NCBI GenBank assembly: GCA_022360715.1
Contig: JAKSCG010000137.1
Coordinates: 62,001 to 126,000, forward strand
Direction of reading: 5' to 3'
Length of the DNA stretch: 64,000 nucleotides
From: Halanaerobiales bacterium
GTDB lineage: Bacteria; Bacillota; Halanaerobiia; Halanaerobiales; DTU029
The position numbers and the translations under genes were made by a program. The notes beneath the pieces are model-generated. The model did no database searches. It worked only from the letters and a program-made list of their open reading frames with translations, and was not told where the DNA came from. Positions 1 to 64,000 of the stretch are shown here, in pieces. Positions within the stretch are counted from its first letter, which is position 1, and every line of letters begins with the position of its first letter.

Positions 1-1
1 A

Positions 2-805
2 ATTATTTTATTTTTGTTTTTGGTGGGGGTATTTTTGTTGGTTGGTTGTGAGAGAAATGATGTAGATCAGGGATATATAAAAATATCTTGGCAAAATGAA
101 TCTAACACCAAAACAGCATCAATAAGAACGATATCCCAATCAGAGAATGTATCAACTAATAACCTTCCAATAAAAGAACATTATTACTCTACTCAGTCAA
201 CCGAACTAGGTTATGATAGAACTAAGGTATTTGCATTTTATTATAATGAAAATAATGAATTAGTGCCAGATGCGCAATTCGATTTTGTATTTAATGCTCC
301 GGCACACACCATTGAAGAGCTTAACAATAACAATATTACGATGATATTTTCTGAAGCAGGGGAAGGCAATTTAATAGCAAAGTACAATGATTTAACGGCG
401 ACTATTAATTTTACTGTTTTTCCAACTCTATCTATTGGGTGGAATAAGTCGATGCCAAACGTAAAAACGACTTTTAATTTCAAAGAAGGCGCAGCAAACG
501 AACACAATAATGATATTTTTTATGATGAACTTGAAAATAGAGTATACTCTGTTCATGGTTTTGCATTAGTCACTATTCAAGACATGTCGCAATTTTTAGA
601 CGAATTTGGTGCCTTTAATAATTTTGAAGGTTTAAATTATAATATTGGTTATTTGTGGGAAAAACCCTTTGATCATTGGGATTATTTCGACAAGATATTT
701 GTTATAAAAACCCAAAACGGGTATGCAAAAGCATATATGACATTAAGTATGAAACCTCATAAAGATGGCGATATTTGGGAATTTGCGCATGATTACGTTG
801 AATGA
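2..805 (+). CDS. Putative lipoprotein of the prophage (5' end outside window)
   Basis: The frame is open to the left edge (codons from base 2), and the visible part begins inside a hydrophobic signal segment ending in a lipobox-like L-V-G-C followed by ERND. It is therefore a probable lipid-anchored, surface-exposed protein whose true start lies upstream. About 260 residues follow the Cys. They are rich in Asn, Asp and aromatic residues and look like a beta-rich extracytoplasmic domain. I do not recognise the family. A terminator hairpin follows 30 bases after the stop. Its place next to the lysis genes suggests a late phage or lysogenic-conversion lipoprotein, but this is inference. Confidence 0.7.
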   Translation: MILFLFLVGVFLLVGCERNDVDQGYIKISWQNESNTKTASIRTISQSENVSTNNLPIKEHYYSTQSTELGYDRTKVFAFYYNENNELVPDAQFDFVFNAPAHTIEELNNNNITMIFSEAGEGNLIAKYNDLTATINFTVFPTLSIGWNKSMPNVKTTFNFKEGAANEHNNDIFYDELENRVYSVHGFALVTIQDMSQFLDEFGAFNNFEGLNYNIGYLWEKPFDHWDYFDKIFVIKTQNGYAKAYMTLSMKPHKDGDIWEFAHDYVE

Positions 806-835
806 ATTTAATTAAACAGATATAATAAGCAAATC

Positions 836-859
836 AGACCCTTAAAGGGTCTTTTTTTA
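836..859 (+). terminator. Rho-independent terminator
   Basis: A 7-bp perfect stem (AGACCCT/AGGGTCT, loop TAA) is followed by a run of eight T. It separates the lipoprotein gene from the lysis genes. Confidence 0.85.
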
Positions 860-882
860 TGCCTAGGGAAAGGAGTGATGCA

Positions 883-1077
883 ATGAATCCAATAGATATT
901 GGACAGTGGATTTCTAGTTACGGTTTTCCGTCGGCTATAGCCATATATCTTCTTATTAGAATAGAGCCGGCCATAAAGGAATTAACAAAAACAGTTACGC
1001 TGCTATCTGTAGTTGTAGCAAAGACAAATGGAATTGATTATGAGAAGGTGAAAAGAGATTATCAAAAAGGGAATTGA
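883..1077 (+). CDS. YvrJ-like small phage membrane protein
   Basis: A 64-aa protein. The start at 883 is chosen over the upstream ATG at 859 because AAGGAG lies 7 bases before it. The N-terminal part has one hydrophobic segment, with a GFPSAIAIYLLIRIEPAIKE-like stretch that resembles the YvrJ family: short Firmicutes and phage proteins with a GFP motif, a membrane helix, and an amphipathic helix predicted to coil. It lies just before the endolysin and holin, where small membrane proteins often assist lysis. The function of YvrJ proteins is not established. Confidence 0.7.
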   Translation: MNPIDIGQWISSYGFPSAIAIYLLIRIEPAIKELTKTVTLLSVVVAKTNGIDYEKVKRDYQKGN

Positions 1078-1087
1078 GGTCGATACC

Positions 1088-1459
1088 ATGATCAACGATA
1101 TCAAAATCAGCAAAGACTTCTTGCTCAGTGAATTTCACTCGCCGGATACACATACTGTTAAGCTCGACCCTAGATTGATCAAATTAAATCAGGTTTTCCG
1201 GGACAGGGTGGGAGTACCATATACCCCCAATAGCGCCTACCGGACACCCGAGCATAACAAACGGGTTGGCGGGAGTCCAAAGAGCCAGCATTTAGCGGGG
1301 AAAGCGATCGACATACCGCTTTTAAAAGGGTATACGATTGATGAGATGGCAAATATAGCAGAGGAAATAGGCTTTGATGGCATTGGTAAGTACGAAACTT
1401 TTATCCACCTGGATGTTAGGGGAAAACGGGCCAGATGGGATTATCGTGGACAAAAATAA
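1088..1459 (+). CDS. M15-family peptidase, phage endolysin
   Basis: A 123-aa protein that forms a single peptidase M15 domain (D,D-/L,D-carboxypeptidase type), the size expected for a bare catalytic endolysin. The zinc site is visible: His68 and Asp75 in SQHLAGKAIDI, and His107 in FIHLDV. A YRTPEHN segment typical of the fold lies near residue 51. It should cleave peptide cross-links or stems of peptidoglycan during phage lysis. There is no signal peptide and no cell-wall binding domain, so access to the wall would depend on the neighbouring holin. A terminator follows the stop. Confidence 0.88.
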   Translation: MINDIKISKDFLLSEFHSPDTHTVKLDPRLIKLNQVFRDRVGVPYTPNSAYRTPEHNKRVGGSPKSQHLAGKAIDIPLLKGYTIDEMANIAEEIGFDGIGKYETFIHLDVRGKRARWDYRGQK

Positions 1460-1470
1460 TAATAAGGTAT

Positions 1471-1496
1471 CAGGTCGGGGAAACCCGGTTTTTTTA
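1471..1496 (+). terminator. Probable terminator after the endolysin gene
   Basis: A G/C-rich stem (GGTCGGG with CCCGGTT, loop GAAA, two or three G-T pairs) is followed by a T run. Confidence 0.65.
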
Positions 1497-1528
1497 TTAA
1501 AACAACAAACAAAGGAGCGGATTAATTA

Positions 1529-1849
1529 ATGGAAATTTTGAAAATGATTGCTGAATGGGCCATAAGTTTAGGTATTGGGGTATTGATTCTGGAGATATTT
1601 ATTCTAATTGGTAGAAAGGTTTGGGACTTAATTAATAAAAAAGTCGAGGAGACAGAAACCCCTTGGGATGATTTAGCTCGTGATATAGTCGTAGATGCTA
1701 TTGTAAACCTAGAGGATTATCTAAAGCCTGGTAATGTCAAAGAAGTGTTAAGACAGTTCATAACAGAGGTAATTAAGCACCAAAATCCCACAGATACTAA
1801 ATTAATCGAAAAGGCTCAGGCAAAGTTAGATGAACTAGAAAAAAAGTAA
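1529..1849 (+). CDS. Holin-like phage membrane protein
   Basis: A 106-aa protein with an SD (AAAGGAGCGG) 12 bases upstream of the ATG. Residues 8-32 form one transmembrane helix; the rest is charged and helical (PWDDLARDIVVDAIVNLEDYL...). Size, topology and position after the endolysin fit a holin of the LL-H type, though similarity is loose. The gene ends in A-AAA-AAG immediately before its TAA. That heptamer is a canonical -1 slippery sequence, and the -1 frame stays open for another 51 codons, described separately. Confidence 0.6.
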   Translation: MEILKMIAEWAISLGIGVLILEIFILIGRKVWDLINKKVEETETPWDDLARDIVVDAIVNLEDYLKPGNVKEVLRQFITEVIKHQNPTDTKLIEKAQAKLDELEKK

Positions 1850-2001
1850 TATTAGCGGCCGGGTATAAAAAAGTATTTGGAGAAGATCCGGAGAGTATCC
1901 CAATTCCGATTATCCAAAAAGAAATTGGAGATATTTTTTTCCAAGCTGGGTATGAACCAAAGAAAAAACGGCCGTTTATTAATTTTAACAAGAAGTTTTG
2001 A
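1840..2001 (+). other. Possible -1 frameshift extension of the holin-like gene
   Basis: If ribosomes slip back one base on A-AAA-AAG (1840-1846), translation continues in the -1 frame from GTA at 1846 to TGA at 1999-2001. This adds 51 residues (starting VILAAGYKKVFGEDPE) with a plausible protein-like composition. The extension has no ATG and no SD of its own. It could instead be the 3' part of the gene separated by a one-base indel, or a small gene with an unusual start. No strong stimulatory pseudoknot is obvious by eye. Confidence 0.4.
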
Positions 2002-2008
2002 TTAATAC

Positions 2009-2063
2009 TGTTGACACATCAGCCACAAAAAGGCAAAACTGTTTCAAAACACTTGTGTCAACA
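2009..2063. repeat. 10-bp inverted repeat TGTTGACACA / TGTGTCAACA plus a third half-site
   Basis: Perfect 10-bp arms lie at 2009-2018 and 2054-2063 with a 35-base spacer. A related TGTCAACACC lies at 2087-2096 on the edge of the next terminator. There is no T run, so this is not a terminator. Spaced inverted half-sites between the lysis module and the cargo region suggest a protein binding array (regulator or recombinase). The binding protein is unknown. Confidence 0.5.
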
Positions 2064-2090
2064 CTAACAACCAAAAACGATATTTTTGTC

Positions 2091-2134
2091 AACACCGTCT
2101 CCTGGATTTTTCCAGGGACGGTGTTTATTTATTT
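2091..2134 (+). terminator. Strong terminator ending the lysis module
   Basis: The stem AACACCGTC-CCTGG pairs with CCAGG-GACGGTGTT (one bulge, about 14 bp, loop ATTTTT), followed by a T-rich tract. It isolates the lysis genes from the cargo promoter downstream. Confidence 0.85.
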
Positions 2135-2164
2135 TGAAAATTTTTTTTGCTTTTTTTAATAAAC

Positions 2165-2262
2165 CTTGATATATCAAGCCCTAAAAAATATATTTTTTTA
2201 AAAAAGTCCTTGACAAAAATTTGATAACATGATATCATGTAATCAAGATATCAAAAGGGGGA
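2165..2262 (+). promoter_or_regulatory. Promoter with palindromic operators for the prophage cargo region
   Basis: TTGACA (2210-2215) and TATCAT (2233-2238) have a 17-base spacer. A perfect 14-bp palindrome, CTTGATATATCAAG (2165-2178), lies upstream. A second perfect 14-bp palindrome, ACATGATATCATGT (2227-2240), covers the -10. A third GATATCAA-containing site (around 2245-2255) lies between the -10 and the SD. The shared GATAT/ATATC core suggests one repressor with several operators, as at phage early promoters. An SD (AGGGGGAAA) precedes the ATG at 2270. Confidence 0.75.
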
Positions 2263-2269
2263 AATACAA

Positions 2270-3361
2270 ATGATGACCAAAACTTTTAGTTGGAAAACAG
2301 AAACAGGACTGGATTTTGAAATAACAATCAAGGACGAAATGGAAATAACCCAAAAACAGAATGATCTTTATGACAAAAAGGTAAGTATTGTGTCGGCAAG
2401 ACTAAACGGTAACTATTTCCCGACTGACGATGAAGGGGAAATAGATCAAATGACAGTCGAAAAAGCACGCTATCAAGGCCAACATTTAATAATTTTCCGA
2501 ATCAGATATGAAGCATTAGAGTTTGTAAAAAAATTACTGAATATGAAAAACCAATCAGAAGTAGTAAACATAAAAGCGGACCATGAATTTATAGTGTACT
2601 ATCAGCAAGCTGTCGTAACCGCCGACGCAAAAATCGAAAAAATGAAGTTGGCCGAGAAACAAAGAATTGAACAGCTTTTTAACGAATTAAAAGATAACGA
2701 TTTACTTGAAGTAAGATATCACACAAGTCACGGATTTTCTTTATTACATTACGATTTGGACAAACATGATTTTTTTATCGAAGGATTGAGACTTATGAAA
2801 TCACAAAAAGTTGACATCCTGGATGAATATAAAACATACAGTGATTACGGTGATTATCATGTTGAACATAAATACAAATTGAAGTTCAAAATCTTGAAAG
2901 ACTTAATCGAAAAGGCTAAAGAAAAACACGATTTAGAACGGAAACAGCTCCATACAGAAAAAAAGGAAACGGAACAAAGAAAAGCGGATGAATTATTCAT
3001 TTTTGGCACAGAGATACTTTCCAGCGTCGGCAACTTGATGTTACATAGTCTGGGTGCTAAATTTGACGGGGAAATAATCAAAATTTATACCACGGGGATG
3101 ACAAGATTTATGAAGGAGATTCCCCACAATACGACCTACAAAATCAAAAACATTCTCCGTGAGGAAGGTTTTAAGTGGAGTGCCGAAGATACAGAATGGC
3201 AAATTGAAGATACTGAGGAAAACCGGGAAAGAACAATTAATTTACTCAAAAAATATGACACAAAAGTTGATCCTGATAAATTAAACTTACAGCGTTGTTG
3301 GGAATGCGGAAATTGGCATTATCCTAGCGACCTGGACGAGGATGGTTACTGTGGCTGCTAA
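2270..3361 (+). CDS. Unknown prophage protein with C-terminal four-Cys zinc motif
   Basis: A 363-aa protein, first gene behind the operator-rich promoter. It has an N-terminal region of about 130 residues with mixed beta/alpha composition, a helical middle rich in Lys/Glu (around residues 120-250, possible coiled coil), and a segment near 265-325 with a GFKWSAEDTEW motif. The GFKW/W pattern recalls the short repeats in the 377-aa protein encoded at 5462. The last residues hold Cys343, Cys346, Cys361 and Cys363, arranged like a small zinc site. I do not recognise the family. A nucleic-acid-associated role is possible from the zinc motif and neighbours, but unproven. Translation could start at either of two adjacent ATGs. 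Confidence 0.75.
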   Translation: MMTKTFSWKTETGLDFEITIKDEMEITQKQNDLYDKKVSIVSARLNGNYFPTDDEGEIDQMTVEKARYQGQHLIIFRIRYEALEFVKKLLNMKNQSEVVNIKADHEFIVYYQQAVVTADAKIEKMKLAEKQRIEQLFNELKDNDLLEVRYHTSHGFSLLHYDLDKHDFFIEGLRLMKSQKVDILDEYKTYSDYGDYHVEHKYKLKFKILKDLIEKAKEKHDLERKQLHTEKKETEQRKADELFIFGTEILSSVGNLMLHSLGAKFDGEIIKIYTTGMTRFMKEIPHNTTYKIKNILREEGFKWSAEDTEWQIEDTEENRERTINLLKKYDTKVDPDKLNLQRCWECGNWHYPSDLDEDGYCGC

Positions 3362-3378
3362 AGGAGGTGAAAGCAAAA

Positions 3379-3403
3379 AGACCCTCGCGCACGGCGAGGA
3401 TCT
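3379..3403 (+). promoter_or_regulatory. Intergenic mRNA hairpin
   Basis: AGACCCTCGC pairs with GCGAGGATCT (one C-A mismatch, loop GCACG) right after the previous stop. There is no T run. It is one of four hairpins placed between cargo genes and is probably an mRNA stability or processing element. Confidence 0.5.
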
Positions 3404-3475
3404 CCACAAAAAGATTATAACACAAAATCGCACGCTTTACCAGTCTCCTAGTGCAAAGCTGGGAAATAAATTAAA

Positions 3476-4099
3476 ATGGTGAAGATAATGTCAAGAATCA
3501 GTTTGCAAGAAATAATCGAAAAACTTGAAAGTTTATTTTCAAAATTTAACATCAAACTTTTTAATAATCAGCTTGAAAAACCAGTAATTGCGGTTTCGCC
3601 CAACACAAATAGGGATGCCTACGGATGGTGTACAAGTTGGAAAGCCTGGAAAGATGGCGAATCAGAAGGATATTATGAAATAAATATAAGTGCAGAATAT
3701 TTAAACCGACCATTTGAAGAAATATGCGAAACGCTAATTCACGAAATGGTTCACCTTCTGAATTTACAAAATAAAATTAAAGACACCTCAAGAAGTGGGA
3801 TGTACCACAATAAGCGATTCAAGCAGATAGCAGAACAACATGGATTGCTTGTGGATAAAGATACGAAATATGGTTGGTGCATTACAAGGCTAGCAGACGG
3901 AACACTTAAGTATGTAAAATCACTCAATGAACAAGGATTCAAAATTTATAGAAGCAGAGCCGCAAAATCAAAAACATCAAGCAGTTCTTCTTCAAAAAAA
4001 TATGTTTGTCCGCAATGCAGAACTATCATCAGAGCAACTAAAGAAGTAAAAGTTGTATGTGGTAATTGTGACATTGAATTTAAAGAAGAAATTAAATAG
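3476..4099 (+). CDS. SprT-like zinc metalloprotease domain protein
   Basis: A 207-aa protein. The SprT-like domain spans about residues 10-135, with the zinc motif HEMVH (His89, Glu90, His93) and a likely third ligand at His111. A Ser-rich linker (167-173) follows, then a zinc ribbon with Cys178/Cys181 and Cys195/Cys198. This is the SprT/Spartan layout: a metallopeptidase followed by a DNA-binding zinc ribbon. Spartan proteases remove DNA-protein cross-links, and phage SprT proteins are common but mostly uncharacterised. The ATG at 3488 is an alternative start with GGTGA in front. DNA-linked neighbours (helicase, ParB) agree with a DNA-associated role. Confidence 0.85.
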   Translation: MVKIMSRISLQEIIEKLESLFSKFNIKLFNNQLEKPVIAVSPNTNRDAYGWCTSWKAWKDGESEGYYEINISAEYLNRPFEEICETLIHEMVHLLNLQNKIKDTSRSGMYHNKRFKQIAEQHGLLVDKDTKYGWCITRLADGTLKYVKSLNEQGFKIYRSRAAKSKTSSSSSSKKYVCPQCRTIIRATKEVKVVCGNCDIEFKEEIK

Positions 4100-4107
4100 C
4101 CGACTTC

Positions 4108-4124
4108 CCCCGAGCCGATCGGGG
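4108..4124 (+). promoter_or_regulatory. Intergenic mRNA hairpin
   Basis: The stem CCCCGA/TCGGGG with loop GCCGA lies between the SprT gene stop and the SD (AAGGAG, 4135-4140) of the next gene. There is no T run. Confidence 0.5.
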
Positions 4125-4150
4125 AAATAAAATCAAGGAGCTGATTTGCA

Positions 4151-5377
4151 ATGAGAAAAAGAAGAATGGATCTTGAAGTATATCCCGAAGACCCTTGCGT
4201 CTTGTGGGATACAAGAAGCGACGATATATACATATACGTAGAGGAAAATGAAAAATTCCACCAAAAATATGGTGGGAAAAAATATTACAGTTCATGGACT
4301 GGAAAGACTCAGGCAGGCTTCATTGAAGAAAAAATAGACGATTTAATTAAACTTGGTTATTACGATCCTCACCGGAGCCTTCAAAAAAGAGAAGTTGTCG
4401 GATACCGCCTTTGGGACAACATTTGGGGATATGCTCCCGTCATCCACAACGATCATTGCAAAAGTTTGGGCGATGGGGATTATCCCTACGTCCTCACGGA
4501 TAGCAAAAGGGTGGCTTTCGTTTCATTTTGCGAAATGCGAAACGCCATCTTAAATTGGAAAGAATTGTTTGACGGTGAGGACGTCAAGTCCTGCGCCTAC
4601 GAATGGTTCAATCCTGATGGGATAAAGTGGAGGAAGGAGTTCCGGCTCTACAACCCCGACAAATATTGCGGCGTCAACGCAGCCAGATTCATAGATCTGC
4701 GCGAAGAGCGGGAGATCTGCCGCAGAGCAGCATTGTCGGGTGATTACCACAATCTTCTTCTTGAACGTCTTAACATCCTTCCCATTGGAGACTTCTGGTT
4801 TCAGCAAGATTCGTTGGGGATCTTCACACGAAAATGGGATATTGATCCCCGCGATCTTGAAGGAGAGGAGCTCCTCCATGGATGGATTGCTGAAGGAAAC
4901 GGGCTGTTCTACCGCAGAAACGATCTTTTCATCGAAGCTTTTATGGACGTGGATCGAGAGAAGCATTTCCCACGATATACAGGCAACGAACATCTTGGGA
5001 AATATATCGACTACGAGGAAGAGGAGATTCCTCTTCTGTCGTGGACATCAAAATCTATAGAAGAGTGGAAAGAATATTTCCACAACAAAATACTCCGAAA
5101 AGCTCGTAAGGATTGGGTGTATGCAGAAAGGAGCAACAATACATCCGAGGATATTCATAAACTTATGATTATGAATATGGTGAAGTCTGTTTCCATTCAG
5201 GATTCTTTGGACACCGGAAATTGTGATAAGGGTTCGAAGAGCTTTGCAAAAAAATGGGGAATAGAGCTATCTGAGGATGGTTCTGTTCCGGTCGACGTTC
5301 TTCTCCATCATCCACAAATCAAAACCATGTTGAATAATTTCGCGTTCCGCAAAGTAGTGCATTACGCACTATCTTAG
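4151..5377 (+). CDS. Unknown 408-aa prophage protein
   Basis: A 408-aa protein with SD AAGGAG. It is rich in Trp, Tyr and acidic residues and has no transmembrane segment, signal peptide or motif I can name. Clusters such as FNPDGIKWRKEFRLYNPD (around 155) and the C-terminal KSFAKKWGIELSEDGSVPVDVLL may mark separate domains. By eye the gene has more GC-ending codons than its neighbours, suggesting a separate origin. It sits between hairpins at 4108 and 5414 in the cargo operon. Function unknown. Confidence 0.65.
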   Translation: MRKRRMDLEVYPEDPCVLWDTRSDDIYIYVEENEKFHQKYGGKKYYSSWTGKTQAGFIEEKIDDLIKLGYYDPHRSLQKREVVGYRLWDNIWGYAPVIHNDHCKSLGDGDYPYVLTDSKRVAFVSFCEMRNAILNWKELFDGEDVKSCAYEWFNPDGIKWRKEFRLYNPDKYCGVNAARFIDLREEREICRRAALSGDYHNLLLERLNILPIGDFWFQQDSLGIFTRKWDIDPRDLEGEELLHGWIAEGNGLFYRRNDLFIEAFMDVDREKHFPRYTGNEHLGKYIDYEEEEIPLLSWTSKSIEEWKEYFHNKILRKARKDWVYAERSNNTSEDIHKLMIMNMVKSVSIQDSLDTGNCDKGSKSFAKKWGIELSEDGSVPVDVLLHHPQIKTMLNNFAFRKVVHYALS

Positions 5378-5413
5378 TTGACGACTGAAAAAAATGATTA
5401 ACCCAAACCCGCC

Positions 5414-5435
5414 GCCGGGTCGGGAAACACCCGGC
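5414..5435 (+). promoter_or_regulatory. Intergenic mRNA hairpin
   Basis: Perfect 7-bp stem GCCGGGT/ACCCGGC with an 8-base loop, upstream of the SD AAGGAGG at 5448. It is followed by AAAATT rather than a T run, so it is more likely an mRNA processing or stability element than a terminator. Confidence 0.5.
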
Positions 5436-5461
5436 AAAATTAAGTTTAAGGAGGAAAACTG

Positions 5462-6595
5462 ATGAGCTGGTATTATGGAACCTATTCATGTGGCCACGAA
5501 GGGAGAACCCAGGTTTATGGTCCAACAAAAAAGCGTCAGTGGATAGCCGATCGGCGTTTTGAAGGACTGTGTCCTGATTGTTACAAAATAAAATTAGAAG
5601 AAGATAGAACCCGGGCCAATGAAGAAGCGGCCCGGAGAGCCAAAGAAGCAGGATTGCCGGAATTAACCGGTACTGAAAAACCAATAGCTTGGGCCAATAC
5701 GCTCAGGCAGGAAATGATGGAAAAAGCAGAAAAAGAAATTGAACATCATGTTAATAGATATTCGGCCGATGAATTGAAGCTATATAACGCCCTTGAATAT
5801 ATGCTCAAAACCAAAAAGAAGGCTTCATGGTATATTGAGCATAGGCAAAAAAATATAATTGATATTTTAGAGGTCTTGGCCAAAAAAATACCAACTGAAA
5901 AAGATACAATTGAAAAAGAACTCAAAACAGAAGCCATAGTATTTCCCGAAAATAAGAAACATGAAAAAATAGCAGAAATCAAATTGGAAGAAGAAGTCGT
6001 AGCGGTCTATTATCCCAGGAATGACGATTTTTATAATATCGTCAAAAATGACTTGGGATATAGATGGAAAGGTAGCCGGTGGGAAAAAGCAATTAATTAT
6101 AAGACCGGCACCATTGAAGATAGAGCAGCCGAACTAGGGAACAAGCTGCTTAATGCCGGCTTCCCGATCATGATCATGGATGAAGTTGCCAGGAAAAAAG
6201 CAATAGAAGCAGTTTATGAGCCTGAACATGATCTGTGGATAGGCGCCAAAGTTTCCGGCAAATATAAAGGCCAATTTACCATAACCTGGGCCGGTTATGA
6301 TGATACCATGTATCAGAGAGCCCGGAGTCTTCCGGGTTCAAGGTGGAGTGGTTTTGACGTAGTAATTAAGGCTGAGTATTATAAAGAAATAGAAGAATTT
6401 GCTCAGTTGTATAATTTTAAGTTTTCTCCGGGCGCAGTGAAATTATTAAACGAAACTAAAGAAAAAGATCGCTATATCCAAGAAAATGCAGTAAAAGTTG
6501 ATCCGGCCGAATCTAAAGAGAAACTTGAACATAAAGATGGGTTGCAAGAAATATTAGAATCGAAGGAGGGCATTTTGGATGATCTTAAAGACTAA
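5462..6595 (+). CDS. Zinc-ribbon protein with two HARP-like repeats, partner of the SNF2 helicase
   Basis: A 377-aa protein. Residues 1-45 hold a zinc-ribbon pattern (Cys10, His12, Cys37, Cys40). A Lys/Glu-rich helical stretch follows. Two related segments come next: about 165-235 (ending GYRWKGSRWEKAI) and about 255-330 (SLPGSRWSGFDVVIKAEYY). The second matches the logic of HARP-type repeats (LPGxRW followed by a strand and helix) that precede SNF2 helicase domains in SMARCAL1-like annealing helicases. It overlaps the SNF2 gene by 17 bases, so the two halves of such an enzyme seem encoded as separate, translationally coupled proteins. Similarity is read by eye; a profile search is needed. 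Confidence 0.65.
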   Translation: MSWYYGTYSCGHEGRTQVYGPTKKRQWIADRRFEGLCPDCYKIKLEEDRTRANEEAARRAKEAGLPELTGTEKPIAWANTLRQEMMEKAEKEIEHHVNRYSADELKLYNALEYMLKTKKKASWYIEHRQKNIIDILEVLAKKIPTEKDTIEKELKTEAIVFPENKKHEKIAEIKLEEEVVAVYYPRNDDFYNIVKNDLGYRWKGSRWEKAINYKTGTIEDRAAELGNKLLNAGFPIMIMDEVARKKAIEAVYEPEHDLWIGAKVSGKYKGQFTITWAGYDDTMYQRARSLPGSRWSGFDVVIKAEYYKEIEEFAQLYNFKFSPGAVKLLNETKEKDRYIQENAVKVDPAESKEKLEHKDGLQEILESKEGILDDLKD

Positions 6596-7973
6596 ATTAT
6601 ATGATCACCAAATCAAAGCAGTTGAAAAAATAAAAAAAATTAAAGTTGGGGCCTTATATATGGAGATGGGCACGGGCAAAACTCGAACTGCTTTAGAATT
6701 GATCAAAAAAAGGTATAACAAAAATAAAATCGATCACATTCTTTGGCTTTGTCCGTGCTCAGTCAAAGAAACTCTAAAACGGGAATTGATTAAACATGTC
6801 GCCGGAGAACTTTCAATGTTTACAATTTGCGGGATCGAAACCCTTTCATCAAGTATAAAGACCAATTTTAAATTATTAAATTTGGTTGAAAAAAAGAAAG
6901 TACATATTATTGTTGATGAAAGTAATCTGGTTAAAAATCACCGGGCCAAAAGAACGATCAACATTGAAAGATTAGCCGGCAAATGTACTTATAAATTAAT
7001 ATTAAATGGTACTCCGATTAGCAAATGTGAAAAAGATTTATTTTCGCAATGGTATATCCTTGATTGGAGGATTTTGGGGTATCAATCTTTCTGGTCCTTT
7101 GCGGCCAATCACCTGGAATATGATGAAAGAATTAGGGGCAAGATCAGGCGTTGTCTAAATACTGATTATCTGGTTAGGAAAATTGCTCCTTATACTTATC
7201 AAATAAAAAAAGAAGAATGTTTGGAGCTCCCACCTAAAACTTATTCAACTGAATATTATGGGCTTTCTAACGAGCAACAAAAACATTATAAATATGTAGC
7301 CGATAAACTTTTATTTGAACTTGATGAATTGCAGCCGGAGACAATATATAGATTGTTTTCTGGATTGCAAAATGTAATAAGCGGATTCCGGGTAACAGTC
7401 GGAAAGCACTTGAAAAAGACTGCTTTTTTTGATACACCTTTAAAAAATCCGCGAATACAGTTATTACTTGATTTAATCAAAAAAACAGATCATAAAATGA
7501 TTATTTTTTGTAAATTTACTCAAGAAATTAAAGATATAATCAAAGTTCTTAATTATAAATACGGAGAAAAATCAGCGATGCCATTTTATGGTGAGATTAA
7601 TTTGAAACAGAGGCAAGAAAACATTGATGCATTTTATAAGAAAACCAAAACAAGATTTTTAGTAGCTAATAAAACCTGCGCTGGCTATGGTCTTAATCTT
7701 CAGTTTTGCAATTATATTATTTATTATAGTAATGACTGGAATTATGCAACCAGAAGCCAGTCGGAAGATAGGGTGCATCGAATTGGCCAAAAAAATAATG
7801 TCCATATAATAGATATTTGTGCGGATAATAGCTTAGATGAAAGAATCTTAAGTTGTCTATGGAAAAAAGAAAATTTAGTCGACAGTTTTAAACGGCAACT
7901 TGAAAATCAAAAAGATAAAAAAGAATTTTTAAGCAATTATTTTAGATGCAAGGGGGTTTTAGATAATGCCTAA
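6579..7973 (+). CDS. SNF2-family DEAD/H-like helicase/translocase
   Basis: A 464-aa protein, a compact SNF2 core. It has a Q-like motif YDHQIKAV (8-15), Walker A MGTGKT (30-35), motif II DESN (113-116, in place of DEAH), motif III-like NGTP near 144, IIFCKFTQE (start of RecA domain 2, near 309), and C-terminal GYGLNLQ and QSEDRVHRIGQ (motifs V and VI). It should use ATP to translocate on duplex DNA. There is no accessory domain; HARP-like repeats are supplied by the preceding overlapping gene. SD AAGGAGGG lies 8 bases before the ATG, inside the upstream gene. It also overlaps the next gene by 8 bases. Confidence 0.92.
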   Translation: MILKTKLYDHQIKAVEKIKKIKVGALYMEMGTGKTRTALELIKKRYNKNKIDHILWLCPCSVKETLKRELIKHVAGELSMFTICGIETLSSSIKTNFKLLNLVEKKKVHIIVDESNLVKNHRAKRTINIERLAGKCTYKLILNGTPISKCEKDLFSQWYILDWRILGYQSFWSFAANHLEYDERIRGKIRRCLNTDYLVRKIAPYTYQIKKEECLELPPKTYSTEYYGLSNEQQKHYKYVADKLLFELDELQPETIYRLFSGLQNVISGFRVTVGKHLKKTAFFDTPLKNPRIQLLLDLIKKTDHKMIIFCKFTQEIKDIIKVLNYKYGEKSAMPFYGEINLKQRQENIDAFYKKTKTRFLVANKTCAGYGLNLQFCNYIIYYSNDWNYATRSQSEDRVHRIGQKNNVHIIDICADNSLDERILSCLWKKENLVDSFKRQLENQKDKKEFLSNYFRCKGVLDNA

Positions 7974-9243
7974 AGTATATACCGACAAAAATGTATATCA
8001 GGCAGCGTTGGAAAGGTATGATTTTATATTTCGGGAGTTTGATAATCTTTATTTTTCGGTTTCAGGAGGTAAAGACAGTAGCGTGATGTGGCAACTAGCT
8101 TTAAAAAAAGCTAAAGAATATAATAAGAAAATTGATATGCTATTTATTGACTTGGAAGCCCAATATAAGGCAACAATTAATCATATTACTGAATTAATTG
8201 ATGATGAATCCATTAATAAAGTATATTGGGTCTGCTTACCTCTTAATCTCAGAAATGCAGTCTCCATTTTACAGCCTAAATGGATTTGCTGGGATAAAAA
8301 AGATAAAGATAAATGGGTAAGGTCCATGCCTAAAAATAAATGGGTTATCAATGAAAGCAATTGTGAATGGAAATGGTTTAAACCCGGTATGGAGTTTGAA
8401 GAATTTATTATCTTGTTCGCTAAATGGTATTCAGAACAACACGGAAAAACGGCCGCCGGTATTGGTATTCGTTCTGATGAAAGCTTAAATAGATTTAGAA
8501 CCATTGTAAGCGAACGAAAAGAACAATATAAAAACAAATCCTGGACAACAAGGGTTAAAGGAAACGGAAAAGTTTATAATGTTTATAATTTTTATCCCCT
8601 TTATGACTGGACGGTTGAGGATATTTGGGGATGTGTAAGTAAATTGGACTTAAAATTTAATTTCATTTATGAACTAATGTATAAAAACGGATTATCGCTC
8701 CATGAACAAAGACTATGTCAACCATATGGAGATGATCAAAGAAATGGTTTAGATCAGTTTAGGGCGCTCGAATCTGAAACCTGGGAAAAGGTATTATGCC
8801 GGGTTAATGGTGTTAATTTTGGTAATATATATGCCCGGACAAGTCTGTTGGGGAATATCAAATCGGAGAAACCGGATAATATTACCTGGGAACAATACAC
8901 AGTTTATTTGTTAGAAAGTATTGGACTTTATGCTCCCGAATTAGAGGACCATTATTACCGAAAAATCAAAACCTTTATGAAGTGGTGGGAGGAAAAAGAA
9001 AATGTTTCCGTATGTCAGTATCGAGATACAGAAGATCCAAAACTAGAATCACAAAAAAAGATAGCTTCATGGCGGCGATTAGCAAGGGCTATAGAAAAAA
9101 ATGATTTTTGGATGAAAAGATTATCTTTTTCATCTACTAAATCAGATATACAAAAACTTAATGAATTAAAGAAAAAATACAAAAAAATATTAGGCGATGG
9201 TAAATATGGGAAAGATTTAAGAAAATGGGATGAAAAAAATTAA
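7966..9243 (+). CDS. IbrA-like PAPS-reductase-family protein
   Basis: A 425-aa protein. The N-terminal adenine-nucleotide alpha hydrolase domain carries the PP-loop SGGKDS (33-38), typical of the PAPS reductase/ATP sulfurylase group. The length, the WCLPLNLRNAVS-like stretch near 92 and the long Trp-rich C-terminal part fit the DUF3440/IbrA subfamily. In E. coli, IbrA and the ParB-like IbrB are encoded together in prophage-like elements and affect expression of other prophage genes; the chemical reaction is not known. Here the same pair is preserved, with IbrB 23 bases downstream. The start overlaps the helicase gene by 8 bases, suggesting translational coupling. Confidence 0.85.
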   Translation: MPKVYTDKNVYQAALERYDFIFREFDNLYFSVSGGKDSSVMWQLALKKAKEYNKKIDMLFIDLEAQYKATINHITELIDDESINKVYWVCLPLNLRNAVSILQPKWICWDKKDKDKWVRSMPKNKWVINESNCEWKWFKPGMEFEEFIILFAKWYSEQHGKTAAGIGIRSDESLNRFRTIVSERKEQYKNKSWTTRVKGNGKVYNVYNFYPLYDWTVEDIWGCVSKLDLKFNFIYELMYKNGLSLHEQRLCQPYGDDQRNGLDQFRALESETWEKVLCRVNGVNFGNIYARTSLLGNIKSEKPDNITWEQYTVYLLESIGLYAPELEDHYYRKIKTFMKWWEEKENVSVCQYRDTEDPKLESQKKIASWRRLARAIEKNDFWMKRLSFSSTKSDIQKLNELKKKYKKILGDGKYGKDLRKWDEKN

Positions 9244-9266
9244 AATAATAAAGGAGGATGATATTA

Positions 9267-9797
9267 ATGAAAATTAGTTTCCCCTGTATTAATACTAAAT
9301 TAGTTCCCGCATATAAGGTCATAGCAAATGATTATAATCCAAATGTAGTTGCCACTCCGGAAATGAAACTTTTAAAAACTTCTATTGAGTTAGATGGGGT
9401 GACAATGCCAGTAGTAACCTATTATAATCCAGACAAGGACAGATATATAGTAGTAGATGGGTTTCACCGATACACAATCTTGAAAAAACATCTAAAATCT
9501 GATATGATTCCAGTAAGCGTAATTGATAAACCTCTGGAAGAACGAATGGCTTCTACAATTCGCCATAATAGAGCCAGGGGCACACATCAAATACGGGGAA
9601 TGAGTGATATAGTTCTTGAACTTTCATCCGTTTATAAGTGGTCTGATGAAAAGATTTGTAATCAATTAGGTATGGACCTGGATGAAGTGATCAGGCTCAA
9701 ACAAATAACCGGACTCAAAAAGGCTTTTGCTAATCATCAGTTTAGTAAAAGCTGGGAAGAGTACGAAAAAAAACGTGAGGCTAAAAATCATGAGTAA
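9267..9797 (+). CDS. IbrB-like ParB/sulfiredoxin-fold protein
   Basis: A 176-aa protein. The start at 9267 is chosen because AAGGAGG lies 9 bases upstream; the in-frame ATG at 9258 directly abuts the SD. The ParB N-terminal-type domain covers about residues 10-105, with DGFHRY (64-69) in place of the usual GERR box and HNRARGTHQ near 96. A helical region with a probable HTH (around 125-150) follows. IbrB proteins pair with IbrA, as here. The ParB/Srx fold includes nucleases, CTPases and kinases, so the activity cannot be assigned. The stop overlaps the next gene. Confidence 0.82.
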   Translation: MKISFPCINTKLVPAYKVIANDYNPNVVATPEMKLLKTSIELDGVTMPVVTYYNPDKDRYIVVDGFHRYTILKKHLKSDMIPVSVIDKPLEERMASTIRHNRARGTHQIRGMSDIVLELSSVYKWSDEKICNQLGMDLDEVIRLKQITGLKKAFANHQFSKSWEEYEKKREAKNHE

Positions 9798-9957
9798 ATT
9801 TATTAAATCAATTATGTATAGATTTTACAATAAAGAAACTTACTTAGATTTTGATGAAAAAACATCGCCCAAACATGATGACATAAGTTTCCAGGAATTT
9901 GTAAACAGGGCGATCGATGATTATCTGGCCGGAAAATATAATCCCAAAAAAGACTAA
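9790..9957 (+). CDS. Small 55-aa protein coupled to IbrB
   Basis: Starts at ATG 9790 (MSKFIKS...), overlapping the last 8 bases of the IbrB-like gene; GTGAGG lies about 10 bases upstream. The C-terminal ISFQEFVNRAIDDYLAG resembles the second helix of ribbon-helix-helix proteins, but the first strand is not obvious. It is the last gene of the coupled 5462-9957 block and is followed by a 34-bp perfect palindrome. Function unknown; perhaps a small regulator. Confidence 0.6.
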   Translation: MSKFIKSIMYRFYNKETYLDFDEKTSPKHDDISFQEFVNRAIDDYLAGKYNPKKD

Positions 9958-9963
9958 AAAAAT

Positions 9964-9997
9964 AGAACCGGATTAGTTTTAAAACTAATCCGGTTCT
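9964..9997. repeat. Perfect 34-bp palindrome after the helicase/Ibr block
   Basis: AGAACCGGATTAGTTTT is followed immediately by its exact reverse complement (17 + 17 bp, no spacer). On the plus strand it is preceded by A-rich sequence and followed by GAGCTAAAAAA, so it lacks a T run on plus but has one on minus. It may work as a strong RNA hairpin protecting the 3' end of the operon, or as a transcription stop. Confidence 0.7.
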
Positions 9998-10169
9998 GAG
10001 CTAAAAAATTGAAAAAGAGTTTCAATACACAATGTGTTAAGGTTAAATTAGCTTATTTTTCTTTTCTTTTTGATAAAATTAGTATATCATAGAAGAAAAG
10101 AAATTGCAAGAGCCAAAAATTAAAATATGTATTTATGTGGAACTTGTAAAAATATAAGGGGGTAATTTT

Positions 10170-10670
10170 ATGAATGTAGATCCTTTTGAATTGATCAAAA
10201 TAGTCCAACCTGGACTAATGCTTTTTGGGAGAGGAAAAGAAAAATTAGAAGACCAAATGCAAACAATTTTCTTGATTAAAGAAGAAGACAAGTACATAAA
10301 GAAACTAAAATATAATCCTGTTCTCCAGGTTAGATTTAGAACTTTTGCATTAGATAATGTAATAGCTGTCTTAATTATGATGAAAGCCGAAACAGATATG
10401 CTATATGATGGTTGGTTTAATTACTTTGATATAAGTGCTCAAGAAGCGTTTTTGGATTTGAAAGAACAAGATAAATTATTTTTTTCTTTCTATAACAATG
10501 AAGACAAACAGAGAACTATTGCGATAAATAATAGGTTAAAAGATTCTTTTTCCGAAGCCGAAGAAATGATAACAAAGTTGCCTTGTTGGTCAATGCAAGA
10601 TTTTGATACGGTTAAAAACCAAATATATTCAAAATATCCAAATGGGCAAATTTTATGGAATAATATGTAA
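10170..10670 (+). CDS. Unknown 166-aa prophage protein
   Basis: A 166-aa soluble protein with SD AAGGGGG 8 bases before the ATG. It is largely helical, with an acidic/lysine-rich N-terminal half and an SFSEAEEMITKLPCWSMQDFDTV segment near the C-terminus. I recognise no domain. It is monocistronic: about 210 bases separate it from the upstream block, and a terminator follows it. Confidence 0.6.
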   Translation: MNVDPFELIKIVQPGLMLFGRGKEKLEDQMQTIFLIKEEDKYIKKLKYNPVLQVRFRTFALDNVIAVLIMMKAETDMLYDGWFNYFDISAQEAFLDLKEQDKLFFSFYNNEDKQRTIAINNRLKDSFSEAEEMITKLPCWSMQDFDTVKNQIYSKYPNGQILWNNM

Positions 10671-10709
10671 TAACTAAAAAAATTACGATTGCAGCTAATA
10701 AAATTAACT

Positions 10710-10733
10710 AACCAGGACAAACCTGGTTTTTTT
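10710..10733 (+). terminator. Terminator between convergent genes
   Basis: AACCAGG/CCTGGTT stem with a five-base loop (ACAAA), followed by seven T. It overlaps the 3' end of the minus-strand gene. Confidence 0.8.
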
Positions 10734-10899
10734 ATTTTCGGTGAACATAAATTCCTTGGATACTTTCCTCGATCTCCTTCTTAATATCCATTCCCTCCTG
10801 CCAGTCTATACCATCTCTTAGATGCAATGCCAATCCAAGATTCTCAAACAATATAAACCATCCGTCTTTTGATTGTTTCAATAAAATTTCTGTTTTCAT
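10732..10899 (-). CDS. Small unknown 55-aa protein
   Basis: The start at 10899 (MKTEILLKQSKDGW...) is supported by GGAGG 7 bases upstream on the minus strand; a longer 96-aa reading frame would run through the divergent promoter and lacks an SD. The peptide is acidic at its C-terminus (MDIKKEIEESIQGIYVHRK). It is divergent from the 11041 gene, an arrangement typical of small phage regulators, but no HTH is visible. Confidence 0.55.
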   Translation of the reverse strand: MKTEILLKQSKDGWFILFENLGLALHLRDGIDWQEGMDIKKEIEESIQGIYVHRK

Positions 10900-10968
10900 T
10901 TTTGACCTCCCAGTTATTAGTATATGGTTTCTCCCAAAAAAATAATTAATATTTTTCTTTAAAAAGTC

Positions 10969-11034
10969 TTGACATATAGTATCATATATGGTATTATATA
11001 TAGTATAAGAGGGAGTGGACAAAAGAGGAGGTCA
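10969..11034 (+). promoter_or_regulatory. Consensus promoter with repeated AT-rich operator
   Basis: TTGACA (10969-10974), 17-base spacer, TATTAT (10992-10997). The spacer and downstream bases repeat an ATAGTAT/ATATATGG/ATATATAGTAT pattern forming an imperfect inverted repeat, a likely operator overlapping the -10. SD GAGGAGG lies before the ATG at 11041. Confidence 0.7.
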
Positions 11035-11040
11035 ACCTAA

Positions 11041-11358
11041 ATGATTAAACTTACAGTTTTAATCCCCACTACATACAACAACGGGGACGAAGTACAGAAA
11101 GAAACATTCCAAAGATTAGAAAACCAACTGCTGGAAATAGCAGGAGGTTACACAATCGAAGGGGTAGTGGAAGGGGGGTGGGTGGATAAAGACGGAACAA
11201 TATATAAAGATAAGTCAAAGAAATATTCGATAATAACAGACGAAGCAAAATTAAGCAAAATAAAAGAAACAATAACAAAAATAGGAAAAGAACTAAAACA
11301 AAAATCAGTGTACCTGGAAGTTTTCAAGACAGAAGTTAACTTCCTAGAAATAGAATAA
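11041..11358 (+). CDS. Unknown 105-aa phage protein
   Basis: A 105-aa protein with a strong SD and consensus promoter. The pattern, a beta strand (KLTVLIPTT), a central EGVVEGGWVDKDGTIYKDKSKKYSI hairpin and a final strand (SVYLEVFKTEVNFLE), suggests a compact alpha/beta sandwich like small mobile-element proteins of unknown function. No catalytic motif is seen. It is followed by a hairpin and the 11413 gene, probably in one transcript. Confidence 0.6.
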   Translation: MIKLTVLIPTTYNNGDEVQKETFQRLENQLLEIAGGYTIEGVVEGGWVDKDGTIYKDKSKKYSIITDEAKLSKIKETITKIGKELKQKSVYLEVFKTEVNFLEIE

Positions 11359-11361
11359 AGA

Positions 11362-11386
11362 GAGAGGGCAAGCTCCCCGCCCTCTC
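11362..11386 (+). promoter_or_regulatory. Intergenic mRNA hairpin
   Basis: Perfect 8-bp stem GAGAGGGC/GCCCTCTC with a 9-base loop, right after a stop codon and before the next SD (AAAGGAGGG). It has the same layout as the hairpins at 3379, 4108 and 5414. Confidence 0.55.
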
Positions 11387-11412
11387 CCCAAAACAAGAAA
11401 GGAGGGTTAAAT

Positions 11413-11793
11413 ATGTATGAGTATAAGGATATCCTCGAAGAAGCAAAAAAAGACTTCGAAGAGGGGAAAAACTGGATAGACTTCTCTAATAAATACTTCA
11501 GACAGGGTTCCAAGTATTTACCTTCAAACAAAAAGGAACGGGCAAAATACTTGCAATCTGATGTATTTAAAAAGGTCATGGGTATGAAATATGAATTGGA
11601 GGAGCAGCAAAAAGATATAACCGGCCCGGAAATTCCAGCAATAGAAGAATTTTCCGGCAAGACAGTTGTCCGAGTACCCAAATCGCTGCATCGAGACCTG
11701 TTTATAATCTCCAAAAAAGAAGTAGTGAGCTTAAATCAGATTATCAATCTGTTTTTGGCTCAGGGGGTTGAAAGATATAAGAAGCAATGGTAA
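11413..11793 (+). CDS. Ribbon-helix-helix (Arc/CopG/HicB-like) protein
   Basis: A 126-aa protein. The last 45 residues (GKTVVRVPKSLHRDLFIISKKEVVSLNQIINLFLAQG) match the ribbon-helix-helix pattern: strand, helix with LHRDL, turn, and second helix with SLNQIIN. The N-terminal 80 residues are charged and helical, of unknown function. It is probably a DNA-binding regulator or antitoxin-like protein, and a candidate repressor for the palindromic operators of the element. Two hairpins including a clear terminator follow. Confidence 0.7.
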   Translation: MYEYKDILEEAKKDFEEGKNWIDFSNKYFRQGSKYLPSNKKERAKYLQSDVFKKVMGMKYELEEQQKDITGPEIPAIEEFSGKTVVRVPKSLHRDLFIISKKEVVSLNQIINLFLAQGVERYKKQW

Positions 11794-11816
11794 AATATTA
11801 ATTAAGTTTAATCATT

Positions 11817-11866
11817 TTAGTTGATCTCTTTCAACTAATTCCTCCCCAGTTTGGGGAGGTTTTTTA
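11817..11866 (+). terminator. Double hairpin terminator at the end of the element
   Basis: The first stem is TTAGTTGA/TCAACTAA (11817-11838). The second is CCTCCCC/GGGGAGG with loop AGTTT (11841-11859), followed by TTTTTTAT. Confidence 0.88.
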
Positions 11867-11982
11867 TATACAGGGAAACAGAAATGTGGTAGAATTAAAT
11901 ATAATTAATTTAAAAAGACTGACACATAACATAATTATGCTCAAAACGGTGCCCGATCGGTGCCCAAAATTCCAGGAAAGGT

Positions 11983-12057
11983 CAGATATTATTGTGAGGA
12001 AAAATATAACATCATTGATATTATGGGAAGTTTGGGGAATAACAGATACTATTGTGA
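11983..12057 (+). repeat. 15-bp direct repeats next to attR
   Basis: CAGATATTATTGTGA (11983-11997) and CAGATACTATTGTGA (12043-12057) differ at one base and are spaced 60 bp start to start. Just upstream, CGGTGCCC is repeated in tandem (around 11948-11964). Such repeats beside a tRNA-type att site resemble integrase arm-binding sites. Confidence 0.55.
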
Positions 12058-12070
12058 CCCCGAGGTAAGA

Positions 12071-12136
12071 CTTCAAATCCGGTGGCAGGACGGTAGACCG
12101 CTCTGTGGTGGGTTCGATTCCCACACATTCCCGCCA
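12071..12136 (+). other. attR: 3' fragment of tRNA-Sec (selC)
   Basis: From the anticodon loop onward the sequence reads as tRNA-Sec: CTTCAAA loop with UCA anticodon (12073-12075), the 3' half of the anticodon stem, and a long variable arm (CAGGACGG/CCGCTCTG with loop TAGA). The T arm GTGGG-TTCGATT-CCCAC, an 8-base acceptor 3' strand and an encoded CCA (12134-12136) follow. The 5' half is missing: bases before 12069 pair only two positions of the anticodon stem, and no D arm or matching acceptor strand is found at the proper spacing. This is a duplicated 3' end left by site-specific integration, not a working gene. Confidence 0.8.
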
Positions 12137-12259
12137 ATTTTCAATAGTTTTTATAAATTATTAGAGTAGAGATGAAAGAGAGTATTGCCATCTACCGATA
12201 AATGGTGTACACTAATATTACGAAAATGAAATATTTCTATTTTGAGGGATTGTTTGAAC

Positions 12260-12700
12260 ATGAAATACCAAGATAAGGTTGAAAAATTTGATCAGCTCTT
12301 TGTTTCACTGGGAGAATGGATTTTTCATTTCTTTACAGCTGAAACCCTGGGTCTTAGTTTAAAGGAAATGATGATTTTAGAAGTAACCGGAATGAAAAAG
12401 TCGATTATGATGTCCAAGCTTGCTGCTATTTTACATTTGCCGCCGACAACTACCACAAGTATTGTCGATCGAATGGTGCGGAAAGGGTATTTGAAACGCA
12501 AACGGCTGGAGGAAGAACGACGCATAGTCGTTGTTTCACTTGCTGCTGATGGTCAAGCCCTTTGGGAAAAACACCGTAATGAGCATATCGAATTTGCCCT
12601 GGGACTAATGAATGTACTAACTGAGGATGAACAAGAGCTACTAATAAATTTATTGGAAAAAATGGTTAACGCTCTTGCCCAAAAACATAGCCAGGAATGA
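12260..12700 (+). CDS. MarR-family transcriptional regulator
   Basis: A 146-aa protein starting at ATG 12260 with GAGGG upstream; the TTG at 12242 is a less likely start. The central winged helix is clear: KLAAILHLPPTTTTSIVDRMVRKGYLKRKR, then the wing LEEERRIVVVSLAADG, then a C-terminal dimerisation helix. MarR proteins bind palindromes and are released by small aromatic or oxidising ligands. A good candidate operator lies 25 bases downstream, in front of the hydrolase gene, so it probably represses that gene. It is the first host-type gene after the att site. Confidence 0.92.
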   Translation: MKYQDKVEKFDQLFVSLGEWIFHFFTAETLGLSLKEMMILEVTGMKKSIMMSKLAAILHLPPTTTTSIVDRMVRKGYLKRKRLEEERRIVVVSLAADGQALWEKHRNEHIEFALGLMNVLTEDEQELLINLLEKMVNALAQKHSQE

Positions 12701-12724
12701 ACAAAAAATTTTATGCTAAATAAC

Positions 12725-12747
12725 GAAATTCGAATTATACGAATTTC
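12725..12747 (+). promoter_or_regulatory. Palindromic operator, probable MarR-family site
   Basis: GAAATTCG-AATTATA-CGAATTTC: perfect 8-bp arms, 7-base spacer, between the MarR gene and the hydrolase gene, just upstream of the hydrolase SD (AGGAGG, 12758-12763). Confidence 0.7.
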
Positions 12748-12771
12748 AATATAAAACAGGAGGGATTTCAA

Positions 12772-13695
12772 TTGAACTTTTATCAAAATCAAACTGCATG
12801 GCGAACAGTCCAACCATTTTTACCGGAAGAAAACAGGATTAATCTAGACAATCAACCCCAAGAGTATTTTTATGACTGGCGAAATTGTCAGATTCACGTC
12901 GATCACTACCAACAGGCAAAACCCAAAGCAAGGATTATTATCTTACACGGAGTAGGGGGAAATGGTCGGTTATTATCTTTTATCGCTGTACCTTTATACC
13001 GGAATAATTATGAAATAATCTGTCCGGACTTACCTTTGTACGGAAACACCAAAACTACCGGGAAAATAACTTATGATCATTGGGTCGAAGTCGGTATCGA
13101 TCTGGTTAAGCGCTATCAAAAAGATGATATACCGTTGTTTCTGTTCGGATTGAGCGCAGGTGGCCTGCTTGCCTATCAGATCAGCTGTGAATGTGATCAG
13201 ATTAAGGGTATTATGGCAACTTGTTTATTAGATCAGAGAAATGATTATATCAACGAACAGACGGCTCGCAACAAATTGGCCGGAAAAGTAGGACGCCCGA
13301 TGATCAGTCTTACTCATCGGCTTTTTCCTTCATTTATGATGCCGATGAAATTTGTGGCCAATATGAAAGCAATTGTTAATAATGAAGAACTGGCCAAATT
13401 GCTAATGCAGGATAGCAGGTCATCAGGAACAAAAGTATCACTTTCCTTTCTTTATTCGATGTTAAATCCAATTATTAAGATCGAACCGGAGGAATTCACA
13501 TCTTGCCCGTTACTGCTGGTTCATCCGCAAAATGACAAGTGGACTGATCTCCATTTAAGCGAATTATTCTTTGATCGGCTCAGCTGTGCAAAGAGTTTAA
13601 AACTTTTAGAAGGAGCTGGACACTTCCCGATCGAAGCAACCGGACTAAAACAGCTTGAACAATATTGCTGCAACTTTATGGAAGAATTATTATAA
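12772..13695 (+). CDS. Alpha/beta hydrolase (lysophospholipase-like)
   Basis: A 307-aa protein starting with TTG, 8 bases after AGGAGG. It has an alpha/beta hydrolase fold: ILHGVGGNGRLL oxyanion region, nucleophile elbow GLSAGG (around 143-148), acid region HPQNDKW and catalytic His in GAGHFPIE near the C-terminus. There is no signal peptide, so it is cytoplasmic. It resembles serine-hydrolase esterases or monoacylglycerol-lipase-like enzymes; the substrate is unknown. Gene order and operator indicate control by the upstream MarR protein, which hints at a detoxification role. Confidence 0.85.
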   Translation: MNFYQNQTAWRTVQPFLPEENRINLDNQPQEYFYDWRNCQIHVDHYQQAKPKARIIILHGVGGNGRLLSFIAVPLYRNNYEIICPDLPLYGNTKTTGKITYDHWVEVGIDLVKRYQKDDIPLFLFGLSAGGLLAYQISCECDQIKGIMATCLLDQRNDYINEQTARNKLAGKVGRPMISLTHRLFPSFMMPMKFVANMKAIVNNEELAKLLMQDSRSSGTKVSLSFLYSMLNPIIKIEPEEFTSCPLLLVHPQNDKWTDLHLSELFFDRLSCAKSLKLLEGAGHFPIEATGLKQLEQYCCNFMEELL

Positions 13696-13721
13696 AAAAA
13701 GATTATCTTATAATCTTTTTG

Positions 13722-13750
13722 AGCCACTTATCAATCGTGGCTTTTTTTAT
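13722..13750 (+). terminator. Terminator after the hydrolase gene
   Basis: AGCCAC/GTGGCT stem with a 9-base loop and a T7 tract. An AAAAGATTAT/ATAATCTTTT hairpin directly precedes it. Confidence 0.82.
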
Positions 13751-13971
13751 TAATTTCAAAAAAGAAAAGGGCAGTTATCGGCTCATAAGGCAATAGAAAA
13801 AGGTGGGAAAAATTTTACCTTCTTGAAGCAGGAAAAATACTCTAAATTTAGAATATATAATATAGAAAGTGAAGAATAATGCAAGAGATTTAAAATGACT
13901 TTTATCATTAGATCTTAGCAAGATAATAAATAAATATAATAGAGAATTTAGATTTAGGGAGGTTAAAAGGC

Positions 13972-14265
13972 ATGAGATTGACTGAAGATATGCTCAAACA
14001 GATTGAGAAAAAATTAAAAGAAAGAAATGTTTCAAAGGCAAGTATTTTTGGTTCTTATGCCCGGGGTGATGCTGATGATAGTAGTGATATTGATTTGCTT
14101 GTAGAGCCGGCCAAAAAAAGTCTTTTTGAATTAGCCGGCATTAAAATCGATTTGGAAAATGCTTTAAACAAAAAGTTTGATGTACTGACATATAATGGTC
14201 TGAATTATTCCAGGGATACTGGGTTTAAGGAGCGTGTTTTAAAAGAACACATGATAATAATATGA
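13972..14265 (+). CDS. MntA-like minimal nucleotidyltransferase
   Basis: A 97-aa protein. The MNT active site is intact: GSYARGDADDSSDIDLLV (starting near residue 27), with the GS motif and the paired Asp of the DxD. In MntA-HepT systems such proteins AMPylate and neutralise a HEPN RNase partner. Here the stop overlaps the start of a 26-codon ORF that looks like the beginning of that partner. The system therefore appears degraded, leaving an orphan antitoxin. SD AGGGAGG lies 10 bases upstream. Confidence 0.85.
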   Translation: MRLTEDMLKQIEKKLKERNVSKASIFGSYARGDADDSSDIDLLVEPAKKSLFELAGIKIDLENALNKKFDVLTYNGLNYSRDTGFKERVLKEHMIII

Positions 14266-14342
14266 TAAATGTCTGGGAAACGATCAAAGAAGACCTTATA
14301 AATGTTGAAAAATATATAAAACATATTTATAAGAATTTCTGA
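14262..14342 (+). pseudogene. Truncated HepT/DUF86-like HEPN gene
   Basis: ATG overlaps the MntA-like stop (ATGA). The frame gives 26 residues, MINVWETIKEDLINVEKYIK... then TGA. The spacing and the helical INVEKYIKHIYKNF segment resemble the N-terminus of DUF86 toxins, which usually have about 110-140 residues with an RxxxxH motif. That motif is absent. A +1 shift extends the reading briefly (ISELDNFNELNFQ) into the SD of the next gene, so most of the toxin gene is lost. Confidence 0.5.
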
Positions 14343-14391
14343 ATTAGATAATTTTAATGAGTTAAATTTCCAAAAAAGGGGGGAATTAGTA

Positions 14392-15645
14392 ATGGATAAA
14401 CCTTTAAAAGAAAAGGTAATCCTGGTTTCTTTAAAAAAAGGTGTCGATCCAAATGAAGTCTTTAATAAAGACAAAGTAAACGGCTTAATCGGGAGCGGTC
14501 ATGACCTGAAGTTTGAAAGATTACACAGGATTGAACCGGTTGTCGAAAAAGCTAAAAAGTCCCCTACTTATGTATTTACCGCTAAGCCGGCCAGTAATGA
14601 AGAAATTTTTGAACAAGCTTTACAACAAATGCCGGAAGAAGAAAAGCGATTGTACAGAATCTACCAGGTCAAGGTCAACGGCAAGGTAGATATTAATTGC
14701 TTACTGGAAGAACTGGCCAAAGAGCAGGGAGTAGTTTTTGCCGAAGAAAATTTTCTCCACTCATTATCGACAACTACGCCCAATGATCCTTACTATGCTG
14801 AACTCTATGGTTTAAAGAAGATTAATTGTGAAAAGGCGTGGGAAATCACACAAGGGGCAGGGATAATCGTTGCCGTCCTTGATACGGGAGTTGACTACAA
14901 TCATCCCGATCTATCTGCTAATATGTGGAGAGATGCCAGTGGTAACTTTGGATATGATTTTTCCAACGGGGAGGCTGATCCGGCTGACTATAATGGGCAT
15001 GGAACCCATGTAGCCGGTACGATAGCTGCTACCGGGAACAATTCGATTGGGGTAATCGGTGTAGCTCCTAAGGCTAAGATTATGGCAGTCAAAATATTTC
15101 CCAATGCTTATACCAATGTAATCAGTCAGGCCATAAAATATGCTGTTGATAATGGAGCCAGGGTTTTAAATAACAGTTGGGGACCCAGGGTGCGAAGGCC
15201 GGCTAGCCCGACACTGGAATCAGCAATAGATTATGCAAATGCTAAAGGGGCAATAACTGTTTTTGCTGCCGGCAATAATGATGATGATGTGCAATTCTAT
15301 TCACCGGCAAATTATGATAAGACAATCGCGGTTGCAGCAGTTGATGCTAATGATCAACGAGCTATTTCTTCAAATTATGGTGAATTGGTAAATGTCGCAG
15401 CTCCAGGGGTTGAGATCTTATCCCTGGCGGCAAATAGTGCATATCTTAAAATGAGTGGGACATCGATGGCTGCACCCCATGTTTCCGGCTTGATTGCCTT
15501 AATGCTGTCTAATAATAAAAGACTGAGTTTTCAAGATGTACGAGCTATTCTCCAGCATACGGCTGAGCCAATTTCTACTGATCGACCGATCGGAAGCGGC
15601 AGAATTAATGCCTTTGCATCGGTTAGGGAAGAAGTAATGGTGTAA
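14392..15645 (+). CDS. Subtilisin-like serine protease (S8), no signal peptide
   Basis: A 417-aa protein. Residues 1-125 look like an inhibitory propeptide ending in YQVKVNGKVD...VVFAEENF. The catalytic domain follows: Asp164 (DTGVDYNHPDL), His203 (NGHGTHVAGT), oxyanion Asn295 (AAGNND) and Ser358 (GTSMAAPHVSG). No signal peptide or membrane anchor is present, so it is either cytoplasmic or exported without a classical signal. It uses SD GGGGG before ATG. It has no C-terminal domain. The substrate is unknown. Confidence 0.92.
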   Translation: MDKPLKEKVILVSLKKGVDPNEVFNKDKVNGLIGSGHDLKFERLHRIEPVVEKAKKSPTYVFTAKPASNEEIFEQALQQMPEEEKRLYRIYQVKVNGKVDINCLLEELAKEQGVVFAEENFLHSLSTTTPNDPYYAELYGLKKINCEKAWEITQGAGIIVAVLDTGVDYNHPDLSANMWRDASGNFGYDFSNGEADPADYNGHGTHVAGTIAATGNNSIGVIGVAPKAKIMAVKIFPNAYTNVISQAIKYAVDNGARVLNNSWGPRVRRPASPTLESAIDYANAKGAITVFAAGNNDDDVQFYSPANYDKTIAVAAVDANDQRAISSNYGELVNVAAPGVEILSLAANSAYLKMSGTSMAAPHVSGLIALMLSNNKRLSFQDVRAILQHTAEPISTDRPIGSGRINAFASVREEVMV

Positions 15646-15692
15646 AAAAGTCCGGGCGGGGAAAAGTTATTCCACAATTTAGCACAAAGATG

Positions 15693-15776
15693 TTGACATT
15701 TAGCTAGTTAAAATTATATAATTATTAACAGATATAGGAATAATAATTTTTTTATCAATTATGCAAACGTTTGCAA
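15693..15776 (+). promoter_or_regulatory. Promoter and cre-like operator of the sugar ABC operon
   Basis: TTGACA (15693-15698), 18-base spacer, TATAAT (15717-15722). Downstream, ATGCAAACGTTTGCAA (15761-15776) fits the CcpA cre consensus WTGNAANCGNWNNCAW at every fixed position and contains a perfect 14-bp palindrome. Placed about 35 bases after the start site, it should act as a roadblock repressor site for CcpA or another LacI-family protein. Confidence 0.82.
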
Positions 15777-15922
15777 ATAATTACCTACATATTAGTACCT
15801 GTTTTTTACTATATATACATCAAGTCATCAAAAAATTGAAGGGGGTGGATTTTGGGCTAATTAGGGCTTGTTTTTTACTGGCGGGTTTTTTAAAAAATTA
15901 TTTATCTTAAGGGGGATCATGT

Positions 15923-17170
15923 ATGAAGAAGTTTTTACTGACGGGAGTAGTAATGGTTTTATTGCTGGTAATGCTGGGTGGATTTTCGCTTTTTGCCGCT
16001 GAGCAAGTAGAGATTGAATTATTTTATTATAAACAGGAAATTGTTGACCAAATGGAAGAGATGGCCCAACTATTTAGTAGTCAATATCCCGATATTACGG
16101 TTAAATTAACCTTAATTCCCAATGACAGTATGGTTGTTTTGCGGACCAGGATGGCGGGAGGAGATGCCCCGGATATTATTCAACTACAGGCTTATTCGGC
16201 TGTCTTTGAATTCGCTGAAGCAGGGTGGCTAGAAGATATTACTGATCAACCGGTGCTGGCCCAGGTTATGGAAGGAGCCACCAATTCGGTCCGGTATAAC
16301 GGAAGGATTTATGCCCTGCCAATGGATCTGGCCGGTATTGGGATTATCTATAACAAGGATATTTTTAAGCAATATAATTTAACGCCACCGACTACTTTTC
16401 GAGAACTGCGTTATGTCTGCTCGGAATTAAAGAAAAACCAGGTAACACCTTTTGCCGCTCTGTTCAGAGCCAATTGGTCGCTTGGCCACTTTATTTCGAT
16501 GGCCCATACCACGCTGGCCGGGGATAAATTGATGCCGTGGTTGGAAAGAATGAACCAAGGCCAGGGTTCTTTTGCCGACCCGGTTGATCCGAAAGAGCTG
16601 TTTCGGCTGATTGATTTTTACAAGGCTAATGCCAGTGCCAATGCGGCCGAAATGGATTGGAATGAACAACAGGCTGAATTTGCGGCCGGCCAAGCAGCCA
16701 TGATGATTCAGGGCCTATGGTCTTATGGTGCTGCCATTGGAACCAATCCTGCTTTAAATTGTGGCTTTATTCCTTTCCCGGTTAATGATAATCCCGCTGA
16801 CACCAAATTGTTTGCTGATGTTGACTCTACTTTTGCCATTGCCTCCACATCTAGTCCGGCCAAGAAAAAGGCGGCTAAATTATTCCTGGAGTGGTTGTCG
16901 ACACCGGAAGCGATTAGAATGTGGGTGGAAGAATGTAAATTGGTACCGACTTTTCAGGGAGCTGACGTTTCAAAGATGGATGCACCTTTCCAGGACTTAG
17001 TTAGCTACATGAATCAGGGTAAGACTAATCCCTGGGCCTTTGCAATGTATCCGGTTGCTGTTTTTGAGGATGCCTGTAAGAATGGTGCCCAGGAATACCT
17101 TTTTGGCTTAAAGAGTGCCGAAGATGTGATTAACTATATCGATCAAACCTGGCAGCGAGAAATAAAGTAA
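15923..17170 (+). CDS. Extracellular sugar-binding protein of an ABC transporter
   Basis: A 415-aa protein. The signal peptide covers about residues 1-25 (MKK..., hydrophobic core, cleavage near LFAAEQ). There is no lipobox Cys, unusual for a Gram-positive binding protein unless it is retained otherwise. The mature part has the type I sugar-binding protein family 1 pattern, including TRMAGGDAPDIIQL near 75, YALPMDLAGIGIIYNKDIF near 135, AAMMIQGLWS and the C-terminal AAKLFLEWLSTPE. It delivers an oligosaccharide or sugar to the two permeases downstream. No ATPase gene is linked, so a shared MsmX-type ATPase is likely. The substrate is not clear. Confidence 0.9.
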   Translation: MKKFLLTGVVMVLLLVMLGGFSLFAAEQVEIELFYYKQEIVDQMEEMAQLFSSQYPDITVKLTLIPNDSMVVLRTRMAGGDAPDIIQLQAYSAVFEFAEAGWLEDITDQPVLAQVMEGATNSVRYNGRIYALPMDLAGIGIIYNKDIFKQYNLTPPTTFRELRYVCSELKKNQVTPFAALFRANWSLGHFISMAHTTLAGDKLMPWLERMNQGQGSFADPVDPKELFRLIDFYKANASANAAEMDWNEQQAEFAAGQAAMMIQGLWSYGAAIGTNPALNCGFIPFPVNDNPADTKLFADVDSTFAIASTSSPAKKKAAKLFLEWLSTPEAIRMWVEECKLVPTFQGADVSKMDAPFQDLVSYMNQGKTNPWAFAMYPVAVFEDACKNGAQEYLFGLKSAEDVINYIDQTWQREIK

Positions 17171-17181
17171 GCTAAAAACAG

Positions 17182-17208
17182 GGGTAGGCAGCTTCTAGCT
17201 GCTTACCC
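17182..17208 (+). promoter_or_regulatory. Intergenic stem-loop between binding-protein and permease genes
   Basis: GGGTAGGCAGCT/AGCTGCTTACCC, 12 bp with one G-T pair, loop TCT, no T run. Such hairpins behind ABC binding-protein genes usually protect upstream mRNA and lower permease expression. Confidence 0.65.
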
Positions 17209-17239
17209 TGCTTATTACTTGACGAGAAGGGGATAGACT

Positions 17240-18571
17240 ATGATCATTTCTAAAAAAAACAGAGTATTTTATTTTATTATATTCCTCCTCCCGGCTTTGC
17301 TCCTCTATTGCACATTTTTTGTTTTTCCCTTACTTCAGGGAATTAGGTTTTCCTTTACCGACTGGAATGGGATTGTACCGGAAATACCTTTTTCGCTGAG
17401 CAAAGAACAGTTTGAAAATGATGTAATCAAACAGTTACAAGCACAGGAGGAGGTAGAATTTTTACGAAATTATTATCAACTGGATCATTCCGGTCAATAT
17501 TATCGTTTGCAAAATTGGATTGAGGAGAATGGAACGAATAGAAAGTTAAATGATCGCGAACGGAAAAAAATAAAAAGGGTTTTAAAATCGGTCGGAATCA
17601 GTCCGATTAACTATATTGGTCTGGCTAATTTTCGGGAAATGTTTGCCGATCAACGTTTTATTCCAAGATTTGAACGGAAATATCTATTTAATGAATTTGA
17701 TCCCCTCCCGCTGACATTAACTGTTGAAGAGTTCAGGAATAATCTTTTAAATCATATCGAAAATCAAGATGACCAAGCATTTTTATTGAGTAATTATATA
17801 TATAATGAAAGTAAGGCAGCTTATCAGCTAATCGAACAGGAACTGAGTTTTGCCGAAGATGAGCGGTTACGGTTGCTTTTAAGTGAAAACCTTTATGCGC
17901 AAAGGTTGGAACTTGGGGTGATCGGGTTTACCTTATTCTTTACAGTTTTTAATGTGTTTTTCAGCAATATCCTGGCCTTGCTCCTGGCGCTGGTTCTCGA
18001 TCAGAAGATGAGAATGCGCAACATATTAAGGTCGATGTTTTTTTTGCCGAATGTAATCAGTTTAGTTATTGTTGCCTATATTTGGTCTTTTATGTTCCGC
18101 TTGATCTTCCCTAGAATAACTGGTATATCAATCTGGCTCGGTAGTCCTGAACTGGCTAAATATGCGGTGTTGCTCGTTACGATCTGGCAGGGATGTGGCT
18201 ATTTGATGATTATATATCTGGCCGGTTTACAGACGATTCCACCGGAATTAATCGAGGCAGCCGAAGTTGACGGGGCCAGCTGGTTGCAAAAACTATTTAG
18301 GATTAAATTGCCGCTTCTGGTTCCTTCCTTTACGATCTGCCTCTTTTATAGTTTGGCCCACTCCCTAAAGCACTTTGACGGGATTTTTGCCTTAACCGGA
18401 GGAGGTCCGGGCTATGCGACCACCAACATTGTCATTGATATTTATAAAAATGCCTTTTTGCAGAACAGATATGGTTATGCCACGGCCAAGGCGATCCTGT
18501 TGTGTTTGATTATCATCATTATAACCGGAACCCAGTTGTACTTAATGAAAAAAAAGGAAGTGGAATTATGA
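17240..18571 (+). CDS. Sugar ABC transporter permease (MalF/UgpA-like) with large insertions
   Basis: A 443-aa protein, about 140 residues longer than the usual 290-310. After the first membrane helix (residues 10-35) and FTDWNG, an inserted charged segment spans about 55-120. The conserved NYIGLANFREMFADQRF follows, then a second insertion (about 142-225) before the next helix (FTLFFTVFNVFFSN). The rest is standard: further helices and an EAA loop (EAAEVDGASWLQKLFRIKLPLL). The insertions lie in the first extracytoplasmic loop, near where the binding protein docks, and contain repeated EEF/DDQAFLLSNY-like helical units. Expression is coupled to the second permease by an ATGA overlap. Confidence 0.9.
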   Translation: MIISKKNRVFYFIIFLLPALLLYCTFFVFPLLQGIRFSFTDWNGIVPEIPFSLSKEQFENDVIKQLQAQEEVEFLRNYYQLDHSGQYYRLQNWIEENGTNRKLNDRERKKIKRVLKSVGISPINYIGLANFREMFADQRFIPRFERKYLFNEFDPLPLTLTVEEFRNNLLNHIENQDDQAFLLSNYIYNESKAAYQLIEQELSFAEDERLRLLLSENLYAQRLELGVIGFTLFFTVFNVFFSNILALLLALVLDQKMRMRNILRSMFFLPNVISLVIVAYIWSFMFRLIFPRITGISIWLGSPELAKYAVLLVTIWQGCGYLMIIYLAGLQTIPPELIEAAEVDGASWLQKLFRIKLPLLVPSFTICLFYSLAHSLKHFDGIFALTGGGPGYATTNIVIDIYKNAFLQNRYGYATAKAILLCLIIIIITGTQLYLMKKKEVEL

Positions 18572-19440
18572 GCATAAAAGGTCTTAAATTAAATCAATTC
18601 CCGGGAATCGAAAGTAATTCTCTAAAAAGTAGAAAGTTTGCTTTAAATTTGCTGCAAATAGTGATGATCATTATTGCTCTGCTCTTTCTTTTTCCGGCCT
18701 ATTTAGTCCTGATCAATTCTTTTAAAGATAATTCCCAGATTATCCTCAATCCGCTTTCCTTACCCGCTTCTTTTGATTTTAGTAATTATATCAATGCCTG
18801 GCGCGAGACGAATTTTCCGGCTGTTTTTCTGAATACCTTGCTGATTACGGTGCTTAGTACTACCGGAATTATTGTGGTCAGTTCAATGGCCGCTTATATC
18901 CTGGTCCGGACCAGGAATAAAATTAGCTGGTTGCTCTATCTATTCTTTGTTTTTAATATGATCGTACCCTTTCAAACAATTATGATTCCCCTTAATATTA
19001 CTGCCACTAGTTTAAATCTTAAAAATGTATACGGGATTATCCCTATTTATATTGGCTTATTATGTCCACTGGCTGTTTTTATGTACCACGGTTTTATTAA
19101 GACAGTTCCTGCTCAGATCGAGGAATCGGCGGCTATTGACGGGGCATCGATCTTTCAAATCTTTTTTCAAGTAGTTTTTCCGATTTTGAAGCCGGTTCAT
19201 GCAACTGTGGCCATTATTAATGTGCTCTGGATCTGGAATGATTTCCTGCTACCGTTGATTATTCTACCCAGTAGGTCGACGATCCAACTGGCGCAATATA
19301 TCTTTTTTGGGATGTTCCGGCAGGAATTCTCGCTAGCGATGGCTTCCTTAATCCTTTCCGCTTCACCGGTTATCCTGTTTTACCTGCTAATGCAAAAGCA
19401 GATTATCAAAGGGGTTGCGGCCGGGGCGATTAAAGGTTAA
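18568..19440 (+). CDS. Sugar ABC transporter permease (MalG/UgpE-like)
   Basis: A 290-aa protein of normal size. The start at 18568 overlaps the previous stop (ATGA), with AAGGAAG in front. Six membrane helices are visible; the EAA loop is ESAAIDGASIFQIFFQVVFPILKP. It forms the heterodimeric channel with the preceding permease. A terminator follows, closing the three-gene operon. Confidence 0.9.
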   Translation: MSIKGLKLNQFPGIESNSLKSRKFALNLLQIVMIIIALLFLFPAYLVLINSFKDNSQIILNPLSLPASFDFSNYINAWRETNFPAVFLNTLLITVLSTTGIIVVSSMAAYILVRTRNKISWLLYLFFVFNMIVPFQTIMIPLNITATSLNLKNVYGIIPIYIGLLCPLAVFMYHGFIKTVPAQIEESAAIDGASIFQIFFQVVFPILKPVHATVAIINVLWIWNDFLLPLIILPSRSTIQLAQYIFFGMFRQEFSLAMASLILSASPVILFYLLMQKQIIKGVAAGAIKG

Positions 19441-19488
19441 CTGTTTATCCTTTTACGAAAAAAAGCAATAAAAGCAACACTAGGAGAT

Positions 19489-19527
19489 ACCTCTTAAGGT
19501 CATACCTTAAGGGGTTTTATTTTTTTA
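19489..19527 (+). terminator. Terminator of the sugar ABC operon
   Basis: 11-bp stem ACCTCTTAAGG/CCTTAAGGGGT (one T-G pair), loop TCATA, followed by TTTTATTTTTTT. Confidence 0.85.
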
Positions 19528-19646
19528 AAGTTTGCAAAGGGACCGCTAAAGTATTATAATAGTAAAGGTATTTTGAACGCAATTGACTATCTCTTCAGGA
19601 TAATAAACTATTTTAGTCTACTTAAAGCTTGAAAAGGGTGATTATC

Positions 19647-20987
19647 ATGATCAAACATGAAACAGAACTCAGTTATTTTAGTTTACTTAAATTTTTTTTG
19701 CCGTTGGCCGCAACCCCCGTTTTAATTGGATTAGCCCACTCGATCGCCAATGCCACCCTGGCCCGATTACCATATCCGGAATTAAGTATTGCCGTTTTTG
19801 CGGTTGTAAGGGGGATAACGATGATCTGTAGTTCACCATCCTTACTTAGCCTGCAATTAGTTGTCAGCTTTGTTGATGAGCCGTCTAGTTATCGGCTCAT
19901 TAATCGTTTTAACTGGGTATTGGGATTAATGCTGTGCTTGATTTTGTCGGCCCTGGCTTATACACCGCTGGGTAAAGTGGTTTTTACCAGGTTGGTCGGT
20001 TTAACTGAGCCCAGACAGATTGCCTATGCTTATGCCGGACTGAGAATAACCTGCTTTTTACCCCTGGTCCAGGTTTTACGGAATCATTATCAGGGACTGG
20101 CCCTTAGTTTAAAAAAGACCGGGTTGTTTGTCCCGGGGATAGTAATCCGTCTGCTTTTTATTTCGTTTTTTTTATGGTGGACTGTTCATTCCCAGGCGGT
20201 ATTAGGCATATTTGCGGTGGCCTTAAGCTGGGTGGTCGGGATCGGGATCGAAGGCATTTTTATTGTAATTAGCCTTCTTTATGATTCCGGCTCGGTCAAA
20301 AAAGTGCTTAACAGTTTGCCGCCAAAAGATGGGAAGCGTCCCTCGTTGGGGGAAGTAATCAAATTTTTTATTCCGTTGGCGGTGATGATGTCGTTAACTG
20401 CTTTTGCCGAACCGGCGGTTCAAGGCGGGCTGGCCCGGAGTGCCCTGGCTACTCAGTCACTGGCTGTTTACGGGGTAGCCTGGTCGTTGGTCATGCTTTT
20501 AAATAGTCCTTTACGGCCCCTTCATCAATTATCACTGGTTTATACCAGGGGGACTGATGATCCGAACTGGAATCTGGTCAAGATGTTTTCGCTGATCAGT
20601 GGTTTAGTGATCAGTTTGCTCACAATAATCCTGGCTCTTACTCCAATTGGATTTTGGCTATTAAATACGGTAATTGCTGTTTCCCGAGAGATAACATTGT
20701 TGGTAATGAAGGTTTTACTTGTTTTTTCCGTCTACCCGATTATCCGTTCTTTACGAGAGACTTACTGGGGATTAATGATGGGTTGGCGAAATACCTTCTT
20801 TATAGCCATATCAAAGCTAGTCAATATTGGCTTAGTAGTAGTTGTTTTGATAATAAGTTTGACCATAGTAAATCTACATCCGGCAGTAATCGGTGCTTTA
20901 GCCTTTATTACCGGTGAAATTGTGGAGAGCCTTTTAATCTGGCAATTTAGTTGCCGGAATAGTGCTCAGTCTTTGGGAAAAAACTAA
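19647..20987 (+). CDS. MOP-superfamily transporter, ANKH-like
   Basis: A 446-aa protein, start chosen at ATG 19647 behind AAAGGGTG. It has about 12 hydrophobic helices. The N-terminal LLKFFLPLAATPVLIGLAHSIANATLARLP and the repeat-like second half (VIKFFIPLAVMMSLTAFAEPAVQGGLARS) show the two-fold repeat of MATE/MOP exporters. The ALARLP...FAVVRGI pattern resembles prokaryotic relatives of the progressive ankylosis protein more than drug-efflux MATEs. The substrate is unknown. It appears monocistronic. Confidence 0.75.
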   Translation: MIKHETELSYFSLLKFFLPLAATPVLIGLAHSIANATLARLPYPELSIAVFAVVRGITMICSSPSLLSLQLVVSFVDEPSSYRLINRFNWVLGLMLCLILSALAYTPLGKVVFTRLVGLTEPRQIAYAYAGLRITCFLPLVQVLRNHYQGLALSLKKTGLFVPGIVIRLLFISFFLWWTVHSQAVLGIFAVALSWVVGIGIEGIFIVISLLYDSGSVKKVLNSLPPKDGKRPSLGEVIKFFIPLAVMMSLTAFAEPAVQGGLARSALATQSLAVYGVAWSLVMLLNSPLRPLHQLSLVYTRGTDDPNWNLVKMFSLISGLVISLLTIILALTPIGFWLLNTVIAVSREITLLVMKVLLVFSVYPIIRSLRETYWGLMMGWRNTFFIAISKLVNIGLVVVVLIISLTIVNLHPAVIGALAFITGEIVESLLIWQFSCRNSAQSLGKN

Positions 20988-21006
20988 CTTGATTCCGACA
21001 GCGAAA

Positions 21007-21052
21007 TGCCGCTAAGAACTTCCACTTAGATCAAGCGGCTGTCCTAGCGGCA
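21007..21052. repeat. Inverted repeat between convergent genes
   Basis: TGCCGCTA (21007-21014) and TAGCGGCA (21045-21052) are exact complements around an internal AGCGGCT-containing loop. There is no clear T run, but it sits between two convergent genes and may be a bidirectional transcription stop. Confidence 0.4.
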
Positions 21053-21079
21053 GCTAACTCATCGCTTTGTTTTATGGTC

Positions 21080-22228
21080 TTATTTCCGACGCTTCCAGAC
21101 TAGATAGAGGATAGCAAGGATTAGCAGATAGGGTAAAATGGTTCCAAGTCCGACGATTAAACGATAGATACTTTGGGATAAGGCTTGAATTGCCTGCCGT
21201 AAAGCCCTGACCATACCCCAGTTGCCTGAGCCGAGCGGTTTTATTTCCTGAAACTCGACAGAAATGGAACTTAGGTTAACACGGTCATCAAGGTAATTTA
21301 AGCGCCCTTCCAGTCTCTCGATCTCAGTTCTGACCCTTTCCAGCTCTTTTTCGATCTTTAAAATATCCTCAACCGTTGTTGCTTGATCCAACAGCTCCCG
21401 GTAACGTTCCTCCTGAAGAAGCAAATTTTTAAGTCTGATCTCCAGATCATAATATTCTTCACTGACATCCTGCCCCGAGATAGAGCGGTAGAGGAGGCTG
21501 CCGATTTCTTCGCCGGTTAAAAGATCGAGCACGGTTGTAAATTGATCGGCCGGAATTTTTAGATAATAATTACTGTATTTGTTTTGGTTATCATCTTGCC
21601 AGTTGCTGGAGTTAGCAATATACCCCCCATATTTTTCTGTAATCGCTATGATCTGTTGGTAGACTTTGGTTATATCCTTTACCTCGATCCGAATACTGGC
21701 TTCTTTGATGATCTTTTGGTCAATTTGAACCCTAGAACCAGCACTTGCTTGGAGTTGTGCAGCCTGGTCTTTATGCTCTGCTTTCATTAGCATATTGCGA
21801 TTTAGTGAGAAATCCTGCCGATATTCTGTCTGGGGTGAAGATATAGAATCCTGTTGAGCAAAATTTCCGCTTAAACTGGCCAGAATTACTATAATAATTA
21901 CTGCTGAAACTGCCAGCGCACCGGCCGGTATTTTAAGGGGAAAGATAAAATATCTTTTTAAGCGATTTAGCCAGCCTGCTGAGGAGTCTTTCCCGTGCCT
22001 GACTCTTTCCGTTTGATTAATTTTAGCAATTAATCCGGGAAGGAACTCTTCCGGTGCTGTTGTTTCGTTTAGGGAAGAGAGGAGTTGCTGATTAAGGCGG
22101 TATGCTGCTAGTTCCTGGCGGCATTCCTTACATTCTGTTAAGTGTTTTTTAATAATTTCCAGCTCATCTTTTTCCAGTCCGTTATCCAGATAAAGTGGTA
22201 ATAGTTCTTTGATCTGTTTATGATCCAT
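21080..22228 (-). CDS. Anti-sigma factor: zinc-finger domain fused to DUF4349
   Basis: A 382-aa protein. The N-terminal anti-sigma zinc finger has the HxxxCxxC motif (HLTECKEC, around residues 29-36). A membrane helix lies near 103-125 (AGALAVSAVIIIVILASLSGNF). The DUF4349 domain follows (about 170-345: IKEASIRIEVKDITKVYQQI, YLKIPADQF, a long coiled coil with ERVRTEIERLEGRLNYLDDR). A second membrane helix is at the C-terminus. It overlaps the ECF sigma gene by 11 bases, so the pair is an RsiW-like membrane sensor and its sigma factor; the DUF4349 part is probably the extracytoplasmic sensing domain. Confidence 0.88.
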   Translation of the reverse strand: MDHKQIKELLPLYLDNGLEKDELEIIKKHLTECKECRQELAAYRLNQQLLSSLNETTAPEEFLPGLIAKINQTERVRHGKDSSAGWLNRLKRYFIFPLKIPAGALAVSAVIIIVILASLSGNFAQQDSISSPQTEYRQDFSLNRNMLMKAEHKDQAAQLQASAGSRVQIDQKIIKEASIRIEVKDITKVYQQIIAITEKYGGYIANSSNWQDDNQNKYSNYYLKIPADQFTTVLDLLTGEEIGSLLYRSISGQDVSEEYYDLEIRLKNLLLQEERYRELLDQATTVEDILKIEKELERVRTEIERLEGRLNYLDDRVNLSSISVEFQEIKPLGSGNWGMVRALRQAIQALSQSIYRLIVGLGTILPYLLILAILYLVWKRRK

Positions 22229-22802
22229 CAGTTATCCCTCCTTTCACAATGCCTTGCAACTTATCACGCAAACTCCGCCGGGCTCTGCTTAAACGTGATT
22301 TAACCGTGCCGGGGGAAATTTTTAGTATTTCAGCTATTTGATGATAACTGAAGTCCTGTATATCCCGCAGAATGAGGATTTCCCGTTGTTCAAGCGGTAA
22401 TTTGCCCAATTGGTTTTGGATCTCCCTTTTTCTTTCCTGTTCAATTGATACTTTTTCCGGTGAATATTGATTGTCCGGTATTAAAATTTCTTGTTCCCCA
22501 TCACCACTGTTAGTAAGACTGCTTGTGGCCGGTTCCCTTTTACGCTTTCTTAATTGATCGCGGCACAGATTGGTTGTAATCCGAAAAAGCCAGGTTGCGA
22601 AATTGGCTTTTTCCTTAAACCGGTCCAGGTTTTGATAGACCCGGATAAAGGTTTCCTGGGCCAGGTCCCCCGCATCTTCCCGATTTCCGAGCATGCGGTA
22701 AGTAGTATTATAGACCTTGTGCTGATAGCGCCGGACCAATTTTTCAAAAATTTCTTTTTCACCTTTTTTAAATCGCTGAACTAATTCCAGATCAGATTCC
22801 AC
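22218..22802 (-). CDS. ECF sigma factor (SigW-like)
   Basis: A 194-aa protein with GTG start and AAGGAG 9 bases upstream. Region 2 is clear (YNTTYRMLGNREDAGDLAQETFIRVYQNL, FATWLFRITTNLCRDQLRKRKRE). After a spacer, region 4.2 follows (KLPLEQREILILRDIQDFSYHQIAEILKISPGTVKSRLSRARRSLRDKL). It is co-transcribed with the anti-sigma gene and likely answers envelope stress. Any autoregulatory promoter would lie in 22803-22930, but I could not assign it. Confidence 0.93.
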   Translation of the reverse strand: MESDLELVQRFKKGEKEIFEKLVRRYQHKVYNTTYRMLGNREDAGDLAQETFIRVYQNLDRFKEKANFATWLFRITTNLCRDQLRKRKREPATSSLTNSGDGEQEILIPDNQYSPEKVSIEQERKREIQNQLGKLPLEQREILILRDIQDFSYHQIAEILKISPGTVKSRLSRARRSLRDKLQGIVKGGITDGS

Positions 22803-22930
22803 CGCCTTTCACTCCTTTCTATTTATTTAGACGAAAGAATGCGGTTTTTGTTCCCGTTAAATTATAATTTCAACATACTAGAAGTATATCCCTTTTTATT
22901 GTTCTTACCCAACTATAGCTAAGGGGTTTC

Positions 22931-22960
22931 TTGACTAAAAGGGGAATTTTGCGATATACT
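22931..22960 (+). promoter_or_regulatory. selA promoter
   Basis: TTGACT (22931-22936), 18-base spacer, TATACT (22955-22960), 20 bases before the ATG at 22980, with AAAGGGG as SD. Confidence 0.7.
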
Positions 22961-22979
22961 GAACGGGAAAGGGGTTACA

Positions 22980-24410
22980 ATGATGCAAGAATACTTGTCG
23001 AAAATACCGAAAGTTAATCATTTACTGGAGTCTGTTCAAGGCATGGAACTAGTTGAGCAATACTCTCACCTCGAAGTCGTTGAGACGATCCAGGGGGTTA
23101 CCGCAGAGATTAGGACAGAATTGTTAAAGGGGGCTGGGGGTAGTAGCTTTAATCCCGAGCGTTTAACCATTGAACATATTTTAGCCCAGGTGGAGGAAAG
23201 ACTATTGGCGGGAACACTTGCCCTACTTGCCCCGGCAGTAAATGCGACCGGCATTGTCCTTCATACTAATTTAGGACGGTCTTTACTATCGACTTCAGCG
23301 CTCCAAGCAATGACGGCAGTTGCTGCTAACTATTCTACCCTGGAGATTAACCGGGAAAGCGGGGAACGGGGTTCCCGTTATGATCATGTTCAGGGTCTTT
23401 TGCAGGAATTGACCGGGGCTGAAGATAGTATTGTGGTAAATAATAATGCGGCCGCTGTATTACTGACGCTTAGTTCACTGGCGGCTGAACAGGAAGTAAT
23501 CATTGCCCGGGGGGAGTTAGTCGAGATTGGCGGTTCTTTCCGGATCCCAGATGTAATGAAACAGAGCAAGGCCAGATTGGTCGAAGTAGGGGCGACCAAT
23601 AAAGTATATCCGGCTGAATTTGAAGAGGCCATTACCGCGGAAACAGCGCTTTTATTAAAGGTTCATACCAGTAATTACCGGATCATTGGTTTTACCAGGA
23701 CTATTGAGTTAGCAGAAATGGTCAAGCTGGGTCAGAAATACCAAATACCGGTTGTTGAAGACCTGGGGAGTGGGAGCTTGGTCGATTTAACCCCATATGG
23801 CCTCAGTTATGAACCACGGGTTCAGGATAGTATTTTAGCCGGGGCTGATCTGGTTACCTTTAGTGGTGATAAACTGCTGGGCGGGCCCCAGGCCGGTATA
23901 ATTGTCGGCAAAAAAAGGTATATTGAGCAACTGAAAAAACATCCTTTAAACCGGGCATTACGGGTAGATAAGTTTACCCTGTCTGCCCTGGAGGCGACTT
24001 TAAGGGAATATCGGAATCCGCCCCGGGCCAGGAAGGAAATACCGACCCTGCGTATGTTAACAACCTCAAAGCGGATTCTCCGGGAGAGGGCCGAAAGATT
24101 ACTTAGCGGGCTCAAAGAGGTACTACCCTTGCAATGCAAGACGGGAATTAAAGAAGAGGTTTCACGGGTGGGGGGAGGGGCTTTCCCCTTAGATCAACTA
24201 CCGACCTATGTAGTAGAGATTAGACCGGACGGGAGCAGTGAGCAAGAGCTGGCCCGGAAATTAAGGAATAATAATCCGTCGATTTTTACACGGTGTAATC
24301 ACGGCAAGGTGTTATTTGATGTCAGAACGGTCCGGGAGCAAGATATTATGCTAATTATTGAAGCGGTGAACAAGTGTTTCCAAAAGCATGAGCAAGAAAG
24401 CCATGATTAA
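22980..24410 (+). CDS. selA: L-seryl-tRNA(Sec) selenium transferase
   Basis: A 476-aa protein of typical SelA size. The PLP-dependent fold carries NATGIVLHTNLGRS (88-101), VNNNAAAVLLTL (153-164) and the PLP lysine Lys298 in TFSGDKLLGGPQAG. It converts seryl-tRNA(Sec) to selenocysteyl-tRNA(Sec) using selenophosphate. selB is at 39412 and a tRNA-Sec fragment at 12071, so the pathway is present; selD is not in the window. It is usually adjacent to selB in Clostridia, but here about 15 kb separate them. Its own promoter and terminator make it monocistronic. Confidence 0.97.
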   Translation: MMQEYLSKIPKVNHLLESVQGMELVEQYSHLEVVETIQGVTAEIRTELLKGAGGSSFNPERLTIEHILAQVEERLLAGTLALLAPAVNATGIVLHTNLGRSLLSTSALQAMTAVAANYSTLEINRESGERGSRYDHVQGLLQELTGAEDSIVVNNNAAAVLLTLSSLAAEQEVIIARGELVEIGGSFRIPDVMKQSKARLVEVGATNKVYPAEFEEAITAETALLLKVHTSNYRIIGFTRTIELAEMVKLGQKYQIPVVEDLGSGSLVDLTPYGLSYEPRVQDSILAGADLVTFSGDKLLGGPQAGIIVGKKRYIEQLKKHPLNRALRVDKFTLSALEATLREYRNPPRARKEIPTLRMLTTSKRILRERAERLLSGLKEVLPLQCKTGIKEEVSRVGGGAFPLDQLPTYVVEIRPDGSSEQELARKLRNNNPSIFTRCNHGKVLFDVRTVREQDIMLIIEAVNKCFQKHEQESHD

Positions 24411-24430
24411 TATGATTTTTTCTAAAAATA

Positions 24431-24467
24431 TAGGTATGCCTGATCGGGATATACCTGCTATTTTTTT
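24431..24467 (+). terminator. Terminator after selA
   Basis: AGGTAT/ATACCT stem extended by internal C-G pairs, closed shortly before a T7 run. Confidence 0.6.
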
Positions 24468-24567
24468 GAAATTGCATTTGAATTATCAATAGTGTCGTAT
24501 TTTTACAAGTGTTACTTTACATCTTAAGGTAGAATAAGATTATCATACTTGGGAGGTGGAGAGAATT

Positions 24568-24759
24568 ATGCCAGTTGTAAAAATCGACATGGGATTAACA
24601 ACAAAGGAAACTAAAAAGGAACTGATTGAAAAAGTAACAGAGGTACTGAGTGGAACAACAAAAATACCTAAACAACATTTTACCGTAATCATCTGTGAGG
24701 AAGGTGCAGATAATTTTGGGGTAGGTGGAGTTCAACTATCTGAAATGATAAAAAAATAA
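24568..24759 (+). CDS. 4-oxalocrotonate tautomerase family protein
   Basis: A 63-aa protein, start chosen at ATG 24568 (GGGAGG upstream) so that Pro follows Met. Removal of Met would expose the catalytic Pro1 of the family. The pattern PVVKIDMGLTTKETKKELI...VLSGTTKIPKQHFTVIICE fits 4-OT monomers, which form hexamers. The substrate is unknown; many act on 2-hydroxymuconate-like or other enol acids. A weak hairpin with a T run follows (around 24792-24842). Confidence 0.88.
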   Translation: MPVVKIDMGLTTKETKKELIEKVTEVLSGTTKIPKQHFTVIICEEGADNFGVGGVQLSEMIKK

Positions 24760-24985
24760 TTAAAACATAAAAGGAATTATATAACTATTGAAAAAGTAGA
24801 AGGAGCATTTTACTATCTTAAAATTGCTACTGCTACTTTTTTTAAATTGGTTATGAGTGTCATTTCCAAGCTTAAACGGTAAGCAAGCTATATTTAGTTG
24901 TGCTACAATATAAATGTAAGTTTTTTTCGTGCCCAAGCAAAAACTTATGATTTGGTGTATAAACATGGTAAAGGAGGGCCATAAA

Positions 24986-25792
24986 TTGGTAAAAATGCAC
25001 TTCTTTAATGAGGTTAGTCCATTACTAAAGGGATTTATTCGTTATTATTGGTATGTTAAGGGTGAAGAAAGAGAGCCATCTGGTCAGATTTTGTTGCCGA
25101 TGGATCATGTTGATTTGATTATTAATATAGGATATCCGTTTTTTTATGGGAAAGAAGAACGAATTTGCCAACTAGATAGCATTCATTTTCACGGGATAAG
25201 GGAGAGTTCCTTAGAAATAACTCAACCAGAAAAGGTAGAAGCTTTAGGAGTTAGTTTCACTCCATGGGGATTTTATTTCTTTACAAAACAATCAATGAGT
25301 CAATATATCAATAGAATAGTAAACTTGAATGATGTAAACCATTTACTCCGGGAAGAGTTGTTTGATCATGTGGTAAAATTTGAGGCACCTTCAGAATTTG
25401 TTAAAGCAATAGAGAAGACATTGATCAAGTGTATTAATGCTAAGGATAGCGAACAAATTGATTGTAGAATAATTAAGGAATTTATAGAATCAGATGGTTT
25501 TAATATAAAAGAGTTTTGTGAAGCTAATAGAATATCAATACGGAGATTGGAGCGTATTTTTAGAAAATATATTGGTATCAGTCCTAAAAGATTTATGAAT
25601 CTTGTTAGGTTTGAAGAATCCGCCAGAGATGTTATGTATGACAATCAAGTTAGCTTAACAGATATTTCACATAAGCACGGTTATTATGACCAAGCCCATT
25701 TTGTGAAAGCTTTTAAGAGTTATACTAGTTATGCCCCAATTAATTTCCGATTAGATAAACCAGCTTTAAAATCGCAGCTGGATTATGAATAA
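24986..25792 (+). CDS. AraC-family transcriptional regulator
   Basis: A 268-aa protein. TTG at 24986 lies 8 bases after AAAGGAGGG and is preferred to the ATG at 24995 and the upstream start at 24929. The N-terminal beta-rich ligand domain (LKGFIRYYWYVKGEE...LLPMDHVDLIINIG...) resembles the DUF6597-type sensors. The C-terminal double HTH includes FNIKEFCEANRISIRRLERIFRKYIGISPKRFMNLVRFEES and DISHKHGYYDQAHFVKAFKSYTSYAPINFR. The target and ligand are unknown. Confidence 0.9.
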   Translation: MVKMHFFNEVSPLLKGFIRYYWYVKGEEREPSGQILLPMDHVDLIINIGYPFFYGKEERICQLDSIHFHGIRESSLEITQPEKVEALGVSFTPWGFYFFTKQSMSQYINRIVNLNDVNHLLREELFDHVVKFEAPSEFVKAIEKTLIKCINAKDSEQIDCRIIKEFIESDGFNIKEFCEANRISIRRLERIFRKYIGISPKRFMNLVRFEESARDVMYDNQVSLTDISHKHGYYDQAHFVKAFKSYTSYAPINFRLDKPALKSQLDYE

Positions 25793-25835
25793 GGCCAATC
25801 ACTTCTAATATTAAAGAAAACTATACCGGAATAAC

Positions 25836-25877
25836 AAAAAGGGATTAGAGCAATATCTGGCGATATACCCTTTTTTA
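25836..25877. terminator. Terminator between convergent genes
   Basis: AAAAAGGG/CCCTTTTTT outer stem with inner ATATC-TGGC-GATAT hairpin; T run on plus and A run mirrored for the minus strand. Confidence 0.65.
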
Positions 25878-25964
25878 TTGCTGAGAGTAGTTGATTGTTT
25901 AGGTAGATACTGCTTAATCCGTTTAAAGAATAACTCTATTTGCCGATGATTACGGGAAAGGTCA

Positions 25965-27563
25965 CTAAATTATGACCTTATTCCCGTCAAACTTAGTGAA
26001 GGAAAAACCAATGAAATCTTCATTATAGGTCTTACGGTAACCCTCTAGAATTCCGATGGCTGCTGTTTCACCCAACATTAAACCCAGGGCATCGGACCGA
26101 TAGTGGACACCGGCGGCATCGCGGCCAATAGCGACATTGGCAGCCAGTTTATTCAATTCCCCGCCTACGGTCAAAGGTGGTCCGGAGAAAGGAAGGAGGG
26201 ACAGACCATCAGAACTGGCTACGACCGGATTGGGGATAATAAAAGATTCCTTAAAAAAGGCTTTGAGCATAGTAACCCCGGCCCCGATAAAGCAGGCGTG
26301 GCCGGCCGGATAGGACGGATGGATCGGACAACCTTCCGGATAGGCCTGGGGCAAGAGGTAGCTGTCAAATTTACTGAAAACTTCGGAAACCGCCTGTGAA
26401 TTGAGCAGTTCCGGGTTGATCGGGTAATCAGCCTCACCTGTCAAAACATTCTGGACCCGCCCACCGAACTCCTCGGGCCGGAGACGGCGGTGAACCAGCC
26501 ACTTTTGGAACCAGGCAATCTCCAACGCTAAGCGGGCCGCCCGGTTTACAAAATCAAGAATATGGCTGAGGCCGAAGGTGACAAAACCAACCTGAGTAGG
26601 ACAACTTAGATAAGGGTTGGTTTGGGCCAGGGCTATATCGCCAAAACCGAGCAAGATTAAAGCGGCGACCAGAACTTCCTGTGATGGGAAATCACGGTGC
26701 ACATATTCCCCTAAATCGCGACCGTTACGGATATAACGAAGCTTAGGATCGAAAACATTCCCGGATGTCGGAGGAAATCCGTTTTGGATATTGAGCCATT
26801 CCTGGAATGAGGTCATAAAGTCAACACCGGCCACAGTAGTGCGGTATTGTTGATTAATTGTTTTGGCTCCGAAAGGAAAATCAAGCCATAAAAACTGGGA
26901 GATATAAGGGCCGGTCAGGGCACCGGTTACATTACCGCGAAAGAGGGTTTGCGGAGTAACTTCACCCTTTACTTTAGGGCCGAGAAAAACCGAAAAATCG
27001 GATAGCTCAGCAGCAGCAGCGAGGGTGCAGGGATTGGTATCATAATCATTGAACGGTACGTCACGGGTCAACGCTTGCCAGTAAACTTCGGCCATCTCAC
27101 TGGCCATCTCGGCACTGCTAAAGGCCGGGGCCGGTACAATCGTTGTTTGATGGGAATCAGGTCCCACCAGATTAAAGGCATAAGCCCCCTGTGGATTAAC
27201 CAGTTTGACAATTCCACCCAAAGGAATAGTGGTAAACTCATCCGGGTCGGCAGTCGATAATGCCCGAATCAAATCCTGATAAGCATTGAGGATTACCACC
27301 CCGAGCTGATCGTGGGGTAATACTTTGGTGAAGCTTGCTATTTTATTGGGGAAAAGATTTTCATCGCCATTGCACGGATGACCCGGCAGAGGTAGTTCCT
27401 TTTGAAAAAGGGCTGCTTCCTCCCGGATCGCAAAGGCATCCTGATTGCGCTGGCGGTCACCGGTCGGACCGATTTCACATGATTGTTCCGGATTAAAATT
27501 GGTGGTTACTGTTGCATGATGATGAACTTCTTGGTCAGGTGATGTTAAAACACTATCACTCAT
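25965..27563 (-). CDS. Vanadium-dependent haloperoxidase family protein
   Basis: A 532-aa protein. All vanadate-binding motifs of the PAP2/haloperoxidase fold are visible: Lys354 and Arg362 in KWLVHRRLRPEEFGG, PSYPAGH (416-422), and Arg481, the axial His487 and Asp491 in GRDAAGVHYRSD. Length and the RRLRPEEF motif fit bacterial vanadium haloperoxidases rather than phosphatases. It would oxidise halides with hydrogen peroxide. No signal peptide is seen, so it would be cytoplasmic or unconventionally exported. An H2O2-dependent enzyme is unexpected in a likely anaerobe; the gene is by eye richer in GC, which suggests transfer. Confidence 0.9.
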   Translation of the reverse strand: MSDSVLTSPDQEVHHHATVTTNFNPEQSCEIGPTGDRQRNQDAFAIREEAALFQKELPLPGHPCNGDENLFPNKIASFTKVLPHDQLGVVILNAYQDLIRALSTADPDEFTTIPLGGIVKLVNPQGAYAFNLVGPDSHQTTIVPAPAFSSAEMASEMAEVYWQALTRDVPFNDYDTNPCTLAAAAELSDFSVFLGPKVKGEVTPQTLFRGNVTGALTGPYISQFLWLDFPFGAKTINQQYRTTVAGVDFMTSFQEWLNIQNGFPPTSGNVFDPKLRYIRNGRDLGEYVHRDFPSQEVLVAALILLGFGDIALAQTNPYLSCPTQVGFVTFGLSHILDFVNRAARLALEIAWFQKWLVHRRLRPEEFGGRVQNVLTGEADYPINPELLNSQAVSEVFSKFDSYLLPQAYPEGCPIHPSYPAGHACFIGAGVTMLKAFFKESFIIPNPVVASSDGLSLLPFSGPPLTVGGELNKLAANVAIGRDAAGVHYRSDALGLMLGETAAIGILEGYRKTYNEDFIGFSFTKFDGNKVII

Positions 27564-27743
27564 TTTATGATCATCCTTTACTTATAATTAATTAATTCCA
27601 GCATATTTCATCTTATGACTTGAAAGAAAAAATGTTCTTATTTGCCGTCTTTTATTTTATCCACTAAAAAATCATGGGAATTTGCTGATGGGAGAAGGGT
27701 TAAGCTATCCCAAAAGTGTTTAACACGAATGGATGGCTTAAGA

Positions 27744-27772
27744 TTGACAAAGTTTTTTCCTGATGATACAAT
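27744..27772 (+). promoter_or_regulatory. Promoter of the EF-hand hydrolase gene
   Basis: TTGACA (27744-27749), 17-base spacer, TACAAT (27767-27772); SD AGGAGGG follows within 10 bases, giving a short leader. Confidence 0.8.
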
Positions 27773-27794
27773 TTCTCTTTAGGAGGGATCAAGA

Positions 27795-28937
27795 ATGATT
27801 CAAAAACTAAGTTGTAAACGGTCAGTGCTATTAATCCTGATTACGCTCTTGTTGTTTTTTAATGCTTCTTTAGCGGCGGAAGATCTAATTACAATTACAA
27901 CCCATGACGGTCTTGAGCTGGTCGGCAAACTGGATTTACCCGATCAAAAACCAATTCCGGCAGTGGTTTTATTTGTTCACGGCAGCGGTCCTAATACCTA
28001 TCAAAATCACCGCAGCTATGGAGAAATAGAGTTTAATTATTTCGATCTATTTGCCCAAGAATTTAACAAAAGGGGTATTGCTTTTTTTAGGTATAATACG
28101 CGGGGAACTAAAATAGGTAATAATCCACCATATTATGATCAAGTTGATCGAGATTTGTACCAAACAAATCTTCCGCTTAATCAGGTCAGAGATATCGAAG
28201 CAGTGCTCCGCTATTTAAAAATGCTGGAACCACTCGCGGAAGCAAAGGTATATCTTTTAGGATGGAGTGAAGGAACCATCCTGGCGCCAATGGTGGTTGA
28301 ACGAGGTAAGGTGGAAGTAGACGCACTTCTGCTGGCCGGCTATGTCCACGACACATTATTTGAGGCTATCCGGTGGCAGAATTCGGGTGCTTCTTCGATG
28401 TTATTCTATAAAAAGTATTTTGATCAGGATGGAGATGGAATAATTTCGTCCGAGGAATATGAAAAAGACCCTTATCAAATTATTCCAACAGTCTTTAATG
28501 GGGCTAAATTTGCCGAGATCGATCAAAACGGAGATAATATCTTAACTAACGATGATTTTAAAATATTATTGCAACCCAGACTGACCAGATTATTAGCTGC
28601 CATTGACAACGGAGAGGATGACTGGATCTGGAATAATTACTTTCGAGCAACTTCGGCCTGGTTTAAAGCGCATTTTGAACTAGAATCTAATCATAAACGG
28701 TTATTGAAGCTAGCTCTCCCGATCTACATTTTTCACGGCGAAGATGATCAACACGTCCCGGTTGAAGGCGCTCTGGAGATCGAAAAGAAATTTGAAAACC
28801 AGGGTAAAGAAAACATCAATGTCTATGTTTTTAAGGGGCATGATCACGATCTTAACTATACTACCTGGCCTTTGCAGGGAGAAATCTCCGCCGGATTAAA
28901 GGCTATTTTTGAGAACGCCGAAAAACTTAGCCACTAA
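27795..28937 (+). CDS. Secreted alpha/beta hydrolase with two EF-hands in the cap
   Basis: A 380-aa protein. The signal peptide covers about 1-28 (ASLAAED). The alpha/beta hydrolase fold has HGSGP (62-66), nucleophile Ser158 in GWSEG, an acid at GEDD (315-318) and His349/His351 in FKGHDHD. Between the nucleophile and the acid, two calcium-binding EF-hand loops occur: Asp210-Glu221 (DQDGDGIISSEE) and Asp243-Asp254 (DQNGDNILTNDD). This placement in the cap suggests calcium stabilises or gates the active site outside the cell. The substrate is unknown; serine esterase or acyl-hydrolase is likely. Confidence 0.88.
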   Translation: MIQKLSCKRSVLLILITLLLFFNASLAAEDLITITTHDGLELVGKLDLPDQKPIPAVVLFVHGSGPNTYQNHRSYGEIEFNYFDLFAQEFNKRGIAFFRYNTRGTKIGNNPPYYDQVDRDLYQTNLPLNQVRDIEAVLRYLKMLEPLAEAKVYLLGWSEGTILAPMVVERGKVEVDALLLAGYVHDTLFEAIRWQNSGASSMLFYKKYFDQDGDGIISSEEYEKDPYQIIPTVFNGAKFAEIDQNGDNILTNDDFKILLQPRLTRLLAAIDNGEDDWIWNNYFRATSAWFKAHFELESNHKRLLKLALPIYIFHGEDDQHVPVEGALEIEKKFENQGKENINVYVFKGHDHDLNYTTWPLQGEISAGLKAIFENAEKLSH

Positions 28938-28976
28938 CTTTTTTGAACACATAAGGCCCGTGATGGCCTTTCCCAT

Positions 28977-29031
28977 ACCAGGATTTGTTGTGGATGAAAT
29001 TGCCCGGCAACAAATCCTGGTCTTTGTTTTT
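28977..29031 (+). terminator. Terminator after the EF-hand hydrolase
   Basis: Perfect 14-bp stem ACCAGGATTTGTTG/CAACAAATCCTGGT with a 17-base loop, followed by CTTTGTTTTTG. A small AAGGCC/GGCCTT hairpin lies just upstream. Confidence 0.8.
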
Positions 29032-29092
29032 GTCCAGAGTTCTGAATTGGTTGTCTTTTGCTGATCAATTAACTATACTTATTTTAACATAT

Positions 29093-29776
29093 TTATGGAT
29101 TATTTAAGATCGATGCTAAATGATCTTTTTGTAAAACTTTTATTGTTTTTTTATCGATGGCAATGATTCCAGCATCAACAAGTTTTTTTAATTCCCTTAA
29201 CAGCGAGGGACGAGATACGTTTAAGTGTTCGGCCCAGTCTTTTTTGGAATAGGGTAAATGGATAGTATTGTGAGGATTAAATTGAATATTGTATAGCAAA
29301 GAGTAGGCTAGTTTTTTTTGAATTGAAGAATGGGAAAATAATTCAATCTTATGATTTAACATTAGAACACTTTTGGCCAACAAGTTTAAAATATTAGCAA
29401 CAATTATCTGATCTTTGGCAAGCACTTCCAGAAAACTTTGTTTAGCAATCAACAGAATATCACAGTGTGTTTTCGCGATAATATTAAACTTGTAGTTCTG
29501 AATATTAGAAAAAACTAATGCCCCGCCAAAAACTTCCCCCTTTTTTTTGTAGAAGACATTGAAATACTTCCCGGATTCAAGAGTATTTTGAACATCAATA
29601 CTCCCTTTTAAAACAATGCCGAGGTAAGCAGGGGTATGATCAGCCCTAAATATAAAATCATTTTTTTGATAATGAATTACTTTATGTTCAGTTCGCGACA
29701 AGCTATCTTTTATTTCTTTTTTTTCTTTCCCTTTAAAAAGGGGACAATTACATAAAACATTCATATATTTATCCAT
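29093..29776 (-). CDS. Crp/Fnr-family transcriptional regulator
   Basis: A 227-aa protein. The N-terminal cyclic-nucleotide-binding-like beta barrel covers about 15-120 (HYQKNDFIFRAD, GIVLKGSIDVQ, GEVFGGALVF). A long dimer helix and a C-terminal HTH follow (YSKKDWAEHLNVSRPSLLRELKKLVDAGII). Cysteines at the extreme N-terminus (LCNCPLF) could bind a cluster but do not match the FNR spacing. It is divergent from the 1334-aa activase gene across a 155-base region holding a Fur box, so it may co-regulate that operon. Confidence 0.9.
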   Translation of the reverse strand: MDKYMNVLCNCPLFKGKEKKEIKDSLSRTEHKVIHYQKNDFIFRADHTPAYLGIVLKGSIDVQNTLESGKYFNVFYKKKGEVFGGALVFSNIQNYKFNIIAKTHCDILLIAKQSFLEVLAKDQIIVANILNLLAKSVLMLNHKIELFSHSSIQKKLAYSLLYNIQFNPHNTIHLPYSKKDWAEHLNVSRPSLLRELKKLVDAGIIAIDKKTIKVLQKDHLASILNNP

Positions 29777-29854
29777 ACTAGCACCTCAAAATGTCATAAT
29801 TTTAAAATATAAAGAAGAGTATCTATGGATACAACACTTATCGTACAATTATAT

Positions 29855-29893
29855 TATAATAATTCTCAAATGTAAATGATAAAGGTTATCATT
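29855..29893 (+). promoter_or_regulatory. -10 element and Fur box before the activase operon
   Basis: TATAAT (29855-29860) is followed by AATGATAA-AGG-TTATCATT (29875-29893), perfect 8-bp arms close to the classical Fur box (GATAATGATAATCATTATC). The box overlaps the expected start site, so iron-loaded Fur would block transcription. No good -35 is visible, which would fit dependence on an activator such as the divergent Crp/Fnr protein. Confidence 0.75.
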
Positions 29894-29931
29894 CTAAATA
29901 GGAAATTTAACCGGTTGTAGGAGGGATTATT

Positions 29932-32900
29932 TTGTATAGCTTAGGAATTGATATCGGCTATTCATCAATTAAAATATCCTTGTTGAATAGTGAAAATGAA
30001 ATTGTATGGACTAAATATATATTGCATAAAGGAAGAATCAAAAATACTTTAAAAAACTCTATTAAAGGGTTGCTTAACAAGTATAATTTATGTGATATAA
30101 AATTTGGAGCGGTAACAGGCAATGGAAGCAAATTTTTAACTAAAGCTGGAGAAGTAAAATTTGTTAATGAAGTTGCGGCAATCGTAGAGGGTGGCATTAG
30201 AGCGAATCGAAATATCGGATCAATCATTGAAATTGGTGGAGAGAGCGCCAAATATATAACCGAATTTAGTGAAAACGACCAATCACGCATAAAAATAGCT
30301 ATGAACTCTAACTGTTCTGCCGGTACTGGTTCATTTTTAGAAGAACAGATGTCCAGACTGAACCTGAGATTAGAAGACTATTCAGTTTATGCCGGTAGGG
30401 CTAACTCGATCCCACGAATAGCCGGTAGGTGTAGCGTATTTGCGAAAACAGATATTACTCATCATCAGCAAGAGGGGGTTGCGGTAGAAGATATTTTACT
30501 GGGCTTGGCTTATGCGGTGGTAAAAAACTATCGAGGAGCAGTTATGAAAAAGCTGCCGATGAAAAAACCGATTTTATTTGTTGGCGGGGTGGCCCATAAT
30601 CAAGGTATGATAACAGCCCTCAAAGATGTGCTTAACTTAGATGAAGGAGAGTTAATTATACCGGATTATTTTAGCAATATTGGAGCTATTGGTACAGCGA
30701 TGATTGCCCAAAAAGATCATATCAAAATTGATCTGGAAAAATTATTAGCCAACTTAGAGCTAGCAGAAGAAGTTTATGCAGAAGAAAATAATGGTTTTAA
30801 ATTACCCGGATTAATTGCTTTTGGAGCAAAAGATAGTTTGGACAAACATGTTTGTAAAATAATAGCAAGTGATCAAAGGGCTTTAAAGTGCTATTTAGGT
30901 ATTGATGTAGGATCCACAAGTACAAATTTAGTTCTAATCAATAATGAAAATGCAATTATTTCTTATCAGTATCTACCTACTTTGGGGAATCCTATTGCAG
31001 CAGTAAGAAAGGGTTTGGAAGAATTAAAAGAAGAGATCGGCAATAGGGCTGATGTTGTTGGAGTATGTATTACAGGTTCTGGAAGGTATATGATTGGTCA
31101 GTTTATCGGAGCTGATCTGATCAAAGATGAAATTACAGCTCAGGCCAAAGCAGCCGTTACGATTGATGATAGTATCGAAACGATATTTGAAATTGGCGGA
31201 CAGGATTCTAAATATATTAGCCTTAAAGATGGTGTTGTCACGGATTTTCAAATGAACAAAATTTGTGCTGCCGGGACTGGTTCGTTTATTGAGGAACAAT
31301 CTAAAAAGTTTAATATACCGATCAATGATTTTGGGGAGATAGCTTTAAGCAGTAATAACCCGCTCAGTTTAGGCGAGAGATGTACAGTTTTTATTGAGAC
31401 AAGTATTGCCGCCAACCTGGCAAGGGGGGCCAAAATAGAAGATATTGCTGCTGGTCTGTGTTATTCGGTTGTCAAAAATTACCTTAATCGAGTTGTCGGT
31501 CGCAAAAGAATCGGCAATAAAGTATTTTTGCAGGGCGGGATTGCATATAATCAAGGAATTATTAATGCTTTTCGGGCAATAACCGGAAAAGAAATATGTA
31601 TCCCCCCATTTTTTAGTATAACCGGTGCTTGGGGAGCTGCCATATTGGCCAAAGAAGAAGCGGGTATTGAAAAGACTAAATTTAAAGGCTTTGATGGAAT
31701 GACCAAAGAAGTAATGGTTGAAAAACCGACGAAAGAGCAAGTAGCTGGTAAAGCAACATTTAATCAACTGGTTAATGATTTAGTATTTGCAGGATATGAT
31801 GGTAAAATAGACGATTCAAAAAAAACAGTAGGGATTCCGAGGGCATTGTTCACATACGGAATGTATCCGATGTTCAGTGAATTTTTTAAAGAGTTGGGAT
31901 TCAATATATTGTTATCAGAGCAAACAGATGATAATACTATTAGATTGGGTCAGGAATACTCTTTAGATGAAACCTGTTATCCGGTGAAACTAATCAATGG
32001 TCACGTTGCAGAGCTGGTTCAAAAAAATGTTGATTATATCTTCTTTCCTGATTTGTTCACAGTAGCCCATCCCGGGTCACATAGCAGACAGGATTATGGT
32101 TGTGCTTATATGCAATTAGCTTTTAAAATAGTTAAGCAAGCAATGGAATTAGAGCAAAAGGGAATTGAGTTATTAGCTCCAACGATCGCTTTTAATTTAG
32201 GGCCAGAGTTTATGAAAGAGAGTTGGGCTAGGTTGGGGGAACAGCTTGGGAAAAGCCCGGAAGAAACTAACAGAGCCCTGCAAAAAGGGATAAAAGCCTT
32301 TCATCAGTATGAAAAGCGAATTGGGGAAAATGGGAAAAGGGTTGTGGCAGGATTAAAGCCAGATGAAAAAGCATTTGTTATTATCTCAAAAACCTATGGA
32401 GTAGTTGATCCGGTATTAAACATGTCTATACCCGATCAGCTAATGAGTATGGGTTATAAAGTGCTCTCCTTCTTTGATTTACCGGAAGGTGATTTGACTG
32501 TAGAGTATCCCAATATGTACTGGCCTTTTGGTCAACATATCTTAGAAGCAGCTCAGATCGTTAAACAACATCCTAATTTATATGCTATTTACCTTTCCCA
32601 TCACTGCTGTGGTCCTGATACCGTGCTTACCCATTACTTTAGAGAAATAATGGGGGAAAAACCCTACTTAAATATTGAGGTAGATGAGCATTCTTCCGGA
32701 GTAGGAGTGATTACCCGGGTGGAAGCTTTTGTCAATAGTCTAAGTGAAATCGAGAACAAAAAAGCTGCCCGAATGGAACCTTACCCGGATATAATTGTGC
32801 ATAAAGAAGCCAATATCAAGAACACATTAGCTGGATTAACAAACCAAACTATCCTCTATTTGCCGTATATTGCTCCTTATGCTGAGCTCTTCAAAGAATT

Positions 32901-33936
32901 ATTAAGTAAAAAAGGGATTGATGCCAGAGTCTTACCGATGACCAATCGGGTCTCTATTGATCTGGGAAGAAGACATACAATGACAAATGAGTATTTGTCA
33001 TTGGCGGCCCTATTAGGGGATGTTCTGAAAAAAACAAGTGAAAAAAATAATCAAGATAATATTGCTATTTTTGTTCCACGAACAGAGGGAGCAGAAGTAG
33101 ATGGGCAATACAATAGATTATTGAGAACCAAATTAGATGAAGAGGGATTCAAAAATGTAGATATTGTTGCCCCGTTTATCGAAGATTTACTAGACAAAGA
33201 TGAAGAAGAAGTGGAGTTAATATTTCTTGGACTATTAGCGGGAGATTTAATTAGGCTGGCCGATAAAAAATCTCGCCCTAAGTATTTAGACAAAATACTT
33301 GATTTGATTAAAAAAAATAATTTTAAAGTGGAACAACTTAAAGAAATAGCAAGAGAGTTATATGAAGAATTAAAGACTATAAATTACCGGAAAAGGGTTT
33401 TGGCAATAGGAGAGGCTTTGATTTTATATAATGACTATCTAGGCAACTTAACATTTAGTAATCTTGAAGATAAGGGCCATAAAGTTATCTACGCTCCTTT
33501 AAGTGAAACAATGTGGGTATTCTGGAAAGACTTTATTGACAATAACCAAAATAAACAGCTAGATTTAGAGAAGTTACAACAAAGGTTGAATATATTGACC
33601 GATTATATTGATCAAATCTCCGAGTGTCTACTGGATGAAAGCTATTTTGAAAAGGATTTAAATCATCTTATTACAAATGCTGATCATACTGTTGGATATT
33701 ATTCGGGGGCAAACGGCAGGTATCGGGAAGCTAAAACCTTAGGTGATCTGTCGAAAATTGACGGTATTATAACGGTGGCCTCTATGTATGAAAATACCGG
33801 AATAGCAATAAATATACTCCAGCGGGGTTTTGAAAAAAGGAATCCGAAACCACTGCTTAATTTAACCTTTGATGGAAACAAAAATGAAAATGATCAGACC
33901 AAGCTCGAATCTTTTATATACTATATTGGGGATTGA
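29932..33936 (+). CDS. BcrAD/BadFG-type double activase fused to DUF2229 (acyl-CoA dehydratase activase-like)
   Basis: A 1334-aa protein with TTG start behind AGGAGGG. Two ASKHA ATPase modules cover about 1-290 and 318-590. Each has the HgdC-type cluster cysteines: Cys128 in CSAGTGSFLEEQ with Cys167, and Cys445 in CAAGTGSFIEEQ with Cys484. A DUF2229 region (about 635-870, IPRALFTYGMYP, DETCYPVKLINGHV) and a long C-terminal region with HHCCGPDT follow. Family members use ATP to fire a very low-potential electron into a partner such as 2-hydroxyacyl-CoA dehydratase. No dehydratase subunits are nearby; instead the operon has an ABC pair, a methyltransferase and Fur regulators behind a Fur box. 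An iron- or metallocofactor-linked role is inferred. Confidence 0.85.
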   Translation: MYSLGIDIGYSSIKISLLNSENEIVWTKYILHKGRIKNTLKNSIKGLLNKYNLCDIKFGAVTGNGSKFLTKAGEVKFVNEVAAIVEGGIRANRNIGSIIEIGGESAKYITEFSENDQSRIKIAMNSNCSAGTGSFLEEQMSRLNLRLEDYSVYAGRANSIPRIAGRCSVFAKTDITHHQQEGVAVEDILLGLAYAVVKNYRGAVMKKLPMKKPILFVGGVAHNQGMITALKDVLNLDEGELIIPDYFSNIGAIGTAMIAQKDHIKIDLEKLLANLELAEEVYAEENNGFKLPGLIAFGAKDSLDKHVCKIIASDQRALKCYLGIDVGSTSTNLVLINNENAIISYQYLPTLGNPIAAVRKGLEELKEEIGNRADVVGVCITGSGRYMIGQFIGADLIKDEITAQAKAAVTIDDSIETIFEIGGQDSKYISLKDGVVTDFQMNKICAAGTGSFIEEQSKKFNIPINDFGEIALSSNNPLSLGERCTVFIETSIAANLARGAKIEDIAAGLCYSVVKNYLNRVVGRKRIGNKVFLQGGIAYNQGIINAFRAITGKEICIPPFFSITGAWGAAILAKEEAGIEKTKFKGFDGMTKEVMVEKPTKEQVAGKATFNQLVNDLVFAGYDGKIDDSKKTVGIPRALFTYGMYPMFSEFFKELGFNILLSEQTDDNTIRLGQEYSLDETCYPVKLINGHVAELVQKNVDYIFFPDLFTVAHPGSHSRQDYGCAYMQLAFKIVKQAMELEQKGIELLAPTIAFNLGPEFMKESWARLGEQLGKSPEETNRALQKGIKAFHQYEKRIGENGKRVVAGLKPDEKAFVIISKTYGVVDPVLNMSIPDQLMSMGYKVLSFFDLPEGDLTVEYPNMYWPFGQHILEAAQIVKQHPNLYAIYLSHHCCGPDTVLTHYFREIMGEKPYLNIEVDEHSSGVGVITRVEAFVNSLSEIENKKAARMEPYPDIIVHKEANIKNTLAGLTNQTILYLPYIAPYAELFKELLSKKGIDARVLPMTNRVSIDLGRRHTMTNEYLSLAALLGDVLKKTSEKNNQDNIAIFVPRTEGAEVDGQYNRLLRTKLDEEGFKNVDIVAPFIEDLLDKDEEEVELIFLGLLAGDLIRLADKKSRPKYLDKILDLIKKNNFKVEQLKEIARELYEELKTINYRKRVLAIGEALILYNDYLGNLTFSNLEDKGHKVIYAPLSETMWVFWKDFIDNNQNKQLDLEKLQQRLNILTDYIDQISECLLDESYFEKDLNHLITNADHTVGYYSGANGRYREAKTLGDLSKIDGIITVASMYENTGIAINILQRGFEKRNPKPLLNLTFDGNKNENDQTKLESFIYYIGD

Positions 33937-34042
33937 AATGGCAAGCCAAAAATAGCAAGGGGGAATGGATAGTGAAAAATATAATTATTTGTGTGCTGTA
34001 TTAATAAACTCATTATTAAGCAAAAGAAGGGAGTAAAATAAT

Positions 34043-34648
34043 ATGGATCATAAAAAAAGATGTAACGCCGGGCACAATCTCCAACCGAGAAGACATCGGC
34101 GTGGTCCAAGCAGTTATGCTATGCATGATTCAGAGCTTGCTATTAGTGAGCTTAACCTTAAAGATGGGGACTTTTTCCTTGATTTGGGTTGTGGTCCAGG
34201 AGATTATACAATTCAGGTTGCTAAGATCGTCGGGGATTCTGGTCTAGTATATGCACTGGATATATGGAAGGAAATAATTGATAATCTAATAGCAGAAGTT
34301 GATTCTTACGGATTAAAGAATATCGAAGCAATGATTGCTGATATTACTTGCTCATTACCCCTCAAAGACGACTGTATTGATCTTTGTTTTATGGCTACCG
34401 TACTTCATTCACTTAATCTGAATGAAGATGTGAAAAATACTTTATTTAAGGAAATACATCGTGTCTTGAAGCCGAGGGGACGTTTAGCGATTATTGAAAT
34501 CAAGAAAGAAGATACACCTTTTGGTCCACCCAAACATTTGCGTTTTTCACCGGAAGAGCTGGAAGATTTATTAAATGAATACGGTTTTGAAAAGAATATT
34601 TTAATTGATCTTGGCTACACTTATCTAATTCAATTTATCACTAAATAA
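34043..34648 (+). CDS. Class I SAM-dependent methyltransferase
   Basis: A 201-aa protein. Motif I FLDLGCGPGDYT lies at about 48-59 and the acidic post-I residue in YALDIW. Motif post-I IADITCSLPLKDDCIDLCF is UbiE/methyltransferase-11-like. The N-terminus is His/Cys/Arg-rich (MDHKKRCNAGHNLQPRRHRRGPSSY) and may bind metal or the substrate. It lies between the activase and the ABC pair, about 50 bases before the latter, so probably in the same Fur-controlled operon. The substrate is unknown; in such contexts a metallophore or tetrapyrrole is a candidate. Confidence 0.85.
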   Translation: MDHKKRCNAGHNLQPRRHRRGPSSYAMHDSELAISELNLKDGDFFLDLGCGPGDYTIQVAKIVGDSGLVYALDIWKEIIDNLIAEVDSYGLKNIEAMIADITCSLPLKDDCIDLCFMATVLHSLNLNEDVKNTLFKEIHRVLKPRGRLAIIEIKKEDTPFGPPKHLRFSPEELEDLLNEYGFEKNILIDLGYTYLIQFITK

Positions 34649-34696
34649 ACGGATTAGCGCTTTACTAGAAATTTGACTAAGTAAAGGAGGTAATTT

Positions 34697-36469
34697 ATGA
34701 AGCTGCTTTTTAATATGATTAGAGAAAAGAAAATCTCGATTACGATATGTGTGATCCTTTCTTCGCTGGGAGCTGTCTTGCTGATCATACCTTTTGCTTT
34801 GATTTTTAAAATAGTTGATTACTATTTACAGTTTGGTCTGACCGCATCAGCTCAACCGGTATTGAGCTGGCTGGGAGTTGCTTTGGCAGCGGTTGTTTTA
34901 CGATATTTCTTGATTGTCTCTTCCTTTGTTTTTAGCCATATCGCGGCATTTGACCTGCTTTATAATATTCGTGTCCGTCTGACCAAACATATTGGAACAT
35001 TGCCGATGGGATTTTGGAGTAAGAAAAATTCGGGAGAGATGCTGAAAATTGTCCAGGATGATGTGGAGTCGATCGAAACATTTGTTGCACACCATTTCCC
35101 CGATATTGCTTCCGGTTTTGCCTTGCCCATTGTTATCCTGGTCTATTTATTCACGATTGACTGGCGCCTTGCTTTAACTGCTGCTATACCCTTACCTTTA
35201 AGTGTACTTTTAGTTTTAATGATGTGGAATGGTATTTTATCTGGACAAAATCGTCAAGAAATAACTATGAAATATCACCGAGCCATAGAAAGTATGCATT
35301 CAAATATGATTCAATTTGTTCAGGGTATGCCTGTTGTTAAGGTTTTTAATCTTACCGTAGATTCTTTTAAAAAACTTAAGGAATCCATCCTTGTCTATCG
35401 CGAAGTTGTAACTATCTGGTCGAAGGGAGTATCGCCCTACAGGGCAGTACTTACAACGATTGTCCTGGGAGGAGGAATGTTTATTCTTCCTTTAGCTATT
35501 TATCTACTGGAGACTGGCAAGACGGATGTTTCTACAATTATTCTGTTTATGCTGCTTGGTACTGGTTGTTGTAAAGGACTGGTTCAATTAATGTTCATTG
35601 TATCACGGATGGAACTGATCACCGCTGGAATAAAACGTATCAATTCTATATTCTCTGTACAACCCCTTTTTGAACCTTTAGTCCCCAAGCTTCCTCAAAA
35701 TTATGACATAGAACTGGAGAATGTATGCTTTCGTTATAATGCTAACGAACCGGATGCTTTAAAGGACATCAATCTGGCTTTATCGGCAGGATCTTTTACT
35801 GCACTTGTCGGTCCTTCCGGGGCAGGAAAGACCACTCTGGTTAATCTTATTGCGCGAATGTGGGAGGTTAATCAAGGCAATATTTATATCGGTGGAGTAT
35901 CGGTTAAAGACATGGGAACAAAGGGAATTACCGAAACTGTGGGGACTGTTTTTCAGGATGTACAGATGTTGACAGATACTGTTAGGGCTAATATCTGTAT
36001 GGGAAAAGATAATGTTTCTCAGGAAGAAATTGGAGTAGCTACCACTGCTGCTGCCTGTCATGATTTCATTATGGAGTTACCTGCTGGCTATGATACGATC
36101 ATTGGTGACGGAGGAGAGGTTCACCTGAGTGGCGGAGAGAAACAGCGAATCGCTTTAGCTAGAGTTATTCTTAAAAATCCGCCGATTATTCTGCTTGACG
36201 AAGCGACTGCTTATGCTGATGCTGAGAATGAAAGCATTATGCAGGAGGCAGTTGCAAAGCTGATGGACAAAAAAACTGTAATTGTTATTGCGCACCGACT
36301 CTCTACTATCGTTGAGGCTGATAATATTTATGTTATTGACAAAGGAATAGTAGCAGAAAGTGGTACACATGATCAGCTCGTAAAAATGAATGGTATCTAC
36401 AAGAAGATGTGGGATGCTCATACAAGATCCAGAGACTGGAGTATACTTAAGAAGGAGGTTTTAGCATGA
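34697..36469 (+). CDS. ABC transporter, fused permease-ATPase (subunit A, IrtA/YbtP-like)
   Basis: A 590-aa protein with SD AAAGGAGG. A six-helix type IV transmembrane domain (about 1-310) and an ATPase domain (about 335-575) are present. The ATPase has Walker A VGPSGAGKTT, signature LSGGEKQR and Walker B IILLDEAT. The stop overlaps the start of the second half-transporter by 4 bases, indicating a heterodimer. The pair resembles exporter-fold iron-siderophore importers (IrtAB, YbtPQ), and Fur-family genes next to it support a role in iron or metallophore traffic. Drug export cannot be excluded from sequence alone. Confidence 0.92.
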   Translation: MKLLFNMIREKKISITICVILSSLGAVLLIIPFALIFKIVDYYLQFGLTASAQPVLSWLGVALAAVVLRYFLIVSSFVFSHIAAFDLLYNIRVRLTKHIGTLPMGFWSKKNSGEMLKIVQDDVESIETFVAHHFPDIASGFALPIVILVYLFTIDWRLALTAAIPLPLSVLLVLMMWNGILSGQNRQEITMKYHRAIESMHSNMIQFVQGMPVVKVFNLTVDSFKKLKESILVYREVVTIWSKGVSPYRAVLTTIVLGGGMFILPLAIYLLETGKTDVSTIILFMLLGTGCCKGLVQLMFIVSRMELITAGIKRINSIFSVQPLFEPLVPKLPQNYDIELENVCFRYNANEPDALKDINLALSAGSFTALVGPSGAGKTTLVNLIARMWEVNQGNIYIGGVSVKDMGTKGITETVGTVFQDVQMLTDTVRANICMGKDNVSQEEIGVATTAAACHDFIMELPAGYDTIIGDGGEVHLSGGEKQRIALARVILKNPPIILLDEATAYADAENESIMQEAVAKLMDKKTVIVIAHRLSTIVEADNIYVIDKGIVAESGTHDQLVKMNGIYKKMWDAHTRSRDWSILKKEVLA

Positions 36470-38214
36470 AAAGTAAGCGGGAATGGAATTTCTTTAAAGA
36501 TAATAAGAGCAGCCTAATTGCGGTCATCGCCTCAAATATTCTGGCCAATATCCCTTTAGGCATTTTTAGTGTATTTCTCTATATGATTATCATGCAACTA
36601 ACAGTGCCAATACTTGCTAATCAGCAGATTAATTTTACTCTTTTGAAGCAGTATCGCATATGGTATGTTGGCACATTCATTGTATATATTCTGCTTTCAA
36701 TGTGGAGCCAGACCAATAATTATATTAAGGCTTATACTATTTCCTCAGATCTAAGGTTGAATTTGGGTGATAAGCTTAGCAGAATTTCGATGCGGTTTTT
36801 TAAGGAAAGAGATCCAGGTGATGTGATAGCGCGATTACTTAGTGATGTTCAGCAGCTGGAGATGATCGTTTCGCGGCTTTTACCGGATATCGCGGCAGGT
36901 TTAATTGCCCCGATTATTCTTATTATTCTTTTAGCCAATATTAATATGGCTTTAACAGGAATAATGATAACCTCAGTTGTGTTCGCCAGTATATTTCTTT
37001 TCGCTGCCCGTAAGGTAATAAGTATTTTGGGTCAAAAGCATATAAGAGCAATTACCGATACCTCTTCCCGGGTTCTGGAATACTTTAAGACGATTAAGCT
37101 GCTCAAGTCCTACGATATGATTGGAGATAAATTTGAAACAATGAATAAGGCGATGTTACGTCTCAAAAAGTTGAGCTTTCGGGCGGAAGTATGGACAGGT
37201 ATTCCGATCCAGCTTTTCCTGTTTTGCCTGGATGCCGGTTATCTGCTCATGCTATTGATCGCCGTTAAGATGTGTACAGCAGGAAATCTGACTATTGTTA
37301 ATCTATTTGCTTTTGCGGTTATAGGGTATTATTTCTATGAACCAATTAAAAGTTTAGGTACAATGCTGATTGAATTACGATATATGACAATCTCAATTAA
37401 TCGAATTAGTGAGATTTTTGAAGTTGAGGAGCCTTCATCTAATCAATTAGTAGAACTCCCAAAAGAAAACGATATAAGTTTTAGTAATGTCAAGTTCAGC
37501 TATAAAGAAAATGAGGTTTTAAAAGCAGTAAGTTGTCATTTGCCAGAAAAGTCAATGACAGCACTCGTAGGTCCTTCCGGCTCCGGAAAAACAACGATGA
37601 CAAGTCTAATCGCGCGGTTTTGGGATGTGCAGTCAGGAGAGGTATGTATAGGGGGAGTTCCGCTTGCAGAGATTGAACCTGATAAATTGTTAAGTAAGAT
37701 TTCTATGGTATTTCAGGATGTTTATCTCTTCAACGATTCCGTCGCCAATAATATACGTGTTGGGAATAGAAACGCCAGTGATGAAGAAGTTATAAGTGCT
37801 GCTAAATTGGCGTGCTGTGATGAGTTTATCAGGAATCTTCCTGATGGATACGATACCCTTGTAAGTGAAGGCGGAAGCTCTTTGTCCGGAGGTGAGAGAC
37901 AACGGCTTTCAATTGCTCGGGCTATATTAAAAGATGCTCCTGTTGTGATGCTTGATGAAGCCACAGCTTCTCTTGACCCGGAAAATGAAGCGGAAATTCA
38001 GGAAGGTATTGAAAACCTGGTAAAAAACAAAACGATAATAGTTATTGCCCATAGATTTAAATCAATTGAAAATGCCAACCAGATCCTGGTTCTTGATCGG
38101 GGAACTATCGTTGAACGAGGTCCGCATAAGGAATTGATTAGATCCAACGGATTATACTCCCGACTCTGGCAGGAACAGCAAAAGGCCAGGGGTTGGAAGA
38201 TGAAAACGGGGTAA
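36466..38214 (+). CDS. ABC transporter, fused permease-ATPase (subunit B, IrtB/YbtQ-like)
   Basis: A 582-aa protein with SD AAGGAGG inside the previous gene. It has six membrane helices, then Walker A VGPSGSGKTT, signature SLSGGERQRLS, Walker B VVMLDEATASLDPE and H-loop IAHRF. It forms a heterodimer with the preceding protein; both have complete catalytic glutamates, so there is no obvious degenerate site. Its stop lies 50 bases before the first Fur-family gene. Confidence 0.92.
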   Translation: MKSKREWNFFKDNKSSLIAVIASNILANIPLGIFSVFLYMIIMQLTVPILANQQINFTLLKQYRIWYVGTFIVYILLSMWSQTNNYIKAYTISSDLRLNLGDKLSRISMRFFKERDPGDVIARLLSDVQQLEMIVSRLLPDIAAGLIAPIILIILLANINMALTGIMITSVVFASIFLFAARKVISILGQKHIRAITDTSSRVLEYFKTIKLLKSYDMIGDKFETMNKAMLRLKKLSFRAEVWTGIPIQLFLFCLDAGYLLMLLIAVKMCTAGNLTIVNLFAFAVIGYYFYEPIKSLGTMLIELRYMTISINRISEIFEVEEPSSNQLVELPKENDISFSNVKFSYKENEVLKAVSCHLPEKSMTALVGPSGSGKTTMTSLIARFWDVQSGEVCIGGVPLAEIEPDKLLSKISMVFQDVYLFNDSVANNIRVGNRNASDEEVISAAKLACCDEFIRNLPDGYDTLVSEGGSSLSGGERQRLSIARAILKDAPVVMLDEATASLDPENEAEIQEGIENLVKNKTIIVIAHRFKSIENANQILVLDRGTIVERGPHKELIRSNGLYSRLWQEQQKARGWKMKTG

Positions 38215-38264
38215 AGGATCTCAGAAAGAAATACGAAGTAATCAGTGTCAGGAGGTAGTGGAGG

Positions 38265-38726
38265 ATGAAGTTAGAAGTTAATGATATTATCAACAGTTTG
38301 GTCGAGCATAATGAGCTGCGAATAACCGATCAAAGGAAAAAAATTCTTGAAATTTTAATTGAAAATAAGGATAAACATATATCGGTTGAAGAAATATATA
38401 GTTTATCTAAGCAGAAAGATAATACTATACCAATTCCAACCATTTATCGAGCCATGGATATCTTAGAGAAAACAGGTGTTATTATCAAAAATGATTTCGG
38501 GGATGGATTTGCCAAATATGAATTCTTTATGAAGGAAAAAGAAACCCACCATCACTTAATCTGTAGAAAATGCGGAAAAATAATAGAAATTACTGGATTG
38601 TTACCAGAAGATTTGTATAATCGGTTATTACAAGAAAAGGGGTTTCAATATGAAGCGCAATCATTGAAAATTTATGGTTATTGTAAGGAATGTATCAATA
38701 AGTTAAGAAAACCTTACTCAAGGTGA
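38265..38726 (+). CDS. Fur-family metalloregulator (first of two)
   Basis: A 153-aa protein, with winged helix RITDQRKKILEILIENKDKHISVEEIYSLSKQ and PTIYRAMDILEKTGVI in the N-terminal half. The C-terminal metal/dimer domain has HHHLICRKCGKIIEI and a CKEC near the end (structural zinc CxxC pair). It lies 50 bases downstream of the ABC genes and is probably co-transcribed. It is closely similar to the protein encoded at 38863, with the same MKLEVNDII start. The metal sensed is not fixed by sequence; the Fur box upstream of the operon suggests iron. Confidence 0.92.
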   Translation: MKLEVNDIINSLVEHNELRITDQRKKILEILIENKDKHISVEEIYSLSKQKDNTIPIPTIYRAMDILEKTGVIIKNDFGDGFAKYEFFMKEKETHHHLICRKCGKIIEITGLLPEDLYNRLLQEKGFQYEAQSLKIYGYCKECINKLRKPYSR

Positions 38727-38797
38727 CCATCAATGGTTGACAAGAACGTTTAAATAATATACGATACAACTAGCAAACAACAATATTTTTTTTTGAT

Positions 38798-38818
38798 AAC
38801 GTATACTTACTATACGTT
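38798..38818 (+). promoter_or_regulatory. Palindromic operator before the second Fur-family gene
   Basis: AACGTATA-CTTAC-TATACGTT, perfect 8-bp arms, 45 bases before the ATG at 38863. It differs from the Fur box at 29875, so it could be the target of one paralogue only (possibly autoregulation). Confidence 0.6.
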
Positions 38819-38862
38819 TCTTTATCTGTTAAGAATTATTTACTAATTAGGGGTGATGGAGA

Positions 38863-39321
38863 ATGGAGTTAGAAGTTAATGATATTATCGACAATTTGGC
38901 CGAGCATAATGAGCTAAGAATAACCGACCAGCGAAGAAAAATTATTGAACTCTTAATTGAAAACAGAGGGCAGCATATGTCGGCTGAAGAAATCCATCAT
39001 TTAGCAAAAAAGAAAGAACAGCCGGTCGCCTTGCCAACTATTTATCGAACAATGGGTATCTTAGAGAAAAAAGGGGTTATTAGTAAAAATGACTTTGGCG
39101 GTGGAGCGGCCAAATATGAATTATCGCTAGGAAATCACCACCACTTAATTTGTGAAAACTGTGGAAAGATTATTGAGGTTTCCGGTTTATTACCGGCGGA
39201 TTTAGAGCAACGACTATTAGCCGAACAGGGTTTTCAGTCGAAAGAACAGCGTTTGAAAATATACGGCTATTGCCGGGAATGTATCAATAAACCAAAAAAA
39301 TCCTGGCCCGGTACCCAGTGA
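38863..39321 (+). CDS. Fur-family metalloregulator (second of two)
   Basis: A 152-aa paralogue of the protein at 38265: MELEVNDIIDNLAEHNELRITDQRRKIIELLIENRG, PTIYRTMGILEKKGVI, HHHLICENCGKIIEV and a C-terminal CREC pair. It lacks the KEKET insertion before the HHH motif and has its own upstream region with a distinct palindrome. Two diverged tandem copies suggest a duplication followed by separate regulation or metal choice. Confidence 0.92.
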   Translation: MELEVNDIIDNLAEHNELRITDQRRKIIELLIENRGQHMSAEEIHHLAKKKEQPVALPTIYRTMGILEKKGVISKNDFGGGAAKYELSLGNHHHLICENCGKIIEVSGLLPADLEQRLLAEQGFQSKEQRLKIYGYCRECINKPKKSWPGTQ

Positions 39322-39411
39322 CTGAACAGTACCTGGAGTTCTACTCCCGGCTATGCTATAATTAAGCTACAACGTGATCGTGGGATCTGATCTTGAACAA
39401 GGAGTGGAGTT

Positions 39412-41334
39412 ATGGGGAATAAGAATTTAATAATCGGTACGGCCGGACATATCGACCACGGTAAGACGACACTGATCCAGGCATTAACCGGAATTAACAC
39501 CGATCGGTTACTGGAAGAACAAAAGCGGGGAATCTCGATTGACCTGGGTTTTACCAGTTTAACATTGCCTAATCAACAGCAAGTGGGGATTATTGATGTT
39601 CCAGGACATGAGAAGTTTATTAAGAATATGCTGGCCGGGGCGGGAGGGGTAGACCTCGGTCTCCTGGTAATTGCCGCTGATGAGGGGGTAATGCCCCAGA
39701 CCGAAGAACACCTGGCTATTTTAGATCTTTTAAATGTCCGACAGGGGATTGTAGTTGTAACTAAGACTGACCTGGTCGATAATGAATGGCTGGAAATGGT
39801 TCTGGAGGATATTCGGGACCGGGTTCGGCATACTTTTCTAGAAAATGCACCGATTATACCGGTTTCCCCGTTGCAGGATAGAGGTCTGGGGCAACTATTG
39901 CAAGCCATTGAGGAGTTGCTTCCGGCTATTCCCTTTAAAGAACAGCGGGACAATGTCTATTTCCCGATCGACCGGGTTTTCAGTCTTGCCGGCCATGGGA
40001 CAGTGGTAACCGGCACCTTAATCAGGGGGACGATTAACCGGGGTGATACTTTAAAGATTTATCCCCAGGGGAGTGAAGCCAGGGTCCGTAGTTTGCAGGT
40101 TCATGACCGGGAGGTAGCAAGGGCCTACCCAGGCCAGCGCGTCGGAATTAACCTGGCGGGAGTAGAACCGGCCGGACTGGTAAGGGGTCATGTCCTTGCT
40201 ACCGCGGGTAGTCTCCTGACAACCCAATATTTGGATGCGGAATTGCGGCTCTTAGCTGAACTCGGTTTTAACTTAAAACATGGGGATAGAATCCGCTTAC
40301 ACCTGGGAGCCAGAGAGGTGATCGGGCGGGTATATTTCCTGGCAGGGAGGGAACTGGCCCCGGCAGGAAAGGCCTTGGTGCAGTTCAGGCTGGAAGAAGA
40401 AGTAGTGGCCTATTTCAAAGAACGCTTTGTGCTCCGGCGTTATTCCCCGATGACTACGGTCGGTGGCGGTGAAATCCTGGACAGTAATCCGGAACGACAC
40501 CGCCGGAATGATTTGAAGGTATTACAAGCCCTGGCGAGCAGGGCTGAGGGTGAGCGGCCGGAAATGGTCGAAACCACCCTCCAATTGACTGAAAAACACC
40601 CTTTATCGCTCCGGACGCTGGTAGCAAAAACCGGCTTTACCGCTGAGCAGATTGGTGAGGATTTAACTAAACTGTTAAAGCAGGGACTGGTTTTTCAGCT
40701 GATCGGCGGTCAAGAAAAGACCTGGCTCCATCAAGAAAGTTATTTAAAACTGCGGCAAGAAATTATCGAGTATTTAGGTAATTATCATCAGAGTTATCAC
40801 CTCAGACCCGGTATGGGCAAAGAGGAGTTGCGCTCTAAGCTATTTATTACCTTAAGTACCGGTGAAATTAATTATATCCTGGCGCTCCTGGAGGAGGAGC
40901 AGTTAATTAAAACCGGTGATGCCCTGGTCGCTCTGGCTGATTTTCAGGTTGAATTGACCGGTACAGAAAGAAGGGTAATCGAAGAGATCCGGCAAAGATT
41001 AATTGAAAACAGTTTTAATCCGCCGGAATTTGAGCAAATCCGGGCCGAGTTCGGGAAGAGTAAGGCGGTAGAGGAGGTTATCGACTACCTGTTTAGGTCA
41101 GAACAGCTGATTAAAATAGATGAACGGCTCAGCTTTGATCGCCAGGTGGTCCGGGCAGCGGAAGACTTACTGAAAAAGTACTTGCAGGAAAATGGACAGA
41201 TCGAAATGGCCCAGTTCCGTGATTTGCTGAAGAGCAGTCGGAAATATACCCTGCCGTTACTGGAGTATTTTGATAAAAAGGGTGTGACCAGACGAGAAGG
41301 GGATGTCCGGGTCTTGTTGTCCGATGGGCAATGA
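39412..41334 (+). CDS. selB: Selenocysteine-specific translation elongation factor
   Basis: A 640-aa protein of usual SelB size. The EF-Tu-like GTPase domain (1-175) has [12 protein letters not shown] (G1), [16 protein letters not shown] (G3) and TKTD (G4). Domains II and III follow to about 350, then the four winged-helix SECIS-binding region, with [28 protein letters not shown] at the C-terminus. It delivers Sec-tRNA to UGA codons with a SECIS. SD AAGGAGTGGAG. The nearest sel partner, selA, is 15 kb upstream. Confidence 0.96.
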
Positions 41335-41377
41335 GTAGTCTTTTTGAATAAATATGCACCAAAATGTATTTTTCTTA

Positions 41378-41548
41378 TTGACATCCGTTTTAAACTATGA
41401 TAGTATTCTTACTAATATAAGTAAATAAGGGTAACCTTTAAATTAGTCCAGTGAGGCTAGCAAGGTCAAAATGACTAACCACAGGGGTGTGTTCCACTCT
41501 GTTCGGTGGGAAGTATTCTCCTTGTCAGTCTACTGGCAGGGATTTTTT
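41378..41548 (+). promoter_or_regulatory. Promoter and PyrR-type attenuator leader of carAB
   Basis: TTGACA (41378-41383), 17-base spacer, TAGTAT (41401-41406). The leader holds AGTCCAGTGAGGCT (41445-41458), matching the PyrR-binding loop (TCCAGNGAGRCT), then a terminator hairpin at 41519-41548. With UMP/UTP, PyrR should bind the leader, release the terminator and lower carAB expression. The pyrR gene is not in the window. Confidence 0.85.
41519..41548 (+). terminator. Attenuator terminator in the carAB leader
   Basis: TCCTTGTCAG/CTGGCAGGGA, 10 bp with two G-T pairs, loop TCTA, then TTTTTT. Confidence 0.8.
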
Positions 41549-41579
41549 AATACCAAAATACAGCTGGGGAGGTAAAGTG

Positions 41580-42653
41580 GTGAGAAGAAGCAGGTTAATC
41601 CTTGAGGACGGTACGGTCTATGATGGAATCGGATTTGGCGCCGGCAAGGAGAGCGGGGGGGAGATTGTCTTTAATACCAGTATGACCGGGTATCAAGAGA
41701 TCTTGACCGACCCCTCCTATAAAGGGGAGATCGTGGTGATGACCTATCCGACGATCGGTAATTACGGCATCAATTTTGACGATGAGCAGTCGGGGACAGC
41801 TCAGGTGAATGGGTTTGTTGTCCGGGAATTATGTAATAATCCGGAGAATTGGCGGTCACGACTGGAACTGGAAGCATATTTACATAAAAATGATATAGTC
41901 GGGATTGCCGGGGTCGATACCAGGGCCCTAACCAAAAAGTTAAGGAAGAACGGAACGATGAGGGGTCTAATTAGCAGTGAAGGGAGCGGTACTGCTCAAT
42001 TATCCTTAAAAGCCAGAAAACTCCCCGCTCTTTCCGAGCAAGACCTGGTCAGGGAGGTAACGACACAAAAGCCTTATCAAACCGGAAAAGCTGAGGGGAT
42101 GCGTATTGTCCTGATTGACTGCGGGGCCAAAAAAAATATCGTCAAATCCCTGGTGCGCCGCAAGTGTCAAGTGATTGTAGTCCCGGCTTTTACCGATGCC
42201 GGGGCGATTATGTCTTATCAGCCCGACGGGATTATGATCTCCAATGGCCCCGGTGATCCCGGTGCCGTACCGTATGTTGTTGAAACAGTTAAAGAATTGT
42301 TGGGCCAGCGGCCTATTTTCGGTATCTGTCTCGGCCATCAAATCCTGGGGTTGGCCTGTGGGGCTGCTACCTACAAACTGAAATTTGGTCACCGCGGTGC
42401 TAACCATCCGGTCCGAGATTTACGAAGCGGAAGGGTTTATATTACCTCACAGAATCATGGTTATGCGATTAGAGAGGATTCTCTTGCCGGGCTGGAACTG
42501 GAGGTAACCCATCTCAATGTAAATGACCGGACAGTAGAAGGATTAAGACACAAAAAATATCCGGCTTTTTCCGTGCAGTATCATCCGGAAGCCGCACCCG
42601 GTCCCCGCGATTCTCACTACCTGTTTGATCATTTTATTAGTTTAATTGCTTAA
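41580..42653 (+). CDS. carA: Carbamoyl-phosphate synthase small subunit
   Basis: A 357-aa protein. The GTG at 41580 is chosen (GGGGAGG 7 bases upstream), giving MRRSRLILEDG and the usual CarA length; an extension to 41487 would run through the attenuator. The N-terminal CPSase_sm_chain domain has TGYQEILTDPSY. The C-terminal class I glutaminase has GICLGHQILGLACG (catalytic Cys) and SVQYHPEAAPGP (catalytic His-Glu). It supplies ammonia to CarB for carbamoyl phosphate, for pyrimidines and arginine. It forms an operon with carB 31 bases downstream, under PyrR-type control. Confidence 0.97.
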   Translation: MRRSRLILEDGTVYDGIGFGAGKESGGEIVFNTSMTGYQEILTDPSYKGEIVVMTYPTIGNYGINFDDEQSGTAQVNGFVVRELCNNPENWRSRLELEAYLHKNDIVGIAGVDTRALTKKLRKNGTMRGLISSEGSGTAQLSLKARKLPALSEQDLVREVTTQKPYQTGKAEGMRIVLIDCGAKKNIVKSLVRRKCQVIVVPAFTDAGAIMSYQPDGIMISNGPGDPGAVPYVVETVKELLGQRPIFGICLGHQILGLACGAATYKLKFGHRGANHPVRDLRSGRVYITSQNHGYAIREDSLAGLELEVTHLNVNDRTVEGLRHKKYPAFSVQYHPEAAPGPRDSHYLFDHFISLIA

Positions 42654-42684
42654 GACAAAGTAGATAGCAAATGGAGGGGATGTT

Positions 42685-45600
42685 ATGCCCAAAAGGAAGG
42701 ATCTAAAAAAGGTAATGGTGATCGGCTCAGGGCCGATTATCATCGGTCAGGCTGCCGAATTCGACTATTCGGGAAGTCAAGCCTGCCGGGCACTCAAAGA
42801 GGAAGGGATTGAAGTAGTACTGGTTAACAGTAATCCGGCTACCATTATGACCGATCAAAATATGGCCGACCGGGTCTATATTGAACCATTGACCGTTGAT
42901 GCGGTTGCAACAATCTTAAAAAAAGAGCGGCCGGATGGTTTGTTACCCACCCTGGGCGGACAGACCGGGTTAAATCTGGCGATTGCTCTGGCGGAAGCAG
43001 GGTATTTAAAAGAATTTGAGATCGAACTCCTCGGTACCCCGTTGGAGACGATCCGCCAGGCGGAGGATCGCCAAACCTTTAAAGATTTAATGGATAAAAT
43101 CGGCGAGCCGGTCCTGAATAGCCGTATTGCCGAAAATATAACTGAGGCACGAGAGATTGCCGCAGAGATCGGCTTTCCGGTGATTATCAGACCGGCTTTT
43201 ACTATGGGCGGTACGGGCGGTGGTCTGGTTGAAGATGTTGAACAGCTGGAAGAGGTTGCCGTGCGTGGTTTCAAACATAGCCTGATCGGGCAGATTTTAA
43301 TTGAAAAGAGTATCAAGGGCTGGAAAGAGATCGAGTATGAAGTAATGCGGGATCAGAATGATAACTGTATAATTGTTTGTAATATGGAGAATTTCGACCC
43401 GGTGGGTGTTCATACCGGGGACAGTATTGTGATTGCCCCCAGTCAAACCCTGAGCGACCGGGAGTATCAGATGCTTCGCTCGGCTTCTTTAAAGATAATC
43501 AGGGCCCTGGGGATCGAGGGAGGGTGTAATGTCCAATTTGCCTTAAACCCAGCCAGTTTCCAGTATTATGTGATTGAGGTTAACCCCCGGGTCAGCAGAT
43601 CCAGTGCCCTGGCTTCCAAAGCAACCGGTTATCCGATTGCTAAAGTCTCGGCCCGGATCGCCCTGGGTTATAGTCTTGATGAGATCGCCAATGCCGTTAC
43701 CCGGAAAACGACCGCCTGTTTCGAACCGGCCCTTGATTATGTTGTTTTTAAAATTCCGCGCTGGCCTTTTGATAAATTTCATTCGGCCGACCGGGGGCTG
43801 GGGACTCAGATGAAAGCTACCGGTGAGGTCATGGCGATTGAAAGAACAGTAGAAGGGGCAATGCTGAAAGCAGTCCGTTCTTTGGAGATCGGGATTAATG
43901 GTTTGTGTTTGGAGTCACTGGCTGCCCTTACTGAGCAAGAAATCGAACAGAAACTGGCGGCGGTTGATGATGAAAGATTATTTATTATCGCCGAGGCTTT
44001 GCGCCGGGGGAAAAAGGTCGATGAGATTCAACGGTTGACCGGGATCAGTTCCTTTTTCATTCATAAAATCAAGCAGATCGTTCGTTACGAACAGAAAATA
44101 AGTTCTGACCTTACTCCGGAGATATTAAGCGAGGCCAAACAGCTCGGTTTTGCCGACCGGGAGCTGGCTACTCTGAGTGGAAAGCCGGAAGATCAGATCA
44201 GAGAACTTCGGAACCGTCTGGGGATTAAACCGGTCTATAAAATGGTCGATACCTGTGCGGCCGAATTTGAAGCCGAGACACCATATTATTACTCAACCTA
44301 TGAACGGACCGACGAATCTTCGGTTTCTGAGCAAGCAAAGGTTTTAGTGCTTGGTTCCGGACCGATCAGAATCGGTCAAGGGATTGAGTTTGACTACTGT
44401 AGTGTCCATTCGGCCTGGTCCCTGCGGGAAGAAGGTCTGGAGTCAATTATTGTTAACAATAATCCGGAGACAGTCAGTACTGATTTTGATACTTCCGACC
44501 GTTTATATTTCGAGCCCCTGACCAAAGAAGATGTGCTTAATATTATTGAACAGGAAAAACCGGCCGGTGTAGTGGTGCAGTTTGGCGGCCAGACGGCAAT
44601 TAACCTGGCCAAGCCCCTATTCGACCAGGGAGTTAAAATCCTGGGCACCCCCGTTGAAGCAATTGACCTGGCGGAGGATCGGGATAAATTTGTCGCCCTG
44701 CTCCGCCAATTAAAAATTCCCTGCCCGGAAGGTTATAGTGCGAGCGAGCCTAAGGAAGCGGTCGCGATCGCTGCCAAGATCGGTTATCCTGTTCTGATCA
44801 GGCCTTCTTATGTCCTGGGGGGGAGGGCAATGGAGGTAGTTTACAACCGGTCGGAATTAATCCAGTATATGCAGGCGGCCAATCGGGTGAATCCGGGTTA
44901 TCCGCTCCTGATCGATCAATACCTGGAGGGAATGGAGATCGAGGTTGACGCTATCTCCGACGGGGAGGATGTGTTCATCCCCGGTATCATGGAGCATATT
45001 GAGCGGGCCGGTGTCCATTCCGGTGATAGTATAGCTGTTTACCCTGCTCGCCAGTTGGACCCCAAATTAAAAAAGACGCTGATCGACTATACAATTAAAC
45101 TGGCCCGGGCACTCCGGATCGAGGGGATGGTCAATATTCAGTTTGTAATCGCCGGGGGGCGAGTTTATGTCCTGGAGGTCAATCCCCGTTCCAGTCGAAC
45201 AATTCCTTTCCTCAGTAAAGTAACCGGTGTTCCGATGGTTAAACTGGCCACTAAAGCAATGCTGGGCAGAAAATTAAAAGACCTGGGTTACCGGACCGGG
45301 CTTCTTCCGGAAAAGACTTATCAGGCGGTGAAAGTCCCTGTCTTCTCCTTTTCCAAGTTAACCGAGGTTGATACCGGCCTGGGACCGGAGATGAAGTCAA
45401 CCGGTGAAGTGATGGGAATTGATAATAGTTATGAAAAAGCCCTTTATAAGGGATTTGTGGCTGCCGGGATTAATTTACCGGCAACAGGGACAATTCTGGT
45501 CACGGTTGCTGACCGGGATAAAGAAGAAGTGGTCAATTATATCAAAGAGTTTACCCGGCTCGGTTTTAAGATCATCGCAACTAGCGGCACGGCTACCGTA

Positions 45601-45879
45601 TTAAAGGCGGTCGGACTACCGGCAGAACAGGTCAAGAAATTGTCGGAAGGGAATCCTAATATTATCGACTATCTTAAAGAAAATCGAATTAACTTGGTTA
45701 TTAACACCCTGAATAAAGGGAAAAAACCGGCTAGCGATGGGTTTAAAATTCGAAGATATGCCGTGGAAATGGGGGTACCCTGTTTAACTTCACTCGATAC
45801 GACCAGAGCAGTTTTAAATGTGTTAAAGTCCCTTAAAAAAGGGGTGCCGATCAACTGCCGTGCTTTACAGGACTATTAA
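42685..45879 (+). CDS. carB: Carbamoyl-phosphate synthase large subunit
   Basis: A 1064-aa protein, full length. Two homologous ATP-grasp halves are visible: [20 protein letters not shown] at the start and [20 protein letters not shown] near 555, with paired [19 protein letters not shown] and [21 protein letters not shown]-terminal MGS-like allosteric domain spans about 930-1064. It makes carbamoyl phosphate from bicarbonate, ammonia and two ATP with CarA. It is the second gene of the PyrR-attenuated operon. Confidence 0.98.
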
Positions 45880-45972
45880 AATAAATTGACTTTACCCCCT
45901 TTTTTTGATAGATTTAAGATATATATTTTGAGCGGTTGGCGGCAGAGAAAATATGATATAAGGGGTGGTAGT

Positions 45973-46488
45973 ATGGAGTTTTATCGAGTCGTGCAAGAGC
46001 GGAGGAGTATCCGTAGCTATCTACCGACAAAGGTAGCGGATGACAAATTGGTCAGGGTTTTAACGGCCGGGCAGTTGGCCCCTTCCGGCAAAAACGCCCA
46101 GGCCTGGAAATTTATCGTCAGCAGAGAGGCTGAATTGAAAGCAGCATTGGTGGGGGCCTGTAAGGGGCAAAAGTTTATCGCGGAAGCTGATATCGTGCTG
46201 ACGGTCTGTGTTGACCAAACAGCCTGTTATCAGGACCACGGTGCTTATATGACCTCATTTGCCGTTGATGGGGCAATTGCGATGCAGCAGATGATGTTGG
46301 CGGCCGTAGTCGAGGGACTGGGGACTTGCTGGATTGGAGCCTTTTCGGAAGAGGGGGTCAGGGAGATCCTCAACGTGCCGGAGCCTTACCGGATCATCGG
46401 ACTGACTCCGTTGGGCTATCCGGCGAATGCAGGTAAGGACCGCGGACGGAAGGAATTAGCTCAGCTAATTAAATGGGAGAAATGGTAA
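45973..46488 (+). CDS. Nitroreductase-family flavoprotein
   Basis: A 171-aa protein starting at ATG 45973 (GGGTGG upstream); an upstream extension has no SD. Nitroreductase fold: RRSIRSYLPTKV (FMN phosphate contact), APSGKNAQAWKF, AIAMQQMMLAAVVEGLGTCWIGAF and IIGLTPLGYP. It likely reduces nitro or quinone compounds with NAD(P)H via FMN as a dimer. It lies 93 bases after carB, without a clear terminator between. Confidence 0.9.
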   Translation: MEFYRVVQERRSIRSYLPTKVADDKLVRVLTAGQLAPSGKNAQAWKFIVSREAELKAALVGACKGQKFIAEADIVLTVCVDQTACYQDHGAYMTSFAVDGAIAMQQMMLAAVVEGLGTCWIGAFSEEGVREILNVPEPYRIIGLTPLGYPANAGKDRGRKELAQLIKWEKW

Positions 46489-46543
46489 GCAAGTTTTTTT
46501 AAGCAAAGCCTAAACCGCTTTAGAAAAAGGGAGGGGAACTGGC

Positions 46544-47557
46544 ATGGCAACGATCAAAGATATCGCCAGAATTGCTGGTGTTTCGGTTACTACCGTTTCC
46601 AAAGTGCTCAACGACTATCCCGATATTAGCAAACAGACTAAAAAAATGGTAAAACAGGTGATCGCCCGGGAGAATTACCGTCCTAACGCCATTGCCCGCA
46701 GCCTTTCTTCCCATAAGTCACATTCGATCGGCATTTTTTTTACTGATCATCGGAACAGCGGCTTGCGCCATCCTTTTTTTCGCGATATTATTTATGGGAT
46801 TGAAAAAACCCTTTTTCAAGAAAGGTATGATTTAATTTTGTTTGCCCATCACTGGGGAGATACCTTTAGTTATGCGGAAAAGTGCCAAAGCCGTCAGGTC
46901 GATGGGGTGGTTTTAATGGGGACGCCCGGAAATGACCCTCATCTGGAACGATTAATCAATAGTGAGCTCCCCACCGTTTTTATTGATCTGGAGCTGAGCG
47001 GAAAAAATACTTGTTATGTTATCTCCGACAATGTGGCGGGAGCCGGTCAGGCGGTCAGCTATTTAGTGGAACTGGGCCACGAGCAAATCGGGATGATTAT
47101 GGGGCAAAAGATAGTCAAACCGGCCCAGGATCGCTTAAGCGGTTTTAAGCAAAGGATTAAAGAGTTACACTTACCCTATCAAAACGAATGGATTGTTGAA
47201 GCTGATTTTAGTGAAAACGGCGGTTATCATGCCATGAACAGGATTTTAAATCTGTCCGGCCCTTACCCCACGGCCATTTTTTGTCAGGGGGATCAGATAG
47301 CGATCGGGGCGATGAGGGCAATTGAAGAGCGGGGATTAGCTATCCCCGGGGATTTTTCGATCATCGGTTTTGATGATATTGAAATAAGCAGTTATGTTAA
47401 ACCGGCCTTAACAACGATCCATCAGGATAAAATATTAATGGGGGAGAAAGCCGCCCAATTACTATTAAAGATCATCAATACCGGTGAACAGAATTATACC
47501 CCGGTTGTATTACCGACCAAATTGAAAATAAGGGATTCCTGCCGAAGATTATCTTAA
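46544..47557 (+). CDS. LacI-family transcriptional regulator
   Basis: A 337-aa protein. The LacI HTH ATIKDIARIAGVSVTTVSKVLND is at residues 2-24, followed by the hinge helix (NAIARSLSSHKS). The periplasmic-binding-like sensor domain contains IIFGFDDIEISSYVKPALTTIHQ-like sequence near 270. It lies 70 bases before a class II aldolase gene and probably controls it and sugar uptake. It may also bind LacI-type palindromes such as that at 15762, although that site fits CcpA cre. Confidence 0.93.
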   Translation: MATIKDIARIAGVSVTTVSKVLNDYPDISKQTKKMVKQVIARENYRPNAIARSLSSHKSHSIGIFFTDHRNSGLRHPFFRDIIYGIEKTLFQERYDLILFAHHWGDTFSYAEKCQSRQVDGVVLMGTPGNDPHLERLINSELPTVFIDLELSGKNTCYVISDNVAGAGQAVSYLVELGHEQIGMIMGQKIVKPAQDRLSGFKQRIKELHLPYQNEWIVEADFSENGGYHAMNRILNLSGPYPTAIFCQGDQIAIGAMRAIEERGLAIPGDFSIIGFDDIEISSYVKPALTTIHQDKILMGEKAAQLLLKIINTGEQNYTPVVLPTKLKIRDSCRRLS

Positions 47558-47621
47558 TCAAAGCGGAGTGGAATCATAAAAATAAGCGGGGTAGAGTAAG
47601 CAGCAAATTAATTTTAGGGAG

Positions 47622-48275
47622 TTGATCATTATTATTTTACAAGAAGAAAGGGAGTTAATTATTGAATACGGTAAAAAATTAGTTGCTTCCGGACTTACTA
47701 CCGGTACCGGGGGGAATATCAGTATTTATCGGCCGGAAGAGCAATTGATGGCAATTTCTCCAAGCGGGATTGAATACGATCGGATTAAGCCGGCTGATGT
47801 TGTTGTGCTGGACCTGGACTATAATATCATTGATAGTGATAAACTCCCGTCCAGTGAATACTCCATGCACCGTATCTTTTACACCAGAAGGGAACAGGTC
47901 CGGGCGATCGTACATACCCATTCGATCTACGCTACAACGATTGCGGCCCTAAACTGGGAACTACCGGCCGTTCATTATTTAATCGGCTTCTCCGGGAACA
48001 AAGTTCCGCTGGCCAGGTATGCTACCTTTGGGACAGAAGAACTGGCCAATAATGCTTTCGAAGGGATGGGGAACTATAATGCCGTCTTACTGGCCAACCA
48101 TGGTTTGCTGGCCGTGGGCAGTGATCTCCACCTGGCTTTTAATACAGCAGAAGAGATTGAATTTACCTGTCAGGTCTATTATCGGGCTAAATCGATCGGT
48201 GATCCGGTTATTTTACCTGAACAGGAAATGGAAATTATTATTGAAAAATTTAAAACTTATGGCCAGAAAAAATAG
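47622..48275 (+). CDS. Class II aldolase (L-fuculose-phosphate aldolase-like)
   Basis: A protein of about 213-217 aa. Zinc-dependent aldolase motifs: GLTTGTGGNISI, PSGIEYDRI, SSEYSMHRIFYTRR (catalytic Glu of SSE), the zinc pair in VHTHSIYAT, and a third His in LLANHGLLAVG. It cleaves a sugar phosphate such as fuculose 1-phosphate to dihydroxyacetone phosphate and lactaldehyde. The start is odd: the only SD (AGGGAG, 47616-47621) abuts the TTG at 47622. ATT codons at 47628 and 47631 have proper spacing, and protein-family starts resemble MLLQEER. Initiation at ATT is possible. Confidence 0.9.
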   Translation: MIIIILQEERELIIEYGKKLVASGLTTGTGGNISIYRPEEQLMAISPSGIEYDRIKPADVVVLDLDYNIIDSDKLPSSEYSMHRIFYTRREQVRAIVHTHSIYATTIAALNWELPAVHYLIGFSGNKVPLARYATFGTEELANNAFEGMGNYNAVLLANHGLLAVGSDLHLAFNTAEEIEFTCQVYYRAKSIGDPVILPEQEMEIIIEKFKTYGQKK

Positions 48276-48388
48276 CTGCTTAGATCGGAATTATCCATAT
48301 TTTTATCATTGACCGTCTCTACTTCGATGTATATACTAATATATTAAGGGACTGTATTAGTATATTGCTAAAGAAGGGGAGAGGAACA

Positions 48389-49006
48389 ATGACTTCATTA
48401 TTAATTGGAATAGCAGGGGGGATTGCTGCCGGGAAGACCACTTTATCCCAGGTACTAAAAAATGCATTCCAAAAAGATGAAGTGACCAGGATCAGACACG
48501 ACTATTATTATTATGATAAAAGATCCTTTCCTGTTTTGGAAGATCGATTTAATTTTGATCACCCCGATTGCTTTGAGACAGATTTGCTGGTTATTCATCT
48601 GAAAAAGTTGCTCAATGGTGAAGCTATTGATCGTCCAATTTATTGTTATAAAACCAATCAAAGGCTGGAACAGCGCAAATTGATTTATCCATCGCCAATT
48701 ATTATTGTCGAAGGGCTCTTACTTTTTTATTATCCCCAGCTCCGGGAATTATTTAATTTAAAAATATATGTCGATACCGATGCCGATATCCGTCTATTGC
48801 AACTAATAAGCAGAGATATTAAGGAGCGGGGGCGTAGTTTTGAGTCGGTTAAAAACCAGTATTTGACGGTGGTCAAACCCATGCATGAAAAATTTGTCGA
48901 ACCAACCAAGTATTATGCTGATATCATTATCCCCAACGGGGGATTAAATGAGATTGCCAATGACTTGATCATCAGTAAGATTAAATCACATTTATATTCC
49001 GGTTAA
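48389..49006 (+). CDS. udk: Uridine kinase-like P-loop kinase
   Basis: A 205-aa protein starting at ATG 48389 behind GGGGAGAGG. P-loop GGIAAGKTT (near residue 8), DYYYYDKRSF, FNFDHPDCFETDLL and PSPIIIVEGLLLFYYP are the uridine/cytidine kinase pattern; R-x-x-RD near 143 (ISRDIKERGRS) is the lid. It phosphorylates uridine/cytidine for salvage. A terminator follows. The symbol is by similarity; a related phosphoribulokinase-type specificity cannot be excluded. Confidence 0.88.
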   Translation: MTSLLIGIAGGIAAGKTTLSQVLKNAFQKDEVTRIRHDYYYYDKRSFPVLEDRFNFDHPDCFETDLLVIHLKKLLNGEAIDRPIYCYKTNQRLEQRKLIYPSPIIIVEGLLLFYYPQLRELFNLKIYVDTDADIRLLQLISRDIKERGRSFESVKNQYLTVVKPMHEKFVEPTKYYADIIIPNGGLNEIANDLIISKIKSHLYSG

Positions 49007-49026
49007 GGATTTTAAAAAGAACGGAG

Positions 49027-49057
49027 ACCATCCTGTTTGGCAGGGTGGTTTTTTTTA
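49027..49057 (+). terminator. Terminator after the uridine kinase gene
   Basis: ACCATCCTG/CAGGGTGGT stem (one T-G pair), loop TTTGG, then T8. Confidence 0.88.
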
Positions 49058-49138
49058 TAAAAAAGAGGAAAAAGGTAGTTAAGCAAGAATTATAATAATT
49101 AAATGGAAAAATATAAATAAAATGGAGGTTGATTACTG

Positions 49139-49783
49139 ATGAAAAAACGGCCGTCAGAACAGTTGATCTTCCTGGGCTTTTTACTGGTGATTGTGATTGG
49201 TTTAGCTGTTTTAGCCTGGCAGAATTTAGCAGGACGGGAGATAATTTATACGGGGTTGGCTGATCAATGGTCCGGAAGCGAGTTAAGCCAGGGGCAAACA
49301 GAAACGGAAGCGGGTGAAAATACCAAAACAAGCAACAAAGAGGTAGTAAAAAGAGTGCTAATCCATGTGGCCGGGGAGGTTAAGCAAGCTGGTGTCTATG
49401 AACTGCCACCGGAGTCCCGGGTAATTAACGCCTTACAGGCCGCCGGGGGAGCGACCAGACTGGCTGACCTTGATCAGTTAAATCTGGCTGCACCGATTTT
49501 TGATGGTCAAAAGATTTATATTCCCTCGATTACTGAGTTGACAGATTCGACCGGCAATTCTCGTCTGGCCAGCCCTAATCATCATTCCGGGAAGATTAAT
49601 ATTAACCAGGCTTCACCCGAGGAATTACAGCAACTGACCGGTATTGGCCCCGGTAAAGCAAGTAATATTGTTCAATATCGCCGTAAGATCGGGGGTTTTA
49701 TCAAAATAGAGCAATTACTGGATGTAAGTGGGATCGGAGCTAAAACCCTGGAAAAGATCCGGGATCAGCTCACCGTTTATTAA
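49139..49783 (+). CDS. comEA: Competence protein ComEA (SLBB + helix-hairpin-helix)
   Basis: A 214-aa protein. The N-terminal membrane helix covers about 8-28. A low-complexity linker follows, then a SLBB domain (about 75-140, HVAGEVKQAGVYELPPESRV). A helix-hairpin-helix DNA-binding pair lies at the C-terminus (KININQASPEELQQLTGIGPGKASNIVQYRRKIGGF). It is an extracytoplasmic DNA receptor for uptake. comEC starts 5 bases after the stop, so the two form an operon. Confidence 0.95.
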   Translation: MKKRPSEQLIFLGFLLVIVIGLAVLAWQNLAGREIIYTGLADQWSGSELSQGQTETEAGENTKTSNKEVVKRVLIHVAGEVKQAGVYELPPESRVINALQAAGGATRLADLDQLNLAAPIFDGQKIYIPSITELTDSTGNSRLASPNHHSGKININQASPEELQQLTGIGPGKASNIVQYRRKIGGFIKIEQLLDVSGIGAKTLEKIRDQLTVY

Positions 49784-49788
49784 GTAAG

Positions 49789-52203
49789 ATGAGCCAAGAA
49801 CAGATCAACAGGCTGATCCGGAAACGACCCTTATTATTTGCTTTCCTCTTTTTTGCCGGCGGGATTACCCTCGGTTATTACGTAACCCTGACCTCGTTGT
49901 TAACATTCATCATAATCAATTTATTGTTAGCTTTAATCCTGATAATATACTTTATGTCGGAGAAGAGCAAAGTCAGTCCCCTTTTGCCGCCGTTTTTTCT
50001 CTGTTTCCTGGCTGTTTTGCTGGCCGGGTTTTTATGGATTAACTGGCAGGAGCTCAAATATCAAAGTAGATTTTCCACAGTTAACTTTAATGATCAGGGT
50101 AAATATCAAGTGCTGGGGGAAATTGTGGTAAGATTAAACGCACTGCAGGGTAACCGGCTTTATCTTAAACCGTACTATCTTGACGGGTTTCCGATTAAAT
50201 ACGGTTTAGTGCAACTGGAGCAAAGATTTCTTCCGGGAAAATTAAAAGCCGGGGATGTGATCAAAGCAGGTCTTGTCTTAAAGACTCCCTACCAGCAACT
50301 AAATCCCGGCGGATTTTGCAGTTATCGTTATCTGAAAAAAAACGGGATATACAGTCGCGGTTATCTGGAGCGAGACTGGGAAAAGGTGGGCGAGCGAAAA
50401 ATAGGGCTTAATTATCTCCTGATTAAATTGAAAGAAAGGCTACTTACCATAATCGAACTTACCATCGCTCAACCCTATCAACAATTGCTGGGAGCATTGC
50501 TGTTGGGTGAACGGGCCGACCTGCCCGAAGAATGGAGAGATAATTTTAGTAAAATCGGGCTCAACCATCTACTGGCTATTTCCGGATTGCATGTTGGTTT
50601 TATTGTGATTATTTTTCGCGCGTTGTTACAACCTTTTCAATTGAAGCCAGTTCTGCAAAATTCAATTATTTCGCTCCTGCTCGTCTTGTATATTATGCTG
50701 ACCGGTTTTCGACCGGCTATTATCAGGGCAGGACTGCTGGCCCTGGCTTTCTTCTGGGCCCCCGTTTTCAAACGGTGCGGTGATATTTATAATTTACTGG
50801 GTTTGACTGCTTTCATTAATTTGCTGTTCAATCCCTATGAGCTTTTTAATCCCGGTTTCCAGTTGTCATATCTGATTTTAGTAATGATCATCAATTGGTA
50901 CTGGCTGCTGAAAGACTTTTTACCCTCCCCGCTTGCTGTTTCGGTGGCTGCTCAACTGGGGTCAATGCCAATCACTGCTTATTATTTCAACAGTATTGCT
51001 CTAAGTGGAATCGTGGCAAATATCTGGGCCATCCCATTGACCGGGTTAATCGTCTCTTTAGCCATGAGCGGGTTGCTGCTCAGTTTGATCAACCCGGTCT
51101 TTGGCTGGCTGGTCAATAGACCGGTTTACCTCTTAAGCAAGCTGATGTTAGAGGGGGTTGAACTGATGGCAGCTTTTCCGTATGGATTTTTTGAGGTCGC
51201 TGCACCGGCAGTCCTTAATTGTTTGTTCTTGTACTTGTTTTTGTTGTTTTTTCCTTTTTTTTATCGCAAAAAAATTATACCGCTTCATCTTACAAAAAGA
51301 AAAAGGAACTTTCAGCTCTTTTCCGTTGCATTCTTACTCTTCCTATTGCTTAATCTGATGATCCCACTCTTTAATAATCAACTGGAAGTAATTTTTTTAG
51401 CTGTCGGTCAGGGTGATTCGGTTTTTATTGATTTTCCTTCCGGTCAAACGATGCTGGTCGATGGTGGAGGGATGGCCGGGTATGATTCCAGTCAGGGCAA
51501 AAGGAGTATTTTGCCTTTTTTGAAAAAGAGGGGGATTAAAAAACTAGACCTGGTCTTTATTACTCATTTTGATACTGATCATGCCCTCGGTATTACCGAT
51601 TTATTACAAGACAATCGAGTCGGTTGGTTAATCTTTGCCAGTGGTTTTGAGCGGAATCAGTTGGCGGAAAAAGTACTCAAGCTGGCGGCCGAAAAAGGAG
51701 TCAAGGTGAGCACGGTTCAGGCCGGTGATCGCTTTCAGCTTAACCAGTCCTTACTTCAGGTCTTAAATCCCGAGCGAGAAATGCCGGCAAATCGATCCAG
51801 AAATGAAAATTCGATTGTATTAAAGCTGACTTATCGTAATTTTTCGATGCTCTTGACCGGTGACCTGGAAAGGGAAGGCGAAAACAGGCTATTGGAGCAG
51901 GATTTAGATTTGTATTGTCAGATCCTTAAATTAGGTCACCACGGTAGTAGTAGTTCATCTTCCTTAGTCTTTTTGCAGAGGGTTTCTCCCCGCGAAGGGA
52001 TTATCTCGGTCGGGAAGAATAACTATGGTCATCCGGCCGCTGCTGTCTTGGAGCAGGCCGAACAATTAGGGATTCGAATCTGGCGGACTGACCAACAAGG
52101 GGCCATTATGATCAGAAGTAACGGTTTTAGTTATCAAATCCGCGGCTTTAGAAGAAATTCAAATGAGCGGAATATACTCCGCTCATTTAGAGTGACTCGG
52201 TGA
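49789..52203 (+). CDS. comEC: Competence protein ComEC/Rec2, DNA uptake channel
   Basis: An 804-aa protein. It has N-terminal membrane helices, a DUF4131 region, and the competence channel (about 220-500, GLNHLLAISGLHVGFIVIIFRAL). The C-terminal metallo-beta-lactamase-like domain (about 530-790) has VGQGDSVFIDFPSGQTMLVDGG, THFDTDHALG and LKLGHHGSSSSSS. It transports single-stranded DNA across the membrane; the MBL part may degrade the other strand. It implies that transformation machinery exists or existed; pilus and late genes are outside the window. The 3' end overlaps a hairpin. Confidence 0.95.
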   Translation: MSQEQINRLIRKRPLLFAFLFFAGGITLGYYVTLTSLLTFIIINLLLALILIIYFMSEKSKVSPLLPPFFLCFLAVLLAGFLWINWQELKYQSRFSTVNFNDQGKYQVLGEIVVRLNALQGNRLYLKPYYLDGFPIKYGLVQLEQRFLPGKLKAGDVIKAGLVLKTPYQQLNPGGFCSYRYLKKNGIYSRGYLERDWEKVGERKIGLNYLLIKLKERLLTIIELTIAQPYQQLLGALLLGERADLPEEWRDNFSKIGLNHLLAISGLHVGFIVIIFRALLQPFQLKPVLQNSIISLLLVLYIMLTGFRPAIIRAGLLALAFFWAPVFKRCGDIYNLLGLTAFINLLFNPYELFNPGFQLSYLILVMIINWYWLLKDFLPSPLAVSVAAQLGSMPITAYYFNSIALSGIVANIWAIPLTGLIVSLAMSGLLLSLINPVFGWLVNRPVYLLSKLMLEGVELMAAFPYGFFEVAAPAVLNCLFLYLFLLFFPFFYRKKIIPLHLTKRKRNFQLFSVAFLLFLLLNLMIPLFNNQLEVIFLAVGQGDSVFIDFPSGQTMLVDGGGMAGYDSSQGKRSILPFLKKRGIKKLDLVFITHFDTDHALGITDLLQDNRVGWLIFASGFERNQLAEKVLKLAAEKGVKVSTVQAGDRFQLNQSLLQVLNPEREMPANRSRNENSIVLKLTYRNFSMLLTGDLEREGENRLLEQDLDLYCQILKLGHHGSSSSSSLVFLQRVSPREGIISVGKNNYGHPAAAVLEQAEQLGIRIWRTDQQGAIMIRSNGFSYQIRGFRRNSNERNILRSFRVTR
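52161..52188. terminator. Hairpin at the 3' end of comEC, possible convergent terminator
   Basis: AAATGAGCGGA/TCCGCTCATTT, 11-bp perfect arms with a 6-base loop, in the last codons of comEC. T runs are short on both strands. It could stop transcripts from comEC and from the convergent SASP gene. Confidence 0.4.
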
Positions 52204-52232
52204 CGAGTTATAATGCAAAAGATTAGTCCTAC

Positions 52233-52460
52233 TTAATACTGCTGACCACTTTGGCCGGCGACAGAGTTTTCATAAGCTTCAACCATTTTCCTAACCATAT
52301 GACCACCAATTGCTCCAGTATCTCTTGTGGTCATCTCCCCATAATATCCACTCTGTGGAATCTGAATCCCTAATTCTTGGGCTACTTCATATTTAAATTT
52401 TTCCATAGCTTGAGCGGCCAGGGGGTTAACCAGGGTATTACTTTTTTGACCAGTTCCCAT
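52233..52460 (-). CDS. Alpha/beta-type small acid-soluble spore protein
   Basis: A 75-aa protein with the conserved SASP pattern: NTLVNPLAAQAMEKFKYEVAQELGI and MTTRDTGAIGGHMVRKMVEAYE. The KYEVAQE stretch is the site for GPR-type cleavage; the gpr gene is 2.2 kb downstream on the plus strand. It coats spore DNA and protects it. Expression is expected from a sigma-G promoter in 52461-52560, but I could not place one with confidence. Confidence 0.96.
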   Translation of the reverse strand: MGTGQKSNTLVNPLAAQAMEKFKYEVAQELGIQIPQSGYYGEMTTRDTGAIGGHMVRKMVEAYENSVAGQSGQQY

Positions 52461-52818
52461 TTATTTCACCTCCTTATCAAGGTTGTAGTAGTATTGTTCT
52501 CGATTCGCCTGCGGGCTATACTAGCATTATCTGGAATGGTTACAGCGGGACGGTTAGTCCCGCCTTTATTAGATCTACCTGTCCGGGGTTTTGATTTTCA
52601 TTCTACTACCTGATTAATTAGTCCTAAATGCTTAAAAACCGGTAAAGATCTGCTCTGGCTTGCCGATTTAAGCTGCGGCTGTTCCGGCTAATCTTGATCC
52701 TCCTGACAAGTAGTTACATTATTTATCATTTGCCTTAGTGATTGAAACTATGTTAATATAATAATGGCAAATCTTTTAATGTTAATCGAATAAGATTAAG
52801 CGAAAGAGGTGTATATAA
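52461..52818. other. 358-base intergenic region between SASP and holA
   Basis: It contains the SASP promoter region (minus strand, SD GGAGG at 52467), and a perfect hairpin GCGGGAC-GGTTA-GTCCCGC (52545-52563). Towards holA, a weak TTGCCT (52730) with 18-base spacing to TAATAT (52754-52759) could be the holA promoter. No ORF or RNA gene is supported. Confidence 0.5.
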
Positions 52819-53817
52819 TTGAGTAAATTACAAAAACTATTTGATATCGATATAAATAAATTAAAACCGGTTTATTTAATTTATGGGCAGGATCGATTCC
52901 TGTTAAATCGGCTCAAAGATGATTTTATTAGCCGGTTTGTCGATGAGCAGGTCGGCGGTTTTAATTATACTTATCTCGAAGAGACTGAAGATTTTGTCGT
53001 GCGTTTAAAAAAGATGGTTAATACCCCACCGGTTTTTAGTGATAAAAGGTTTATCATAGCCAGTACTACTAATTTTTTTAGTAAAAAGAATCCCGGGGAT
53101 CAAGTATTGATTAAGCTTTTAGAGAACTTTCCCCCCACCGCTATTTTATTGATCTTGTTGGAAGGTAAAGTCGATAACCGCTTAAAAGTAGTGGAGTCGG
53201 TCAAGAAAGTGGGACAGCTCGAAAGTGTTGTTGCCCCCAAATTCCGTCAACTTGATCAGTGGATTAAGGATGAGTTTAAAAAAAGGGGTAAAGTCATTGA
53301 TGGGCAAGCGATTAAATTGCTGGAGGAGATGTTTAGCAATAATCTAGCCATATTAAATAGTGAGATCGAAAAAATTATCACCTATACCTGCCCCCAAGGG
53401 GAGATAACCGTTCAGGAAGTAAAAGAGATTATGGCCCGCGATCGCTATCTGGAAGATAATGTTATTTTTAGTTTGACCGATGCCTTGATCAACCGGCAGC
53501 AGGGAAAAGCCTTGTTGCTATTAAATCAAATGCTGGCCAGTGGGGTAGTCGCCCTGACCATTTTAGGGACGATCACCTGGCAGTTAAAGTTGCTGATGTC
53601 GGTCAAAGATTTAAAGGAAGCCGGTCATGATCCGGCAACTATTGCCCGGATGTTGAAGAGCCATCAGTATCCGGTTAAAAAAAGTTATCAGGTCAGTGAC
53701 CTCTATTCACAGGAAGAACTGGAATTAATGCTGGAGAGATTTTTCCAAGCCAATCTGAATATAGTAAGCGGGAAATATGAAGCAGGTCGGGCACTAGAAA
53801 TGGCAATTTTAGGGTGA
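52819..53817 (+). CDS. holA: DNA polymerase III delta subunit
   Basis: A 332-aa protein, TTG start behind AAAGAGGTG. Delta-subunit pattern: KPVYLIYGQDRFLLNRLKDDFI at the N-terminus, VNTPPVFSDKRFIIAS near 73, and helical domain III with EDNVIFSLTDALINRQQGKALLLLNQML. It opens the beta clamp within the clamp loader. Its place before rpsT is conserved in Firmicutes. Confidence 0.93.
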   Translation: MSKLQKLFDIDINKLKPVYLIYGQDRFLLNRLKDDFISRFVDEQVGGFNYTYLEETEDFVVRLKKMVNTPPVFSDKRFIIASTTNFFSKKNPGDQVLIKLLENFPPTAILLILLEGKVDNRLKVVESVKKVGQLESVVAPKFRQLDQWIKDEFKKRGKVIDGQAIKLLEEMFSNNLAILNSEIEKIITYTCPQGEITVQEVKEIMARDRYLEDNVIFSLTDALINRQQGKALLLLNQMLASGVVALTILGTITWQLKLLMSVKDLKEAGHDPATIARMLKSHQYPVKKSYQVSDLYSQEELELMLERFFQANLNIVSGKYEAGRALEMAILG

Positions 53818-53848
53818 ACAAACTAAGTGGGATTAGTTAAATTAGCAA

Positions 53849-53887
53849 AGCACTATCCAGAGATTGATCCGGATAGTGCTTTTTTTT
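53849..53887. terminator. Bidirectional terminator between holA and rpsT
   Basis: AGCACTATCC/GGATAGTGCT stem with a 12-base loop, T9 on plus. On the minus strand the stem is followed by TTTGCTAATTT, weaker, after the rpsT stop. Confidence 0.85.
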
Positions 53888-53913
53888 AAATAAGTAGAGC
53901 CTGGAAACTTCCT

Positions 53914-54177
53914 TTAGGCAATTTGATTATACAGTTTAGTCAGGCGAGATTTTTTGCGGGCAGCATTATTCTTATGGATAATACCCTTGCCGGCAGCCTT
54001 ATCAATTACCTTAATTGCTTGCGATAATTTATCTTGAGCAGCAGAGGCGTTACCTTCATCGACAATTTTTTCAAAGTCCTTGATCGCAGTTTTAAGTTTG
54101 GCCTTCCACTCACGATTACGTAAAGTCCTCTTGGCCGCAATTTTTACTCTCTTTTTAGCTGATTTAATAATTGGCAT
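53914..54177 (-). CDS. rpsT: 30S ribosomal protein S20
   Basis: An 87-aa protein; the start at 54177 (MPIIKSAKKRVKIAAKR) follows the family and a GGGGGGGTGA SD. Basic helical protein with KSAKKR and the conserved C-terminal IHKNNAARKKSRLTKLYNQ. It binds 16S rRNA in the 30S body. It is convergent with holA, as in many Firmicutes. Confidence 0.97.
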   Translation of the reverse strand: MPIIKSAKKRVKIAAKRTLRNREWKAKLKTAIKDFEKIVDEGNASAAQDKLSQAIKVIDKAAGKGIIHKNNAARKKSRLTKLYNQIA

Positions 54178-54312
54178 TAATATCACCCCCCCTGCTTTTT
54201 GACAGCATTCTTATTTTAACATGAGTTGATTTAAAATGCAAGTTTTGCATATAAAAAACTTTTCCGGTTAAAATATTATTGAATAAAGTTTTACTGGATG
54301 GGGGGTGATTCC

Positions 54313-54648
54313 ATGTCTAATTGGATTGGAGCAATTGTTCGTTTTATCGTTTCAGCACTGGTATTACTGGCCGTAGGTTATATTATCCCCGGATTTAGCA
54401 TGGTCGGTTTTATTAATGCCCTGCTGGCGGCTGTTGTGATCGCAGTTTTGGGGTATATAATTGAGGCTATTTTCGGTGAGAAGATTTCACCGCAACGCCG
54501 TGGAGTAGTTGGGTTTATAATTTCGGCCATCGTGATTTACTTAACCCAATTTGTCGTGGCAGGATTAAATGTAACTGTGATCGGGGCCTTGATTGCCGCT
54601 TTTGTAATCGGTCTGGTCGATGCCTTTGTCCCGACAGAATTAAGGTGA
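54313..54648 (+). CDS. YvlD/phage-holin-4-like membrane protein
   Basis: A 111-aa protein starting at ATG 54313 behind GGGGGGTGA. Four hydrophobic helices with VRFIVSALVLLAVGYIIPGFSMVGFINALLAA and VVGFIISAIVIYLTQFVVAGLNV fit the YvlD family (Pfam Phage_holin_4_2), widespread in Firmicutes and not phage-linked here. The function is not settled. gpr starts 11 bases downstream, so the two are probably co-transcribed. Confidence 0.85.
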   Translation: MSNWIGAIVRFIVSALVLLAVGYIIPGFSMVGFINALLAAVVIAVLGYIIEAIFGEKISPQRRGVVGFIISAIVIYLTQFVVAGLNVTVIGALIAAFVIGLVDAFVPTELR

Positions 54649-54659
54649 GGAGATAAATT

Positions 54660-55655
54660 ATGAATAGAGATGTTAACTACAATGTGTATACGGATCTGGC
54701 CCTGGAAGCCCATAGCCTTGCGATCGAACGGACCGGTGGTGAAGTTCAGGGAGTAAAAGTGAACGAAGAACAGCTGGAAAATGCCAAGATAACAAGGATT
54801 GAGGTTATGAATGAACAGGGGGCCCAGGCAATTGGTAAACCCGTTGGTATTTACATAACGATTGAATCGGAAGGCCTGAAAGGACAAAACAGAGTGGTTC
54901 ATGACCAGTTGAGTGAGATTTTTGCCAAGCAACTGGCATCGTTAATAGATTTTGACCGGATTAGACCCCATCCCAATCTGGAACCGACCATATTTGTTGT
55001 CGGTTTGGGGAATTGGAATGCTACTCCTGATGCGCTGGGCCCACAGGTATTAAATAACCTGATGGTGACCAGACACCTGTATCAGGAAGCACCACCGGAA
55101 TTAAGAAAAGGGTTGCGGCCGGTTTGTGCTCTATCGCCCGGAGTCCTTGGATTGACCGGGGTACAGACTGCTGAGATTATTCGAGGGGTAGCCCAGATGA
55201 TTAAACCAGATCTAATTATTGCGATCGATGCCCTGGCGGCCCAGAATAGTCACCGTCTGGCCAATACTATTCAGCTCAGTAATACCGGGATTGCTCCCGG
55301 TTCCGGGATCGGCAAAAATCGAATGGCGATTAATCCGGAAACAATGAACCTACCGGTAATCGCAATTGGCGTACCGACGGTGGTACATGCGATTACAATT
55401 GTTAATGATGCGATGGAGCAGATCCTAAAAGGGGATATTTTTTCTCCGACCGAGAAAGAGCGGTTACGCCACATTGAGCAAAAAGATAAAAAAAGGATGA
55501 TCGGAAATATCCTGGGACCATATATGGGCAGTTTAATTGTATCGCCCAAGGGTGTTGACGAGTTAATTCTAGATGTGGGACGAATCATAGCCGGGGGGAT
55601 TAACGTTGCCGTTCATCCTGATATAACTCCCGATAATCTTTCTTTATATCTATAA
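54660..55655 (+). CDS. gpr: Germination protease GPR
   Basis: A 331-aa protein. Propeptide region of about 15 residues (MNRDVNYNVYTDLALEAHS), then the GPR core with VVGLGNWNATPDALGPQV, SPGVLGLTGVQTAEII, IAIDALAA and NTGIAPGSGIGKNR. It cleaves SASPs during spore outgrowth; its substrate gene is at 52233. A terminator follows. Confidence 0.97.
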   Translation: MNRDVNYNVYTDLALEAHSLAIERTGGEVQGVKVNEEQLENAKITRIEVMNEQGAQAIGKPVGIYITIESEGLKGQNRVVHDQLSEIFAKQLASLIDFDRIRPHPNLEPTIFVVGLGNWNATPDALGPQVLNNLMVTRHLYQEAPPELRKGLRPVCALSPGVLGLTGVQTAEIIRGVAQMIKPDLIIAIDALAAQNSHRLANTIQLSNTGIAPGSGIGKNRMAINPETMNLPVIAIGVPTVVHAITIVNDAMEQILKGDIFSPTEKERLRHIEQKDKKRMIGNILGPYMGSLIVSPKGVDELILDVGRIIAGGINVAVHPDITPDNLSLYL

Positions 55656-55682
55656 GACAGTTAGTGTATACTAGGATAAATT

Positions 55683-55705
55683 GCCGCTTTTGCGGCTTTC
55701 TTTTT
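55683..55705 (+). terminator. Terminator after gpr
   Basis: GCCGC-TTTT-GCGGC hairpin followed by TTTCTTTTTG. Confidence 0.7.
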
Positions 55706-55764
55706 GTTTTCTATCGGTTCTATCAAGGGATTCCTGCTCATATTATTTTATGGGAGGAATGATC

Positions 55765-56865
55765 ATGTCCTTTAATTCTTTAAAAATGAAGGTAATAGCT
55801 GCTTTGTTTATTCTCTTTTTGCTTGTTTTATTAAATATTAATAAGTTTAGAGAACTAAATAATGAGGTAATTCCGGTCTGGTCACAATATGACGCCGAAT
55901 ATTACCGGTCCGCGGTAAAAGAGGATTTACTGACCAGGATCTACGATTTTCTGGGTCCAGATCAGTTAATCTATCGTTTAACTAAAATCAGGATTCAAGC
56001 CCCGATTACTTATTTAAAGCGGGAGATTCCTCTGCTGTCCTACTATACACCGGAGGAGTTAAAAGAAGAAAAAAATATTGTTTATCAACCGGATAGCAAC
56101 GGGGGTAATGTGATCAAGCTTAAATTTGATCTCAGACAGGAAAAGAGGTCCGAGCAGATTACGGTAGAGGATTTAGCGCGGAAGCCCCTGCCGGAAATCA
56201 ATGTGCCGAGTTTGAGGGAGCAGCCCTTGATTGTGCTCTATCATACCCATACTTCCGAGACCTATGTCGATGACCCCCGTCATCAGGATAATAACGGACA
56301 TGTTCTGCCCGGCCAGATTGGTAATGTGGGGAAAGTGGGTTTGGAGTTGGCCCGTATCCTTTCCGAGCGCTATCAATTCAAGGTAGTTCATACCACCACA
56401 GTCCATGATCAGGTCTATAGTCGCTCCTACTATAATTCCCGGAAAACAGTAAAAGAATTAGTTAATAAATATCAGAAGATCGACCTGTTACTCGATATTC
56501 ACCGTGACGGGATCAAAGTGGCGACCCGTGACACAGTAACTACGGTAATCAATGGGAAAAAAGTGGCTAAGGTGATGATCGTTGTTACGAACGGTAGATT
56601 TGATTTTGCCCATCTGGAGCTGGATGACCATCACCAGGAATGGCAACGCAACCTTAGTTTTGCCCAGGAGTTAGCCGCATTGATGGATAAAATGTATCCC
56701 GGCTTTCTCCACCGGGTCGAGATCAGGGATACTACCTATAATCAGGACCTTCATCCTCATGCCCTTCTTTTGGAGATTGGGGATTATCGCAATACGACAG
56801 AAGAGGCCATGCGGGCCGCCGAGCTGGTTGCCAATGTGATCGCAGCCCTCTTTGGACACGGTTAA
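55765..56865 (+). CDS. spoIIP: Stage II sporulation protein P
   Basis: A 366-aa protein; ATG at 55765 is chosen (GGGAGG 8 bases upstream). N-terminal membrane anchor (about 8-25, VIAALFILFLLVLLNIN). The amidase/endopeptidase domain has LIVLYHTHTSETYVDD (His-rich), GLELARILSERYQFKVVHT, LLDIHRDGI and ALLLEIGDYRNTTEEA. It degrades septal peptidoglycan during engulfment together with SpoIID and SpoIIM. It follows gpr, a common order in Firmicutes. Confidence 0.95.
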   Translation: MSFNSLKMKVIAALFILFLLVLLNINKFRELNNEVIPVWSQYDAEYYRSAVKEDLLTRIYDFLGPDQLIYRLTKIRIQAPITYLKREIPLLSYYTPEELKEEKNIVYQPDSNGGNVIKLKFDLRQEKRSEQITVEDLARKPLPEINVPSLREQPLIVLYHTHTSETYVDDPRHQDNNGHVLPGQIGNVGKVGLELARILSERYQFKVVHTTTVHDQVYSRSYYNSRKTVKELVNKYQKIDLLLDIHRDGIKVATRDTVTTVINGKKVAKVMIVVTNGRFDFAHLELDDHHQEWQRNLSFAQELAALMDKMYPGFLHRVEIRDTTYNQDLHPHALLLEIGDYRNTTEEAMRAAELVANVIAALFGHG

Positions 56866-56888
56866 AGATAAGCTCGAATTGAAGAGTG

Positions 56889-56925
56889 AACGGGGTAACT
56901 TTTTTAGGTTGCCCCGTTTATTCTT
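56889..56925 (+). terminator. Terminator after spoIIP
   Basis: AACGGGGTAAC pairs with GTTGCCCCGTT (11 bp, one T-G) around a T-rich loop, followed by TATTCTTGTT. Confidence 0.6.
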
Positions 56926-57020
56926 GTTAATAGAGGATTGTTTATTGATTAATGGAAAAGGCAATGTTATAATAATTTAAGATATTGGCGCTCTTTATAA
57001 TTGATAAAGGAGGAAATTTG

Positions 57021-58808
57021 GTGAAGAGTCAGGATATACGCAATTTCTGTATTATTGCCCATATTGATCACGGAAAATCTACCCTGGCCGATCGGCTGTT
57101 AGAATATACCGGTGTGATCCCGGAACGGGAGATGAAAGAACAGGTTCTTGATCAGATGGAACTGGAGCGAGAACGGGGCATTACCATTAAAGCCCAGCCA
57201 GTACGCCTGGAATATAAGGGATATCAACTCAATCTAATTGATACCCCCGGTCATGTTGATTTTTCTTATGAGGTTTCCCGCAGTCTGGCCGCATGTGAGG
57301 GCGCTTTGCTGGTGGTTGATGCTTCTCAGGGGGTTGAGGCCCAGACCCTGGCTAACATCTATTTAGCGTTGGAACATGACCTGGAGATTATTCCGATTAT
57401 TAATAAGGTTGATCTCCCCAGTGCCGATCCGGAAAGGGTTAAGGGCCAGTTAATCGATCTTGGCCTGGAGATTGATGATACTATTTTAACCAGTGCCAAA
57501 GAAGGTACCGGGATCGAAGAAGTATTGGATACGATTATTAAAAAAATACCATTTCCGGAAGATAGTAGTAATCAACCGCTGCGGGCTTTGATCTTTGATT
57601 CTTTTTATGATTCTTATCAGGGAGTGGTTGCCTACGTAAGAATAGTCGATGGTGTGGTTGAAGCCGGCCAGAAGATCAGGATGATGGCTAATAATAAGGA
57701 ATATGTGGTTGATGAGGTCGGGAATTTTGTTCCCGATAGGAAAAAAGCCGAGTCTCTATCGGCCGGTCAAGTCGGTTATATTATTGCCGGGATTAAGGAT
57801 GTCAAAGATTGTCGGGTTGGTGATACGATTACCCTGGCTACTGAACCGGCCGCCGGTCCGTTAGCCGGATATAAAAAAGTTAAACCAATGGTCTATAGCG
57901 GTTTATATCCGACCGATAATGCCGAATATACTGTGCTAAAAGATGCCCTGGAAAAACTCCAGTTAAATGATGCTGCTTTGACTTTTGAACCGGAGACCTC
58001 GGAGGCACTTGGCTTCGGTTTCCGGGCCGGTTTTCTCGGTTTATTACATATGGAGATTATTCAGGAGCGGCTAGAACGGGAATATGATTTGAACCTGGTT
58101 ATTACCGCTCCCAGTGTGGAATATTCGATTAAACTTACTAATGGTCAGGTCATCAAGATCGATAATCCGGCTGAATTTCCCGCTCCCACTGAGATTGAGA
58201 CAATTGAAGAACCATATGTTAAGGCGGAGATATATCTACCGGACCAATATGTGGGAGCGGCGATGGATCTCTGCCAGGGTAAGCGGGGCGATTTTCAGGA
58301 TATGCAGTATATTAGTGAAAGCCGGGTGGAATTAATCTATCAAATGCCGCTCAGTGAGTTAATTACTGATTTTTTTGATCTGTTAAAGTCCAAAACAAGG
58401 GGTTATGCCACCCTTGACTATCAATTGCTCGGTTATCAGCCGGCCAGTTTGGTTAAACTTGATATTTTAATTCATGGGGAAGCGGTTGATGCCCTTTCCA
58501 CGATTGTCCACCAGGACAGTGCCGAGCAAAATGGACGTTCACTGGCCCGGAAATTGAAAAAGTTGATCCCCCGCCAGATGTTTGATGTGCCGGTTCAAGC
58601 TGCGATCGGCAATAAGATTATTACCCGAGTCAATATTAAGGCCTTGCGCAAAAATGTTTTACAGAAGTGTTACGGCGGAGATGTTACCCGGAAGCGCAAG
58701 CTGCTTGAAAAACAGAAAGAGGGTAAAAAAAGGATGAAACAGGTCGGCCGGGTGGAGATACCTCAGGCCGCTTTTATGGCTGTTTTGCAGCGCGATGAAG
58801 ATGAGTAA
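57021..58808 (+). CDS. lepA: Elongation factor 4 (back-translocating GTPase)
   Basis: A 595-aa protein; GTG at 57021 (AAGGAGG 7 bases upstream) gives the usual N-terminus [27 protein letters not shown]1 [10 protein letters not shown]3 DTPGHVDF and NKVD are present, and the LepA C-terminal domain with [37 protein letters not shown]. It is a ribosome-associated translation factor. The stop overlaps the start of hemW by 14 bases. Confidence 0.97.
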
Positions 58809-59961
58809 CCGGCCGCATATCTCTTTTACCGAACCATTTGGGGTTTATCTCCATATTCCTTTCTGTTCCAGGAAGTGTAGTTATTGTGATTTCTATTCAG
58901 AACCTTTGTCCGGAGGTATTGTTCAGGATTACCTGACGGCTGTAACAAAGGAAATAACTTTTTATCGTAACTTGTTGGGGAAAAAAGCAATTTACTCCCT
59001 TTATATTGGCGGGGGAACCCCCAGCCTATTATCAGCCGATCAACTGGCCGGTTTAATTGAGCTAATCGTTACCAGCTTTTCGGCACCGCTTTCGGGGGAG
59101 ATTACCCTCGAAGCAAACCCGTCTTCCCTTGATCAAAATAAACTTAAAGCATATCAAAAAGCCGGGGTTAATCGACTGAGCCTGGGGGTGCAGTCATTAA
59201 TCGATCAGGAGTTAAAGACCCTAGGCCGCCTCCATAGCGCATCCCAGGCTATTGCGACCATTGAGCTGATTAAAGATTACTTTGTTAACTTTAATCTTGA
59301 TTTAATTTTGGCGATCCCGGGGCAGACCGTGGCCAGTTGGCAGGAAACACTGCTGACCGCTTTATCGTTTCAACCGCCCCACCTTTCATTATATAATCTC
59401 CAGTTTGAGCAAAATACCTTGCTGGCGCAACTGGTTGAAGCAGGAGAGTTAACAGGGGTGGATGATAAGCTTGATGCCGAGCTATATCAGTTGGCCCTCA
59501 CCATGTTGGCCCAACGGGGCTATCAGCACTATGAAATTTCTAATTTTGCCCGGGAAGGGGCTTATTCCAGCCATAATACCCTTTACTGGGAATATCGTCC
59601 TTATCTCGGCCTGGGTCCGGCGGCGCATAGTTTTGACGGGAATAGGCGTTTTGCTAATCAGCCGGATTTAAAGAAGTATTTGAGGGAAATTGCCCGGAAC
59701 CAATTACCGCTAGCCGAAATAACCCGGCTTACCCCTGAGGAAAAAAAGTCAGAATTTCTTTTCCTGGGGTTACGTTTACGCCAGGGGGTAGAGCTGGCCC
59801 GTTTTGCCGAGCTCTTTCACCAGAAATTAGAAGATGTTTATAGTGAAAAGTTGGATTATCTGAAAAAAATGGGGTTAATTGAAGTTTCCGGGGGTTATCT
59901 TAGCTTGTCACACAAGGGGCTTTTCCTGGGAAATCAGGTGTTTATGGAGTTTTTAAATTAA
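58795..59961 (+). CDS. hemW: HemW-like radical SAM protein
   Basis: A 388-aa protein starting within the end of lepA (ATG 58795 or 58801). Radical SAM motif CSRKCSYC near residue 25, GGGTPSLL at about 67-74, [16 protein letters not shown] and [14 protein letters not shown]. Sequence at the C-terminus ([17 protein letters not shown]) is HemN/HemW-type. It was long annotated as coproporphyrinogen oxidase; the lepA-hemW order fits HemW, a heme chaperone. Confidence 0.94.
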
Positions 59962-59972
59962 TTGAAAAAGAT

Positions 59973-60039
59973 TTGACAAAGATATCTTAATGTGTTATTT
60001 TATTATTAGCTATTAGCACTCTACACAATCGAGTGCTAA
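59973..60039 (+). promoter_or_regulatory. Heat-shock promoter with CIRCE element
   Basis: TTGACA (59973-59978), 17-base spacer, TATTTT (59996-60001). CIRCE TTAGCACTC-N9-GAGTGCTAA is perfect at 60013-60039, between promoter and SD. HrcA binds here and represses the whole hrcA-grpE-dnaK-dnaJ operon. Confidence 0.97.
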
Positions 60040-60051
60040 AAAGGGGTGAAT

Positions 60052-61101
60052 ATGATGGTTAAAGAACTGGATAAACGGAAAGTAAAGATTTTAAAAGCCA
60101 TCATTCATGAACATATTTTAACAGCAGAACCAGTAGGTTCCAGAACCCTGGCCAAAACCTATTGTCTGGGGGTTAGTTCGGCCACGATCAGGAATGAGAT
60201 GTCTGATCTGGAAGAACTGGGTTTTCTGGAACAACCATATACCTCAGCCGGACGTATCCCTTCTGATCAAGGTTACCGTTTTTATGTCGACCGGTTGATG
60301 AGTGAGGATATCCATTATAATTTAAATATGGAAAAGATCCTTAATAAGACTACCCGCGAAAAACAGAGTGTCCAGGAGATAATATCCAATATGGCCAGAA
60401 TGTTGTCCAGAATTACCCGCTATGCTTCGGTGGTCAGTGAGCCGCAGTTACAGGGAACCAAAATTAAACAGCTCGAGTTAATTGGAGTTGATAACTCCAG
60501 TGTTTTAATCGTTCTCATAACCAATACCGGAATCGTGCATAATAAGATCGTTAGATTGCAAGAGGAGATTACGAACAGACAGATTAGGTACTTAAATCAC
60601 TTTCTAGCGAGTAATTTAAACCAAAAAGAGCTGATCAAGCTAAACAGCAGTTATATGAAGGAACTGGAATTAGAGCTGCTCAAGAAGTTAGACCTATCAC
60701 AGGAGATTTTTAGTTTGATCGATCAGTCTTTACGTAAAATGTCTCATCCCTCTGATATCCGGTTGTATCTGGGTGGAACTTCATATATTTTAGATCAACC
60801 GGAATTTAATAACATGGAAAACCTGAAAAGGGTGTTAAGTATACTGGACCATGAAGAAATGCTGCGTGATCTGCTCTATAATATCCCTGATAATGGAATA
60901 GAGGTTTTAATCGGCCGGGAAAACGAATTAGAAGAGATGAAAAATTGTAGTATTGTTTTTTCAACTTATTCAATCGGCAATAAGGCTTCCGGTAAAATTG
61001 GAGTGATCGGGCCGACCAGGATGGAATATTCCAAGGTGATCACCCTGGTAAATACTATGGCTGAGGTTTTAGGGAAAATAATTTTGGAACTAAGTAGGTG
61101 A
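60052..61101 (+). CDS. hrcA: Heat-inducible repressor HrcA
   Basis: A protein of about 349 aa; the ATG at 60052 or 60055 follows AAGGGG. N-terminal winged helix (KRKVKILKAIIHEHILTAEPVGSRTLA, SSATIRNEMSDLEELGFLEQPYTSAGRIPS), then the HrcA domain with GVIGPTRMEYSKVITLVN at the C-terminus. It represses through the CIRCE element just upstream and needs GroEL for activity in Bacillus. It overlaps the region of the grpE start. Confidence 0.96.
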   Translation: MMVKELDKRKVKILKAIIHEHILTAEPVGSRTLAKTYCLGVSSATIRNEMSDLEELGFLEQPYTSAGRIPSDQGYRFYVDRLMSEDIHYNLNMEKILNKTTREKQSVQEIISNMARMLSRITRYASVVSEPQLQGTKIKQLELIGVDNSSVLIVLITNTGIVHNKIVRLQEEITNRQIRYLNHFLASNLNQKELIKLNSSYMKELELELLKKLDLSQEIFSLIDQSLRKMSHPSDIRLYLGGTSYILDQPEFNNMENLKRVLSILDHEEMLRDLLYNIPDNGIEVLIGRENELEEMKNCSIVFSTYSIGNKASGKIGVIGPTRMEYSKVITLVNTMAEVLGKIILELSR

Positions 61102-61106
61102 TGATA

Positions 61107-61703
61107 ATGGTGGAAAAGAAAATAACCGAAGAGCTGAATGAAACGACAGGAACAGAGCTAGAGCTAGAACTAGAACAAAAAGATTTAAAACAGGAAAATG
61201 AAGCCGGAGAATCGGCTGAAGAGCAGCAAGCAACGAAGGTAAGCAAGGAGTTGGCCGAACTTACGGAAAAAATGAAAGAACTGGAGGAGGAGAATAATTG
61301 TAATTTCTCCAAACTTCAACGACTACAAGCAGATTTTATTAATTTCCGCAATCGTTCCGTTAAGGAACGGGAAAAGATCCGCTTTTTAACGATCAAAGAA
61401 ATAATGGCGGGATTACTCCCGATCATTGATAATTTTGAGCGGGCTTTAACTTCACACCAGGAGGAAAATGAATTGAAAAAAGGGGTCGATATGATCTATC
61501 GCCAGTTAATGAAGTTCCTGGAAAAACTGGGGGTTGAAGTTATCCCGGCTGTCGGTCAACCTTTTGACCATAACCTGCATGAAGCCTTAATGCAGGAAGA
61601 GGATGAACAGTATGAGTCAGGTATGATCATTGAAGAGCTGGAAAAAGGATACATATTAAATGATAATGTAATCAGACCTGCTAAAGTAAAGGTAGCCCAT
61701 TAA
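61107..61703 (+). CDS. grpE: Nucleotide exchange factor GrpE
   Basis: A 198-aa protein; ATG 61107 chosen. The first 60 residues are very acidic (repeated ELELEQ), then a long coiled coil and the GrpE core: RLQADFINFRNRSVKEREKIRFLTIKEI, LLPIIDNFERAL, FDHNLHEALM and VAH at the end. It exchanges ADP on DnaK. The internal acidic repeats (GAGCTAGAGC-like) suggest past slippage in this part. Confidence 0.95.
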   Translation: MVEKKITEELNETTGTELELELEQKDLKQENEAGESAEEQQATKVSKELAELTEKMKELEEENNCNFSKLQRLQADFINFRNRSVKEREKIRFLTIKEIMAGLLPIIDNFERALTSHQEENELKKGVDMIYRQLMKFLEKLGVEVIPAVGQPFDHNLHEALMQEEDEQYESGMIIEELEKGYILNDNVIRPAKVKVAH

Positions 61704-61755
61704 GTTCAATCATAAAAGTTAAACTGAAAAATAATTTAATAAGGAGGAATTGTTA

Positions 61756-63609
61756 ATGGGAAAAATAATTGGAATTGACCTCGGTACCACCAATTCATGT
61801 GTGGCCGTAGTTGAAGGTGGAGAACCTACTGTAATCACCAATGCTGAAGGTAACCGGACCACACCTTCGATCGTATCATACTCCAAGAAGGGGGAAAGGT
61901 TAGTCGGTGAAACTGCTAAAAGACAAGCTATTACTAATGCTGACCAAACCGTAACCTCGATTAAAAGACATATGGGTTCTAACCATAGAGTTACCTTAAG
62001 TGGTAAGGATTATACTCCCCAGGAGATCTCCGCAATGATTTTACAAAAGATGAAAAGAGATGCGGAAGATTATTTGGGGGAAGAAGTGCAAGAGGCGGTT
62101 ATTACTGTACCGGCTTATTTTACTGATAGCCAGCGTCAGGCGACCAAAGATGCCGGAAAAATTGCCGGGCTGGAAGTAAAACGGATTATTAATGAACCGA
62201 CCGCTGCTGCCCTGGCTTATGGACTGGAAGATAAAAAAGATCAAACGATCCTGGTCTTTGATTTGGGCGGTGGTACTTTCGACGTTTCGATCATGGAACT
62301 GGGTGACGGAGTCTTTGAAGTTATTGCGACCAGTGGAAACAATCACCTCGGCGGTGATGACTTTGACCAAAAAATTATTGACTACCTGGCGGCTGAATTT
62401 AAGAAGGGGTACGGAGTAGATCTTAAAAATGACCGGATGGCGATGCAGCGGTTAAAGGATGCCGCCGAAAAAGCAAAAAAAGAACTATCGACGGTGATGA
62501 CTACTAATATTAATTTGCCTTTTATTACCCAGACCGAAGAAGGTCCTAAGCATCTCGATATCGACTTAAGTCGGGCTAAATTTGACGAACTGACGGCTGA
62601 CCTGGTCGAAAAGACAATGGGTCCTGCCCGGCAAGCTTTGAAAGATGCCGGTTTAAAACCGACCGAGATTGATGAAATTATTCTGGTGGGTGGTTCAATC
62701 CGGATCCCTGCTGTGCAGGATGCGGTAAAAAAACTGATTGGCAAGGAGCCCAATAGGGGTATTAATCCTGATGAAGTTGTGGCCATGGGAGCGGCAATCC
62801 AGGGCGGAGTAATGGCCGGAGATGTTCATGATGTGGTCCTGCTCGATGTTACCCCGCTTTCACTGGGGATCGAGACCCTGGGTGGGGTATTTACCAAGTT
62901 GATCGACCGTAATACGACGATACCTACCGAAAAGAGTAAGGTCTTTTCCACAGCGGCTGATAATCAAACCTCCGTTGATATCCATGTCTTACAGGGTGAA
63001 CGGAAGATGGCCGGTGGTAATAAGACCCTGGGCCGCTTTCAGTTAACCGATATACCGCCGGCACCCCGTGGCATGCCCCAGATTGAGGTATCATTTAATA
63101 TTGATACAAACGGGATCGTTCATGTTTCGGCTAAAGACCTGGGAACCGGTAATCAGCAAAACATTACGATTAAATCTTCCAGCGGTTTATCTGATGATGA
63201 GATTGAAAATATGGTTAATGAAGCTCAGTCCCACGAAGAAGAAGATAAAAAACGCCTGGAAGAGATCGAGACAAGAAATCAAGCCGACAGCCTGGTTTAC
63301 CAGACAGAAAAGACCCTAAAGGATGCCGGAGATAAGGTTGAACAAGGGGTTAAGGAAAAAGTGGAAAAGGCTAAAGATGAACTGAAAGAAGCCTTGCAAG
63401 GAGATAATACCGAAGATATTAAAGCTAAGACCGAAGCCTTGACCAATGCATTAACTGAGCTTAGTACCCAGCTTTATGCCCAAGCACAAGAACAAGCCCA
63501 GCAACAACAGCAAGCTGAGGGTGAGGGAGCAGAACCGGAGCAGAATGACGAGCAAACCGTTGATGTTGATTATGAAGAAGTAGATGAAGAGAAAGAGAAA
63601 GACCAGTAA
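61756..63609 (+). CDS. dnaK: Molecular chaperone DnaK (Hsp70)
   Basis: A 617-aa protein; ATG 61756 follows AAGGAGG. The ATPase domain has [28 protein letters not shown] and [12 protein letters not shown]. The substrate domain and the helical lid end in a Gln-rich tract ([11 protein letters not shown]) and a C-terminal acidic tail ([11 protein letters not shown]). It is third in the CIRCE operon. Confidence 0.98.
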
Positions 63610-63674
63610 TAAAAGCTTGCAACTAGTGACCAGTTTATTCTGTTGGGGCATATAATTATATGGTAAGCGAAAGC

Positions 63675-63692
63675 AGGGGAGCATTCTCCCCT
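63675..63692 (+). promoter_or_regulatory. Intergenic hairpin between dnaK and dnaJ
   Basis: AGGGGAG-CATT-CTCCCCT, perfect 7-bp stem, followed by CTTTCT, not a full T run. It probably reduces dnaJ transcription relative to dnaK or protects dnaK mRNA. Confidence 0.55.
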
Positions 63693-63736
63693 CTTTCTAA
63701 TGAACTTATCGGTTGATACTTGAGGTGGTGAATCAG

Positions 63737-64000
63737 GTGGCAAATAAAAGAGATTATTATGAAGTACTGGGAATTGGCCGGGATGCTGATGAAAACGAGA
63801 TTAAAAAGACTTATCGCCAAAAAGCCCGCAAACTACATCCCGATGTCAATAAAGACGACCCGCAGGCTGAGACAAAGTTTAAAGAGCTTTCCGAAGCCTA
63901 TGAGATTCTAAGTGATCCCGATAAAAAAGCTCGCTATGACCAATACGGTCATGCCGGGATCAATGATAACGATTTTAATTTTGAAGATTTTGCCCGCGGT
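63737..64000 (+). CDS. dnaJ: Chaperone DnaJ (5' part, cut by window end)
   Basis: GTG at 63737 with GAGGTGG about 9 bases upstream. 88 codons are open to the edge: [24 protein letters not shown] motif in [11 protein letters not shown], and [12 protein letters not shown], the full J-domain, and the beginning of the G/F-rich linker. It stimulates DnaK ATPase. The remainder lies outside the window. Confidence 0.96.

What the first reader, a model, noticed from the sequence alone, without database searches (positions are those of the whole stretch)
5462..9957. Translationally coupled prophage block: HARP-like/zinc-ribbon protein, SNF2 helicase, IbrA-like, IbrB-like and a small protein
Five genes follow with overlaps of 17 and 8 bases, a 23-base gap and an 8-base overlap, ending at a perfect 34-bp palindrome. 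IbrA-IbrB pairs are known from prophage-like elements, with an unknown reaction. Here they are joined to a SNF2 translocase whose HARP-like repeats are a separate protein. SNF2-like helicases and PAPS-reductase/ParB-fold proteins both occur in DNA-modification and defence systems. The location between lysis genes and attR is typical of lysogenic-conversion cargo. My inference is a DNA-directed system (regulation, defence or DNA modification) with ATP-driven scanning and a sulfur/adenylate chemistry step.
Basis: partly seen in the sequence, partly recalled or inferred. Interest (0 to 1): 0.72.

Follow-up and report, generated by a model that had tools for sequence, protein, structure and literature searches.

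The report
Phage helicase cassette with swappable DNA-modification module
A prophage carries a conserved gene set in which a DNA-walking motor and its helper protein are always paired with two enzymes of unknown reaction (IbrA and IbrB); in sister phages the same enzymes sit with a DNA methyltransferase or an acyltransferase, so the set most likely chemically marks phage DNA rather than handling sulfur, which gives a widely misannotated phage gene family a testable function.

Summary
The block is real at the stated coordinates. Four of its five genes form a conserved cassette; the fifth (55 aa) does not recur. The cassette lies between the lysis genes and attR of a ~60-kb prophage in a tRNA-SeC gene.

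Of 80 IMG/VR contigs fetched with the helicase alone, 78 carry IbrA and IbrB and 77 carry the zinc-ribbon protein P1. Most IbrAB loci lack this helicase (15 of 80 have it), so IbrAB is the wider core. Behind a constant P1-SNF2 pair the next module is exchanged: IbrA-IbrB, IbrA-GNAT-IbrB, or a degenerate SNF2-like protein, IbrA, IbrB and a beta-class DNA methyltransferase. Two prophages about 92% identical in P1-SNF2 differ exactly there. Searched on its own, the methyltransferase comes with IbrA and IbrB in 57 of 59 loci, at least 15 of them without any detected P1 or SNF2. Fusions link P1-SNF2, SNF2-GNAT, IbrA-GNAT and IbrB-IbrA.

Best reading: an ATP-driven phage DNA-modification machine, a variant of the known SNF2-methyltransferase (DarB-like) dyad, probably antirestriction. 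HARP likeness is only weakly supported. The modification itself is unproven.

The parts
5462..6595 (+). P1, 377 aa: N-terminal CxH...CxxC zinc ribbon (residues 10-40), helical middle with G-T-E-K-Q-V-x-W-A motif (about 61-150), C-terminal HARP/DRD-like alpha+beta half (about 166-342), conserved acidic tail
   Evidence: 18 homologues; AF2 pLDDT 88; C-half fused to SNF2 in 5 contigs; Zn ligands conserved in all rows that have the N-terminus except one K at H12
6579..7973 (+). SNF2-family translocase, 464 aa (PF00176 + PF00271)
7966..9243 (+). IbrA, 425 aa: PP-loop (PAPS_reduct) + DUF3440
   Evidence: SGGKDS, DxEA, GIRxxESxxR, YPxxDWxxxDxW conserved; AF2 fold closest to CysD, APS/PAPS reductase, FAD synthase; no invariant Cys
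8062..8079 (+). IbrA PP-loop SGGKDS
   Evidence: sequence; S33, G35, K36, D37, S38 conserved in 100 of 100
9267..9797 (+). IbrB, 176 aa: ParB/Srx-fold NTP-binding protein (phrog_2159)
   Evidence: invariant NxYNPN, DGFHR, RHNxARGxH; PDB relatives Noc/ParB, SbnI/SerK
9456..9470 (+). IbrB DGFHR nucleotide-pocket motif (phenylalanine at the position of the sulfiredoxin cysteine)
9790..9957 (+). small 55-aa ORF, translationally coupled but not conserved
   Evidence: no relative in Pfam, PHROGs, PADLOC or fetched loci
9964..9997 (.). 34-bp perfect palindrome ending the operon; hairpin with T-tract on the minus strand
12069..12136 (.). attR: 68-bp duplicate of the 3' end of tRNA-SeC (attL at contig C25:14290-14357)

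Best explanation
A phage-encoded, ATP-driven DNA-modification cassette, probably used to mark the phage's own DNA against host restriction. P1 (zinc ribbon plus HARP/DRD-like half) and the SNF2 motor bind and translocate on duplex DNA and carry the chemistry to it. IbrA, a PP-loop enzyme, activates a group by adenylation using ATP. IbrB, a ParB/Srx-fold NTP-binding protein, powers or gates the step, as the ParB-like ATPase DpdB does for DpdA. In related cassettes a GNAT or a beta-class DNA methyltransferase finishes or replaces the reaction, both being enzymes that act on amino groups; the window's version has neither and relies on IbrA-IbrB alone or a host enzyme. Shown here: gene content, conservation, module exchange, fusions, motifs and folds. 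Inferred: the physical complex, DNA as substrate, the reaction, and antirestriction as purpose.
For: Helicase-only retrieval: 78 of 80 contigs carry IbrA+IbrB and 77 carry P1. Methyltransferase-only retrieval: 57 of 59 loci with enough upstream DNA carry IbrA+IbrB, at least 15 of them without detectable P1/SNF2; Pfam confirms sample trios. The methyltransferase is PF01555, 13 of 19 members match and L198 is above cut-off; PDB relatives are DpnA, MboII and CcrM; DPP and the SAM motif are invariant in the 19-row alignment. L096 and L101 are 92% identical over P1-SNF2, then carry different modules, then are 93% identical again. On the SNF2 tree the type changes at least 9 times by starred branches. 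L173 is P1-SNF2-methyltransferase with no IbrAB. Fusions P1-SNF2, SNF2-GNAT, IbrA-GNAT, IbrB-IbrA chain the parts together. A SNF2-adenine methyltransferase dyad with DNA-protecting function (DarB) is known (PMC5512222). DpdB is a ParB-like ATPase needed for base insertion by DpdA (PMC12839542). The set also occurs in FCL-2, which lacks integrase and repressor and for which lysogeny was not detected (PMC4541368), so it serves lytic growth too.
Against: No modified base has been shown. The window's own cassette has neither GNAT nor methyltransferase. A few IbrA-GNAT-IbrB sets (L106, L107) sit beside metabolic-looking genes outside an obvious phage, and E. coli ybdNM is chromosomal. In SCEH-type phages IbrAB works without the helicase. 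Loci were fetched by similarity, so they are not a random sample.
Confidence: 0.56

Rival explanations
1. A prophage-borne defence (superinfection-exclusion) system: the SNF2 motor scans incoming DNA and IbrAB damage or tag it, killing competing phages.
For: Location between lysis genes and attR, typical of cargo; SNF2 profile resembles ZorD, DpdE and DrmD motors; ParB/Srx proteins can be nucleases (PMC12839542).
Against: No recognisable nuclease other than a possible ParB/Srx activity; no PADLOC system match for IbrA or P1; also present in FCL-2, which lacks integrase and repressor (PMC4541368); DUF3440 in only 4 of 399 genomes of the phylum and full-length P1 in one, unlike a host defence-island set; partners are amino-group transferases rather than effectors.
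Confidence: 0.18
2. A gene-regulation module: IbrAB are transcription co-activators of prophage genes, the helicase remodelling protein-DNA complexes.
For: ibrAB from E. coli ECOR-9 activate prophage eib genes (Sandt et al. 2002, seen only as a title in PMC8065619; paper not held); IbrB has a ParB-like fold.
Against: IbrA keeps a full PP-loop ATP site in all homologues, and exchange with methyltransferase/GNAT modules points to chemistry. Activation of promoters could itself be an effect of DNA modification.
Confidence: 0.12
3. An auxiliary sulfur-metabolism gene set (PAPS reductase), as phage annotations state.
For: PAPS_reduct domain and annotations as auxiliary metabolic gene (PMC10434257).
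Against: No invariant cysteine in 100 IbrA sequences; far below CysH cut-offs; linked to DNA enzymes, not to cys genes.
Confidence: 0.05
4. A replication or recombination accessory module of the phage.
For: SNF2 helicases and ParB-like proteins also occur in replication regions; some phages carry the set next to ERF/RecT genes.
Against: The set is positionally mobile (after lysis genes, between terminase and portal, near recombination genes) and moves as a unit; the helicase subfamily is tied to IbrAB or a methyltransferase, not to replication genes.
Confidence: 0.05

Closest known systems
SNF2-adenine methyltransferase dyad (DarB of phage P1 and relatives; PMC5512222)
   Same: Mobile-element SNF2 motor coupled to a DNA methyltransferase; L173 has just P1-SNF2-methyltransferase
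   Different: Split proteins, dedicated P1 partner, a beta-class methyltransferase, and in most cases IbrA-IbrB (with or without GNAT) in or beside the methyltransferase slot
IbrAB / YbdNM (DUF3440 + ParB)
   Same: IbrA and IbrB are bona fide members (DUF3440 99 bits; phrog_2302, phrog_2159)
   Different: Described as activators of prophage eib genes or as metabolic genes; the link to SNF2/P1, GNAT and methyltransferase was not found in the held literature
Dpd system (DpdA + ParB-like ATPase DpdB, with SNF2-like DpdE)
   Same: Modification enzyme + ParB-like ATPase + SNF2-family helicase logic
   Different: No TGT (DpdA), DpdC or other Dpd genes; PP-loop enzyme instead of a transglycosylase
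Dnd / Ssp / type-4 BREX phosphorothioation
   Same: PP-loop (PAPS-reductase-like) enzyme, ParB-superfamily protein in Dnd
   Different: IbrA 25.8 bits against DndC cut-off 290; no invariant Cys; no DndA, D or E, no PglZ
SMARCAL1 (HARP-SNF2)
   Same: Accessory DNA-binding-like domain with SNF2, separate here but fused in five relatives
   Different: No sequence match to Pfam HARP; fold match to XPB and MutS only weak

Membership tests
IbrA (DUF3440 PP-loop) and IbrB family | PAPS_reduct + DUF3440 in IbrA; ParB/Srx protein next to it | tested here: met
   PF11922 99 bits (cut-off 25), PF01507 56 bits (22.5), phrog_2302 2e-80, phrog_2159 6e-66
IbrAB as activators of prophage eib genes | activation of target promoters | not testable with these tools
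   experiment only; primary paper not held
PAPS/APS reductase (CysH) | score above curated cut-off and catalytic cysteine | tested here: not met
   23.9 bits against 165; no invariant Cys in 100 sequences
DndC phosphorothioation | TIGR03183 cut-off; cluster and dyad cysteines; dnd neighbours | tested here: not met
   25.8 against 290.4; no dnd genes matched next to the cassette; cysteine roles from PMC10853773
Sulfiredoxin | catalytic Cys in the GGCHR motif (motif from memory) | tested here: not met
   DGFHR invariant, no Cys at that position
SNF2-methyltransferase dyad (DarB-like) | SNF2 motor coupled to a DNA methyltransferase | tested here: inconclusive
   met in sister cassettes (19 of 80 with p291 and methyltransferase, plus L173); not met in the window itself, which has IbrAB but no methyltransferase gene next to it
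SNF2-methyltransferase dyad (DarB-like) | protects DNA from restriction | not testable with these tools
   experiment only
Dpd system | DpdA TGT-like enzyme and DpdB | tested here: not met
   no DpdA/DpdB match among cassette proteins; SNF2 only 41.5 bits to DpdE model (cut-off 500)
Zorya / DISARM / BREX | curated SNF2 model cut-offs and partner genes | tested here: not met
   ZorD 57 (1500), DrmD 45.5 (610); no partner genes matched
HARP / SMARCAL1 | HARP domain in P1 | tested here: inconclusive
   no Pfam match; best folds XPB E 0.02 and 0.35, MutS weaker; C-half fused to SNF2 in five contigs

The most novel reading that the evidence does not exclude
IbrA-IbrB is the catalytic core of an undescribed DNA base hypermodification: IbrA adenylates a base carbonyl or a small amine donor (as tRNA PP-loop enzymes do with tRNA bases), IbrB supplies NTP-dependent drive, and exchangeable GNAT, methyltransferase or other subunits cap the new amino group, with P1-SNF2 making it processive along phage DNA. 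Different phages would then carry different marks from one chassis.
Probability: 0.3. Interest if true: 0.87.

Novelty: new variant of a known kind. Interest (0 to 1): 0.66.

Why it matters
DUF3440 proteins are found in at least 210 public phage records and are annotated as PAPS reductases, sulfur-metabolism genes or virulence activators. The linkage to a DNA methyltransferase, a GNAT and a dedicated SNF2 motor turns them into candidate DNA-modifying enzymes and makes the 20-year-old question of what IbrA and IbrB do directly testable by mass spectrometry of phage DNA. The natural swap in L096 and L101 offers a ready comparison.

Tried and rejected
Sulfur or phosphorothioate chemistry: rejected because no Cys is invariant and DndC/CysH cut-offs are far off. 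Host defence-island system: rare in genomes, no effector. Fifth gene as part of the system: no homologue. HARP assignment: not provable by sequence. Control scan with an unrelated phage SNF2 (Acinetobacter phage SH-Ab 15497): no relative retrieved, so the background is taken from the phage collection instead (1673 records with SNF2 matches against 210 with IbrA). First survey by greedy gene picking lost genes under longer antisense ORFs in high-GC contigs; replaced by six-frame HMM search. Split IbrA in L109 (and apparently L110) looks like a frameshift, not biology. GNAT as a Mom relative: no Mom-like family among its PHROG matches.

Full report
What is there. The window lies in a 146.6-kb contig of a 4.0-Mb genome; its IbrA is closest to ones from Halanaerobium and Halanaerobiales MAGs. 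The prophage runs from a 68-bp duplicate of the tRNA-SeC 3' end at contig 14290 to the same 68 bp at window 12069-12136, with an integrase beside attL, so the block is indeed between the lysis genes and attR.

Families. The second protein is a SNF2-family ATPase, the third PAPS_reduct plus DUF3440, the fourth ParB/Srx (phrog_2159), the first matches phrog_16123 only, the fifth nothing.

Conservation of the set. I scanned IMG/VR with an alignment of the helicase subfamily only and searched all six frames of the 80 fetched contigs with profiles of the other parts. 78 hold IbrA and IbrB and 77 hold P1. The two without IbrAB are a contig that ends just after SNF2 (L213) and L173, where P1-SNF2 is followed directly by a DNA methyltransferase and then an integrase-like gene. 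In the phage collection 1673 records have a SNF2 match and 210 an IbrA match, so the tie is specific to this helicase subfamily. In the other direction, of 80 contigs fetched with IbrA, 79 have IbrB, 15 this SNF2, 7 P1 and 51 a ~130-aa protein here called SCEH after its motif. A scan with a divergent P1 gave SNF2+IbrA+IbrB in 12 of 14 newly fetched loci.

Module exchange. Behind P1-SNF2 three modules occur: IbrA-IbrB; IbrA-GNAT-IbrB; and a 291-aa protein weakly like a SNF2 lobe, IbrA, IbrB and a ~218-aa protein. The last is a beta-class DNA methyltransferase: PF01555 in 13 of 19 members, DpnA, MboII and CcrM as PDB relatives, invariant DPP and DxCMGxGLV motifs. L096 and L101 share 91.9% DNA identity over 3.2 kb of P1-SNF2 and the next small gene, then carry the methyltransferase module and the plain IbrA-IbrB module respectively, then resume at 92.9%. 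On a tree of 92 SNF2 sequences the module type changes 11 times by parsimony, at least 9 forced by well-supported branches. The tree is a quick one with some long branches.

The methyltransferase is linked to IbrAB itself. Scanned alone, it is accompanied by IbrA and IbrB in 57 of 59 new loci with more than 4.5 kb upstream; 15 of these have neither P1, SNF2 nor the 291-aa protein at the thresholds used, often in the order IbrA-methyltransferase-IbrB. Pfam and PHROGs confirm the family assignments in sample loci.

Fusions. P1's C-terminal half with SNF2 (five contigs), SNF2 with GNAT (L182), IbrA with GNAT (L104), IbrB with IbrA (L229), IbrB with SCEH (13 contigs).

Structures and motifs. P1: AF2 pLDDT 88; best PDB folds XPB of TFIIH (E 0.02, 0.35) with MutS lower, consistent with but not proving a HARP/DRD-like domain; residues 61-150 resemble anti-CRISPR AcrIF23 (Foldseek probability 0.96; profile E 0.007) and share the GxEKQVxWA motif with AcrIE7. 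IbrA: AF2 pLDDT 83; CysD, APS/PAPS reductases, FAD synthase are nearest; PP-loop and partner motifs invariant, no invariant cysteine in 100 sequences. IbrB: NxYNPN, DGFHR and RHNxARGxH invariant, relatives ParB/Noc and SbnI/SerK.

Mechanism. A SNF2 motor with a methyltransferase is a known mobile-element dyad; phage P1 DarB protects phage DNA from type I restriction, exact mechanism unclear (PMC5512222, PMC12707154). A ParB-like ATPase (DpdB) is needed for insertion of preQ0 into DNA by DpdA (PMC12839542). IbrA-IbrB occupies or adjoins the methyltransferase slot, so I infer that it is a DNA-modifying module. Sulfur transfer is unlikely. The exact reaction is unknown; adenylation by IbrA follows from its family.

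Caveats. Loci were fetched by similarity and are not independent draws; thresholds decide presence and absence; no biochemical result exists; the held paper library lacks most subscription papers, so prior description cannot be excluded.

Noticed in passing
contig C25:14259-14357 and window 12069-12136: The prophage is integrated in a selenocysteine tRNA gene; the 68-bp 3' part is duplicated at attR.
   Followed up: partly
window 5642-5911 (P1 residues 61-150): P1's middle segment resembles anti-CRISPRs AcrIF23 and AcrIE7 (GxEKQVxWA motif); short proteins with this segment alone occur in some Bacillota genomes (L144-L147).
   Followed up: partly
L028-L094, for example L085:5559-5984: A ~130-aa family with a SCEHxLTNxxxNRxAWxGQAA motif accompanies IbrAB in many contigs and is fused to IbrB in 13; no Pfam, PHROG or PDB relative found.
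   Followed up: partly
L013:7963-8484, L016:7034-7624 and about 35 other ORFs: phrog_12389 (~175 aa, unknown function) often lies beside the cassette or beside P1 alone.
   Followed up: no
L010:7332-7724, L012:6302-7201: Ectoine-synthase-like cupin next to or fused to IbrB in a Pseudoalteromonas and a Mycobacterium phage.
   Followed up: no
L008:5998-12465: Fusobacterium phage phiFN37 carries IbrA-IbrB-SNF2 close to a second ParB-like gene, a queuine transglycosylase-like gene and a queuosine precursor transporter.
   Followed up: no
contig C25:35345-36190 (L233): A second PP-loop protein (SLSGGKDST, 281 aa) lies in the same prophage, outside the window.
   Followed up: no
window 2270-3361 and 3476-4099: Unclassified protein ending in a zinc-ribbon-like CxxC...CxC segment with a GFKWSAEDTEW motif, then a SprT-like protein (phrog_6361), upstream of the cassette.
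   Followed up: no
L109:5786-7073, L110:8001-9288: IbrA split into two ORFs in two MAGs of one project; a frameshift is visible in L109 and the L110 split has the same shape.
   Followed up: partly
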